DNA of 44,018 nucleotides, taken from Butyrivibrio sp. Lineage in GTDB: Bacteria > Bacillota > Clostridia > Lachnospirales > Lachnospiraceae. Under the pieces are notes generated by a model. That model had not been told where the DNA came from. It saw only the letters and a list, made by a program, of their open reading frames with translations, and made no database searches. Both the position numbers and the translations under genes were made by a program. The stretch's first letter is position 1. Each line of letters begins with the position of its first letter. Of the stretch, positions 1 to 44,018 are shown in pieces. The DNA lies in NCBI GenBank assembly GCA_017413105.1, contig JAFPVA010000047.1, forward strand, positions 1-44,018, written 5' to 3'.

Positions 1-11
1 ATTTTGAGAAA

Positions 12-89
12 CCTCCGGTTAGCATAAGATGTTTTTTCATCCGCCAAGATGAACACCTTTATCTTACTTTGTGTTTTCTTTTTATTCAA
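12..89 (-). promoter_or_regulatory. Promoter and leader of a gene beginning just left of the window
   Basis: On the minus strand there is a TTGAAT box (84-89), 17 bp, then TAAGAT (61-66). This is followed by a short leader and a GGAGG ribosome-binding site (rc of 12-16) about 10 nt before the window edge, so a leftward gene should start at or just beyond base 1. A GTTAGC half-site followed by ATAAG (18-28) in this leader matches 11 bp of the flavodoxin operator at 673-683 but lacks the second arm. The remaining bases to 223 show nothing coding. Promoter assignment is by eye. Confidence 0.4.
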
Positions 90-223
90 TTGGCGTTATT
101 TCTGAATTACAGGAATGCTCCTATCCGTCTAGTTCTTAACTATATTATAATCCAAAATATATTTTACATTTATTTAAATAATGTTTTCTTCTTGTTATCC
201 GAACATACCCTTATCAAATTCTG

Positions 224-607
224 TTATTTATTTATTTCACCAAATTCCATTAATGTATAAGGAAGTTCCCTTAAATATCCAAAAGCATCATCTTTTGTCA
301 ATTCACGTTTCGAATGCACAACTGCCTTTTTATTTCCCAGATCAACCTTTGCATATATCCCATCGTTCCTGTTCAGGGCGTTTTCAACGCGGGTTGCACA
401 GTTGCTGCATACCATGCCTTCAATTGTGAGCTCATAGTGATGGTCGTAATGGCTTATGTTCTTATCTGCCACCTTTACTTTTGCATCCGGGGCTTCGTGC
501 TCTCCGCAGCATGAGCCGCCGTGAAGAAGCTTTTTCCTCATCATTCCTATCATTAGTAATATCGCTGCGGCAAAAATCAGTACCGCAAAAATAGTCTGAC
601 TGTCCAT
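224..607 (-). CDS. Membrane-anchored heavy-metal-associated (HMA) domain protein
   Basis: A 127-residue protein with an N-terminal membrane helix (about residues 5-22), a basic stop-transfer patch, a short Cys-rich stretch (GGSCCGEHE, about 30-38) and a C-terminal HMA fold (about 57-125). The metal-binding motif MVCSNC carries Cys67 and Cys70. HMA domains bind soft metals such as Cu(I) in chaperones and P-type ATPases. The TM plus Cys-rich head also resembles the small Cys-rich membrane proteins that accompany FeoB. An AAGGAG ribosome-binding site precedes the ATG. It is divergent from the flavodoxin gene and shares its control region, so a role in metal homeostasis is likely, but the metal is unknown. 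No transporter is adjacent, so it is not part of an obvious copA-copZ pair. Confidence 0.75.
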   Translation of the reverse strand: MDSQTIFAVLIFAAAILLMIGMMRKKLLHGGSCCGEHEAPDAKVKVADKNISHYDHHYELTIEGMVCSNCATRVENALNRNDGIYAKVDLGNKKAVVHSKRELTKDDAFGYLRELPYTLMEFGEINK

Positions 608-638
608 AACTACTCCTTTTGAGATTTTTTATCATCCT

Positions 639-666
639 AATATATTGACGGCTCTGAGCCGTGCAA
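639..666 (-). promoter_or_regulatory. Promoter of the HMA gene, interlocked with the flavodoxin promoter
   Basis: Minus strand: TTGCAC (rc of 661-666), a 16-bp spacer, TATATT (rc of 639-644). Its -35 box abuts the -10 box of the opposing flavodoxin promoter, and its -10 box abuts that promoter's -35 box. Both polymerases would therefore occupy the same DNA. The common spacer is a perfect 7-1-7 inverted repeat, ACGGCTC T GAGCCGT (648-662). Confidence 0.6.
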
Positions 667-672
667 TATAAT
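645..672 (+). promoter_or_regulatory. Flavodoxin promoter
   Basis: TTGACG (645-650), a 16-bp spacer, TATAAT (667-672): a near-consensus vegetative promoter. The dyad at 673-688 begins on the next base and would cover the transcription start, which is a classic repressor position. Confidence 0.7.
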
Positions 673-688
673 GTTAGCATAAGCTAAC
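673..688. promoter_or_regulatory. Operator dyad GTTAGC-N4-GCTAAC
   Basis: A perfect 6-4-6 inverted repeat (spacer ATAA) immediately after the -10 box of the flavodoxin gene. The same dyad with a different spacer lies at 11978-11993 in front of feoA. Flavodoxin replaces ferredoxin under iron shortage in many bacteria, so an iron-responsive repressor is a reasonable inference. The TTAG/CTAA half-sites recall DtxR/IdeR-type boxes, but the regulator is not identified here. Confidence 0.65.
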
Positions 689-709
689 GCAAAAATAAAG
701 GAGGAAAGT

Positions 710-1132
710 ATGAGTAAAATAGCAATTGTTTATTGGAGTGGTACAGGTAACACTCAGTCAATGGCAGAGGCAGTGAAGGCTGGCGCCGAAAGCAGCGGTG
801 CATCGGTCGATATGTTTTCACCATCAGAATTTAATTCTTCACTGGTTTCCGGCTACGATGCAATAGCCTTCGGATGCCCTGCAATGGGAGCTGAAGTTCT
901 GGAGGAAACAGAATTTGATCCAATGTTCTCTTCCGTTGAAGGTTCTCTTTCAGGAAAAAAAGTGGTGCTCTTCGGTTCTTATGGATGGGGTGATGGTCAG
1001 TGGATGCGCGATTGGGAGGAGAGATGCAAGTCAGATAACGCAAATCTCGTAACTGACAGCGTTATCGCAAACAATGCTCCTTCTGATGATGATCTGGAAA
1101 ACTGCACAGCGCTGGGAAGGGCGATAGCATAA
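710..1132 (+). CDS. Short-chain flavodoxin
   Basis: A 140-residue FMN-binding electron carrier, the usual length for a short-chain flavodoxin. The phosphate-binding loop SGTGNT lies at about residues 10-15 after a beta strand (KIAIVYW). The FMN-contacting segments AFGCPAMG (about 53-60) and FGSYGWGDG (about 87-95) are both present. A strong GGAGG ribosome-binding site lies 5-6 nt before the ATG. It is cytosolic, and clostridial flavodoxins stand in for ferredoxin when iron is scarce. It sits downstream of a near-consensus promoter with an operator over the start site. It is probably monocistronic, since a hairpin terminator follows about 20 nt after the stop. Confidence 0.93.
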   Translation: MSKIAIVYWSGTGNTQSMAEAVKAGAESSGASVDMFSPSEFNSSLVSGYDAIAFGCPAMGAEVLEETEFDPMFSSVEGSLSGKKVVLFGSYGWGDGQWMRDWEERCKSDNANLVTDSVIANNAPSDDDLENCTALGRAIA

Positions 1133-1150
1133 CAAATAAGTGGTGACGGC

Positions 1151-1182
1151 AAAAATCGGTGATCTTACGGTCACCGATTTTT
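1151..1182 (+). terminator. Intrinsic terminator after flavodoxin
   Basis: A perfect 12-bp stem, AAAAATCGGTGA / TCACCGATTTTT, with an 8-nt loop. The 3' arm ends in a T run. The A run on the 5' side would let it act in both directions. Confidence 0.85.
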
Positions 1183-1190
1183 AGCGCTAT

Positions 1191-1303
1191 GAAACGAGGG
1201 GACGGTTCTGTCGTTCCATGAAACGGGTGAACCGTCCCCTCGTTTCATGGAACGCAAGAACCGTCCCCTCGTTTCACCGTCCCCTCGTTTCACTCTCGTT
1301 CCA
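1191..1303. repeat. Dispersed GGGGACGGTTC-type repeat cluster
   Basis: Several head-to-head copies of a GAAACGAGGGGACGGTTC unit and its complement, able to fold into a long hairpin. The same family is at 28071-28191, with degenerate pieces near 31619 and 33644. It has no coding capacity. It sits at the boundary between an intact gene and a block of gene remnants. Confidence 0.8.
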
Positions 1304-1310
1304 CCCTTGG

Positions 1311-2249
1311 CTAATTCCTTATCTCCTCAGCAATCATCCTTGCCAACTCAAGATAAAAAGGCTTAACATTAACTCTTTTCGTCAGTCCTCCCTGCAGTGA
1401 CATGTGATCTCCGGTAACGGTTGGCATGACATACCAAATCCCGGGTTTTAACTGCTGCCCCTCAGAATACTCTATTGAAGCTGCGCCGATCGGAGCCTTG
1501 GCTGATACCTCATTCACAAGCCCGTCGTTGCTCTGCCAGGACTCATCAATATAGAATCCGCCTTTAGTGTATCCGGTGTACCTGCTTATGTAGGTAGCCC
1601 CCTTAAGGAACATGTTCTCTGTTATATCCGGATTCGGAACAACCTCCCCCTGCTCATTTACAATGCTCGATGAACATGGATAGGCAAAATAATATACATC
1701 ATCAAAGGTCGTAATGCTCTCATTTAGCGCAAGAGCATTGTCAATGTGCATGTCATAGGAAGCATAATCCCAGAGCTGCCTGCCATCCAAGTCCGGCTTA
1801 GTCCCTTTAGACACAGCACCACTGTTTTTCTCATATTCCTCAGGAATATCGATAAGTGACAAGTCAAAAGAGCTTACGACTATCATAAGCGCTACCATCC
1901 AGATGACTGTTGCCTTGACTCCATTTCTTTTTATCATAAAAAAAGGATACGGTCCCTGCACAAGATCCAAATAGTTGAGTCTAAGCATGATGAGTCCATA
2001 GACAAGCGTTACCACCGCAGGCAGCCATACCCAATGAAATGGTGGCCTGTGCTCTATAAAAAGATATGTCAAAGTAGATATTATCGGTATCAGTAAATGG
2101 TGAAAAAGACCACTTCCCGAAAACAGCAATTCTTTTGGCTTTCCCGACATAGGTACAAGAATTGAGGCCGTAACAAAAAAGGTCATTACAAGCATGCATA
2201 CGCTTAAGTAGCGTACAGCTTCGACGCCGTTCCTCTGTCCAAGTATCAC
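1311..2249 (-). pseudogene. In-frame fusion of a membrane-protein fragment and the C-terminal half of a lipase
   Basis: The open frame begins at a GTG without a visible ribosome-binding site. Residues 1 to about 130 are four hydrophobic helices with FHHLLIPI and GPYPFF, resembling the Pr6Pr/AIG1-like small membrane proteins but lacking their N-terminus. From about residue 145 the sequence matches the C-terminal half of Bacillus/Staphylococcus-type (family I.5) lipases: VYYFAYP, then SNDGLVNEVSAKAP with the probable catalytic Asp, then the DH pair with the probable catalytic His, then FYLELA at the end. The nucleophile-elbow Ser half is absent, so lipase activity is not expected. A true fusion gene is possible, but the missing start signals and the neighbouring remnants favour decay. 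Confidence 0.6.
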
Positions 2250-2261
2250 AAGTAAAAAAAG

Positions 2262-2676
2262 ATGAAATTAGCGTAAGAGAAATCCGCTCTTTAGACATTA
2301 TTCCTATAGTCTCGGAAGTTTCGGGAAGACACATTATCAGAAGGTCAGTCTCCGGTAAAATATCCTCCAGATGATCTATCCTGAATATTCTGTCAAAAGA
2401 CCTTTCGCTGCATTTACCACTCCTGCATAATCCGGTTATACTTGCCGGTTCAAAAGAATGTACTCTTTGTGCAAACGTACATCCTATATCACCTGTGCCA
2501 AGCACATTTATGCGGCTACCCCTAAGAGACTTTTGGGGCAGTCTGCTACCCCATTCACCTGAAATTGATTTTCTGTAAATAACGTTCATCTGTCGCATCA
2601 GCATAAGACTTACCATTATCATATGCTCTGCAATACTCACTCCGTATGCTCCAGCAGAATTAGTAATGATACAATT
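2262..2676 (-). pseudogene. D-2-hydroxyacid dehydrogenase fragment (NAD-binding domain)
   Basis: The minus strand encodes NSAGAYGVSIAEHM, then a Rossmann segment (INVLGTGDIG in place of GxGxxG) and LLIMCLPETSETIGIMSKE, the hallmarks of the central domain of 2-hydroxyacid dehydrogenases such as SerA-like proteins. Roughly the first 90 and last 80 residues are missing. At the 3' end homology stops a few bases before the adjacent membrane-protein remnant. At the 5' end it runs into a terminator hairpin, so the piece cannot be expressed as an enzyme. Confidence 0.65.
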
Positions 2677-2690
2677 CAGACAATTATAGT

Positions 2691-2731
2691 AAAAAAAAAT
2701 AGCGCACAATCTATTTTTAGAATGTGCGCTA
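2691..2731 (-). terminator. Terminator of the 2826-3626 gene
   Basis: Minus strand: an 8-bp stem AGCGCACA/TGTGCGCT (arms 2701-2708 and 2723-2730) followed by a run of nine T. It lies about 95 nt after the stop of the upstream gene and at the broken edge of the dehydrogenase remnant. Confidence 0.75.
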
Positions 2732-2825
2732 TACCATATAATTTGCATCTAGATTATTAGTTTCTTAATTTGATTATACACTATTTCCTACTAATCAAAT
2801 CCATTAGAATTACTTATCGCAATCA

Positions 2826-3626
2826 TCATCCCAAAAATTCTTTTACTTTCCCGGCAACAGCCTTTATTTCCAAAGGCCGTTCCATGGTCTCCATGCTGAT
2901 AATCAGATTTTTCCCAACGATAAGTCCACACTCCTCATAGTCCATGAGCTTCTCAAAATTGTTAGTTGCATATTCATCTTTTTCAATCATACCAAGATGT
3001 TCCCAATACCAAGTTGTACCGCTCTTTACATTAAGAAGTGCAAAGTCAGGATATTTATATCTGCCATCTCTTAATCTTACCTCCGGCTCGCAGATGTAAG
3101 GAATGTTATTGCGATGAAAATAGTCTGCCAATATTTTCTCTGACTTGGACCGCACGAGTTCTCCTCTTATAGTCTGAAACTCATACTTTTTCTCATATGA
3201 ATTCCGGTTACCTGGGTGTCTATCGTACCACTCTTTTATCAGCATTTCTTTAGTAGGGCGAATTGGATTTACCATTTCTCTTCGTCCATCACTAAGTCTT
3301 TCATACAAGTCATCAATGCTATCCGCATCGTACCTGCTGCAAAACTTCTCCAATCTGTTGATCATGTCTTTTAAATGTTTATGCATTTTTTCATCATAAT
3401 CTCTCTGGAGCAGGAGCTTTATTCTACTTATGTCTATTTTGGAAATGTAATGTTCTTTCTCCTCTCCTTCCTCTTTGAAATGATACTGATAGTTACCGTT
3501 CCTACTTGAAACTCGAATATTCCCCTTTTCAAGGCCTTTGTAACTTTTTACCCTCTTGGAAGCTTCCTTTTCAAGCTGCCTAAGCTCTTCCAGTTGCTTT
3601 TCTAATTCCTCTTTATAATTTCTCAT
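2826..3626 (-). CDS. Uncharacterised protein with PD-(D/E)XK nuclease-like C-terminus
   Basis: A 266-residue soluble protein. Residues 1 to about 140 are charged and helical, with a likely coiled coil at the start (EELEKQLEELRQLEKEASK). The C-terminal part has RSKSEKILADYF, then PEVRLRDG..YPDFALL, then WYWEHLG, which gives the E...PDF...EHxG pattern of restriction-endonuclease-fold proteins, so DNA or RNA cleavage is possible. The start at 3626 is preferred over the longer frame from 3650 because GGAAAGG lies just before it and nothing good precedes the longer one. No partner gene is adjacent. It stands alone between gene remnants and a repeat island, which fits an accessory gene. Confidence 0.7.
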   Translation of the reverse strand: MRNYKEELEKQLEELRQLEKEASKRVKSYKGLEKGNIRVSSRNGNYQYHFKEEGEEKEHYISKIDISRIKLLLQRDYDEKMHKHLKDMINRLEKFCSRYDADSIDDLYERLSDGRREMVNPIRPTKEMLIKEWYDRHPGNRNSYEKKYEFQTIRGELVRSKSEKILADYFHRNNIPYICEPEVRLRDGRYKYPDFALLNVKSGTTWYWEHLGMIEKDEYATNNFEKLMDYEECGLIVGKNLIISMETMERPLEIKAVAGKVKEFLG

Positions 3627-3650
3627 TTTATCCTTTCCTGTAATACTCAT

Positions 3651-4430
3651 CTGCCCCGTTATTTTTCATAAGGAGCATCGATACTTATTACAATTCATCT
3701 TCAACTATTCAAGTGCTATTTATGACGGATCCGTTTGCGTCTTTTTTAGAGTTTTCTGATTTCTGGATACGTAAAAAAAATAACGAAGCGTCCTGATTTT
3801 TATTATTTTAAATAAAGCCGTATAGAATTCCCCTTTCATAGAAAACTCCCTTTAATGCTTACTCCTCGTTTCTGAATTTCTGAAATAAAGACGCAAAAAG
3901 ACTGGAGAAATTCATTGACTCCTCCTACAGGCATTGATTTCTTACTTCTTTTTATTCAAAAAGTGGAATAAAGACGTCGACTCAGAATTTGACGACATCT
4001 TTTTTGAACAAAACAGATATGTAGACGCAAAAGCTTTTAATTATTTTATATTTGCTTTCTTACCTGGTTCCTAACAAAACGACAAATGACAGCCCGCGAT
4101 TTTACTAACAAAACGCTAAATTGCAACCTGCAGTTCCGCTCACAAAATGCTAAATAGCACCCCGCAGCATTCCAAGCAAAACGACAAATAGCAACTCGAA
4201 GGTCTGCCCCATAAGGAACATGGCGATATTTCAAAGCTTAGACAAAGCGCAATAGTGCAATAGAGTAATAGCGCAGGCATGATTTTACCTCGTTTTTTAA
4301 TTCCTTGCAAGCGTTAACAAAACTGTCCAGCGCCGCTGCAAAAATCACATATATTAAGAAGCTGTTATCTAGTCTTCTTTCTAGAATTATTATACATCCC
4401 CCTTTGTATGAGTTCTTAGATGAAATTACA
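3651..4430. other. Noncoding repeat island, left copy
   Basis: About 780 bp without a credible gene. It contains AATAAAGACG at 3884-3893 and 3967-3976, TAGACG at 4022-4026, and reverse-oriented GCGTCTTTTTT near 3738. The segment from TTTGCGTC (3734) for about 60 bp aligns with the segment from 16348 in the other island. The 4 x 34-bp array lies inside it. Open frames here are short and without ribosome-binding sites. Confidence 0.6.
4073..4208. repeat. Four tandem 34-bp repeats
   Basis: Units 4073-4106, 4107-4140, 4141-4174 and 4175-4208 are each exactly 34 bp. They share a first half close to ACAAAACGMYAAATNGCA and a second half around CCCGCAG. The period is not a multiple of three, so the array is not a protein repeat. 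A degenerate partial unit may precede it. Function unknown; iteron-like or protein-binding arrays are possible. Confidence 0.8.
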
Positions 4431-4548
4431 GAAATCCGCACTGGCTGCGGATTTCGTGAGAACATGTTTCAAGAGTAAACCAAGCTCTGCGACGTTAGTC
4501 GCCTTCTAATGGCTTGGTTGATACATTCTTGGATTTATATCCAAGAAT
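4431..4548 (+). repeat. Two-hairpin structured element, copy A, followed by a third hairpin
   Basis: Hairpin 1 is GAAATCCGCA/TGCGGATTTC (4431-4455). It is followed by GTGAGAAC (4456-4463), a linker ending in CAAGAGT, then hairpin 2 with AACCAAGC/GCTTGGTT outer and GCGAC/GTCGC inner stems (4478-4519). A further hairpin ATTCTTGGAT/ATCCAAGAAT follows at 4525-4548. Hairpin 1, the GTGAGAAC box and the hairpin-2 architecture recur at 43895-43983 with altered but still paired stems. The orientation is arbitrary. Confidence 0.7.
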
Positions 4549-4642
4549 ATATACTAATATTGTGACCAAATCCCGAAAATCAACCCACACATTGTCCATA
4601 ATTTTTTACCATTATTTTCCTTTTTTTGGAAAAAATGCGAAG

Positions 4643-4670
4643 TGGAATAACCGCGCGAAACGTGTATAAT
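4643..4670 (+). promoter_or_regulatory. Promoter of the 4706-5563 gene
   Basis: A perfect TATAAT (4665-4670) lies 35 nt before the ATG, with a poor -35 candidate TGGAAT (4643-4648, 16-bp spacer). An AGAGGT ribosome-binding site follows before the start codon. Confidence 0.5.
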
Positions 4671-4705
4671 TGGATTTCTCACTGCAAAAAACAAAGAGGT
4701 AAATC

Positions 4706-5563
4706 ATGAATAATCTGTTGTACATTTTCGAAGAAGTTTGCGATCTTATCACGCAAAAAGGACTTGATCATTTTGAAAGAGAAAATGATGAGGACAAGTT
4801 CATCTGGAACTTTGCAAAGAATGGTTCTTCTCTTCATGTAAACACTGTTTCCCAGAGCCGTTATGTGCTCTACGCCACAGAGAAGGATTACAATCTTATC
4901 CATAAAAGAGCTGAGGATATGGGCCTTGGCATTACTTTAAAAGAGTCAAAAAAGGACATGATTGAGATGCTGGTTTCTCAGTATGAGGAAGTTTCAAGCA
5001 AGGCAATCCTGTTTTTCAGAAACGGCAACAAGGGACTGCTCCAGAACCCTGAGGAAAAGAAGCTCCCTCATGCCATCTACTTTTTTACCAATGAAAATCT
5101 TGAGTTTGTTCTTGATTGTCTTTCAGAAAATGAGCTTTATAGCGAGAAAATCAGACAGGAAAAAGAATACTCACAAAAGCTTAAGGCTTCTGAAGAGCTT
5201 AAGGCTCTTGCAGCTGCTCAGACAAAGCTTATGAAGAGTCAGAAGTATGGACGTTCAAGGATATCAGCCACCACAACAGGCAGCAGAATGAAGACCATGA
5301 CTGCAGCTGCTTACGGCGTGACAAGAGCTACTGCTTTCACCAAGACCTCCGCTTCAGCAGCAACAGCAGCTTCAACCGAGCTAACCGATGAGGAAATCAA
5401 GAATGTTATCCCGGAGGGCTGCCTTGTTTCTCACAAGAAATATGGCAAGGGCACAGTAAAGGCAATCCTTGAGGGAAAAATCGATGTGCTTTTCGAGGAC
5501 TCGGTAGAAAAAGTATTTGCAGCCAATGTTTGTATCAACAATCGACTACTTACAGTGATTTAA
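4706..5563 (+). CDS. Uncharacterised protein with Ala/Thr-rich linker and SH3-like C-terminus
   Basis: A 285-residue soluble protein of a family I do not recognise. Residues 1 to about 145 look like a mixed alpha/beta domain. About 146-180 is a charged helix (QEKEYSQKLKASEELKALAAAQ). About 185-225 is a low-complexity, Ser/Thr/Ala-rich linker. The last 50 residues (GCLVSHKKYGKGTV...GKIDVLFEDSVEKVF) resemble the small beta-barrel tails seen on UvrD/PcrA-type helicases and similar proteins, where they bind a protein or nucleic-acid partner. It has its own promoter, and similar 7-10 bp hairpins flank it on both sides (4525-4548 and 5611-5632), so it is transcribed alone. Confidence 0.75.
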   Translation: MNNLLYIFEEVCDLITQKGLDHFERENDEDKFIWNFAKNGSSLHVNTVSQSRYVLYATEKDYNLIHKRAEDMGLGITLKESKKDMIEMLVSQYEEVSSKAILFFRNGNKGLLQNPEEKKLPHAIYFFTNENLEFVLDCLSENELYSEKIRQEKEYSQKLKASEELKALAAAQTKLMKSQKYGRSRISATTTGSRMKTMTAAAYGVTRATAFTKTSASAATAASTELTDEEIKNVIPEGCLVSHKKYGKGTVKAILEGKIDVLFEDSVEKVFAANVCINNRLLTVI

Positions 5564-5610
5564 ATTCTATCATCAATCCGGGAATCATAAACGAAACACA
5601 CTATATATAC

Positions 5611-5657
5611 ATTCTTGGATTTTATATCCAAGGGAACGGTCCTGTGACCGTTCCCTT
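5611..5657. terminator. Tandem hairpins between convergent genes
   Basis: CTTGGAT/ATCCAAG (5614-5632) overlaps a perfect 12-bp stem AAGGGAACGGTC/GACCGTTCCCTT (5630-5657). The first repeats the sequence ATACATTCTTGGAT found at 4521-4534 on the other side of the gene. Placed between converging genes, it probably terminates both, although the T tract is weak. Confidence 0.6.
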
Positions 5658-5748
5658 GTTCCATTATTTAATTTTCTCATCATTCTTATATTTCCATTTT
5701 ACATCATCGCTTATGCATATCAAATGGCAAGTCTATTTCACTATCTCA

Positions 5749-8436
5749 TCACTCAATATTCTTCAGCGCCACATCCAGTGGTATCCGCTTGATTCGCCTG
5801 AAATCCACGAGCGATACTATCCCATACCCGATCAGCATATAGATCACCGACATTACCATAGATATCCTGCTCATGAAAAAGGCAAAATATCCATCCATCT
5901 GCAGCATAAACACATGGAATATCCAGACCATAAGTCTGTAGCCGATAAAGAAGCTGATGATTGAAAACAGCACAACCACGATAGCCGTAGGCACAATGTA
6001 AAGGGCGCCAATCTCACCGTTTTTAAATCCCAGGATTTTTACCATGGAAATTGAATTTTCATTTTTCTCGATGATGATCTTTGCCAAAAGATATATCAGA
6101 GAGGCGGAAAGAACTATCAGCGCATATTTGAACACATCCATAAATTTACCCATAGAGTGCATAAGCTGATTGGTTACCTTCGTGATATCCTCTGAAGTTA
6201 TAACAGTTGCAATATTCTGCTCATCGATATCCATGATCTCGTTTTTGGAAAAATATCCTGAGAACTCCTCAGCCTTTTTTCCAAAGCATTCATTAAAGTT
6301 CTCTGTATCCAAAAAGGCTGCGATTCCGCCATCATAATCGGCTATTCCTATTACATTGAATGTGTAGGATTTATTCTCATATTCCGCATTCAAAGTGATG
6401 ACATTGCCGGCTGCAATTCCAAACTTCTTGGCAAAGGCGCTTGAAATGTACACTCCGTCCGTCGTGTCTTTTTCCAGAGTGATATAGGAGCTATCCTTGT
6501 CTACTCCGTAAACAGTTACGCTCTCATCTCCGCCACTGCCCATTCCTGTGCGGAAGGAGCTCTTTTTCTTGGGGTACAAAAGCTCTGTCATGCTGAACCT
6601 CTCAGCAGTTTCTTCCGATGTATCGATTACATTTCCGTCTTCATCCTGATAATCCATCAACATGTACTGATACTCTGCAAACATCATGTTTGGTGCTTCC
6701 GCAGCGTAGTGCCTTAGGGAATCCGGAAGTCCAAAGGCAAAGCACAGCATCACTTCGATGAATATGACACCGAATATCAGCACCAGATAATTTGGCATAT
6801 TCTGGAAAAGAATTCGAAGTCTGAACCTTCTAAGAAAAGACCATCTTGGAAGCCTCATGGCCTTGGCTCTTTTTGTTTTTACAAGATCGTGACGAAGGAA
6901 CCTTAATGGACTTAGCTGCAGCTTCTTTACTATAATTAAAAGATTTATAAAGAACATCAGAAGCAGCGGAATTACCGTTGTCTTTATAAGAGCCGCATTG
7001 CTCCATACCGCATGGCATGTGGGCAGGCTGTAACTGTTGTAATACAGATAAACCGCCAGATTATTGAATACTGTATATCCAATGACGTTTCCTATTATTG
7101 CCCCTAAAAGTGTAACTATAACCGGCATGGACATGTAGTGGACCACCATCTCAAATCTGCTATAGCCCGAAGCCCTGAGGGTACCTATAACAGAGGCTTC
7201 CTTGTCGATGGTATTACTGATGATAATTGCAAAAATGAATGCAATAACGCCGATAAGTATGTAGCACAAAATGCTGGTGCCTGCTGAATCTCCCTCGATA
7301 TCAGAGATGGCAAAATTGCTGGCCTGTCGCAGATACTCGGGAAGATAATCTTCTATCTCATTGTCATGAACAAGAGTCTGTGTTATGAGTGCTTTTAAGA
7401 AATTCTCAGAAAAGTCCGCCTGTTCAACCTTAGTCTCTGGCTCATTCAAATACTTATAGGCATAGTTGTAGTGAACCCTGGCTCTGAGCTTATAAAAATC
7501 CTCAGGAGTTACCATTGCCACATCAAATCCAAAAGCATCAAACATCAGATCCGTGTTGGAACTATGAAGAGTTAAGTAATTTACATAGGAAATAAGTCCT
7601 ACAACTTCAAAATCCTTCCCGCCAACAGTGATGGTATCTCCAAGCTTTATGCCTACGTTATCGGCATGCATTCTGTCGATTGCAATCTCGCCCTCTTTTT
7701 CCGGGGCTCTGCCCTGGTTAAAAGAAGCTTTGTCTATCTCTGAGTTACTTTTATATATTCTTACCGTGGCGTCCTCTACGCCATCACCATTGTTGTCCTC
7801 AGCTTCATCTCTGTAAAAGTGTTCGTAGATTTTTACTTTAACAGGAGTGATCTCGTCATTTAAGTTGTACCTGTCCGCCACCTCGTCCCACTCTTCATCG
7901 ACCTTTTTGACAACCTCCTCATGGGCCTCATTGTAGGCGTCATCGACAGCCTTCTTGTAATCCTCTGACTCTTTTGCCTGTTTTATTGCTTCGTCAAAAG
8001 AGCTTTCCATAGCAGCATCGATCTGCTGCTTTATCATTTCTTCATTGGTTATTCCGTATGCAGCGCACTGGGCACGAACTCCCTCTTCAATCCCCTCTGT
8101 AACCTGCTCATTTAGCTTTTCCTCGATGGCTTCTGCCACCTTCTCGTCAGCTTCTTTATTGCCCTTATCTATGTAATAGGCTCTGACATCAGCTTTTTCC
8201 CCCAGGCTGATATCATCAAGAAGTTCAGAAGATGCCCTCTTTGAAAGTTCAAAACTTCCGTCTTCAAGATTTAGCGTTTTTCTTCCGTCGTAGACCGCAG
8301 CCAGCATGCTGTCATGTCCCACGTACATGCCGGAAATTACACCGATCATCACCACCATAAATAGAATGATGACCAGATATTTGTGCCAGTCGGATTTTAG
8401 TTCTCTTGGAATTCTTTTGATAAGAGGATTTCTCAT
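5749..8436 (-). CDS. ABC transporter permease, FtsX/MacB type
   Basis: An 895-residue membrane protein with one N-terminal helix, a very large extracytoplasmic region (roughly residues 45-375, partly coiled coil and rich in Glu/Lys), three helices, a further helix near 545, a second extracytoplasmic domain and three C-terminal helices. This is a duplicated FtsX layout, about twice the length of MacB. Such proteins work with a LolD-type ATPase in mechanotransmission-style export or antimicrobial-peptide resistance rather than simple uptake. The start at 8436 is chosen because AAGGAGG sits 8 nt upstream; the longer frame would overlap the ATPase gene. It lies 13 bp after that gene, in the same operon. 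Substrate unknown. Confidence 0.85.
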   Translation of the reverse strand: MRNPLIKRIPRELKSDWHKYLVIILFMVVMIGVISGMYVGHDSMLAAVYDGRKTLNLEDGSFELSKRASSELLDDISLGEKADVRAYYIDKGNKEADEKVAEAIEEKLNEQVTEGIEEGVRAQCAAYGITNEEMIKQQIDAAMESSFDEAIKQAKESEDYKKAVDDAYNEAHEEVVKKVDEEWDEVADRYNLNDEITPVKVKIYEHFYRDEAEDNNGDGVEDATVRIYKSNSEIDKASFNQGRAPEKEGEIAIDRMHADNVGIKLGDTITVGGKDFEVVGLISYVNYLTLHSSNTDLMFDAFGFDVAMVTPEDFYKLRARVHYNYAYKYLNEPETKVEQADFSENFLKALITQTLVHDNEIEDYLPEYLRQASNFAISDIEGDSAGTSILCYILIGVIAFIFAIIISNTIDKEASVIGTLRASGYSRFEMVVHYMSMPVIVTLLGAIIGNVIGYTVFNNLAVYLYYNSYSLPTCHAVWSNAALIKTTVIPLLLMFFINLLIIVKKLQLSPLRFLRHDLVKTKRAKAMRLPRWSFLRRFRLRILFQNMPNYLVLIFGVIFIEVMLCFAFGLPDSLRHYAAEAPNMMFAEYQYMLMDYQDEDGNVIDTSEETAERFSMTELLYPKKKSSFRTGMGSGGDESVTVYGVDKDSSYITLEKDTTDGVYISSAFAKKFGIAAGNVITLNAEYENKSYTFNVIGIADYDGGIAAFLDTENFNECFGKKAEEFSGYFSKNEIMDIDEQNIATVITSEDITKVTNQLMHSMGKFMDVFKYALIVLSASLIYLLAKIIIEKNENSISMVKILGFKNGEIGALYIVPTAIVVVLFSIISFFIGYRLMVWIFHVFMLQMDGYFAFFMSRISMVMSVIYMLIGYGIVSLVDFRRIKRIPLDVALKNIE

Positions 8437-8449
8437 AACTTGTTCCTCC

Positions 8450-9154
8450 TTACCACTCAAGATCCATTGCGGTCGTCTTATTATCATTTATATCGTTGTG
8501 GCGCACCACTCCGTCTCTTAGCTTGATAACGTGGTCTGCCATATTTTTTATTGCTTCGTTGTGGGTGACCATTATTACCGTGCTGCCATATTTTTTATTG
8601 CAGTCCTCGATGAGGGAAAGGATCTCTTTTGACGTCTTATAATCCAGAGCTCCCGTAGGTTCATCGCACATAAGAATATCCGGATTCTTGACTACAGCTC
8701 TGCCTATTGATACTCTCTGCTGTTGTCCTCCGGATAACTGATTTGGATACTTATATTTGTGATCCTGGAGCCCGAGAGTTGTCAGTACCTCTTCCACGTC
8801 CAGGGGATTGTCGGAAAGATATGCTCCAACCTCGATATTTTCTTTAACATTGAGGTTTGGAATAAGATTATACATCTGGAATACATAGCCCAGGTGCTTG
8901 CGTCTGTACATAGTAAGCTCTTTTTCATTCATCTCTTCAAGCTTGTCACCATTGATGCTGACATAGCCCTCATCGGGAGTATCAATGCCGCCTATGATAT
9001 TAAGCAGCGTAGATTTTCCGGAACCGGAAGGACCAAGAAGAACACAGAACTCTCCTTTTTTTACGGTGAAATTCATACCTCTTAGAACATCCTGCCTGGC
9101 TTCACCGCTGCCAAAGCTCTTTTTCAGATCTTTAATCTCAAGAAAATCTTTCAT
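8450..9154 (-). CDS. ABC transporter ATPase, LolD/MacB type
   Basis: A 234-residue ATPase with Walker A GPSGSGKST (about 41-49), Q-loop FQMYNLIPNL, signature LSGGQQQR, Walker B ILMCDEPTGALD and a switch His in VTHNE, so it is a complete nucleotide-binding domain. The PTGALD variant is typical of the MacB/LolD/BceA group. It energises the permease encoded immediately downstream. Transcription begins in the spacer above it, where a 40-bp near-palindrome overlaps the promoter, so the operon is probably repressed until an inducer is sensed. The C-terminal tail after about residue 212 is short and variable. Confidence 0.92.
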   Translation of the reverse strand: MKDFLEIKDLKKSFGSGEARQDVLRGMNFTVKKGEFCVLLGPSGSGKSTLLNIIGGIDTPDEGYVSINGDKLEEMNEKELTMYRRKHLGYVFQMYNLIPNLNVKENIEVGAYLSDNPLDVEEVLTTLGLQDHKYKYPNQLSGGQQQRVSIGRAVVKNPDILMCDEPTGALDYKTSKEILSLIEDCNKKYGSTVIMVTHNEAIKNMADHVIKLRDGVVRHNDINDNKTTAMDLEW

Positions 9155-9177
9155 AACATCTCCTCTTTATGCAGAAC

Positions 9178-9225
9178 AATGTTAATGGTTAATAAAATTT
9201 TATCAACCATCAACATTTGAACCAA
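9178..9225 (-). promoter_or_regulatory. ABC-operon promoter overlapped by a 40-bp near-perfect palindrome
   Basis: Minus strand: TTGGTT (rc of 9220-9225), 17 bp, TAAAAT (rc of 9197-9202). Bases 9178-9197 and 9198-9217 are inverted copies matching at 18 of 20 positions, with internal repeats of GTTRATGGTTRAT. The dyad covers the -10 box and most of the spacer. Its size suggests two dimers of a MarR- or TetR-like repressor. No such regulator is adjacent. Confidence 0.7.
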
Positions 9226-9329
9226 TGCACTGTCCTGCAAATTATTTTTTCTTATTTTTCGTATATCGCAAATTACATATAGTTATTAATCCATTTTGGG
9301 ACCACGAACTCCGTCCCTAGGTTCCCTGT

Positions 9330-9599
9330 CTACACAACTTCCCACATCTGCCCCATGTTCTTAACCCCTTCTTCAGGCAGGCACCCTTTGCAGGTATGCC
9401 CTTCTGAGCCATCTCCCGTCGAGCAGCCACTGCATCCCGAGCATCCCTTGGACGTAAACACCACTCTTTTTATAACACCCATGTGCTCAAGGTATTCCAT
9501 CTGCCTTGTGACGTCTTCAACGCTGGTGTGAAGTTCCATTGCAAGAAGCTTTGTGGTCCTTGCATGACCATCTTTTAGAAGTTCCAGTAACTGTTCCAT
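9330..9599 (-). CDS. feoC: FeoC-like winged-helix protein with Cys-rich tail
   Basis: 89 residues. Residues 1 to about 48 form a small winged-helix (LLELLKDGHARTTKLLAMELHTSVEDVTRQMEYLE is helix-turn-helix-like), and the tail carries CxxCxxC followed by CxxC (five Cys between about 52 and 73). FeoC proteins accompany FeoB, and some bind an Fe-S cluster and modulate FeoB stability or transcription. It is third in the feoABC order, 100 bp after feoB, with a GAGGA ribosome-binding site. The low-complexity CSGCSG tract could bind a cluster or a metal ion directly. The symbol is by position and fold, not by close homology. Confidence 0.7.
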   Translation of the reverse strand: MEQLLELLKDGHARTTKLLAMELHTSVEDVTRQMEYLEHMGVIKRVVFTSKGCSGCSGCSTGDGSEGHTCKGCLPEEGVKNMGQMWEVV

Positions 9600-9699
9600 A
9601 TTCTATCCTCTGTCTGCCAGACCAGAAAGAATGCCGCTTACAGCATTCTCGTACGAATTAAGAAAGCTTGAGCATCATTATCATCCGGCCTATCTTTCA

Positions 9700-11733
9700 T
9701 CACCAGATCAGCATTCCAACGTGATATGCAATGCATGCAAGAAGGAGCGAAACTGCTGTGTAGTAAAGAACAATCCTTCCTGTCCACTTTGCTGAGTGGG
9801 TCTCCTGATATGTTGCAGCAAGTGCAACAACGCAGGGCATATTGAAGGTCATGGCAAAAATGAAAGCAAGAGCCTCAGGCTTTGTCACATTTGAAAGAAG
9901 TATTGAACTTAGGCTTGCACCACTTGCAACATTGGCAGTTGACCCTGCGCCGCTCATGGCACTTGTAAATGCTGCGCTGTAAGAACCACCGCTGTAGAGA
10001 GCACTGATAACTCCGATTGCTCCCTCTTTTCCCACTGCAGAAGCAATATAGGAAAGGAACAGCTGCCATGGCATACCAAAGATTCTTGTAACAGGCTCAA
10101 TTGCTACGCCGATAGTATAAAGAATGCCGCCCTCTCCCGTGGGTGAATAGCTAAGAAGCCAGAACACGCCGCATACAAGGAGGATTACTTTTGTTACTCT
10201 GATGAAGGTCTCTTTGGTTCTTCCGAATACGTATCTGAACAACGCTCCCCACTTTGGTTTGTGGTAAGGAGGAAGCTCCATGATCATTCCGTAGCGGTCC
10301 TGTTTCTGCACAAGACGACCACCAAATACTTTCGCTGTAATATACATATGAAGGAACATTGTCAAAAGAATCACCGCAATCACCAGCACTGCTCCCGGTC
10401 CAAAGAATATGGAAGAAAGCATAGGTATTGTTGCCCAGGCTGCTCCACAGGGAACTGCCCATGCAAGGGCGATGGTGAGGACCTTCTGTCCCCAGTTATC
10501 GATGACTCTGGCTCCGGCAGCACCGCCCATAGTGCATCCAAAGCTCACAAGGAACGGCATGACGGACTTACCCTGAAGTCCAAGCTTTCCCATGGTATTG
10601 TCGAACACATAGGAAATACGCGCCATGACACCCACTTCCTCAAGAAGTCCAAAGACCAGCGTTACGCCGAATACAAATCCAAGCATTTTGAAAATATATG
10701 AGAAGGACTGAATAATTACATCCGTTATAACCAGCATGATAAACTCAGGACATCCGATTGCAGAAAGACCTGCAGTCACCGGCTCCTTGAGCATAAGAAC
10801 CAGCGAACCAACCAACATCGGCGGAATCGCCGGAACAAATGATGCAATAAGCCCCAAAAGAACTGTAAGAATAACCGCAGGCTTTCCCCAGGTTTTGCTT
10901 GTATAAATTCGGTCAAGCTTTCCGAGAGTTACCTTTACTGTCTTTGACTGGATTGCGCCGTCAATCACGTCATCAATCCATGCAAATTTACATCCCCCTA
11001 CTGCCACAGCCCCCTGAGCAGAGTTCTTAATCTCCTCAATCTTTGAAAAAGCAGATGCCCCCAAGGCGTTCTTTAGCTTAGCCACAACCACTCTGTCGTT
11101 TTCAAGGACCTTTGATGCCAGCCACATTGAAGAATATCCGGGAATAATATTTTCCGGAATGAGGTTGCAGATTTCCTGAAAGCCCTTGATGCCCTCATAC
11201 TGCTCTTTTAGTTTTGACACATCGAGTCTTGCGTCAGTATTTATGGCCTTTTCCAGTGTCTTATAGAATTCGTCATAGGATTTTACATCTGTTGCAGAAA
11301 ATGGAATAACCGGGATTCCAAGCTTTTCCTCTATAGCTTTCGCGTCAATCTTTTTTCCCTGATCAGCTGCTACATCAGCCATGTTAAGAAGAAGGAAGCA
11401 CGGTGCATTTATTCCCGCATAATCAGCCAGCATAAAAAGACTCCTCTGCAACTGGGAGCTGTCGGCCAAAATGCACACGATATCTGCTTTTCCTGAAGTT
11501 ATGAAATCTCTTGTGATGACCTCCTCATCGGAGTTCGCGGACAGGCTGTAGGAGCCCGGAAGATCTGCGACGTTATACTCTTTTCCCCCATAGGTAAAAG
11601 AACCTTCTTTTTTCTCAACTGTTTTGCCGGGCCAGTTCCCCACATGCTGCCTGAGTCCCGTCAGTGCGTTGAAAAGTGTGGACTTGCCTGAGTTAGGCTG
11701 CCCCAAAAGAGCTATAGTAGCCACTGCACTCAT
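9700..11733 (-). CDS. feoB: Ferrous iron transport protein B
   Basis: 677 residues. The N-terminal G-protein domain shows G1 GQPNSGKST (11-19), G3 DLPGSYSL and G4 NMAD, followed by the helical GDI-like spacer and a polytopic membrane domain with two Gate segments (VFGVTLVFGLLEEVG and FGCTMGGAAGARVI are characteristic). It imports Fe(II) across the cytoplasmic membrane, coupled to GTP hydrolysis. It overlaps feoA by an ATGA, indicating translational coupling. It is somewhat shorter than the ~770-residue enterobacterial protein, as is common in Firmicutes. Regulation is through the operator upstream of feoA. Confidence 0.96.
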   Translation of the reverse strand: MSAVATIALLGQPNSGKSTLFNALTGLRQHVGNWPGKTVEKKEGSFTYGGKEYNVADLPGSYSLSANSDEEVITRDFITSGKADIVCILADSSQLQRSLFMLADYAGINAPCFLLLNMADVAADQGKKIDAKAIEEKLGIPVIPFSATDVKSYDEFYKTLEKAINTDARLDVSKLKEQYEGIKGFQEICNLIPENIIPGYSSMWLASKVLENDRVVVAKLKNALGASAFSKIEEIKNSAQGAVAVGGCKFAWIDDVIDGAIQSKTVKVTLGKLDRIYTSKTWGKPAVILTVLLGLIASFVPAIPPMLVGSLVLMLKEPVTAGLSAIGCPEFIMLVITDVIIQSFSYIFKMLGFVFGVTLVFGLLEEVGVMARISYVFDNTMGKLGLQGKSVMPFLVSFGCTMGGAAGARVIDNWGQKVLTIALAWAVPCGAAWATIPMLSSIFFGPGAVLVIAVILLTMFLHMYITAKVFGGRLVQKQDRYGMIMELPPYHKPKWGALFRYVFGRTKETFIRVTKVILLVCGVFWLLSYSPTGEGGILYTIGVAIEPVTRIFGMPWQLFLSYIASAVGKEGAIGVISALYSGGSYSAAFTSAMSGAGSTANVASGASLSSILLSNVTKPEALAFIFAMTFNMPCVVALAATYQETHSAKWTGRIVLYYTAVSLLLACIAYHVGMLIW

Positions 11734-11957
11734 GCTGTCACCTCCTCAACGGTGATGCCGCTGCACTCCTTGCGGTTGAGGGCAATCATGGTGTCTCTTG
11801 AATAAACAAGCATAGGTCTGTTCTTGTCATTCTTTATCACACTCACCTTGCATCCCGGCGTCAGCCCGATTGAGGTAATACGGCTCATAAACCTTGTATC
11901 GCCGCTAATTGCCGTTATTACTGCTTCATTGTTTTCCCTTACTTCGGTTAAGCTCAT
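11730..11957 (-). CDS. feoA: Ferrous iron transport protein A
   Basis: A 75-residue SH3-like FeoA. The pattern SRITSIGLTPGCKVSVIK followed by DTMIALNRKECSGI is typical (MxxGLxPG...gxxialrxxxAxxI). It is a small cytosolic partner needed for FeoB function. It is first in the operon, 20 nt downstream of the GTTAGC-N4-GCTAAC dyad, with a GAGGAGAA ribosome-binding site. Confidence 0.93.
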   Translation of the reverse strand: MSLTEVRENNEAVITAISGDTRFMSRITSIGLTPGCKVSVIKNDKNRPMLVYSRDTMIALNRKECSGITVEEVTA

Positions 11958-11977
11958 TGTTTTTCTCCTCTCATAAT

Positions 11978-12002
11978 GTTAGCTTTTGCTAACAAAATGA
12001 TA
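11978..12002 (-). promoter_or_regulatory. feo promoter with operator dyad
   Basis: GTTAGC-TTTT-GCTAAC at 11978-11993 is a perfect 6-4-6 dyad with the same arms as the flavodoxin operator. Minus strand: an extended -10 (TGCTATCAT; hexamer is rc of 11997-12002) lies 3 nt upstream of it, with no good -35. The geometry again puts the operator on the transcription start. Confidence 0.65.
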
Positions 12003-12051
12003 GCACATTTAATGAGCTTTTTTCTCAGTATTGGCTTATTGAAAAATATTC

Positions 12052-15000
12052 TCAAGTAAGACCTTGTTTCTTTTCCTTGAGATAGTTCTTATTCTCATAC
12101 ATGAATTTATCCGCACGATTGAATACAGAAATCACGTCCTCGTCACCATCGAATTTAGACATTCCGCAGGCAATTACGATTCCACCGTTTGCTATGGCTG
12201 ATTCATTGTGCTTGGCAATTACATCCACCAGCTCATCTGTGCGCTCGTAGTCTTCATCCTGTGAAATTACAACAAACTCATCGCCTCCGACACGGAAAAC
12301 AGGGCTGCGCTTAAAGGTTCTGCATATAACCTCGCAGGCATCACAGATACACTTATCCCCTGCTTCATGTCCCAGGGTATCATTTATCTTTTTAAGGTCA
12401 TTTACGTCAAGAACAATAATGGCAAACTCCGGCTGACGTCCCTCCATAATTCTGCGATTCATCAGCTCTTCTCTTTCTTTGTAGGCGTTCTTGTTCTTTA
12501 TACCGGTAAGAGCATCAATCTCAGCCATGCTCTGAACCACCGCAAGCTTTTCCACATACTCGCGCTTTATGCGCATGGCATCCGTAACATCCTGACAAAG
12601 TCCCAAAAGACATTCTCTTCCTGTGTCATCCGTAAATTTGAGCTTTGTAGTCTGGAACTGCCTTGGATTGCCCTCTGCATCAGGAACATCCTCATAGAAA
12701 ATATATGGTCTGTCCATAGCCAGAGCCTTTTTATCATCCTCAATAAAATGAAGAGCTGTAGCTTCATCAAAAATCTCAAAGTCTGTAAGCCCCACAACGC
12801 CCTCAGGATTCTCTTTATGGGCATAATCAGCAAAGGCCTGATTACAAGCCAGATACTTACGGGTATTCACATCCTTTGAAAAGGTCATTGCCGGCATATT
12901 TGTCAAAAGAGCTGCTACAGATTTCTTAAGTTCTGCAATCTTCCTGTTGGCATCTGCTTCTTCCTTCAGTTTCTCATTTTCTTTCTGAAGCTCAGCATAC
13001 TCTCCGGATATCTTTTTGTATTCAGCACTGTCTTTAACATTTTGATCACGTTCCTCTGTAGACGAAAGTATTGCGACCATAACTGCCGCCACATTGGTTA
13101 CAGGGTTCACTGCAACTCTCCAGATAAAGAGCTGGATAATCTTTCCATCACTGGAAATATCATCCAATATCACTCTTTTGCCACTCTGAGCACAATGGAG
13201 GACAGCATTTAAAGACAGACCTCCAGTCTTATCAAGAAACTCTTCCGAATCGAATTCTTCTCTATCATACATTTTAGGGAAAAACTCTTTTACATAATTG
13301 TTAAAAGTAACATTGGTCTTAACAATTGATATTCTCTCACCCCGACACTCCACCATAACCATTGGCCACGTATCAAAGTAGTCATTATGCTCCTCATCAG
13401 AATTAGACATGGACAGGTTATAAATATTCACATTTCCAAGCTGAGCATAATAATCAGCTTCGTCAGGGTTTTCAAATCCAATCTGCATTCCCGCTTCATA
13501 CCTTGCCAGTATTTCCTCAAATGGTAGCGGTTTGCAGAAATGGTACCCCTGAAGCATAGTACAACCGATATCTTTCAGGAAATCAGCCTGCTCCTCGGTC
13601 TCAACTCCCTCTGCAATAGTATCCATGCCTAGGGCCATTGCCATTCTTGCTATCTCAGTAAGGATGATCTTGGCTTTTTCACCATCCTGAAGCTGCCTTA
13701 CAAAGAGCATATCAATCTTGATAAGATCAAAGGGAACCTTATGCAGAATTGCAGGAGAAGAATATCCGCTGCCGTAATCATCCATCCACACCTTGAAGCC
13801 AAGCTCCTTAAACCGGCTTATCTCCTGTATCATGTAATCAACATCATCAGCCACAATGCTCTCAGTGATTTCTATCACCAGCATATCTCTGGAGATACCG
13901 GACTGATCTACACGCCACCTTACTTCTTCAACAATGTCACATGTGTAAAAATCTGATCTGGAGAGATTCACAGACATGGGCACCACATAAAGGCCATACT
14001 CTTTCTGACGCTTCATCTTTTCAAGGGCGCATTCAATCACATAAAGATCAAGCTTGTAGATTGTATTATATTCCTCAAGTGTCGGAATAAAATCTGCAGG
14101 ACAAAGAAATCCTTTTTCAGGATCCACCCATCTGGCCAGGGCTTCTTCATGGCATACCTGTCCACTTACTGTTCTGACTATAGGCTGATAAAAAACCTTT
14201 ATCCAGCCTTCCTTGATTGCTCTGTCAAGGTTTTCGACCACATATTGTTTGCGTTCAATATTGGTCATCATCTCCTGGTTAAATAGGTATACTCCGGTCT
14301 CATACTTATTTTTTCCGGAATCGCAGGCTATTTTTGCCCTGTCACAGGCTCCGCTTATGCTTATGCTCTCATCTTCATACAGATACATTCCCACGCGAAG
14401 CGGCATACTCCTGTCGCCGTCAGTTAAGATATCTGATTCGGTAATCTTTTTTGCCCATTCTCTTGCCTTTTCCTCATCACAAAAGACGCAGAAATGATCA
14501 GCAGAGAATCTGCTACAGTTTTCATGGGTAAAATGTGTTATTACTTTTCTGGAAAAATTCAACAAGAAACGGTCGCCCTCATCCAGACCATGCTTCTGGT
14601 TGAATACTTTCATCCCGTCAAAATCCATAAAGAGGATAACGGGAGTCTTACCATTTTTCCTTATTTCCTTGCAGCCAACTTCGGCTAGTTGCAGGAAATA
14701 GGACATGGAGGGGAGACCGGTCAGATAATCGTGACCAATCTTGACATCAGCGCTTCTTCCATTCAGCTGACTATTCAGGAAATTAATAATTCCTTCCTGC
14801 TGGGTCTGTCCATTTTCAACATAGGGTCCCTGATCCGTATACCAGATAAATCCTAGCTTTACGCCATTTTCTTTATATACATGTTTTCCATAGGAATGAA
14901 TTATTCTGTACTCGCCATTTTTCCTTAATCTGTAAATTACGTCATAAGGAATGTCTTCTGCAGCAAAGCGCACTGCAGCATCTCCTACTGCCGACAGATC

Positions 15001-15207
15001 ATCCGGATGCATATCCCTGTACATATCATTGTCCAGTAGGTTATAGACCTCTTCTCTGGTCATATCCGCATATCCTGCCAACTCTATAAAGCCTTTGGAA
15101 GCAACAACCGTTACTACCCTTTTATTGATAAACTGATAGACCGCAAAAGGGACGGAACTGTTTTCCATAAATGCATTTTCTTCTTCACTATACCTATATT
15201 TTTCCAA
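12052..15207 (-). CDS. PAS-GGDEF(degenerate)-EAL-PAS-GGDEF cyclic-di-GMP protein
   Basis: 1051 residues, with no clear membrane helix. In order: a PAS-like sensor (about 20-125); a degenerate GGDEF domain (155-310, SADHF in place of GGDEF, so inactive as a cyclase and possibly GTP-sensing); an EAL phosphodiesterase (325-575) with EALARW, NLS, EITES, DDYGSGYS, KID, EGVET and QGYHFCKPLP, so the catalytic set is complete; a second sensor-like region (600-715); a coiled coil (720-765); a PAS (765-885); and a C-terminal GGDEF (890-1045) with intact RVGGDEF (972-978) and no RxxD inhibitory site. Both synthesis and breakdown of c-di-GMP are possible. The start is a TTG, supported by GGAGGT six nt upstream. 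It lies 40 bp after the lipoprotein gene, so the two are probably co-transcribed. Confidence 0.9.
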   Translation of the reverse strand: MEKYRYSEEENAFMENSSVPFAVYQFINKRVVTVVASKGFIELAGYADMTREEVYNLLDNDMYRDMHPDDLSAVGDAAVRFAAEDIPYDVIYRLRKNGEYRIIHSYGKHVYKENGVKLGFIWYTDQGPYVENGQTQQEGIINFLNSQLNGRSADVKIGHDYLTGLPSMSYFLQLAEVGCKEIRKNGKTPVILFMDFDGMKVFNQKHGLDEGDRFLLNFSRKVITHFTHENCSRFSADHFCVFCDEEKAREWAKKITESDILTDGDRSMPLRVGMYLYEDESISISGACDRAKIACDSGKNKYETGVYLFNQEMMTNIERKQYVVENLDRAIKEGWIKVFYQPIVRTVSGQVCHEEALARWVDPEKGFLCPADFIPTLEEYNTIYKLDLYVIECALEKMKRQKEYGLYVVPMSVNLSRSDFYTCDIVEEVRWRVDQSGISRDMLVIEITESIVADDVDYMIQEISRFKELGFKVWMDDYGSGYSSPAILHKVPFDLIKIDMLFVRQLQDGEKAKIILTEIARMAMALGMDTIAEGVETEEQADFLKDIGCTMLQGYHFCKPLPFEEILARYEAGMQIGFENPDEADYYAQLGNVNIYNLSMSNSDEEHNDYFDTWPMVMVECRGERISIVKTNVTFNNYVKEFFPKMYDREEFDSEEFLDKTGGLSLNAVLHCAQSGKRVILDDISSDGKIIQLFIWRVAVNPVTNVAAVMVAILSSTEERDQNVKDSAEYKKISGEYAELQKENEKLKEEADANRKIAELKKSVAALLTNMPAMTFSKDVNTRKYLACNQAFADYAHKENPEGVVGLTDFEIFDEATALHFIEDDKKALAMDRPYIFYEDVPDAEGNPRQFQTTKLKFTDDTGRECLLGLCQDVTDAMRIKREYVEKLAVVQSMAEIDALTGIKNKNAYKEREELMNRRIMEGRQPEFAIIVLDVNDLKKINDTLGHEAGDKCICDACEVICRTFKRSPVFRVGGDEFVVISQDEDYERTDELVDVIAKHNESAIANGGIVIACGMSKFDGDEDVISVFNRADKFMYENKNYLKEKKQGLT

Positions 15208-15246
15208 AGAAATACCTCCGGTAGGATAAGGTCAGGTTTACAACTA

Positions 15247-16029
15247 TTATTTTCCCCAGTCTGAAAGGGGCTTGAAATCTATTTCTTTGAAGTTAGCATT
15301 CTGAGCTTCAACTGCTCTGTTAAACGCTTTCTCTGTTATCAGTTTCCACTCATCATTAACATCGGTTGAAAGCCAGGGATTTTCCTCGTGCTCGTAAGCA
15401 TCATATTTGTATCCCCACTGGAAAAGAAGTTCTTTTGACCCGGGAGCAAGGGCATAAACGTTCCAACCAAACTCGGCTGCACCATTTGAATATTCATTAC
15501 AGAACCAGTCTTCTCCCTGGAGATAATATCTATTGCGAGCTCCCCCGCTCACTACCTGTTCAGGTTCACCGTTAACAATTGTATAAATGTCATAGATCAT
15601 GCTGCTGTCTCTGTCCCCAATAAAAAGCTCAGGAACACCATCGCTGTTAAGGTCAAAAACAGCATATCCAACCCTGGAAAGTCCCTCTTCACTGTCCTGA
15701 ACCATTGTATAGTAATCCGGTGAAAAACCATTTCCCTCAAGAGTTTCTGCATCTCCCCCACCATCAAGAATGACAGTCAGAACTCTTAGCGGACCATCAT
15801 AAAAGCCTTCTCCGCTTATTGCTGCATCTAAAACAGCTGATCCATCGCTTAACGGAGTAGCTTCTTCCACTATTGCCTGTACCTCTTTAGCTATCCCCTG
15901 TACAGTCCCGATTGCATCCTGCGCTTCCTCCTGTGCATTCTCTAAGACACCGCCAGCTCCAGTTTCCTGTCCACAGGCCGTAAGCGCCACCGTAGCTCCC
16001 AAAGCTGCAACAATAATACTTTTTTTCAT
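15247..16029 (-). CDS. Lipoprotein with a calcium-loop-like repeat motif
   Basis: 260 residues. It has a type II signal peptide with lipobox LTAC (Cys19), then a low-complexity helical stretch (about 25-60), then a folded domain with VFDLNSDGVPELFIGD, which resembles the DxNxDGxxEL loop of VCBS/EF-hand-like repeats and may bind Ca2+. It is anchored to the outer face of the membrane. An AAGGAGA ribosome-binding site precedes the ATG. It is upstream of and probably co-transcribed with the GGDEF/EAL gene, so it could be an extracytoplasmic partner of that pathway; this is inferred from position only. The domain family is common in Lachnospiraceae, without an assigned function. Confidence 0.75.
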   Translation of the reverse strand: MKKSIIVAALGATVALTACGQETGAGGVLENAQEEAQDAIGTVQGIAKEVQAIVEEATPLSDGSAVLDAAISGEGFYDGPLRVLTVILDGGGDAETLEGNGFSPDYYTMVQDSEEGLSRVGYAVFDLNSDGVPELFIGDRDSSMIYDIYTIVNGEPEQVVSGGARNRYYLQGEDWFCNEYSNGAAEFGWNVYALAPGSKELLFQWGYKYDAYEHEENPWLSTDVNDEWKLITEKAFNRAVEAQNANFKEIDFKPLSDWGK

Positions 16030-16179
16030 GAATACTCTCCTTTTTTAGTCTTTACCGCATAATTCCACCTATATAAAAATGGTAACCCAATTCATGGATT
16101 CAAATTATTAAAAAAGGATTAAAAAGTTTAAGGTTTTTATAAAGACTGAGGAGTGAAATGGCTAGTGAACCGCGGCTTA

Positions 16180-16240
16180 TGGGACCTGGCTTGTGGAGCT
16201 TGGCTGTGGATCTTGGCTTGTGGGACCTGGCTTGTGCAAC
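16180..16240 (+). repeat. Minisatellite of ~14-bp units
   Basis: TGGGACCTGGCTTG (16180-16193), TGGAGCTTGGCTG (13 bp), TGGATCTTGGCTTG, TGGGACCTGGCTTG (16221-16234), then a partial unit. The array is GC-richer than its AT-rich surroundings. No gene runs through it convincingly. Confidence 0.75.
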
Positions 16241-16814
16241 CGAGTGGTTTCATTTTAGTTTTATTTATCGATAGTAACCGATGTCAAGGACACAAGAATA
16301 ATCTTATGGCAGTATTCCTAGCCAATGGCGAGAAAGAAATCCTGATATTTGCGTCTTTTTTCGAGTTTTTCATATTTTGGATATCAAAAAATATTTACAC
16401 AACGTCTTTATTTTCATTTTTGATTTTTTAGATACAAAAAATAAGGTGATTTACTCGTAGTCCTACTTTTGTCAGCTAACTTTACGGCCAAATTTCGCGT
16501 TTTTTATTTTTGGCCGTAGGATTAATCCTGAATTAGAGCGTTATTTCCAATTTCATACACCTTTTTTGATGAAAACTAGTATTAAGACGTCGCTCATAAA
16601 AAAATCGGTATCTCTTTTGGCGAAAATGATTATAAAGACGTATATTTCCCCACTAATCAACTAAACATGGCAAATAGCTACTGCTAAAAAAATACGAGCA
16701 CGTTTCCTTGACATAGGGTTCACTTTACTATGATTGTCAAATAATGAGCACATCTCATTGAATGGGAGTGTTGACATGGGAGTCACTATCCCTTACCTAG
16801 TAGAAAAATGTGCA
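16241..16814. other. Noncoding repeat island, right copy
   Basis: About 570 bp without a gene. It has CGTCTTTATT (16403-16412, exact reverse of AATAAAGACG), ATAAAGACG (16632-16640), TTAAGACGTCG (16582-16592) and TTTGCGTCTTTTTT (16348-16361). CAAATAGCTACT near 16671 recalls the 34-bp units of the left island. A 10-bp hairpin TACGGCCAAA/TTTGGCCGTA lies at 16483-16518. Confidence 0.6.
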
Positions 16815-16852
16815 TAAAAAACTGGACCAGCTTATTATAAAAACTGGTCCAG
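16815..16852 (-). terminator. Terminator
   Basis: Minus strand: CTGGACCAG, a 13-nt loop, CTGGTCCAG (arms 16844-16852 and 16822-16830), then TTTTTTATG. It belongs to the minus-strand gene fragment that ends at 16907. Confidence 0.8.
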
Positions 16853-16906
16853 CAAAACTAAATCATATTCCTCAGCTATTATTCGTTTAATGTTTCGAAA
16901 AAATAC

Positions 16907-17107
16907 TCAGTTGTTTGCTGTTGAATCATTAGAAACAATATTCGCATTATCATAGATGATATCGAGAATCTTGTAATATTTCAGATTAAGTGCCATTTCG
17001 TCTTTTGTGATATAATCCAGAACTTCTGCTTCTGTCGCAAAAGATCCCTGCTCAATATAATTATTGATTTCTGCATCAATTTCCTCATCTGCTATGGTAA
17101 CGAATGC
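16907..17107 (-). pseudogene. C-terminal fragment of an unknown helical protein
   Basis: On the minus strand an acidic, helix-rich frame runs from about 17107 to a TGA at 16907-16909. It includes ADEEIDAEINNYIEQ, ATEAEVLDYITKD and ILDIIYDNANIV, has gene-like composition, and is followed by a good terminator. It has no start codon: a stop lies just upstream, at the point where the CCA-enzyme homology of the plus strand begins. It is therefore the tail of a truncated gene. The family is not recognised. Confidence 0.5.
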
Positions 17108-18116
17108 TTCAAATCAGGAGATAAAGAAGGTGTTCAAAAATGCCACATTCCATTTGATACCGTCAGGATTAGAATTCGCTTATGTCGAGTATCCCGGAGA
17201 AGTCATTGATGTTGCCAGCTGTGTGAACATACCGGCCGAATTCTACGGGCTCAAAGGCGTCCCGGATTTTGATCCCACTCAGATGTATTCGGGCAGCTTT
17301 GTCTCGGATTCATTCCAAAGGGATCTTACGATAAATGCGATTTATTATGATGTTCAGACAGGAGATATTGTCGATTATCACGGTGGCTTGCATGATATAC
17401 GTGAACATATACTGCAAACAATGGTTGACGCAGAATCAGCATTTGAAGCGGATCCGCGTATCTCAATACGCGCAATGAGATTCAAAGCAAGATATGGTTT
17501 TAATTTTTCAGATCGCATGGATGAAGTCCTAAGAGCTGGTGTTGCGAAGTACGTTACCGAACCCGGTCCCGTGAGCAATTCATTTAATATACCTAAGTTT
17601 TTTGATGGAGGGTATGCGTTGAACAGTTATGAGGTTCTTGAAGAATATGGAGCATTTCCCATATTGTTTGCTCCTGTTGCCGACACAAGTGCCCAGGATG
17701 ATTACAAAACATATATGATCAGTACAATGAAGCAGATGGATGACTGGGAAGCAAACGGCGACGAGTTCAGCAGGAACCTGTATATAGCTGTTATCCTTTG
17801 GCCTATATTTGAGGGAGCTGACAAGGAGAAGATACAGAAAATGTCTAAAGAGGTGCTGTCGCAGCAGAGTAAGACCATTATGATAAATGATGAGGATATG
17901 GATGATTATACTGATCTGTTTATTCTGGAAAAAATGCTTGAGGAGGATCTGTCTTACGAAGATTCTGCCAAGATTGTTACACAAAACGAGTTTGAGGACG
18001 CCTATGATCTCCTGGTGTTAAGATCACTTACGGACGAGAACCTTACGGATGAAGTTGATTATTGGACAAAGATGCGTGAAGAACTTCTTTATGATGAAAT
18101 GGATATTGCTGCATAG
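17098..18116 (+). pseudogene. N-terminally truncated CCA-adding enzyme / poly(A) polymerase family protein
   Basis: The frame is open for 350 codons from 17064, but only the part after about residue 16 has family character: EIKKVFKNATF, FVSDSFQRDLTINAIYYD, DYHGGLHDI, then ADPRISIRAMRFKARYGF, the neck and template-binding motifs of class II tRNA nucleotidyltransferases. The first ~60 residues, with the GGxVRD loop and the catalytic DxD carboxylates, are absent, and the first ~14 codons are antisense to the neighbouring minus-strand fragment. Catalysis is therefore not expected. The C-terminal half (about 170-350) is acidic and does not look like the usual tRNA-binding body. No ribosome-binding site precedes 17064. 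Confidence 0.7.
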
Positions 18117-18179
18117 TTTATAGATCATATTATGACATAACGTGTTCGGGCATAATCCGAGGTAGCGCGTTTTTGTAGT

Positions 18180-18226
18180 TTTCGCACCTTCTTCCTTTCG
18201 CTGTTAGAAAGGAAGAAGGTGCGAAA
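18180..18226. terminator. Long perfect hairpin after the truncated gene
   Basis: A 20-bp perfect stem (18180-18199 with 18207-18226; core CGCACCTTCTTCC) around a 7-nt loop. The T tract is poor, so it may be a repeat or an RNA-stabilising hairpin as well as a terminator. On the minus strand, 18251-18328 could encode a ~25-residue tail (TDEITVLNNELAAIRADLNG) of a lost gene; this is weak. Confidence 0.6.
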
Positions 18227-18336
18227 CTCCCTTGCTCTTGCCAATATCACTCACCCGTTGAGATCTGCTCTGATAGCAGCTAATTCGTTGTTCAGAACTG
18301 TTATCTCGTCGGTAAAAAAGTCATTGAAACGCTACA

Positions 18337-19608
18337 CTAGTTAGATTCCCCACCACTCATAAATCTATCCATATCTTCTGCAATGCGCTTTGAAACAGCG
18401 ACAGCAGCAACTACCGTCTTTGCCCCGGTAACCACATCCCCTGAAGCAAACACACCGGGAAGTGTGGTCTCGCCGGAATCATTAGTGGCAAGATTTCCTT
18501 TTTCATTAAGTTTAAGCTCTTTATCACGATTGACAAGACGGTCCTGGGGTACCTGTGATATAGCTATCATGATACTGTCTGCCGGGATAAGGTGTTCAGT
18601 TTCAGGCAACACTTTAAGCGGTATCTTACCTGCTTCAGATTGCTGAATGTTTAGCTCTGCCATCCTTTCTTCATCCGGGACCATGTCGCAGAAAACAGCG
18701 CCTTCGTCTTCTATCCTGACGATTGCTTTGCGGTATTCAAACTTTACTCCGTCTACCTTCGCATATTCAAATTCAGTTTTTGACGCACTGACTTCGTCGC
18801 CTCTTACATATACGACTACCTCTTTTGCACCATGTCTGATAGCTGTTCTGGCTACATCCATGGCTGCATTGCCTGCACCTATTATAGCCACCTTGTCGCC
18901 CAGATCATATACATCCGGGTTATTCAGATAATTAATCGCATAAAAAACATTGCCAAAGGTCTCTCCGGGAATGCCGAGCTTACGCGGCCTCCAGGCACCT
19001 GTTCCAATGAAAACACTCTTGTATCCGTCATTTAAAAGGTCCTGTATACTTGTAGAACCACCTATAGAAAAGTTCGGCCTAAACTTTATCCCCAGCTCAC
19101 GCATCTTTTTATAATACCTATCCAAAATGGATTTTGGAAGGCGGAATTCAGGGATGCCATACCTAAGTATGCCTCCAATCTTATCATGGGTCTCAAAGAC
19201 TGTTATGGAATAGCCTTTCAAAGCCAGGATTATTGCAATGGTTATTCCGGCAGGACCGGCTCCAATTACAGCTGCCTTTATCCCCTTAGGTGGAGCCGGC
19301 TTAAGCTCAAGCCTCTCAAAACATGAATCTGAGATGTAGTTTTCTATGGATGATATATGTATGGATTCGCCTTTAAGACCTCTGACACAGGCGCCCTCAC
19401 ACTGATTCTCATGATTGCAGACAAGCGAACACACCATGGACAAAGGATTGTTGGCGAACAGCATCTCTGCTGCTTCCATCATTCTGTTTTCTTTGAAAAG
19501 ACGTATCATCTCCGGAATATTTGTGTGAATAGGACAGCCATTCTCCCTACACCTTGGCTTCCCACATTGCAGACACCTGTTAGCTTCATCAATTACATGT
19601 ACAGACAT
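18337..19608 (-). CDS. GltD-like NAD(P)H oxidoreductase (stand-alone glutamate synthase beta-type protein)
   Basis: 423 residues. The N-terminal Fe-S region has CLQCGKPRCRENGCP and a second Cys set (CSLVCNHENQCEGAC). The FAD-binding fold follows with GAGPAGI (about 116-122), then RYGIPEFRLPK, a second Rossmann fold GAGNAAMDVART for NAD(P)H, and a C-terminal SGDVVTGAKTV that contacts FAD. Members feed electrons to GltB, dihydropyrimidine dehydrogenase or NfnA. No large GltB-type subunit is encoded here, so its acceptor is unknown; ferredoxin-linked transhydrogenation is possible. It is slightly shorter than GltD proper (~470). It has its own promoter, and its stop abuts decayed DNA. Confidence 0.88.
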   Translation of the reverse strand: MSVHVIDEANRCLQCGKPRCRENGCPIHTNIPEMIRLFKENRMMEAAEMLFANNPLSMVCSLVCNHENQCEGACVRGLKGESIHISSIENYISDSCFERLELKPAPPKGIKAAVIGAGPAGITIAIILALKGYSITVFETHDKIGGILRYGIPEFRLPKSILDRYYKKMRELGIKFRPNFSIGGSTSIQDLLNDGYKSVFIGTGAWRPRKLGIPGETFGNVFYAINYLNNPDVYDLGDKVAIIGAGNAAMDVARTAIRHGAKEVVVYVRGDEVSASKTEFEYAKVDGVKFEYRKAIVRIEDEGAVFCDMVPDEERMAELNIQQSEAGKIPLKVLPETEHLIPADSIMIAISQVPQDRLVNRDKELKLNEKGNLATNDSGETTLPGVFASGDVVTGAKTVVAAVAVSKRIAEDMDRFMSGGESN

Positions 19609-19656
19609 TAAAAAAAACCCCCTATTTACGTATGGTCAGATTAGACATCAACATTT

Positions 19657-19685
19657 TTAATAATTTTACACATAAAAATAGTCAA
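19657..19685 (-). promoter_or_regulatory. Promoter of the GltD-like gene
   Basis: Minus strand: TTGACT (rc of 19680-19685), 17 bp, TATTAA (rc of 19657-19662). The -35 box is part of the terminator stem of the preceding gene. Confidence 0.5.
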
Positions 19686-19720
19686 CAAAAACCTGCTTTG
19701 ATGGCAGTTTTGTTGACTAT
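19678..19720 (-). terminator. Terminator after the AAC(3)-family gene
   Basis: Arms ATAGTCAACAAAA (19678-19690) and TTTTGTTGACTAT (19708-19720) are a perfect 13-bp match, with a further short inner pairing. On the minus strand the hairpin is followed by TTTTTATG. Confidence 0.8.
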
Positions 19721-19742
19721 CTTGAAGTACTGATATTTCTAT

Positions 19743-20525
19743 TCACTTTCTATTTGACTCTATCCAGAAGACCGCAAAATCCACTAATTCTCTCTGCTTC
19801 ATAAGTCGTATCTCAGCGTTACCCAAAATATCTTTTTCTACTGAATGCTCTTTTTCAAAAGCCCTTCCTATATCAACGAAATCCTCTCCGTCCACAAATA
19901 GTGTTTCATAAGCTTTCCAGATGCGCTCGCCATTTTCCATGATAGCGCTATGTTCAATGCTGTTATGTTTCCCCGGATAATCTGCTCTTACATCCGCCAG
20001 ATGAATTGAAGTGTTTTTGTCATAATTGACACCCATTAGAAGAACATATCCATCCAGTTCATAGAGCTTACCGATTGGTGAAGAGTTACCAAATATATCA
20101 GACAGATCATGGTTCTCTGTAAGGTACTTCGCGTGTTTTCCCCACGCCGCAACTGATCTTGCAGGATGGTCGCTGCGTAGTGTTCCGGGCCATATTCGAA
20201 ACATCTCAGCTACTGCGCCCATGGTATTGGTCGGTGTAATCATTTTATCGTATGCAGGCCAGTTCTGCCTTATAATGTCCCAGTCTTCCTTATCCGCATC
20301 CCAGTGAACACCGGTCTCCGGATCAAGATTCTTCCAGGACTGAGTCGGCATCATTATCGTTCCTTCATCGCCAACGGTTTCTATCAGCGCTTCTATAACT
20401 GCCTGTGCTCCTCCAATCACATAGCCAAGACTGCTCAGGGAAGTGTGGACCATTACTGTATCGCCGCTATGTAAGCCTAACTTTATAAAAGCTTCTTTTA
20501 TCTGTGTTTTCGTAACTGTCTTCAT
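19743..20525 (-). CDS. AAC(3)-family N-acetyltransferase
   Basis: 260 residues, the usual family length. It shows VMVHTSLSSLGYVIGGAQAVIEAL at the N-terminus, GTIMMPTQSW, RSDHPARSVAAWG (the RxxHPxxS motif of the antibiotic-acetyltransferase fold) and the catalytic-site stretch NTSIHLAD. Members acetylate the 3-amino group of aminoglycosides using acetyl-CoA, but many chromosomal Firmicutes homologues (YokD type) have no proven resistance role. It is cytosolic. It is probably transcribed alone, with a terminator after it and a TGAGGT ribosome-binding site in front. A resistance phenotype should not be assumed. Confidence 0.88.
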   Translation of the reverse strand: MKTVTKTQIKEAFIKLGLHSGDTVMVHTSLSSLGYVIGGAQAVIEALIETVGDEGTIMMPTQSWKNLDPETGVHWDADKEDWDIIRQNWPAYDKMITPTNTMGAVAEMFRIWPGTLRSDHPARSVAAWGKHAKYLTENHDLSDIFGNSSPIGKLYELDGYVLLMGVNYDKNTSIHLADVRADYPGKHNSIEHSAIMENGERIWKAYETLFVDGEDFVDIGRAFEKEHSVEKDILGNAEIRLMKQRELVDFAVFWIESNRK

Positions 20526-20620
20526 TTAAAACCTCATATTCAATCCAGCATGATATTTTCACGCCCCAAGGTTAATGCACATATCTGTAATTCCATCTAA
20601 GTAAATATCTCATAATTAAT

Positions 20621-21448
20621 TTACTGCTTTACTGCTCCATCCGACACTCCTGCCACAAGGAATCTGGACAGTGAAAAATACAGTATAACAATCGGAACCG
20701 CTATGAATATGGCTCCGGCTGCGAATCTCGAAAATTCCGTCTCCCCAAGATGCGTAAGTCCAACAGCAACAGTCCACAGATCCCTGTTCTTAAGGAGCAT
20801 GTTTGGAAGAATGAAATCACTCCAGGGCCATGCAAAAGAGGTCAGTGCAGTATATACCAGGATTGGCTTGGAGAGAGGCATCGTGACCTTCCAGAAGATT
20901 GTCGGATTGGAAGCGCCGTCTATCCTTGCAGCTTCGTAAATGGAGTTGCTGATGGTATCAAAGTACCCCTTCTGAACAAGGTACCCCATCGGAGCGCCTG
21001 CGGAATACACCAGTATAAGGCTCCAGAGATTATTTATCAGATTGAAGTTTATCATTATCAGATAAACAGCCGTCATTCCCATAAAGCTGGGAAACATGCT
21101 GAGTACCAGCGTTGTCTTCATGAGTGGTTTTCTCATTCTGAATCTGAATCTGCTCATGGTGTAAGCGGTCAGGATAACCAGTACCGTCGAAAGTACGCAG
21201 GAACAGCCTGCCACAAACAGCGTATTCTTCAGCCAGCTGGGATAATCATACATCTGCGTATCGGAAAAGAGCTTTATATACGTCCCCATACTGTAGCTTT
21301 TAGGGAAAAAACCTTCATAGTCATAGATTGAACCTGATGAAGAAAATGAAGCCAGCACCAGCCACAGCACCGGGAAAAAGAATATGAAGGAGACAAGGAT
21401 CAGTACGATATATGTCAAAACTGCTTCTGAGAGCCGTTCTTTTCTCAT
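20621..21448 (-). CDS. Maltodextrin ABC transporter permease, MalG type
   Basis: 275 residues with six membrane helices and the EAA loop EAARIDGASNPTIFWKVTMPLSKPIL near residue 190, which docks the ATPase. It is last in the starch operon and overlaps the MalF-type gene by four bases, indicating coupled translation. With the MalF-type partner and the MalE-type lipoprotein it imports malto-oligosaccharides. No ATPase gene follows: the next gene downstream is the unrelated acetyltransferase, about 95 bp away. Confidence 0.92.
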   Translation of the reverse strand: MRKERLSEAVLTYIVLILVSFIFFFPVLWLVLASFSSSGSIYDYEGFFPKSYSMGTYIKLFSDTQMYDYPSWLKNTLFVAGCSCVLSTVLVILTAYTMSRFRFRMRKPLMKTTLVLSMFPSFMGMTAVYLIMINFNLINNLWSLILVYSAGAPMGYLVQKGYFDTISNSIYEAARIDGASNPTIFWKVTMPLSKPILVYTALTSFAWPWSDFILPNMLLKNRDLWTVAVGLTHLGETEFSRFAAGAIFIAVPIVILYFSLSRFLVAGVSDGAVKQ

Positions 21449-22731
21449 CTGAATGTGTCCTCCTTCTTAAATGCTGATGAATTAACATAGGCTGCTAAAG
21501 AAATGATCGATGTGATAATAAAAATGATAAGGCTGACAGCTGCGCCTATTCCGTAATAGTTGTTGTCAATAGAGAGGTTGTAGAGCCAGTTGATAAGAAG
21601 ATCAGTATCACTTGCAAGGAAATAATCATCAAGATAAAGCCCTCCCCTCAGGAAGTAGAACACGCCGAAGTTGTTGAAGTTTCCGACAAAGCTTGTAATG
21701 AGCGTAGGCGTCGTGGAAAAGACCACAAAGGGAAGTGTCAGCTTTGTAAACTGCTTCCATCGTCCTGCCCCATCAAGGCTGGCAGCTTCATACAGCTCAT
21801 TGTTCATGTTTGAAAGGATTCCCGTTGCAAGAAGCATTGAAGTGGGGATAGAAATCCATGCATTTACTAAAAGTCCGATAACTCTTGCCTTCCATCCGGC
21901 ATCGATATCCAAAAATCCCACAGCCTGAAATCCAAAGGCCTTCAGATAGTAATTGATAGGCCCGCCATAGGAGAACATGAATTTAAATCCAAGAAGCGTG
22001 ATAAATCCCGGAACGGCATAAGCCAGAATAGGAAATGCCCTCCAGAAGGTCTTTCCCTTCACACACTTTTTATTCAAAAGAAGCGCCAGAAATAATCCGC
22101 CAAAATAGTTTATTGCCGTAGCACAGACCGCCCAGATCAGGTTCCACCCAAGGATCCTTAAGAATGTATCCTTGATTCCGGACAGGGAAAAAATCTGCTT
22201 AAAATTACCAAGTCCTATCCAGTCCACAAGCTTTGGCGGAACAATATCACCACCGTAGTTTGTGAAAGCGATCAGTATCATGAAGATGATAGGAAGCACG
22301 TTAAAGACCGCAACTCCAATAACAGGAAGAAACAGTGCAACAACATAAAACTTCTTGTCAACAAAAGACACGAGCGAAGCGTAGAACCCGGGAACAGGCT
22401 TTCCCTGCTCCACGAGTTTCTCCGTATTCTTTATATCTTTTATATTTGAGAGGTAAAAAACTATGACAGCAATCAGGACAAGAAATGCCAGAATTCCGCG
22501 AAGCATCATTATGATTGAATCATCACCGGCAATGCCAAGCCACGGATCACCCTCTACTTCTCCAAGGGTAAAAAATCCAGCCATATCCCCAATTCCTGAG
22601 CTGATAAGATACCACAGATACAGCCCCAGAACGACCATATACAAAAGTCCCTTTATTCTCTGCCCATAAAGGAACTGTCCAAGCCCCATTATCACATAGG
22701 AGCATTTAGTCCTTAAGTTATTTGATCTCAT
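21445..22731 (-). CDS. Maltodextrin ABC transporter permease, MalF type
   Basis: 428 residues. An N-terminal extension carries two extra helices (residues about 12-45 and 70-95), followed by the six-helix permease core with the EAA loop EAASLDGAGRWKQFTKLTLPF near residue 316. The length and extension match Firmicutes MalF/AmyD-like proteins. It pairs with the MalG-type permease and lies 17 bp after the binding-protein gene. Confidence 0.92.
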   Translation of the reverse strand: MRSNNLRTKCSYVIMGLGQFLYGQRIKGLLYMVVLGLYLWYLISSGIGDMAGFFTLGEVEGDPWLGIAGDDSIIMMLRGILAFLVLIAVIVFYLSNIKDIKNTEKLVEQGKPVPGFYASLVSFVDKKFYVVALFLPVIGVAVFNVLPIIFMILIAFTNYGGDIVPPKLVDWIGLGNFKQIFSLSGIKDTFLRILGWNLIWAVCATAINYFGGLFLALLLNKKCVKGKTFWRAFPILAYAVPGFITLLGFKFMFSYGGPINYYLKAFGFQAVGFLDIDAGWKARVIGLLVNAWISIPTSMLLATGILSNMNNELYEAASLDGAGRWKQFTKLTLPFVVFSTTPTLITSFVGNFNNFGVFYFLRGGLYLDDYFLASDTDLLINWLYNLSIDNNYYGIGAAVSLIIFIITSIISLAAYVNSSAFKKEDTFR

Positions 22732-22748
22732 AAACCTGCGAAGCTCCC

Positions 22749-24212
22749 TTATTTTGACAGAGTATAGATTGCATCATAAATACTCTTTGATGCTTTATCA
22801 AGAGCTTCCTGCATGGAAGCCTCATCGGCATACTTAACAGCCTCACCTTTGTTTTCCCTGAAGGCATCCTTTGCTACATCACTAAGAAGTGTACCCATAG
22901 GATCCCAGATCTGGTCAACCGCCTTTACTGAAGGCATAAGAGAAATATGTCCGGCGTTAAGACTGTCAAAGATCATACTTGTGATGCCGCCTATCTCCTC
23001 TGCAACATCTGATCTTGTTGGTGCTATTCCAAGAATCTCAGCTCTTTTCTTTATCATTTCTCTGCCGGTGGCAAAGTTTACAAACTCAATGCAGGCCTCC
23101 CTGTGCTCAGTGTAGGCACTGATGCCATAGCCGTTAACTCCGCCCATAACAACAGTTTCAACAGTTGCGCCATCTTTCGAAAGATCACCATCTGCAGGCA
23201 TTTTTCCTGGAAGTTCTATCATGCCAAGATTCTCCGTTGCCTTGTCTGAAGCCTCAGATTCGCTCATTCCCTCTGCCTTGTAAACATCAGCGAGCCTGTC
23301 ATGGAAAAGTACGTAAGTATCAGGAGTTGAAATTGAGCAAAAATATGTGCCATCTGCAACCTTTGAGTATCTGTTCTGAGAGATGGAATCGTCGATGCAT
23401 TCCTCGCTCATGATACCGGCAAACTGCCTTAGTCCCAGCATTCCCTTAGCTGCATCTCCTTTTCCAAATCCCACATCCTCAGAATTAACGATGCCATCTG
23501 CGTCTTTTCCAAAAACATATCCGCCGTAGGAAAAGTCAAACTCCGCCATCATATAAAGATCTCTGCAGGCAGCAACAAGACCGTATTTCTTGCCATCAGA
23601 TTCTGAAACGAGCTGTTGTGAATACTGATACAGACTGCTCCAGTTCTGGAAAAAATCCGGAGTCTTGTCTCCATCCTTATCCCATTCGCTCTCCCAGTTC
23701 TCAGGGAGCTTATCTTTTCTGTAAAAGAGCATTGGTTCCTGAACATTTACAGGCACAGCGCAGGTATACTGCTTGCCGTCCACAGATATGGAAAATGCAT
23801 CCCAGGCCTCATCAGGAATATATTTCGAGCACTCAAAATCATCCTTGTTGATAGCCAGAATATGCTTGTCCTCTGCATAGGTCATGAGCTTATCGTTGGC
23901 CTGATAAAGAACATCGGGGCCATAACCATAAGGGCCGTTTTCAGCGAGGTTACTGTATTCATCCATGTTAGCGTCAACAGCTTGTATTCCTTTATCCTTA
24001 TAAGCCTCATTAAAGGCATTCAAAAGCTCATCAAGATATCCTTCAGCCTTTGCTGTGTCGTTCTCAAGGATACGAAGTGTGATGGTCTCTCCATTTGATT
24101 TCTCTCCGGATTCTTTGCCGGATGCCTTACTCTCACTGCTTCCGCAAGCAGTAGCACTAAGGGCCAGTGATGATATTAGTAACAGGCTAAGCGCCTTATT
24201 TATCTTCTTCAT
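22749..24212 (-). CDS. Maltodextrin-binding lipoprotein, MalE type
   Basis: 487 residues with lipobox SATAC (Cys23), followed by a Ser/Gly/Glu linker and a family 1 solute-binding fold (ITLRILENDTAKAEGYLDELLNAFNEAY at the start; EACIEFVNFATGREM near the C-terminus). It is anchored outside the membrane and delivers malto-oligosaccharides to the permease pair. It is about 60-90 residues longer than typical MalE. It overlaps the upstream GH13 gene by four bases. The substrate is inferred from the adjoining amylase-family enzyme. Confidence 0.92.
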   Translation of the reverse strand: MKKINKALSLLLISSLALSATACGSSESKASGKESGEKSNGETITLRILENDTAKAEGYLDELLNAFNEAYKDKGIQAVDANMDEYSNLAENGPYGYGPDVLYQANDKLMTYAEDKHILAINKDDFECSKYIPDEAWDAFSISVDGKQYTCAVPVNVQEPMLFYRKDKLPENWESEWDKDGDKTPDFFQNWSSLYQYSQQLVSESDGKKYGLVAACRDLYMMAEFDFSYGGYVFGKDADGIVNSEDVGFGKGDAAKGMLGLRQFAGIMSEECIDDSISQNRYSKVADGTYFCSISTPDTYVLFHDRLADVYKAEGMSESEASDKATENLGMIELPGKMPADGDLSKDGATVETVVMGGVNGYGISAYTEHREACIEFVNFATGREMIKKRAEILGIAPTRSDVAEEIGGITSMIFDSLNAGHISLMPSVKAVDQIWDPMGTLLSDVAKDAFRENKGEAVKYADEASMQEALDKASKSIYDAIYTLSK

Positions 24213-25885
24213 AATATTTCTCCTCCGCCTACAAACAATCTGTAGCTTCCAGGTTCCACCTGTATGTCATTGTCCTGACCTATGGTGTCAGATTCATTGA
24301 TATATAGCGCAGCACTCGCATTTTCCCCGAGTCTCTTTATGCACAAAACTTTCTTGTCCTCAGACGCATATATCTTTGTGCCGGAAAAAGAGAATGCGCA
24401 TTTTTTCCTGACATCTGAAAGCTGTTTTACCAGTGCCTTAAGGTCAGTCCCCTTTTCTTTTCCCCATTCCATGCACCTTCTGCAGTCCGGGTCATACCCA
24501 CCAACAGTATAACACTCCGTACCATAGAAAATCGACGGTGCTCCGGGAAAGAGATAAAGCAGAGCAAGAGCTGCTTTCAGCCTGTCTTTATCCTCATGGA
24601 CTTCACTGAAAAATCTGTCCGTATCATGGCTGTCCAGAAGGTTCAGCATCATGTCATTTACCGTGTCAGTGTTCCTGGCAAGGATATCATTGAGCTTATC
24701 GGAAACGCCCTCTGCATCAAGCTTTCCATAGGCAAAATAATCAAGAGCTGCTTTTGTAAATGCATAATTCATGATGCTGTCGTATTGGTCCCCCCGAAGG
24801 TAATTACTTGCATCATGCCAGTTCTCACCGATAATGACCGCAGACTCTTTTGCCGCCTTGACCTCTTTGCGGAACCTTCTCCAGAAGTCGTGGCTGATCT
24901 CGTCAGATACATCAAGCCTCCATCCGTCTATGTCAAACTCATTGATATAGTAGGTTGCGATGGATATGAGATGATCCTGAACCTTAGGGTTTGAAGTATT
25001 CCACTTTGGCATATATTTGCAGCCTGCGAAAACTTCATAGTTCAAAGGATCCTTTGTTGGAAAATCCCCATCAATAACAAACCAGTCAAAAAACTCTGAG
25101 TCCCTGCCCTTTTTAAGCACATCGCGAAACTTATCATTTTTTTCACTGACATGGTTAAAAACTGCATCGAGGACAATCTTCATTTCCCTGTCATGAATGC
25201 CCTTTACCAGCTCTTTTAAATCTGCTTTATCCCCAAACTGAGGGTCAATCTCGAAGTAATCGACTATGTCATACTTGTGATTTGAAGGTGATGTGAAAAT
25301 CGGTGTAAGATAGAGGGCATCGCATCCAAGCTCTTTGATGTAATCGAGTTTTGATATGATCCCCTTAAGATCACCTCCCGCAAAGCTCTTTGAATTCGGG
25401 ATTTCTCCCCACTTAAGGTTGATATAGCTCTTATCTTTTTTATCATCTGCCATGCAGAATCTGTCAATAAAGATCTGGTAAAAGCATGCCTGTGAGAGCC
25501 ACGCTTCCTTTTTAAGGATATCTGCGCTGTTTATGTAAGGGTACTGAAAAAAGTTGTAGTAGCCTTTGGTGAAATCGTAAGTAACTGTTGCACCATCTTC
25601 CGAAAAATAGAAATACTCTTTTCCATCATACAGATAAAAAACGTAGGCTAGTCTTGTATCTTCAAGCTCAAGCTTTACGGAGTAGTAATCATACAGTTCT
25701 CCACTCAGCTCCTTTTCCATTGGAAGCTTTTTCTGGCTATCACCGATGACATATTTGCTCTCGAAGACAATCCACGCTTTTTCAATATCATTTTTTGCAG
25801 TGCGGAGCCTGATTACCATCTCATGTTCAGATACCGGAAAGCAGTATGCAGAATCCGCTATATGCAAAAGTGCAAATTGATTCAT
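24209..25885 (-). CDS. GH13 alpha-glucan hydrolase (neopullulanase/cyclomaltodextrinase type)
   Basis: 558 residues, without a signal peptide, so cytosolic. The N-terminal ~120 residues form the N-domain of GH13_20-type enzymes. The (beta/alpha)8 barrel has DALYLTPIF, DAVFNH (D240, H245), DGWRLDVSDE (nucleophile D325), IIGENW (acid/base E354) and LDSHDT (D421), so the catalytic triad is complete. It should cleave imported malto-oligosaccharides or cyclodextrins at alpha-1,4 bonds. The C-terminal beta domain is short. It lies 13 bp after the carbohydrate-binding lipoprotein gene and overlaps malE by four bases, so uptake and cleavage are made together. Confidence 0.92.
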   Translation of the reverse strand: MNQFALLHIADSAYCFPVSEHEMVIRLRTAKNDIEKAWIVFESKYVIGDSQKKLPMEKELSGELYDYYSVKLELEDTRLAYVFYLYDGKEYFYFSEDGATVTYDFTKGYYNFFQYPYINSADILKKEAWLSQACFYQIFIDRFCMADDKKDKSYINLKWGEIPNSKSFAGGDLKGIISKLDYIKELGCDALYLTPIFTSPSNHKYDIVDYFEIDPQFGDKADLKELVKGIHDREMKIVLDAVFNHVSEKNDKFRDVLKKGRDSEFFDWFVIDGDFPTKDPLNYEVFAGCKYMPKWNTSNPKVQDHLISIATYYINEFDIDGWRLDVSDEISHDFWRRFRKEVKAAKESAVIIGENWHDASNYLRGDQYDSIMNYAFTKAALDYFAYGKLDAEGVSDKLNDILARNTDTVNDMMLNLLDSHDTDRFFSEVHEDKDRLKAALALLYLFPGAPSIFYGTECYTVGGYDPDCRRCMEWGKEKGTDLKALVKQLSDVRKKCAFSFSGTKIYASEDKKVLCIKRLGENASAALYINESDTIGQDNDIQVEPGSYRLFVGGGEIL

Positions 25886-25898
25886 TTATGCTGCCCCT

Positions 25899-27008
25899 TT
25901 ATTTTGAAACTTCTACAGTCATATCATCAAGATTAACCGTGAATGTATATGAACCGTCTTCAGAAATCTGTACGTTATTTCCATTTTCTGCCAAAATGTC
26001 CTTGCCGGTTGTAACATTCTCTTCCTTAAGGACAATACCGGTATCCTCGTCCTTCTCAAATACTGAGAAGCAAAGCTCTGTAGCTGCTGTAAGGTCCATG
26101 GTTATAGTATATACATTCTCACCTTTTTTTCTCTCAAGTTCTTTAAGTTCTGACCAGTCGGCTACCCAGCTTCCTTTTACAAAAACCTTTGTATCCTCGG
26201 TAACTGCAAAAGGCTCTTCTTCTGTTTCCTGGGCTGCTGCAAGCGGATCTGAATTTCTTACGATAGAAAGCGTATCCTGTGCCTGGTTGTCAGGATTTGT
26301 AGTAAGAGTAATTGTGTAGTTGCCATCAAGAATAACCTGCACATTTGCTTTATCAGATGTTCCTGCGAGGCCACCGGCATTTTCCATCTGGCTCTCATCT
26401 ATATCAGTGAATTTGCCAAAGCCCTTCTGTCCATCCCATGACCAGTCGTGGATGATTTGGAACTGATCGCCTTCAAAAAGATCTATTGTAAGAGCGAACT
26501 CGTTTGTGGCATTGCCTGTAGGAACAAGCTCAAACTGTGCTTTCTCCTCATCAGTGATTTTTCCAGCCCAGTTGTTCAACTTAAGTGAGCCCTTTGTTGA
26601 AGAACCTGCAATGTACCAGTGCCTTGTATCTTCTGCTACCTCAGTACTCCTGAAATCGCCGAAAAGAGTAGTATCCTTCTCAAAGGTATCCTTTGACAGG
26701 TCCTTTTTACTTGTTTCAAGGAATGAAGGAGTCTCAAACCAGCCGTTAAACTCAGCATTCTCAGCCTGCTCAAAAGCTTCGTAGGATGCTTTATCCAAAA
26801 GCTCATCAACACCTACTTTAACTGTTCCAAGGGTCTCGTCCTGATTCTTGAAGGTTATTGTCAGCTCCTCCTTGGGAGTTTCGGCTTCTGTTTCCTCAGC
26901 CTCTTTTCCCTCAGCTACAGAATTTCCGCAGCCTGTAAGGCCTCCTATTACCAGCAATGTAGCCATTGTTCCAGCCAGAATTCTTGTCAGAAAAGATCTC
27001 TTTGTCAT
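25899..27008 (-). CDS. Starch-binding-like lipoprotein with tandem carbohydrate-binding domains
   Basis: 369 residues. Lipobox LTGC (Cys27) is followed by a Glu/Thr-rich linker and then three beta-rich parts. The first (about 48-115), with FNGWFETPSFLE and KDTTLFGDF, is like a Flg_new/Listeria-Bacteroides repeat. The second (about 122-250), with RHWYIAGSS, WSWDGQKGFGKF and DGNYTITLTTN, resembles SusE/SusF- or CBM26-like starch-binding modules. The third (about 270-369) starts TKVFVKGSW and ends DGSYTFTVNLDD. It is probably a cell-surface protein that holds starch near the transporter. It is first in the operon with a GGGAGGG ribosome-binding site. The exact CBM family is uncertain. Confidence 0.78.
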   Translation of the reverse strand: MTKRSFLTRILAGTMATLLVIGGLTGCGNSVAEGKEAEETEAETPKEELTITFKNQDETLGTVKVGVDELLDKASYEAFEQAENAEFNGWFETPSFLETSKKDLSKDTFEKDTTLFGDFRSTEVAEDTRHWYIAGSSTKGSLKLNNWAGKITDEEKAQFELVPTGNATNEFALTIDLFEGDQFQIIHDWSWDGQKGFGKFTDIDESQMENAGGLAGTSDKANVQVILDGNYTITLTTNPDNQAQDTLSIVRNSDPLAAAQETEEEPFAVTEDTKVFVKGSWVADWSELKELERKKGENVYTITMDLTAATELCFSVFEKDEDTGIVLKEENVTTGKDILAENGNNVQISEDGSYTFTVNLDDMTVEVSK

Positions 27009-27034
27009 AACTATTACCCTCCCGATAATTATTT

Positions 27035-27094
27035 TGTTAAACTTGTTAACTTAACTGTTAAATTAGTAATAACACTTTGAAATCCTCTTGTCAA
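27035..27094 (-). promoter_or_regulatory. Starch-operon promoter with operator
   Basis: Minus strand: consensus TTGACA (rc of 27089-27094), 17 bp, TATTAC (rc of 27066-27071). The start-site region downstream (27035-27061) carries repeated GTTAA half-sites, including ACTTGTTAAC at 27041-27050, which matches the palindrome at 27119-27134. Binding there would block the operon. The divergent LacI-type protein is the obvious candidate. Confidence 0.7.
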
Positions 27095-27118
27095 TATCTA
27101 TGACCTCTGCTATTATTA

Positions 27119-27134
27119 GGTTAACTTGTTAACC
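27119..27134. promoter_or_regulatory. Palindromic operator before the LacI-type gene
   Basis: GGTTAAC TT GTTAACC is a perfect 7-2-7 inverted repeat. It lies about 43 bp upstream of the regulator start and 25 bp beyond the operon -35 box, so it could serve autoregulation and DNA looping with the 27041 site. The centre is TT rather than the CG usual for LacI-family sites. Confidence 0.65.
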
Positions 27135-27176
27135 CACTGTACTAACTTAACAATTCTTCTAGAAGGAAAAGACAAA

Positions 27177-28067
27177 ATGGCTAACGAAAAAAAAGCTACT
27201 GTCCGCGATATAGCTGCAAAAGCCGGCGTTTCAGTAGCAACAGTCTCTTATGTACTTAACGATAAAAAGGATACCAAAATAAGTGATGCCACCAGAAAGA
27301 AAGTTCTTCAGGTCGCGAATCTGTTAAACTACAGTATCCCTGAAAAATTTAAGAATCTGGATGCAAGAAAAAGTGCCTATACAATAGGTATAATGTACCA
27401 ACTTAAAGCTGATACCCTGTCAAGAAACAATGAGATCATGACTCTCATAAACCTTCTCGCTGAAAGGTTTTTCAGAATCGGCTTCAACTGCCAGCTCATC
27501 CCCATAGAATCAGAGGCTGAATATCAAAAGCCAGTTCAGGGGTTGGACGGAATTATTGCCATTGACCTTGAAGAGAGCGTCTTCAAGCAGATGTCCGGTC
27601 AGTACTTTATCCCAATCCTGTGCCTGGATATGATGATAAACGACTTCCTTTTCTATCAGATACATACAGATATTGAAGGCATTGTAGCTCAGTCAAAAGA
27701 AATCCTTGGCGACGATTTCTTCATGGTAATTGATAAATACAACAACAACAGATACCGCGAATATATCTCATCAGTATTACCTGATGGCAGGACATTGTTT
27801 TTCTCAGACATTGAAAAAAGCAACTTTGCTGAACTGACCAATAAAAAAGTTCTGGTCTTTGGCAGCCATCTTGGCATAATCCTTAAGCACTACTCGAAGT
27901 GCGAAGATATGATCATTGTAACCATCGAAGAATCACCACATATATACACATCTTCTATAGGGACCATTCATCTGGACATCGAGAAAAAAGCCAATCTCGC
28001 CATGAACATCATGATGAATGCCATAGAAAAAAAGTTTGATGTCAAACACGAATACAAGGTCATGTGA
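27177..28067 (+). CDS. LacI-family regulator of the starch operon
   Basis: 296 residues. The N-terminal helix-turn-helix TVRDIAAKAGVSVATVSYVLN (about 7-27) and hinge region are canonical. The effector domain starts YTIGIMYQLK but is divergent and about 35-40 residues shorter than usual, with weak conservation of the sugar-contacting positions. The ATG at 27177 is chosen over the longer frame from 27126 because GAAGG lies just before it and the longer frame would start inside the operator. It is divergent from the starch genes and is expected to repress them until a maltodextrin is present. Confidence 0.88.
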   Translation: MANEKKATVRDIAAKAGVSVATVSYVLNDKKDTKISDATRKKVLQVANLLNYSIPEKFKNLDARKSAYTIGIMYQLKADTLSRNNEIMTLINLLAERFFRIGFNCQLIPIESEAEYQKPVQGLDGIIAIDLEESVFKQMSGQYFIPILCLDMMINDFLFYQIHTDIEGIVAQSKEILGDDFFMVIDKYNNNRYREYISSVLPDGRTLFFSDIEKSNFAELTNKKVLVFGSHLGIILKHYSKCEDMIIVTIEESPHIYTSSIGTIHLDIEKKANLAMNIMMNAIEKKFDVKHEYKVM

Positions 28068-28070
28068 TTG

Positions 28071-28191
28071 TGGAACGGGGGGACGGTTCTTGCGTTCCAT
28101 TTTACACAATGAAACGGGGGGACGGTTCCTTCGTTCCATTTTACACAATGGAACGCAAGAACCGTCCCCTCGTTCCGTCCCCTCGTTCCAC
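28071..28191. repeat. Dispersed GGGGACGGTTC-type repeat cluster
   Basis: Two direct copies of GGGGGGACGGTTC..CGTTCCATTTTACACAATG followed by inverted copies (GGAACGCAAGAACCGTCCCC), forming a long imperfect hairpin between the converging LacI- and LysR-type genes. It is the same family as 1191-1303 and may act as a bidirectional terminator. Confidence 0.8.
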
Positions 28192-28192
28192 C

Positions 28193-29071
28193 TTATCCTT
28201 TCATGATCAATCCTACTAATTCTTCGATTACACGACTTTGGTGTTTATCCTTATGAACAAATACCTGCGAATAAATCGGGAAATCATCCCCTGCCCAATC
28301 AATCTTCTTAAGTTTCTTTTCCCTTACTTCCGCCTCCGCTGTCATTGCCGGCATAAAGGCGATTCCAAGTCCGTTTATAGCAAAGGCCTTGAGTATCTCC
28401 TTGCTGCTTGTCTCCAGTTCAATCTTCGGTGTAACTCCATGCTTTGAGAAATCATCCAGAAGCATACGCCTGAAACTACAGGTGTGGGATGTCAGCAAAA
28501 GCGGAATATTCTCCAGATCCTCTTCTTTTACTTTCTTCATTTTAGAAACCGGATGATCCGGGTTTACAAAAAAGCAAAGTGTCTCTTTCTTCTTGCAGAT
28601 CATTTTAAGCTCAGCATACTCTATAAGCGGGTTCAGAGTGTATACCATATCCAAGGCTCCACTTTTAAGAAGCGCTGGGAAAGTATCATGATCAATAAAC
28701 TGAATCCGTATATCCATTCCGGGATATTTTTTCTTATACTCCATCAGCTTTTCCGGAAAATGCTTGTAGCACAGAGACTCAGATACACCAATCTTTATGA
28801 TGCCCGAGGGAATCTCCGCAGCGGAAACCTCCAAAAGCATCTGCCTTTGAAGCTGCAGCATCTGCTCTGCATAGGATATGAGTTTTTCTCCCTCCGTCGT
28901 CAAAACAAGGGATTTTCCCAGCCGCTCAAAAAGAAGACATCCAAACTCTTCTTCCAATTGTTTTATCTGCGTAGTCACAGTTGACTGGGCATATCCCAGC
29001 ATATTTGCTGTGGTTGTAAAACTCCCGGTATCAACGATTTTTAAAAAGGTTTCTAGTTGAGTGTTGTTCAT
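28193..29071 (-). CDS. LysR-family transcriptional regulator
   Basis: 292 residues. The N-terminal winged HTH (LETFLKIVDTGSFTTTANMLGYAQSTVTTQIKQLEEEFG) is followed by the alpha/beta substrate-binding domain (IIKIGVSESLCYKHFPEKLMEYKKKYPGMDIRI onward). Length and layout are standard. It is divergent from the ABC-2 exporter genes and likely controls them from the ATCAA-N5-TTGAT site in the shared spacer. The effector is unknown. A GAGG ribosome-binding site precedes the ATG. Confidence 0.92.
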   Translation of the reverse strand: MNNTQLETFLKIVDTGSFTTTANMLGYAQSTVTTQIKQLEEEFGCLLFERLGKSLVLTTEGEKLISYAEQMLQLQRQMLLEVSAAEIPSGIIKIGVSESLCYKHFPEKLMEYKKKYPGMDIRIQFIDHDTFPALLKSGALDMVYTLNPLIEYAELKMICKKKETLCFFVNPDHPVSKMKKVKEEDLENIPLLLTSHTCSFRRMLLDDFSKHGVTPKIELETSSKEILKAFAINGLGIAFMPAMTAEAEVREKKLKKIDWAGDDFPIYSQVFVHKDKHQSRVIEELVGLIMKG

Positions 29072-29088
29072 ATTAGCCTCTCACATAC

Positions 29089-29103
29089 ATCAATATTTTT
29101 GAT
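29089..29103. promoter_or_regulatory. LysR-type binding site
   Basis: ATCAA TATTT TTGAT is a perfect 5-5-5 inverted repeat fitting the T-N11-A rule for LysR-family sites. It lies 18 bp upstream of the regulator start, in the divergent spacer. Expected roles are autorepression and activation of the exporter genes. Confidence 0.5.
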
Positions 29104-29265
29104 TGTTTCTATCTGTTATTTCAATTTTACTGATGCATCTTTTGATGCTATTGTACATTTAAGGGCATTCAAAATCAAGTCACTAATTATTTGTTTATCC
29201 ATATAAGTTACCTGATAAATTCACATCAGGCAGTCCATTATGTCAAAGAACACAGGAGGCGGAAT

Positions 29266-30033
29266 ATGAGCATTGAAGTAAAAGACCTGACGAAAACATA
29301 TAACCTTAAGCATCATCAAAAAAAGCTCGCCGTGGACAATATTTCTTTTACCATACCCATCGGGGAAATTGTCGGCTTCATCGGACCTAACGGAGCAGGA
29401 AAATCCACCACCATAAAAATGATGACAGGAATCCTCACCCCGGATAAGGGCTCTATTTCCATCGATGGGCTGAATTTCAAAACGAATCGTAAGGAAATCA
29501 TGCTGAAAACCGGCGTGGTTTTTGGTCAGAAGAGCGTTCTATGCTGGGATATTCCGGTTATTGATTCTTTAAAACTGTTTAAAGATATGTACCGGGTTCC
29601 AAACGACATTTTTAAAGAAAATATGGATATCTTTTCAGACATCCTTGGACTTGAAGGATTTCTCAGACAGCCACCAAGACTATTAAGCCTCGGGCAGCGG
29701 ATGAAGGCAGATCTGGCGGCTTCGCTGATATATAATCCTGATATTCTCTTTTTGGATGAGCCCACAATCGGAATAGACGTGCTCTCCAAAGAACGAATCC
29801 GGCAGTTTATCCGAAGGATAAACAAGGAACGTCACACCACAATCATTCTGACCACACATGATGTTTCAGACATTGAATCATTGTGCGAAAAGATGATCAT
29901 CATCGATAAAGGGACTCTTATCTATGATGGTACCCTTCCGCAGCTAAAGAGTATTTACAGGACTACTGATCTTGAAGAGATCATAAAAAAGATCTATCTG
30001 GAAGGTGAAGAACGAAATGCGAAAATATGCTGA
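29266..30033 (+). CDS. ABC-2 exporter ATPase
   Basis: 255 residues from the preferred ATG at 29266 (AGGAGG six to seven nt upstream; the longer frame from 29191 has no such signal). Walker A GPNGAGKST, signature LSLGQRMKADLA (a Gly-Gln variant), Walker B DILFLDEPTIGID and switch TTHDVSD are all present. It belongs to the NodI/YadG-like group that pairs with two small DUF990-type permeases, which follow immediately. It powers export of an unknown substrate. Its 3' end overlaps the first permease gene by 17 bases. Confidence 0.9.
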   Translation: MSIEVKDLTKTYNLKHHQKKLAVDNISFTIPIGEIVGFIGPNGAGKSTTIKMMTGILTPDKGSISIDGLNFKTNRKEIMLKTGVVFGQKSVLCWDIPVIDSLKLFKDMYRVPNDIFKENMDIFSDILGLEGFLRQPPRLLSLGQRMKADLAASLIYNPDILFLDEPTIGIDVLSKERIRQFIRRINKERHTTIILTTHDVSDIESLCEKMIIIDKGTLIYDGTLPQLKSIYRTTDLEEIIKKIYLEGEERNAKIC

Positions 30034-30808
30034 TCTTGCAATGATAGGAATAAAAGAACATACTGCTTACTTAAACTCTGTATGGGCGAATTTTCTGGCA
30101 AAGATTGTATATCTGTATATGCAGTTTGCTTTGTGGAATGCACTTTTTTACTCGAATAATGTAGGCTCAATCCCCCTTAGTCACGATGAGGCGATCAGGT
30201 ATATCATTGTTGCCACCGTCATTTCCACCTTTATGGAATGTGATGTCATAGCGTGGATCAATGGTCAGATTCAGTCGGGGGATGTGGCAAATCAGCTGAT
30301 ACGTCCAATTGACTATAAATTCATGATCTTCGCAAAGCATATTGGTACCAGCGTTGCAAGATTTATGATATATACTCTCCCGCTGGGAATCCTTATCACA
30401 GTCTTTTACCGGGGGAATCTTTTCTTCAAAGAACAACTGGTGTATGGAATCCTGTCCATACTTCTTGCTTATGTGATCCAGTTTTTATATTCTCTGATAA
30501 TAGGACTTATGGCATTCTGGCTTATCGTGACCTGGCCGCTTAACATGCTCCTTGCGGCAATTTACAAGCTGCTGTCCGGTTCGTGGATACCTACTGCGAT
30601 GTTTCCTGCTTTTCTCGCAAAGATAAACTTATTTCTCCCTTTCCGGGCAATATATGCGATACCTGTTACCATCATTACTACGCCTATGTCTTTTGAAAAC
30701 ATCTGCGAAAATCTATTCATTCAGCTTGTTTGGCTCTCTGTTTTGTTTCTTATATCGGAAGCTGTCTGGGTAGTAGGGAAAAATAAACTTGTTGTTCAGG
30801 GAGGATAA
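30017..30808 (+). CDS. ABC-2 family permease (DUF990-like), first subunit
   Basis: About 263 residues with six predicted helices (for example YIIVATVISTFMECDVI, ILSILLAYVIQFLYSLIIGLMAFWLIV and LVWLSVLFLISEAVWVV). The motif GDVANQLIRPIDYKF after helix 2 is typical of the paired DUF990/ABC2_membrane_6 proteins. It works as a heterodimer with the next gene product. The start at 30017 is chosen from the conserved MRKYADLA beginning; an upstream in-frame GTG at 30005 is possible. Confidence 0.85.
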   Translation: MRKYADLAMIGIKEHTAYLNSVWANFLAKIVYLYMQFALWNALFYSNNVGSIPLSHDEAIRYIIVATVISTFMECDVIAWINGQIQSGDVANQLIRPIDYKFMIFAKHIGTSVARFMIYTLPLGILITVFYRGNLFFKEQLVYGILSILLAYVIQFLYSLIIGLMAFWLIVTWPLNMLLAAIYKLLSGSWIPTAMFPAFLAKINLFLPFRAIYAIPVTIITTPMSFENICENLFIQLVWLSVLFLISEAVWVVGKNKLVVQGG

Positions 30809-30811
30809 CTC

Positions 30812-31615
30812 ATGTATCTGCTAAAGATGTACAGACATTTCGTTCTCATATATATGAAGGGAAAACTGGCTTATCATTTTTCTCTGGTTTTTGAGCTCAT
30901 CGCCAATACGATTCAAATAGGGGTATACTTCGCAGGGTTTATGGTCATCTTCCATAATTTCGAAACAATCGCAGGATGGACTCAGAACGAAGTACTTTTC
31001 ATGTTTACCACCAGTTGGCTGACCTACAGTCTCAGCTGTTTCTTTTTCTGGAGTCCCATGAAGGATATGGGGGAGCTTATCCGAAACGGCAAATTTGATT
31101 TGTATCTCACACGCCCCATCGGCCCAATGCTGTATATGGTTTTGCAGCAGTTCCAGTATACTTTCATTCCCCGCCTTGTTTTATCCGTTTTTTTCTGGAT
31201 CTACAGCATGTCAAAACTTTCTATTGAATGGACTGCAAACACTATTTCTTTTTATGCGGTAAATATGCTGTCTTCATTCGTGATATTCTCCGCCATCACT
31301 GTATTTACCGGCACCATCAGTTTTTGGACAATAAAAAGTGAGGAGATTGTATCACTCCTCACCAATAACAATTATGGGTTAAAAAACTATACGGATTACC
31401 CTCTCACTATCTACAGTAAAGGAATAGGGTTCCTACTTACCTTTATCATTCCATATGCATTCACCAGCTATTATCCTGTCTCTAATATTCTTGATAAAAA
31501 TCTTGTGTACCCGGAATACGCTTATCTCTCACCTCTTATCGCCCTGATTGCCGGTACTGCAGCTTACCTTTTCTGGAAAACCGGTCTAAAGCACTATAAC
31601 AGTGCAGGCGCATAA
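30812..31615 (+). CDS. ABC-2 family permease (DUF990-like), second subunit
   Basis: 267 residues with six predicted helices and the matching motif GKFDLYLTRPIGPML. It is the partner of the preceding permease, three bases downstream of it with a GGGAGGA ribosome-binding site inside that gene's end. The three genes form a complete exporter. Related systems have been linked to drug or lipid export, but nothing here fixes the substrate. A degenerate GGGGATGG repeat piece follows its stop. Confidence 0.85.
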   Translation: MYLLKMYRHFVLIYMKGKLAYHFSLVFELIANTIQIGVYFAGFMVIFHNFETIAGWTQNEVLFMFTTSWLTYSLSCFFFWSPMKDMGELIRNGKFDLYLTRPIGPMLYMVLQQFQYTFIPRLVLSVFFWIYSMSKLSIEWTANTISFYAVNMLSSFVIFSAITVFTGTISFWTIKSEEIVSLLTNNNYGLKNYTDYPLTIYSKGIGFLLTFIIPYAFTSYYPVSNILDKNLVYPEYAYLSPLIALIAGTAAYLFWKTGLKHYNSAGA

Positions 31616-31670
31616 TTAGTGGAACAAGGGGATGGTTTTCTTTACCCACGCTCTCCGACCAGACAAAAAA

Positions 31671-31699
31671 GAAGCAACGAAAGGAATATTCGCTGCTTC
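31671..31699 (-). terminator. Terminator of the MATE fusion gene
   Basis: Arms GAAGCAACGAA (31671-31681) and TTCGCTGCTTC (31689-31699) pair with one G-T wobble. On the minus strand the stem is followed by TTTTTTG. The hairpin ends 8 bp from the fusion gene's stop. Confidence 0.7.
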
Positions 31700-31706
31700 A
31701 TCGTTC

Positions 31707-33506
31707 TCATGGAGTAAGATCAAGGATTCGGTGGTCATCTTCTTTGATAGCTAGAGTCAGGACATTGAGGCCCATCATGTTCTGATAATTAACCTCATCA
31801 GCTATTTTCATGACAATTCGGATTCCTATGTTTTTTCCATCCTTTTCATTTTTCACAAGTTCAGCCATTTCTTTGGGGTTAAAGGGAACGCAGTCGTCTT
31901 TTATTCTGAGAACAATATCTCCGTTTTTAAACATCACTATCGTACTTAGTGAATGCTTTTTCCCATCTGCGTTAAAGCCATGTGTCACAACATTTCCGGC
32001 CATTTCTTCAAGACACAGTGCGGCGTAGTAGGAAGGCTTTTTTTCCATGCCATGCCCCATGCAGAAGGACTGAATATCTGCGGAGGCTGCAGATACCTCC
32101 TCCAGGCTCCGAACGGAAATTTCCATTCGGTCCTCTTTTGCAACTCCAAAGTCTGGTGTCAGGAACATCCACTCTTCCATGTTTCTCGGAATTCTTTTCC
32201 AGAAGATCAGGTCATAGACGGGCACGGTAAGCATGGTCATTACAATTCCTATTGGGTTGGACAGCCACACGCCCATGGCCCCCATGACAGGCGCCAAGAT
32301 CAGGGCCGGAATGACCATGAAAAAAAATCCATCGAATATGGACTGGATATTTACAAAAAGGTTATGGCCCGTAGCCTGCAAGTAGTTGGTGAAGATCTGG
32401 CAGATCAGGACTAAGGGAACGCATAGCGAATAGATTATAAACAGCTGATGGCACAGCTGATAAACATTGGAGGTTCTGTCGGGAAAAAAGATAAATACGA
32501 CGAAGCGGGATATCAGCAGCATAACTACTGCAAAGGCGCAGGACACCGCCAAGGCTTTGGTAAAGACCAGCTTCAGAGTATTCTTCATGGAATCTATGTC
32601 TTCTTCTCCCACGAACACGCTGATGAGCATCCTGATAACGGAGCCGTTGCCCAGGCAATAAGCAATCAGGAAACCAGAGACCATATTAAAGGCAGACAGG
32701 GCCGAAAGGCCGTCGTTACCAGCATATTTAAGGAGCACTCTGTTGATGACCATACCCCTGAGCCCCAGGCAAAAGACCAGCATAGCTCCGGGAAAGCCTA
32801 TCTTTACACCCCCGACAAGCTCGCACCACAGGATCTTTTTCACCCCATAGCGAAGCTGCGCTCTGTCGCTGAAATAATAAGGAACCAGGATCAGGAAATA
32901 AACGATGTTACTAATGGAGGTTGCCAGCGCCAGGCCCCGGATTCCCATCTTAAGCATCCCTACAAGGGTGATATCCAAAGTCACATTGGAAATGATCATG
33001 CCTGCAATGCCGATATATCCTCGTTTGCTCTGTCTTTCCATCTGCAAAAAGGCGGCAATCTGCTGAGCCAGCATCATGGGCACAATACCTATAGCGTATC
33101 CCACTATATAAAGGACAAGGCCCTCCTTCAGCTCCTGATTGGCTCCGAGAATATCGGCTATGGGGCCGGGAACAATGAGACTAAGGGTTGTAAGAAAAAG
33201 TCCAACAATGAAAGTCACGGTAAGATTTAGCGAAAAGACGCCTTCAGTTTTTTGAATCTCTCCTCTTCCCATATACCTTCCACAAAGCACGGTTGTTCCA
33301 CCCAGAAGGACTGAACTTATGGCGTTCATGACATTTACCATAGAATAATACAGACCTATGATTCCCACAGCGTTGGCGCCAATATATCTTCCAGCCATGG
33401 TCCCGTCTACGATGGAATTGATAGAACCCATGGCAAATATCAGGATCTGCACCGGCAGCATGGAAAAGAACAACCTGGATATGAGCTTGTCGGAATTAGA
33501 CTTCAT
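31707..33506 (-). CDS. MATE-family transporter fused to an RsbW-like ATP-binding domain
   Basis: 599 residues from the ATG at 33506 (GGAGG six nt upstream; the frame from 33569 adds 21 residues without such a signal). Residues 1 to about 445 are a 12-helix MATE cation-antiporter (FAMGSINSIVDGTMAGRYIGANAVG at the start). The last ~140 residues are a HATPase_c_2 domain as in anti-sigma kinases: N-box CLEEMAGNVVTHGF, G1 KDDCVPFNP (Cys where Gly is usual) and G2 GKNIGIRIVMKIAD. The domain would lie in the cytoplasm and could sense ATP or phosphorylate a partner, coupling transport to signalling; that is inference. Start and terminator suggest a single-gene unit. Confidence 0.88.
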   Translation of the reverse strand: MKSNSDKLISRLFFSMLPVQILIFAMGSINSIVDGTMAGRYIGANAVGIIGLYYSMVNVMNAISSVLLGGTTVLCGRYMGRGEIQKTEGVFSLNLTVTFIVGLFLTTLSLIVPGPIADILGANQELKEGLVLYIVGYAIGIVPMMLAQQIAAFLQMERQSKRGYIGIAGMIISNVTLDITLVGMLKMGIRGLALATSISNIVYFLILVPYYFSDRAQLRYGVKKILWCELVGGVKIGFPGAMLVFCLGLRGMVINRVLLKYAGNDGLSALSAFNMVSGFLIAYCLGNGSVIRMLISVFVGEEDIDSMKNTLKLVFTKALAVSCAFAVVMLLISRFVVFIFFPDRTSNVYQLCHQLFIIYSLCVPLVLICQIFTNYLQATGHNLFVNIQSIFDGFFFMVIPALILAPVMGAMGVWLSNPIGIVMTMLTVPVYDLIFWKRIPRNMEEWMFLTPDFGVAKEDRMEISVRSLEEVSAASADIQSFCMGHGMEKKPSYYAALCLEEMAGNVVTHGFNADGKKHSLSTIVMFKNGDIVLRIKDDCVPFNPKEMAELVKNEKDGKNIGIRIVMKIADEVNYQNMMGLNVLTLAIKEDDHRILDLTP

Positions 33507-33589
33507 AGTAGGCCTCCACTGATCATAGTAGTCGAAGTTTACTAATTCATTATAGCAAATTTCAAGCACCAGATAACCGGCAAAGATGT

Positions 33590-33690
33590 TTCGTTACTGT
33601 TCACTCGCTTTCAGCTCGCTCCAGTAACGAAGGAGGTTCTGACACCGTCCCCCTACGAGGGAACCCCATAGGGAACCCCGTGAAAAAACT
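33590..33690. repeat. GTTACTG inverted repeat plus GGGGACGG-type fragment
   Basis: TTCGTTACTG (33590-33599) and CAGTAACGAA (33622-33631) are a perfect 10-bp inverted repeat enclosing CACTCGC and GCTCGCTC. The complement reads GTTACTGGAGCGAGC-N5-GCGAGTGAAC and is repeated at 43988-44018 with only the N5 changed. A fragment of the GGGGACGG family follows (33644-33690). Confidence 0.75.
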
Positions 33691-33715
33691 AATTCTGAAG
33701 AATAACCGCTTATTG

Positions 33716-34339
33716 TCATTCATTCTCTTGGTTATCCGCAAATAGGGTATCGCAAAACTGATTCCATTTCACTTCATAGTCTTCATGGGAAAGCAGAGCC
33801 ATATCTTTAGGTGTAATAATCCCTCTTTTTTGAGCTTCACTTACAAACTGCCAAACCCATTCTTCCTGCTCGACTATAACTGCTTTTACTTGTCTAAATC
33901 CAAGCAAATATGCCAGGTATAAGCGGGTGTGTCCATCTAAAGAAATGAACCGATCGTTCCAAGGAATAACCTGGACAACTATATCTTCCTCTGAGTTAAT
34001 AAAGCTTTTTATTGCTTCCAGTTTGTCCTCATCAACGTAGAATTGGGACGGCTGTATGTTTGATACTTCAATCCAAGTCTCCTCTGCAGCAGGGTATTCT
34101 TTTATCGCAGTACCAGTACCATCTAAGAATCTGCATACATGTGGAGCGTGATACCTGAATTCTTCTATGAGTTCTTCATACGCTGAGCGGTTCTTTCCTC
34201 TGACTACAGCAATATTGTTTGAAATAATCTCTATTTCATACGGTTCGTCATCAACAATATACGCTCCATGCTGATTAAGGACGGTTTGTGAAAAACGTTT
34301 GTCAGCATAAGCATTAATCCTTGTTATTTCCAATTTCAA
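33716..34339 (-). CDS. ParB/sulfiredoxin-fold protein
   Basis: 207 residues. The central part (about 97-160) shows PSQFYVDEDKLEAIKSFI, VVQVIPWNDRFISLDGHTRLYLAYLLGF and VKAVIVE, the order of motifs in stand-alone ParB-like nuclease domains, with GHTR in place of the usual GxRR. No HTH follows, so it is not a chromosome-partition ParB. Isolated domains of this fold include nucleases, ATPases and kinases. It is last of a compact run (MFS, small ORF, DUF2441, this gene) and lies 6 bp from the DUF2441 gene, which suggests a functional pair. Confidence 0.75.
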   Translation of the reverse strand: MKLEITRINAYADKRFSQTVLNQHGAYIVDDEPYEIEIISNNIAVVRGKNRSAYEELIEEFRYHAPHVCRFLDGTGTAIKEYPAAEETWIEVSNIQPSQFYVDEDKLEAIKSFINSEEDIVVQVIPWNDRFISLDGHTRLYLAYLLGFRQVKAVIVEQEEWVWQFVSEAQKRGIITPKDMALLSHEDYEVKWNQFCDTLFADNQENE

Positions 34340-34345
34340 AAACTC

Positions 34346-34969
34346 CTAACTATTTTTCATATCCGAGTCCCATTGTCTTAGAACAACTGTCAAATCTTTC
34401 CGTGCAACGGCCTTTACATCACTAAGAATTTCCATCTCCGGTTCATCGCTACGCTCTCCGCGAAAGTATTTCCTGGCGAGTTCAAATACCTCTTCTAAGA
34501 CTTGTGGCGACTCCATGTCCCAGATCAGATCAAAAGCTTCATCGAAGAGTTCCATGTCTGCTTCAAGATAATTGCCGTCTACTTCCATCTCGAAAAGCTT
34601 TGTTTTTTCACGTTCCTCCGGGGTCATTTCTTCCCAATCTTCGATATACAGTTTTTTACTTTTTTCCAGGTCATCAAAATAATAGGTCGAAGTAAGTCTG
34701 CTACATGCATCAGGGAATTCTTTTCTTCGGATATATTCGAACACACCCTCTGTCGCCCATTTGATTTCATGTGTCGGCAGCCCCTTCAGGTCATATTTTG
34801 CAAGAACAGCACCTACATATCCGGAGTTTAAGAACATTGCATAGAACGTTTCGTGACTGTAATTCAATGCTTTCACAAAGGGCTCAGCAAGATCCGCATA
34901 GCCTTTATAATCCGGTTTTACTTCGCCTCCTAGCCGTAATGTCTGGCTCATATGATATAGAACTTTCAT
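34346..34969 (-). CDS. DUF2441 family protein
   Basis: 207 residues. It begins YHMSQTLRLGGEVKPDYKGYADLAEPF and contains HEIKWATEGVFEYIRRKEFPDACSRLTSTYYF and EILSDVKAVARKDLTVV, the conserved blocks I recall for DUF2441. No function is assigned to the family; the fold has been suggested to be ADP-ribosyltransferase-like, which I cannot confirm from sequence. It is cytosolic. A GAAAGAAGG ribosome-binding site lies 6-7 nt before the ATG. Its neighbours are a 63-codon ORF upstream and the ParB-like gene downstream, all on one probable transcript with the MFS pump. Confidence 0.75.
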   Translation of the reverse strand: MKVLYHMSQTLRLGGEVKPDYKGYADLAEPFVKALNYSHETFYAMFLNSGYVGAVLAKYDLKGLPTHEIKWATEGVFEYIRRKEFPDACSRLTSTYYFDDLEKSKKLYIEDWEEMTPEEREKTKLFEMEVDGNYLEADMELFDEAFDLIWDMESPQVLEEVFELARKYFRGERSDEPEMEILSDVKAVARKDLTVVLRQWDSDMKNS

Positions 34970-34987
34970 TTGTAATCCTTCTTTCCT

Positions 34988-35179
34988 TTATTTCATATAC
35001 GGCTGAAATATTCGCTCATCAATTTTAAAGAGCCCAACGTAATCTACAAACTCGTCATTTAGTTCTTTTCCGGTTTTCCGGAATATTTCCGATATAGCAG
35101 AAATGTATTCTATGTCCTTTTCCGCCTTGCTTCCCTCATTGAAATGAAAGATGTAATGCTCACTTTCAAACTGTTTCAT
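34988..35179 (-). CDS. Small uncharacterised protein (63 aa), possibly truncated
   Basis: Begins MKQFESEHYIFHFNEGSKAEKDIEYI, which resembles the N-terminus of larger Firmicutes proteins of a peptidase-like family, but stops after 63 codons. A GGAGG ribosome-binding site lies 9 nt before the ATG, so it is probably translated. It is 40 bp after the MFS gene and 18 bp before DUF2441. Either it is a remnant kept by the operon or a genuine small protein. No function can be given. Confidence 0.5.
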   Translation of the reverse strand: MKQFESEHYIFHFNEGSKAEKDIEYISAISEIFRKTGKELNDEFVDYVGLFKIDERIFQPYMK

Positions 35180-35221
35180 CAAGCTGTACCTCCTCTTTTA
35201 AACTCAATTGTGCGGGCAAAA

Positions 35222-36382
35222 TTATTCTTTCATTACTCCATGCACCCCTGCCAGCAGGATCATAAGTACTCCCACCACTGTGAAGCATGCTGAAACACCG
35301 ATACCTGATACATAAGCTGATGCAAACAGGAAGATAACCTCAACAAGATTTACCCCCATGTTGTAGGCTGAAAGAACCTCCGCCCGCTTATCTTCCAGAT
35401 GGTTTTTATCAATCACCTTGTTTTCCATCTCGTCAAATATGTATGCCGGTACTGACACCACAAGAGGAAGAAGCAGCATGATTGGGACGATTATCAGTCG
35501 GATGCTGATTCTTCCAAATATCAACATACACAGCCCGGAAATGATAAATCCGGCTACAAATGTCCTGAAATAGTTCTTTTCTCCAATATGATCCAGGATC
35601 TTCTCTGCAGCCATCTCAATTACTGAGTATCCAAGGATGATAGCAGTCATCCATTCTTCAGAAATGCCAAGACTTTCCAGTTTATCAACATAGAAAAAAT
35701 TGATCAGTATGAAGGAAATACTAACGCAAGCCAGGGTTACCATAATTATTATATTTTCAGCATTAAGCCGAAGAATGAATAATTTATGCTTTCCTGTGTC
35801 CTTCTTGTCGACTGCTTCTTTGGATTTAGCCTTTTCTTTTTCAATCCCGAAACTCAGCGCAACTGCAAAAACGTTCATAACAGCAGTCAGGGCAAGCAAG
35901 CCGACAATCCCAAAGAAGTGGTAAATACCGGCATACATTATGGTACTTACTATGAAGCCGGCCGTACCAAAATTAGAAGTTCTCGCACTTTTTACAACAT
36001 ATTCACCCTCGTCATACCGCTGATACAGATAAGCACTTATGGTTCCGGAAGAAAAGCAGCTTGCAATGCCTTCTACAATAGCCTCTGCTATAAACAGCCA
36101 GTAATTTCGAGTTAAAAAGGCGGTAAGCATCATGCCTCTGGCCAGCAGAAGTGTAACCTGCGATAAAACAATCGTATTTTTATATCCAACCACGTCCGTG
36201 ATCTTCCCGGTTGGTATTTCGCCAAAGAATATTACCAGTGACAATATTGCCTGTAAAACAAAGAACTGATCAAGGCTAATTCCAGCCCGGGTTCTTACTA
36301 ATAGTGCTACCGGTGCAAAGAAAACCAGGCCATTGAAAAGTGATACAAGTTCAAGGTTATCTATATTTAGTTTCTTATTCAT
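35222..36382 (-). CDS. MFS efflux transporter
   Basis: 386 residues with about 12 membrane helices in two halves and a charged central loop (EKEKAKSKEAVDKKDTGKHK, about 185-205). FGEIPTGKITDVVGYKNTIVLSQ carries the GxxxDxxGxKxx motif A. It belongs to the drug-efflux-like MFS proteins of Firmicutes. Start: GGAGG precedes two adjacent ATG codons (36385 and 36382); I take the second because homology starts MNKK. It lies behind an exceptionally long leader with hairpins and overlapping short frames, so expression is probably induced by a translation inhibitor, by analogy with mef, erm and tet(M) control. Substrate unknown. Confidence 0.87.
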   Translation of the reverse strand: MNKKLNIDNLELVSLFNGLVFFAPVALLVRTRAGISLDQFFVLQAILSLVIFFGEIPTGKITDVVGYKNTIVLSQVTLLLARGMMLTAFLTRNYWLFIAEAIVEGIASCFSSGTISAYLYQRYDEGEYVVKSARTSNFGTAGFIVSTIMYAGIYHFFGIVGLLALTAVMNVFAVALSFGIEKEKAKSKEAVDKKDTGKHKLFILRLNAENIIIMVTLACVSISFILINFFYVDKLESLGISEEWMTAIILGYSVIEMAAEKILDHIGEKNYFRTFVAGFIISGLCMLIFGRISIRLIIVPIMLLLPLVVSVPAYIFDEMENKVIDKNHLEDKRAEVLSAYNMGVNLVEVIFLFASAYVSGIGVSACFTVVGVLMILLAGVHGVMKE

Positions 36383-36467
36383 CATCGAATCCTCCAACAA
36401 AAAAGTATGTATTAAAACGTAAAAACTGCCTCGCATACATTTCTGTACGCAAGGCAGTCATATCCAT
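36375..36467 (-). CDS. Leader peptide candidate 2 (30 aa), overlapping the MFS start
   Basis: Starts MDMTALRTEMYARQF. A GAGG lies 10 nt upstream, rather far. The frame runs through the entire attenuator hairpin and its T tract and stops at 36375-36377, past both MFS ATG codons, so a ribosome translating it would disrupt the terminator and deliver itself to the MFS start. Its own ATG overlaps the stop of leader candidate 1 (TGATG). Coding status is inferred from this geometry. Confidence 0.45.
   Translation of the reverse strand: MDMTALRTEMYARQFLRFNTYFFVGGFDDE
36419..36458 (-). terminator. Attenuator terminator in the MFS leader
   Basis: In the RNA, ACUGCCUUGCGUACA pairs with UGUAUGCGAGGCAGU (15 bp including two wobble pairs) around a GAAA tetraloop, followed by UUUUU. 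It lies about 40 nt before the MFS ATG and downstream of the promoter, so it would stop most transcripts unless opened. Confidence 0.8.
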
Positions 36468-36589
36468 CAAAAATAAACCTCATATATAGAAAGAGGAATA
36501 CGAGAGTCCAAGGCAAGCCGGACAACTGACGAATATGATAATCTGACATAAAGCGTACAAAAACAGACCTGCCATGCAGGCAAGAGCAT
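36467..36589 (-). CDS. Leader peptide candidate 1 (40 aa)
   Basis: Starts MLLPAWQVCFCTLYV and ends ...YEVYF with a TGA that overlaps the next ATG. Its first codons lie inside the upstream hairpin (36559-36594), so ribosome occupancy there would change folding. No clear ribosome-binding site precedes it. Coding status is uncertain. Confidence 0.35.
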   Translation of the reverse strand: MLLPAWQVCFCTLYVRLSYSSVVRLALDSRIPLSIYEVYF

Positions 36590-36594
36590 TCTGT
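36559..36594 (-). promoter_or_regulatory. Upstream terminator-like hairpin of the MFS leader
   Basis: ACAGA/UCUGU outer pairing with inner CCUGC-AUG-GCAGG (asymmetric bulge), followed by UUUUUG. Just 3' of it, UUGUACGC can pair with GCGUACAG of the attenuator's 5' arm, giving a plausible alternative (antiterminator) structure. Confidence 0.5.
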
Positions 36595-36667
36595 TTATTA
36601 CTTTTTTGTCAGAAAATCAATGAAGCATTTTTCGCAACCTCTTTTTTATTCTTTGAAAACAGATGAA

Positions 36668-36696
36668 ATTATATCACATCAAATGTGGTTTTTCAA
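36668..36696 (-). promoter_or_regulatory. Promoter of the MFS transcript
   Basis: Minus strand: TTGAAA (rc of 36691-36696), 17 bp, TATAAT (rc of 36668-36673). It predicts a start near 36660 and a leader of about 280 nt. Confidence 0.75.
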
Positions 36697-36725
36697 CCGA
36701 TACGGAAAGTTTTTCTGTATAAGTA

Positions 36726-36757
36726 GGCGGGGCGATTCCTTTGAGAACCACCCCGCC
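36726..36757 (-). terminator. GC-rich hairpin after the XRE/TPR gene
   Basis: GGCGGGG (36726-36732) and CCCCGCC (36751-36757) pair, with additional inner pairs. The T tract is weak. It separates the XRE gene from the MFS promoter. Confidence 0.6.
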
Positions 36758-36780
36758 AGTTGTCAGCCTATTTATACGGC

Positions 36781-37806
36781 TCATTGTGCCTGCAGCTGCT
36801 CAATCTTGTCCTGCAAACGGTCTATTTCTGCGGAGTATTTCGTATTCCAGTCCGTTCGAAGAAGTTCGATTTGTTTCTTGTAATAGTCTGCGGCCTGTTT
36901 CTTATCTCCCATACGGATACAGCAAAGTGCCATAGCGGCATAGGGATCCGTATAGCGGGGCTTAGGCATACAATCAAATGTCATCTGCCAATACCGGATT
37001 GCCTCTTCATACTCTTCGTGATGGGAAAACGTATTGGCAACGGAAAACAGTACGCTCCAGTCTTCCGGATATCTCTCCACCAGCTTCCGATATGCTTCTT
37101 TTGTTGCTTCAAACCCGTTTTCATATTCCTCAATAAACACCTCGTAGAAGTCATTCAAAGTGTTAGGGTTCTTTTGAACGGACTCCTTCAGAACTTCTCT
37201 TGCCTCCCGAAGTCTGCCGTCATCAATCAGATTGTCCAGCAGATAGAAGTAGATCCGAATATTCTTTGGTTCAGCCCTCAGAATCTTATACAGATCCTCG
37301 ATCAGTTCATGATGATTTGCCGCATCCCAGTCAAAGAGCTTTCCATCGCTGCCGAAGCAGATATTGTTGATATCGCCCTTTTCGTTGGGGCGTAGTTCCA
37401 GCGCCTTTTTCGCACAGCGTACTGCCTTTTTCTTCAGATTCTCTGCCTGATAGCGATAAAGATCTGCCAGCAGAGAGATTGCGTCATGATTCGTCGGATC
37501 CGCTTCCGTTTCGCCAAGAAGGAAGCTTTCCTCATTCTCGAACTCTGCATTTGACAGCACTTTTCCATATTCGATTTTCTTTTCGATGCTCTCGTAACGT
37601 TTCTCGGTGGAGTATTCAAATAGATCATCGATCTGTACTCCAAAGAGAGATGCGATATCCGGGAGCATGGTCATCTCCGGGAGGGAACTGTCTGTCTCCC
37701 ATTTACTGACCGCCTGACTGGTCACTCCCAACTTCTTAGCAACATCCGACTGGGAGAACCCCTTGGAGCGCCTTAGTTCTTTAATCTTCATTCCTATCGT
37801 TTTCAT
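36781..37806 (-). CDS. XRE-family regulator with TPR-like C-terminus
   Basis: 341 residues. The N-terminal Cro/C1-type HTH (IKELRRSKGFSQSDVAKKLGVTSQAVSKWE) is followed by helical repeats typical of TPR (DAISLLADLYRYQAENLKKKAVRCAKKALELRP; WSVLFSVANTFSHHEEYEEAIRYW; PYAAMALCCIRMGDKKQAADYYKKQIELL). This XRE-TPR layout recalls peptide- or stress-sensing regulators common in Clostridia. The start at 37806 is chosen by GGAGG seven nt upstream; the longer frame from 37839 would include the 5' leader. Targets unknown. It is upstream of and in the same direction as the MFS unit but separated from it by a terminator. Confidence 0.88.
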   Translation of the reverse strand: MKTIGMKIKELRRSKGFSQSDVAKKLGVTSQAVSKWETDSSLPEMTMLPDIASLFGVQIDDLFEYSTEKRYESIEKKIEYGKVLSNAEFENEESFLLGETEADPTNHDAISLLADLYRYQAENLKKKAVRCAKKALELRPNEKGDINNICFGSDGKLFDWDAANHHELIEDLYKILRAEPKNIRIYFYLLDNLIDDGRLREAREVLKESVQKNPNTLNDFYEVFIEEYENGFEATKEAYRKLVERYPEDWSVLFSVANTFSHHEEYEEAIRYWQMTFDCMPKPRYTDPYAAMALCCIRMGDKKQAADYYKKQIELLRTDWNTKYSAEIDRLQDKIEQLQAQ

Positions 37807-37847
37807 AAAACCGCCTCCGGTTGTTGTATTCATGATCATGTAAGTTC

Positions 37848-37876
37848 ATTATACGTATCACTTATACAACTGACAA
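37848..37876 (-). promoter_or_regulatory. Promoter of the XRE/TPR gene
   Basis: Minus strand: TTGTCA (rc of 37871-37876), 17 bp, TATAAT (rc of 37848-37853). The spacer contains ATAAGTGATACGTATAA-type partial symmetry that could be an autoregulatory site. Confidence 0.65.
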
Positions 37877-37988
37877 TTTCAAATTAGTTGGTTTTATTAA
37901 ACCATTGGTTGTTTTTGCAGGCGTTCTCCACGTCATCTTTTATCGTCGCTTTTTTCGGCGCTTTATATCTTCTTCAACTCCTCCATTT

Positions 37989-38453
37989 TCAGGTTTGTAT
38001 TGCCGATAATCTTTCAATTTCCAAAGCTTTTCTTTTTATGCGCATCAGATCATCAATGCAAAAGCAAATTGGTTCAGCATTGGGGACTGCGATCTTTAAG
38101 TGAGACTCTTCAAACGGAATGCTTTCGTTAATGGCGATTAACGTCATGATGACGCCACCATGGGATATGACAAGAAGATTTTGATCTGAAGAAGGATCAT
38201 GCTTCTCAATAATATCGTCCAATGCACGAAATAACCTTTCTAAGACCATTTGATAAGACTCTCCGCAGGGTGTCTTTTCATATCTTTTATTTGAATTCCA
38301 TCGTTTTAATTCATCAGGTTGTAAAGCCTCTGTATCAGCCCATGTATGGCAAAATAAATGTTCATAGCATCTCCGTCAATTCAGTCCAGCTTTGTATTTT
38401 TAATACATCTTCATGATCCACCTGTTCAAAATCCATAGCGCCCTTATTCATTT
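37989..38453 (-). pseudogene. Histidine phosphatase family gene, truncated and frameshifted
   Basis: The last 86 codons (from 38249) give LLVISHGGVIMTLIAIN and LKIAVPNAEPICFCID, the C-terminal half of phosphoglycerate-mutase-type phosphatases. Reading the same frame further upstream gives HTWADTEALQPDELKRWNS and TPCGESYQM, with no start. Another frame then carries the preceding part (MDFEQVDHEDVLKIQ...TELTEML), so there is a frameshift near 38380. The N-terminal RHG catalytic motif is missing, and the gene ends where the flavin-reductase remnant begins. Confidence 0.65.
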
Positions 38454-38454
38454 C

Positions 38455-38915
38455 TTAATACTCCATAACATCTATTTTCTTTTGCAGTACACCTGCGTAA
38501 TCGTGGGCGGTTTTGCCGACTTTCTCAGGGGTGACGGGATAATGGATATTATAAAGTAGCCCATTATCGCCGGTCTTGTCCGCTAAATGATCTTCATCGA
38601 TATGAGCACCGATGATCTCAAGGCAAAGAATCACGTGATCGTCGTCTGGAACGATTTCTTTTTCCCAGGCAAGCTTACATTCAAGGTTCATGAAACATTC
38701 TCCGACCATGGGTGCATTAACCCACGAAGCTTTAGTAACTGTAAGCCCGGATGCGGTGATCTCATCTGCATCAAACTGATTGTTTTTGATGGTATCCATA
38801 CAGGCAGCATGTTGATCGGCGGAAAAGAAATTGATCACAGCCTGCCCTGTTTCCTGAAGACTCTTGTACAGATGGCCATTCTTATTAACGCTGGCGAGTA
38901 TGGTATAGAAAGGAG
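38455..38915 (-). pseudogene. Flavin-reductase-like (FMN split-barrel) protein, N-terminally truncated
   Basis: The frame from 38838 begins MINFFSADQHAACMDTI, but the same frame is open and homologous further upstream (TPFYTILASVNKNGHLYKSLQETG), with no start codon, to a stop near 38916. The remaining body, with EITASGLTVTKASWVNAPMVGECFMNLECKL and HVILCLEIIGAHI, is typical of flavin-reductase-like domain proteins. About 40 N-terminal residues, which help bind FMN, are gone. A short product from the internal ATG at 38838 is possible but unlikely to be active. Confidence 0.65.
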
Positions 38916-38930
38916 TGCAGACCGATACTT

Positions 38931-38966
38931 ACCGGGTACAATACCGGGTACATCACTGGGTACAAA
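38931..38966 (+). repeat. Three 12-bp tandem repeats
   Basis: ACCGGGTACAAT, ACCGGGTACATC, ACTGGGTACAAA. In one plus-strand frame it would read TGY-N-TGY-I-TGY-K, like the short linker repeats seen in some AlbA/HTH proteins, so it may be the only trace of another lost gene. It lies between the flavin-reductase remnant and the AAA ATPase gene. Confidence 0.75.
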
Positions 38967-38973
38967 ATATTTA

Positions 38974-40392
38974 TTACATAAATAAGCTGTCCGGTCCCAC
39001 ATCGTTTTGAACTACATCCGAATACTCATTTCGCTTATATCCGTTTGAGGTAACAAGCGTAACATGGACCGACTTCTTAGGCTTAACTTCTTCGGTAAAA
39101 GAAGCCACCTTGTTAATCAGGTTTTCTCTATAATCTGCGGTTATTTCATAAGGCTTATCAGTACATTTCATCTCACACAGATTAATAACATCATCACGTC
39201 TGTCTATTAAAAGGTCTATCTGCGCGCCACCTTTTATTTTTTTACTCTTCCAAGAATAATCAGAGCTTTCGATTCCTGATATACCGAGTGCCGCCTTTAT
39301 CTGTGGAATGTGCTCTAAGCATACGGTTTCAAAAGCATTTCCTCGCCACGCATAATAGTCGGGTGATTTGATGAACGACTGCCATGATTTAATCTTTCCG
39401 CTACGGAAGTACAAGCAGAAGAGTACGAAGGGGTCTATAACCTGATAGAAGCAGCCTTTCTTGGAAGTGGTAATGTTCTTATACTGTCGTATAAAGCCAC
39501 ACTGCTCCAATTCCCTGAGCGCTTTGGTGAGACCTTCGCCATCTGCAACGCCTGATTTGGCGGCAAGATCGGTACGTTGAAGACCGCGCTTCTGACCGGC
39601 TATGGTTTCTATAATCTTTACATGATTATCGGGCTTCTTGAATAAGGACTTGAATAATTGCTCGTATTCGTAGTGCAAGTCGCCTCTTTCGTCAAAGATT
39701 AAACTGTCTACATTCTGTGTTAGGCTCAGTCTGCTATCAAGTAAGTTGAGATAATACGGAATACCTCCGAATATCATGTAACTCTCTATCTTTTGATCAC
39801 GGTTGAGGTTAATTCCGTTGTCCTCGTAGAATTTCTTGCATTCGCCCAGAGTAAACGGATTAATATGCATCTGCTTGGTTATTCTGTTGTGAAATCCGCC
39901 TTTATCGTTGAGTATATTGCTGATAATCCATGAAGTGGCCGAACCGCATACTATCAGCAGAAGGTCTTCCTGAGATGAACCCCAACTGTTCCAAAAGTAA
40001 TCGAACGCCGGCTTAAAATCGGACCTGGCAGTATCCATCCAAGGCACCTCGTCTATAAAGACTACTTTTTTGCCACTGGACGCATCGCGATATACACTTT
40101 TAGACTCTAATATCTTGCGGAGCCGTCTGAACGCCTCAAACCAATCTTTGGGAATCGAGCTTGTTTCGTCTCCGTAATAAGATAGAGATTCGTTGAAAGC
40201 TTTTAACTGATTCTTTGTCTTTTGGTTAGGAATACCGGTAGTGTAAAAAGAAAACTTTTCGTTAAAGAACTCTCGAATCAGATAAGTTTTCCCTACACGT
40301 CTGCGACCGTACACGACCAAGAACTCTGGTCTTTTAGACTCCAGACACTTCGCTAATATGTCCTTTTCTCTTTCTCTTCCAATTATGTTCAT
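38974..40392 (-). CDS. AAA-family ATPase with winged-helix and PD-(D/E)XK-like C-terminal domain
   Basis: 472 residues. Walker A YGRRRVGKT (about 28-36), Walker B KKVVFIDEVPWMD (about 108-120) and a sensor-like LLLIVCGSATSW are followed by a winged-helix segment (VKIIETIAGQKRGLQRTDLAAKSGVADGEGLTKALRELEQCGFI, about 258-302). A C-terminal DUF234-like region follows, whose GGAQIDLLIDRRDDVINLCEMKC has the D...ExK pattern of a restriction-type nuclease core. This is the ArCOG/MNS-type ATPase family, abundant in anaerobes and of unknown function. Three copies of a 15-bp site lie upstream, and the winged helix could bind them. An AGAGGA ribosome-binding site lies about 10 nt from the ATG. Confidence 0.85.
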   Translation of the reverse strand: MNIIGREREKDILAKCLESKRPEFLVVYGRRRVGKTYLIREFFNEKFSFYTTGIPNQKTKNQLKAFNESLSYYGDETSSIPKDWFEAFRRLRKILESKSVYRDASSGKKVVFIDEVPWMDTARSDFKPAFDYFWNSWGSSQEDLLLIVCGSATSWIISNILNDKGGFHNRITKQMHINPFTLGECKKFYEDNGINLNRDQKIESYMIFGGIPYYLNLLDSRLSLTQNVDSLIFDERGDLHYEYEQLFKSLFKKPDNHVKIIETIAGQKRGLQRTDLAAKSGVADGEGLTKALRELEQCGFIRQYKNITTSKKGCFYQVIDPFVLFCLYFRSGKIKSWQSFIKSPDYYAWRGNAFETVCLEHIPQIKAALGISGIESSDYSWKSKKIKGGAQIDLLIDRRDDVINLCEMKCTDKPYEITADYRENLINKVASFTEEVKPKKSVHVTLVTSNGYKRNEYSDVVQNDVGPDSLFM

Positions 40393-40408
40393 AATGTGCC
40401 AAGTCCTC

Positions 40409-40485
40409 TATAATCTGCTGAAAGCGATATGAAATGATTGGTTTCAGCAGATTATAAGTGTTTTTTATACTATAATCTGCTGAAA
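40409..40485. promoter_or_regulatory. Triple 15-bp operator TATAATCTGCTGAAA
   Basis: Three identical 15-mers: 40409-40423 (plus), 40442-40456 (minus) and 40471-40485 (plus), so the middle one is inverted. Each contains TATAAT, and the minus copy could be the -10 box of the ATPase gene. Gaps are 18 and 14 bp. The spacing and the mixed orientation point to a cooperative DNA-binding protein. Confidence 0.8.
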
Positions 40486-40649
40486 CTATAATTATCATAG
40501 TATTTTCGAGGCCTTATGTCAAGTTTGCATGATGGAGGACTGTTTTTCAGTTACGGATTGTGCCTGTTTATTTACAGTTAATGCCTGTTTTATTGAGCAG
40601 AAGTACCCTCTCCTGTAACATCAAAGAAAAAATAAATGGAGAGGAAACT

Positions 40650-41720
40650 ATGAAAAGAAAAATAAGAAGCATCTTTGCTGCTGCCTTGTCAGTCATGGTC
40701 CTGGCAGGCTGCGGCAACAAAGCCCCAGAGCCTCAGGTCAGTCCTGCGGCCACAGAATACAAGTGGGAATTTGCCATGAAAAACACAGGTATCGATGAAT
40801 TAAAAACTGAGTGTGACCAGAAGGGTTCAGTCGTATCCCTGGAGTACGACACTCCGGCTTATGCAGTCAATGATCTGCTGGGGCTTAATGAGACAATTCA
40901 CAAAAAAATGAGTGTATATCTCCCTTACAACTATGACGAGTCACAAACGTACAATGTTCTTTACCTGCTCCACGGAACGGAAGGCGACGCAGATGGACCC
41001 ATGGAAGATTTCTGGCTTGTACAGTGGGGTTCAGAAACCTTAAACGTACTGGACAACATGATAAAAAACGGACTTTGCGATCCCCTCATAGTTGTATGTC
41101 CCACCTACTATTCAAGGGTAGACGGTCATGAACTTGGAGATAACGAAGCAAAGGCACTTGCTGAAAAGAGAAACGACAGCTATATTTATACTTCCGAAGC
41201 TGAAGACGGCGGCGAAGTCGACAACCCTCAGAACATTTGGCCTGTATACTTCGGCCAGGAACTCAGAAACAATATCATCCCCACTGTAGAGAGCACATAT
41301 AGTACTTATGCAAGGAAAGATGTATCGGAATCGAATCTTGTGGCAACAAGAGATCACAGAGCATTCGCAGGATTGTCAAGAGGTTCCATGACAGTTGCCC
41401 GTTCTGGCCTTACCGATAATGCTGATATCTTCGCATATTTTGGCAACTATTCCGGAATATGGCAGGAGTTTGACACATTCAAGACAGCTCTTACACAAGA
41501 TTATAAAGACTATCCTATTAAGTTCTGGTACAACGGAAACGGTAAGATGGACTTCGCAAAACCAAACCACGATGAATTCATGGATAAGGTAAAAGCTGAA
41601 ATGCCCGATACCTTCACAGACGGAGAAAACTTCGCATATGTGGTTCTCAAGGATGGCGCGCACATATATAAGAGCTGGTTAGTGGATTTGTATAACTCAC
41701 TGCTGGTATTCTATAAATAA
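40650..41720 (+). CDS. Lipoprotein esterase, CE1/feruloyl-esterase-like
   Basis: 356 residues from the ATG at 40650 (GGAGAGG seven nt upstream; the frame from 40560 lacks a signal). The signal peptide ends in lipobox LAGC (Cys21). The alpha/beta-hydrolase fold shows VYLPYNYDESQTYNVLYLLHGTEG, the nucleophile elbow GLSRGS (Ser243; usually GLSMGG) and KDGAHIYKSW with the likely catalytic His338. Such esterases of rumen Lachnospiraceae remove acetyl or feruloyl groups from xylan side chains; the exact substrate is not determinable. It is anchored outside the membrane. It is transcribed alone, with a terminator after it. Confidence 0.85.
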   Translation: MKRKIRSIFAAALSVMVLAGCGNKAPEPQVSPAATEYKWEFAMKNTGIDELKTECDQKGSVVSLEYDTPAYAVNDLLGLNETIHKKMSVYLPYNYDESQTYNVLYLLHGTEGDADGPMEDFWLVQWGSETLNVLDNMIKNGLCDPLIVVCPTYYSRVDGHELGDNEAKALAEKRNDSYIYTSEAEDGGEVDNPQNIWPVYFGQELRNNIIPTVESTYSTYARKDVSESNLVATRDHRAFAGLSRGSMTVARSGLTDNADIFAYFGNYSGIWQEFDTFKTALTQDYKDYPIKFWYNGNGKMDFAKPNHDEFMDKVKAEMPDTFTDGENFAYVVLKDGAHIYKSWLVDLYNSLLVFYK

Positions 41721-41737
41721 TCACATATAAAAGATAA

Positions 41738-41772
41738 AAAGTGTCTTACAAGACTGTTGTAAGGCACTTTTA
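41738..41772. terminator. Bidirectional terminator
   Basis: AAAAGTGTCTTACAA (41738-41752) pairs with TTGTAAGGCACTTTT (41758-41772), with one wobble. A and T runs on both sides serve the converging esterase and response-regulator genes. Confidence 0.85.
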
Positions 41773-41783
41773 TTTTGCTCAGG

Positions 41784-42488
41784 TCATTTTCTGTTATGAA
41801 ACGCAGCAAGTGCATCAATTAGAGGCTTCTTTTTGGATCTGCTGACACACAGCTCATTTCCGGCTACCGTTACCGTTCCGGCACTTACTCCCTCTACATA
41901 GGCGAGATTGACCAGACACGACTTGTCACAGGCAAAAAATTTGGGATCGCCCAGATCCTCTTCCGCCTGTTTTAGCGACCCCCTCACCCGGTAAACATCC
42001 TTTACAGTGTGATAATATACATCATGTTTGTTTACTTCCACATAAATAATATCATCCAGTTCAACTGTAATAGTGGCGCTTTCGGTTCGGATCATAAGCA
42101 TAGGCCTGGTACTCTCGGGAACAAATCTCAGAGCTCTTTCAAGTTTCTGACTGAACCTTTCATACTTAAGCGGCTTTACTATAAAATCCGTAGCAGCAAC
42201 TTCGTAGCCTTTAAGAGCATACTGGGCAAGATTTGTGACAAACAAAAGAACCACTCTCTCGTCCAGATCTCTTAGCTTCCTGGCCGCAGTCAGCCCATTC
42301 ATCCCCGGCATATCAATATCCATCATCACTATGTCATATTCAGGTTTATAATTTGTCAAAAACAATTCAGGAAAAGCAAAATCGCTGACAATAAACTGTT
42401 CCTTAGATGCCTGCTCATATTTCTTCAGATATTCCTTAATTGTGCTTCTGATATTCTCATCGTCATCAATGATAGCTACTTTTTTCAT
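41784..42488 (-). CDS. LytTR-family response regulator (AgrA-like)
   Basis: 234 residues. The receiver domain has the acidic pair DDD near residues 8-10, phospho-acceptor Asp57 in MMDIDMPGMNG, and the conserved Thr and Lys (VTN and KPL). The C-terminal LytTR DNA-binding domain (about 135-234) has IIYVEVNKHDVYYHT and FFACDKSCLVNLAYV. It overlaps the kinase gene upstream by four bases (ATGA), so the pair is coupled. LytTR regulators control peptide-responsive functions such as bacteriocins or quorum sensing. No signal-peptide gene is visible in the window, so the input may be encoded beyond the right edge. Confidence 0.93.
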   Translation of the reverse strand: MKKVAIIDDDENIRSTIKEYLKKYEQASKEQFIVSDFAFPELFLTNYKPEYDIVMMDIDMPGMNGLTAARKLRDLDERVVLLFVTNLAQYALKGYEVAATDFIVKPLKYERFSQKLERALRFVPESTRPMLMIRTESATITVELDDIIYVEVNKHDVYYHTVKDVYRVRGSLKQAEEDLGDPKFFACDKSCLVNLAYVEGVSAGTVTVAGNELCVSRSKKKPLIDALAAFHNRK

Positions 42489-43795
42489 TGTCTTTCCTCT
42501 TTGCCTTCCATGGGGATCAGTATATTCAGATAAAAGACATTATCCTCAGCTCTGGTATTCAGGCTCCCGCCGTATTTTTCGGCTATCATTTTTATACTGG
42601 AAACCCCATATCCGTGGTTAAACTCATCACCTGTGGTAGTTTTGGGAAGGCCGTCTTTAAACTGGAGACTTCCTTTAAATGCGTTCTCAGTCTGGATCAA
42701 AAGAAGCTGATTTTCCTGATGTATTCGAATATATATTGATCTTTTTGAATGATCCTCAAGGATTCTGACCGCATTTATTGCATTGTCTATGATATTCCCA
42801 AACATGACATAAAGATCAGTGACATCTATAAATGAGAGCTTGTCCCCATCCACCATGCACACAAAGTCAATATCATGCTTTTTACAGTAGCTGTTCTTTT
42901 CTGTAAATATGATGTCCAGAGTGTCATTCCCTGTATGAATCGCACTATCAAAGCTCTCCACCAGTTCCATAGCCTCTGAAATATGCTTCTGGTTATCCTC
43001 TCCTTTTGAAAGAGCCGAAAGCTGATATTTAAGGTCATGACATTTGCGGTTTATTGCGTCCACAGTGGACTTTGACATTTTATACTGTCTTTCTTTATCA
43101 CTGATCAGCTTTTGTGCAATTTCAAGTTCATTATCCCGTCGGTCTATATGAGTGATATCAAACTGAACAAACACACAAAGTACACAGGCGATAAAATTCC
43201 ATATTGTCTCAGCCAGCGCGTACCTTGTATAGCTGTGATGCATTATGTCGTCGTGGAGCATGCCCAGAGTCCAGGGCTGATTCATCAGAACAACTAAGAT
43301 TCCAAAGGCTACAACTCTGATGGTTGCATTTTTGCGAAGCTGTGGAATACCAAAGCCTCTTCCTCCGAGGCAATGAAACCCCCAAAAAACAACTGCGTCG
43401 CATACAAAAATAAGTACATACCATAGAGCACTGACTTGGCCATTGACATCATGTGCCAGATAATGTGGTGAAAAATACGATATCAGCGTATTAAGAAGAC
43501 TTGATATCCGTTGGATAATATAACCTGCACTGACTATATACAGCACCTGAAGAATGTTGGTAACATAACACCAATACACATAAAGAAATGACACAAGCAC
43601 TATCGGAATGTGAATAACAAGGATAGATGGCTGATAAAACGCTAAAATAACAGTGTATATAAGGGTGAGTGCAGCGCATTTACAGGCGCCAGAAAAGAAA
43701 TCTCTTCGTCTTTCAAGTCTGGCGCAGATCATCGTGGTAATGACAGCCATTTCCGATGCATATATAAACATGATAATGGAAAGTTGTAAGTTCAT
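42485..43795 (-). CDS. GHKL sensor histidine kinase (AgrC-like)
   Basis: 436 residues. Six or seven N-terminal helices (about 1-210) are followed by a coiled linker and the dimerisation motif RKCHDLKYQL with phospho-acceptor His253, then a GHKL ATPase domain (NIIDNAINAV as N-box, GYGVSSIKMIAEKYGG as G2). It autophosphorylates in response to an extracellular signal, probably a peptide, and passes the phosphate to the coupled LytTR regulator. An AGAGGA ribosome-binding site precedes the ATG. The start of its transcript is next to the structured repeat at the right edge. Confidence 0.92.
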   Translation of the reverse strand: MNLQLSIIMFIYASEMAVITTMICARLERRRDFFSGACKCAALTLIYTVILAFYQPSILVIHIPIVLVSFLYVYWCYVTNILQVLYIVSAGYIIQRISSLLNTLISYFSPHYLAHDVNGQVSALWYVLIFVCDAVVFWGFHCLGGRGFGIPQLRKNATIRVVAFGILVVLMNQPWTLGMLHDDIMHHSYTRYALAETIWNFIACVLCVFVQFDITHIDRRDNELEIAQKLISDKERQYKMSKSTVDAINRKCHDLKYQLSALSKGEDNQKHISEAMELVESFDSAIHTGNDTLDIIFTEKNSYCKKHDIDFVCMVDGDKLSFIDVTDLYVMFGNIIDNAINAVRILEDHSKRSIYIRIHQENQLLLIQTENAFKGSLQFKDGLPKTTTGDEFNHGYGVSSIKMIAEKYGGSLNTRAEDNVFYLNILIPMEGKEERQ

Positions 43796-43879
43796 AATTG
43801 TCCTCTAAAAAATTTTACCGCAAACGGCTAACCGGTACAATACCGGCTAGCCGCACGTCATTTCAGTATGTATTCTCAG

Positions 43880-44018
43880 GTTACTGTTCAGACAGAAATG
43901 CGCACTAAGCTGCGCATTTCGTGAGAACCTGATGCAGGAGTGAGCGCATTCCATCGACGAAGTCGATTTGGAATGAATGCGCGAAGTGGTTACTGGAGCG
44001 AGCAGTATGCGAGTGAAC
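43880..44018 (+). repeat. Structured repeat at the right edge: two-hairpin element copy B inside GTTACTG repeats
   Basis: GTTACTGTTCA (43880-43890) is followed by hairpin 1 GAAATGCGCA/TGCGCATTTC (43895-43920), GTGAGAAC (43921-43928), a linker ending in CAGGAGT, and hairpin 2 CATTCCA/TGGAATG with CGAC/GTCG inner stem (43947-43975). Then GTTACTGGAGCGAGC-N5-GCGAGTGAAC runs to the window end. By comparison with 33594-33628 the next bases should be AGTAAC, which would close an outer inverted repeat. Confidence 0.75.

Follow-up and report, generated by a model that had tools for sequence, protein, structure and literature searches.

A probable ribosome-sensing attenuator of the ABC-F resistance gene kind in front of an MFS transporter gene of Butyrivibrio

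Background

In Bacillus subtilis, the ABC-F ATPase gene vmlR is preceded by a leader with an upstream open reading frame (uORF) for the tripeptide MIN; according to the report on this system, a ribosome placed at the start of the uORF is seen as a toeprint 16 nt downstream of the A of the start codon, and changes to the Shine-Dalgarno (SD) site or start codon of the uORF lead to a virtual loss of expression (PMC9226507). In Clostridioides difficile, the ABC-F gene cplR is preceded by an MR[I/M] uORF and is described as being under both transcriptional and translational control (PMC10201436). Here we describe a leader in the window (the whole 44,018-nt stretch of Butyrivibrio DNA that was analysed) that we consider, with a probability of about 0.75, to be a ribosome-sensing attenuator of the ABC-F resistance gene kind, placed before the gene for a transporter of the major facilitator superfamily (MFS).

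The leaders of erm, mef and tet(M) carry longer leader peptides with stall motifs. They resemble the window leader in that control of a resistance gene would depend on the ribosome, but differ from it in their long stall-motif peptides, as compared to three codons with variable residues here; if a peptide long enough for an exit-tunnel stall motif is taken as the mark of this class, the three-codon uORF does not encode one. An initial annotation of this DNA had suggested control as in erm or tet(M); the closest relatives found here are the uORF attenuators of ABC-F genes.

Results and discussion

The transporter gene and its promoter

35222..36385 (-), gene for an MFS transporter of 387 aa (Pfam MFS_1, E = 5.5e-19), which the leader would regulate
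36668..36696 (-), sigma-70 type promoter TTGAAA-17-TATAAT with TG before the -10 box (11/12 consensus matches)

Matches to the pump at E <= 1e-40 were found in 14 of 79 Butyrivibrio genomes (its own genome counted), and a search of named genomes gave 10 loci, with titles that were all Butyrivibrio or Lachnospiraceae. The pump had no sequence relative among solved structures at E <= 0.01 and no match in PADLOC, and its predicted structure (mean pLDDT 68.3) was uninformative on the substrate; it is likely a drug pump. The strong promoter that the initial annotation had placed before the leader was found, and its TTG and TGATA are kept in 7/7 aligned leaders. A transcription start predicted near 36661 from the -10 box would give a leader of approx. 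276 nt, close to the ~280 nt originally proposed. The leader RNA folds better than 200/200 shuffles (z = -6.1).

Ten of the 14 genus genomes with a pump match carry the leader. No leader was found before the MFS orthologues of genomes G407 and G463 (L031, L032), where the pump genes come after the end of a different gene, one with clustered cysteines; in the other two genomes, the contig begins 75 bases before the gene (G472) or holds only part of it (G411).

A very short uORF with its own SD site

36638..36643 (-), SD site AAGAGG of the uORF (GAGGTTG kept in 10/10 leaders)
36617..36628 (-), uORF ATG CTT CAT TGA (Met-Leu-His, MLH), conserved across leaders; proposed ribosome sensor

Among all ORFs of the leader, the MLH uORF has the best SD (AAGAGG, 9 nt, then ATG); it was absent from the ORF list on which the initial annotation had been based. 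Three codons, i.e., MLH, MRR or MRH, are kept in all 10 readable leaders (the window and nine Butyrivibrio orthologues). The sense codons vary from CTT CAT to AGA CGT or AGA CAT, the stop varies from TGA to TAA, and the start is once GTG instead of ATG (GTG AGA CGT TAA). Overall, the uORF plus its SD form the best-conserved stretch of the MFS leaders.

Among window-type MFS and ABC-F leaders (84 in total, 82 parsed), 3 or 4 uORF codons were present in 82/82, as compared to 11.6% of shuffles, and these uORFs encode 24 different peptides; four codons, of the MIIR type, were found in 61 of 73 parsed ABC-F leaders. The residues vary across leaders (MLH, MRR, MRH, MIIR, MFIR, MSNKVF and more), while the length stays short: six codons (MS[IN]KVF) before a second MFS type and one kind of ABC exporter, and seven before a third MFS type. 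The other kind of ABC exporter has no uORF ATG. Parsing failed in L040, L129, L145, L147 and L159; L040 and L129 lie near contig ends, where the fixed offset was wrong, and L145 and L147 have no ATG at the place of the uORF. The vmlR/cplR type is marked by a tiny uORF that lies near the 5' end and has an SD of its own, and translation of the MLH uORF is predicted from its sequence.

Terminator, antiterminator and two helices sharing one strand

36424..36459 (-), intrinsic terminator hairpin with 16 pairs, a GAAA loop and U5 (TTTTTACGTTTT), found by terminator scan and with conserved pairing
36568..36580 (-), small hairpin T1, CCTGC-ATG-GCAGG
36553..36560 (-), antiterminator 5' strand UUGUACGC, pairing with GCGUACAG
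36443..36450 (-), antiterminator 3' strand GCGUACAG, lying within the terminator's 5' arm
36608..36619 (-), 5' strand of helix P1 (putative anti-antiterminator), beginning at the uORF stop codon; covariation
36536..36547 (-), 3' strand of helix P1, just behind UUGUACGC; covariation
36600..36618 (-), anti-SD strand, overlapping the P1 5' strand and pairing with the pump SD region
36388..36406 (-), pump SD region ACUUUUUUGUUGGAGGAUU, predicted to be sequestered by the anti-SD strand in a long-range helix

A scan for terminator-like sites gave 8 sites on 3 kb (both strands), as compared to 2.3 expected. The terminator described earlier as excellent, with a GAAA loop and U5, is present, with a stem of 16 pairs rather than 15 bp. 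T1 corresponds to the first terminator-like hairpin of the initial annotation; it is the weaker of the two, reads GCCTGC-ATG-GCAGG at about 36581-36567, and is perhaps a pause hairpin, by analogy with SL-2 of vmlR.

The previously suggested antiterminator pairing of UUGUACGC with GCGUACAG was located, and a full 8-nt partner followed by a U run was found in 65 of 82 distinct leaders, as compared to 3.2 expected; the full partner is missing in the other 17, L044 included. This count started from 106 leaders, of which 12 had no core by the pattern used (L040, L045, L046, L127, L129, L130, L161, L162, L165, L166, L168 and L170) and 12 were duplicates, i.e., copies of one genome from two collections, which were dropped before counting; in L043 the pattern took a wrong place. 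Coordinated variants occur (e.g., GTGTATGC with GCATATAT). Within the window-type MFS leaders the antiterminator helix is nearly invariant, as 6 of its 8 pairs never vary and none covaries. A terminator and a mutually exclusive antiterminator, as in the vmlR/cplR type, are thus predicted in the window and are conserved by sequence, the terminator being missing in 2/10 MFS leaders.

Helix P1 had 82.8% of cells paired and 8/12 pairs with two-sided changes in a plain MAFFT alignment of 17 leaders; in the same kind of alignment of 30 leaders, 86.0% of cells were paired, as compared to 30-46% when the strands were slid, again with 8/12 two-sided pairs. Of 500 shuffles of the 30 leaders, one came up to the observed number of two-sided pairs, and none did so for score, pair types or the counts of paired and two-sided cells; because of the relatedness of the sequences, these counts overstate independence. 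When P1 was sought free of register against mononucleotide shuffles, it was strong in most leaders and weak in some (L047, L055 and L048, with 128, 58 and 35 of 500 shuffles, respectively); the uORF of L049 was misread in this test. An anti-antiterminator helix overlapping the footprint of a ribosome on the uORF, which is a further feature of the vmlR/cplR type, is therefore part of the predicted structure.

In 10/10 leaders, the pump SD region is paired with the strand that follows the uORF stop (-18.5 to -30.4 kcal/mol), with 95.0% of cells paired as compared to 47-68% in slid controls. Two pairs of this helix have two-sided changes, a number that was also seen in a control shifted by one column. 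Each leader was compared with 300 dinucleotide shuffles; at most 7 were as good in 8/10 leaders, and the helix was weak in L016 (27/300) and L009 (36/300). Sequestration of the SD of the main gene, also known from the vmlR/cplR type, is accordingly a predicted property of the leader, weak as compared to shuffles in two of the ten. One strand would have two jobs, i.e., anti-antiterminator and anti-SD.

The initial annotation had named covariation and conservation of the hairpins in orthologous leaders as checks. Covariation was found, with 8/12 two-sided pairs in P1 and two each in the terminator and the SD helix; the terminator was 96.9% paired in 8 leaders, and the two short leaders are without one. 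The P1 helix, the SD helix and the MLH uORF had all been missed in that annotation.

Comparison with vmlR, cplR and local ABC-F leaders

The vmlR leader resembles the window leader in a tripeptide uORF, an anti-antiterminator around the uORF, a small pause hairpin, a terminator and an SD-sequestering stem, in the same order; it differs in that the regulated gene encodes an ABC-F ATPase and in that the SD is held by a local stem, whereas the window uses a long-range helix (PMC9226507). A NusG pause motif, TTNTTT, stands behind the small hairpin of the vmlR leader and, by sequence reading, is absent from the window leader; it was found at this place in 24 of 85 distinct leaders, as compared to 10.3 expected. 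The cplR leader shares with the window a three-codon uORF, an anti-SD element and joint transcriptional and translational attenuation, but precedes an ABC-F gene and holds the SD in the terminator stem itself, whereas the window has a separate long-range helix (PMC10201436). The likeness to both systems is one of order and kind of parts.

ABC-F leaders of Lachnospiraceae (L048-L052, L057-L080 and others) have, like the window, an SD, a uORF of 3-4 codons, P1, a small hairpin, a GTACGC element and a terminator; they differ in their mostly four-codon uORF and their ABC-F cargo. An ABC-F ATPase as the main gene, which is part of the vmlR/cplR type, was not found here, the gene being an MFS_1 member. 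The window leader thus appears to work like the ABC-F attenuators and to be homologous to those nearby in the family, yet it is no ABC-F attenuator. In the openly accessible literature searched (including PMC8632094, PMC11109978 and PMC11550727), neither this leader family nor a tripeptide uORF before an MFS gene was described, and no description of the Lachnospiraceae ABC-F leaders was found.

A leader family with varied cargo genes

With one mismatch allowed, the uORF pattern was found in 2 of 397 family genomes, including the window's own; the ABC-F leaders are too different to be caught by such a pattern, which made models necessary. When 79 Butyrivibrio genomes were searched with a covariance model built from 8 MFS leaders, 16 of them yielded a total of 19 matches. 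Ten of these were MFS leaders, two lay before an ABC exporter (E = 6e-8 and 8e-8), two before the second MFS type (E = 0.001 and 0.014), and the last five (E = 0.009-0.046, which alone is near chance for 79 genomes) all lay before ABC-F genes, with the three-codon uORFs MRN, MRR, MRY, MRL and MRI. A 17-leader model gave 25 matches in 24 of 299 family genomes; the window's own match aside, the best hit downstream on the same strand was an ABC-F gene in 24/24, some of these genes being broken or cut by the end of the locus. The window's own genome has one ABC-F leader (contig C85, uORF MIIR). NCBIfam models of ABC-F proteins were the best hits for 5/5 ABC-F representatives checked; one passed the curated cut-off, and four, which were read only to the end of the locus, were below it.

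As a guard against model drift, we also used a sequence profile made from ABC-F leaders only, i.e., the 22 ABC-F rows of a 30-leader alignment in which they had been aligned jointly with the MFS rows. Positions 36593-36531 were its only significant match in the window (E = 1.7e-5). In 95 kb of sequence, the profile found all eight full-length MFS leaders at E < 1e-4, and the leaders of the exporter, second MFS and third MFS genes at E = 1.4e-6 to 3.7e-4; two short MFS leaders were not significant (L027, 0.052; L010, 3.4), and reversed sequence gave nothing better than 0.2. By these sequence comparisons, the window leader is homologous to the local ABC-F leaders.

A 30-leader model gave 84 matches in 54 of the 79 Butyrivibrio genomes. 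The next gene was an ABC-F gene in 56 cases and a window-type MFS gene in 10; the others were second MFS (2) and third MFS genes (2), ABC exporters of two kinds (4), GNAT acetyltransferases (5, of which two were checked by Pfam and three looked similar on reading), a gene of the uracil-DNA glycosylase family with an ABC-2 permease gene behind it (2), an ABC-2 permease as the next gene (1), and genes without a clear class (2). For four of the five GNAT acetyltransferases, a gene with a GxxGSGKST motif, which we take to be a kinase, stands directly next or one ORF further. For the cargo assignment, genes were matched to seven references (best hit); from every kind left over one member was identified by Pfam, and the remaining genes were assigned by reading. 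Beyond the genus, the same model gave matches in at least 36 of 373 genomes of the order and at least 10 of 371 of the class, eight of these ten being in the same family; all match counts are lower bounds, as a limited number of first-look candidates was scored per genome. Eighteen of the 22 places outside the genus (order and class) lie before ABC-F genes and four do not; L168 and L170, which are among these four, look like chance matches. Spread on phage or plasmid was considered and rejected, as none of the viral contigs had the exact uORF pattern and blastn with the leader gave no plasmid match.

We are inclined, with some reserve, to view these leaders as one homologous family, i.e., a portable ribosome-stall sensor that Lachnospiraceae, Butyrivibrio above all, would have set before unrelated genes (ABC-F genes, three kinds of MFS genes, two kinds of ABC exporters, an acetyltransferase operon and others). 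Such a family would form a translation-stress regulon acting in cis only, without a regulator protein, with a short uORF tuned by cargo (MRR/MLH, MIIR, MSIKVF); the recurrent second start codon just before the terminator (see below) might be a second ribosome checkpoint. The class of mechanism is already known from vmlR and cplR, and what is new are the cargo genes and the shared, apparently portable leader. Attenuators with tiny uORFs, known from ABC-F resistance genes, would thereby gain transporters and enzymes as targets, and a single RNA module may coordinate several defences of rumen and gut Lachnospiraceae. The models, together with the uORF and helix positions, provide a sequence handle for finding uncharacterised antibiotic-responsive genes through their leaders.

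Proposed switch and folding calculations

In unstressed cells, ribosomes would finish the Met-Leu-His uORF fast and leave, and the strand freed behind the uORF stop would pair with the segment behind UUGUACGC as helix P1. P1 would keep the antiterminator from forming, so that the terminator would halt RNA polymerase; on transcripts that escape, the same strand would pair with the pump SD and block translation. If a ribosome were held on the first codons (e.g., by drugs that prevent formation of the first peptide bonds), the strand behind the stop would lie under this ribosome. UUGUACGC would then pair with the terminator's 5' arm, allowing RNA polymerase to read through, and the SD would be open. 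Induction by drugs of the lincosamide, pleuromutilin or streptogramin A type is a mark of the vmlR/cplR type. For the window leader, drug induction, the stalling agent and the switch in vivo are what we infer.

When the vmlR toeprint distance is placed on codons 1-2 of the window uORF, most of the strand 36619-36608 is covered. In folding calculations, which represent a toy model of the switch, the free nascent window RNA ending at 36445 had probabilities of 0.97 for P1 and 0.01 for the antiterminator, as compared to 0.00 and 0.97, respectively, with a ribosome on codon 2 (strand masked). With the free RNA five bases longer (to 36440), the antiterminator was already preferred (0.71); once the terminator was complete, P1 was back to 1.00 in free RNA. 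The complete terminator prevails at equilibrium whether or not a ribosome is stalled, and the switch must therefore be kinetic. In the complete leader, the SD helix had a probability of 0.87 when free, as compared to 0.41 when masked.

Across all leaders, the evidence for thermodynamic switching was mixed. A first run used shorter RNA and masked it as far as codon 2; of the 64 leaders (all kinds), only 13 gained 0.3 or more in antiterminator probability, and a loss of that size was seen in none. Among ABC-F leaders, an antiterminator probability of at least 0.5 was reached by 0/47 when free, 13/47 with a ribosome at the AUG and 38/47 with codon 4 covered. A mask placed elsewhere, at +30..+63, also raised the antiterminator, in 4/4 MFS and 15/47 ABC-F leaders, and in L037 the antiterminator stood at 0.98 when free.

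Alternative explanations

36467..36589 (-), 40-aa ORF of the initial annotation; not conserved, probably due to chance
36375..36467 (-), second ORF of the initial annotation, 30 aa from an ATG at 36467; start and AGG site kept, peptide not

The initial annotation had pointed to two short ORFs joined by TGATG, the second running through the terminator and over the pump start, and to a signal passed along this chain. The ORFs and their overlap are present as described. It is nevertheless improbable that they act as the sensor, or as a second sensor in which a ribosome starting at the second ORF would keep the terminator open from its foot. In L011 and L016, the 40-aa ORF begins with GTG and meets a stop after 5 codons; in L035 it ends after 2 codons, and its start is missing at that place in L009, L012, L013 and L033; it was rejected as the sensor after comparison of the 8 full-length leaders. 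In 8/8 full-length MFS leaders, the ATG of the second ORF and an AGG-type site are preserved just before the terminator, and in two of them (L016, L033) the ORF continues in the pump's frame, which speaks for a role, but its peptide, length and end differ among the MFS leaders (in L035 the sequence is unrelated and the peptide lost), and conservation of its codons is confounded by, and not separable from, that of the terminator stem. At the matching place of 51 distinct ABC-F leaders, 32 have GTG or ATG (23 GTGTGAG, 9 GTATGAG), as compared to 7 with GCG (GCGAG) and no start codon and 12 without a recognisable site. Start codons thus recur at this place without being universal, and a ribosome initiating there may hinder the terminator as an extra layer of control. 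The likely sensor, judged from sequence comparison, is the three-codon uORF upstream. Of the original proposal of ribosome-stall or ribosome-speed sensing before an MFS pump, attenuation is well supported by the leader parts, covariation and ABC-F homology, and among the short ORFs conservation extends to the start of the second one; the ORF chain as sensor, the 40-aa ORF and the second peptide did not hold up.

Two further readings would give the uORF a different part, and both appear very unlikely. In an amino-acid starvation attenuator, scarce charged tRNA would stall the uORF, which has few codons, with Arg frequent; however, its residues vary while its length stays short, the cargo genes are mostly ABC-F genes or transporters, and no amino-acid biosynthesis gene was recognised among them. 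A metabolite riboswitch or protein-binding leader with an incidental small ORF would be in line with the strong conserved structure, but the uORF is the best-kept feature and P1 begins at its stop codon; Rfam 15 gave 0 matches in the window at gathering score, which led us to reject a known RNA family or riboswitch, and a search of five leader loci at E <= 5 gave 5 matches, none near its gathering score. We give just as little weight to the idea that the MFS copies are relics, in which the pump took over an ABC-F promoter and leader, with real homology and a dead switch. The loss of the terminator and the P1 partner in 2/10 MFS leaders would fit, but the other eight keep the helices with two-sided changes, and the two shortened leaders keep the uORF and the SD helix. 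The reading of the window leader as a ribosome-sensing attenuator is thus the one we prefer.

In the shortened leaders, L010 and L027, the missing middle part is the one with the terminator and the P1 partner. Their strand reads CUAAC or CUAGC instead of CUGAC, with the pairing to the SD region maintained, and they look like natural separations of the two control layers.

Pre-terminator repeat in ABC-F leaders

In the leaders that precede ribosome-protection (ABC-F) genes, e.g., L083, L084 and L092, the stretch AGGTCTATTTGT[GA]TGAGTCTATTTTGCG is conserved on the 5' side of the terminator. This stretch contains GTCTATTT as a repeat, the first copy of which could pair with the 3' arm of the terminator. 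A GTG or ATG lies inside the conserved stretch in 32 of the 51 ABC-F leaders.

Distribution and absence of leader elements

The leaders of two loci with a second kind of ABC exporter (L145 and L147) retain the terminator and the GTACGC element, and no ATG is present at the place of the uORF. Family leaders also occur close together: a tandem pair of MFS genes (L044/L054; G398:C1:3119901-3123222) carries a leader of its own before each gene, and one 27-kb contig (G428:C111) holds, less than 9 kb apart, the leader of an acetyltransferase operon (L139, at 7083) and that of a window-type MFS gene (L043, at 15746).

Five window-type MFS relatives (L014, L015, L021, L031 and L032) have no leader. 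Upstream of these genes lies the end of a gene with CKIGGFCGGGC-like cysteines, which we presume to be SPASM/radical-SAM-like from its appearance; the transporter family at these loci may serve in peptide export.

Neighboring genes

Two further genes were observed in the window:

36781-37839, minus strand: XRE-type HTH protein with TPR repeats, directly upstream of the leader's promoter
31707-33569, minus strand: 620-aa ORF in which a histidine-kinase-like ATPase domain (HATPase_c_2) comes after a MATE efflux domain

The combination of MATE and HATPase_c_2 domains in a single ORF looks like an unusual fusion. At locus L010, an HTH gene also seems, from reading of the locus, to lie upstream, on the opposite strand.
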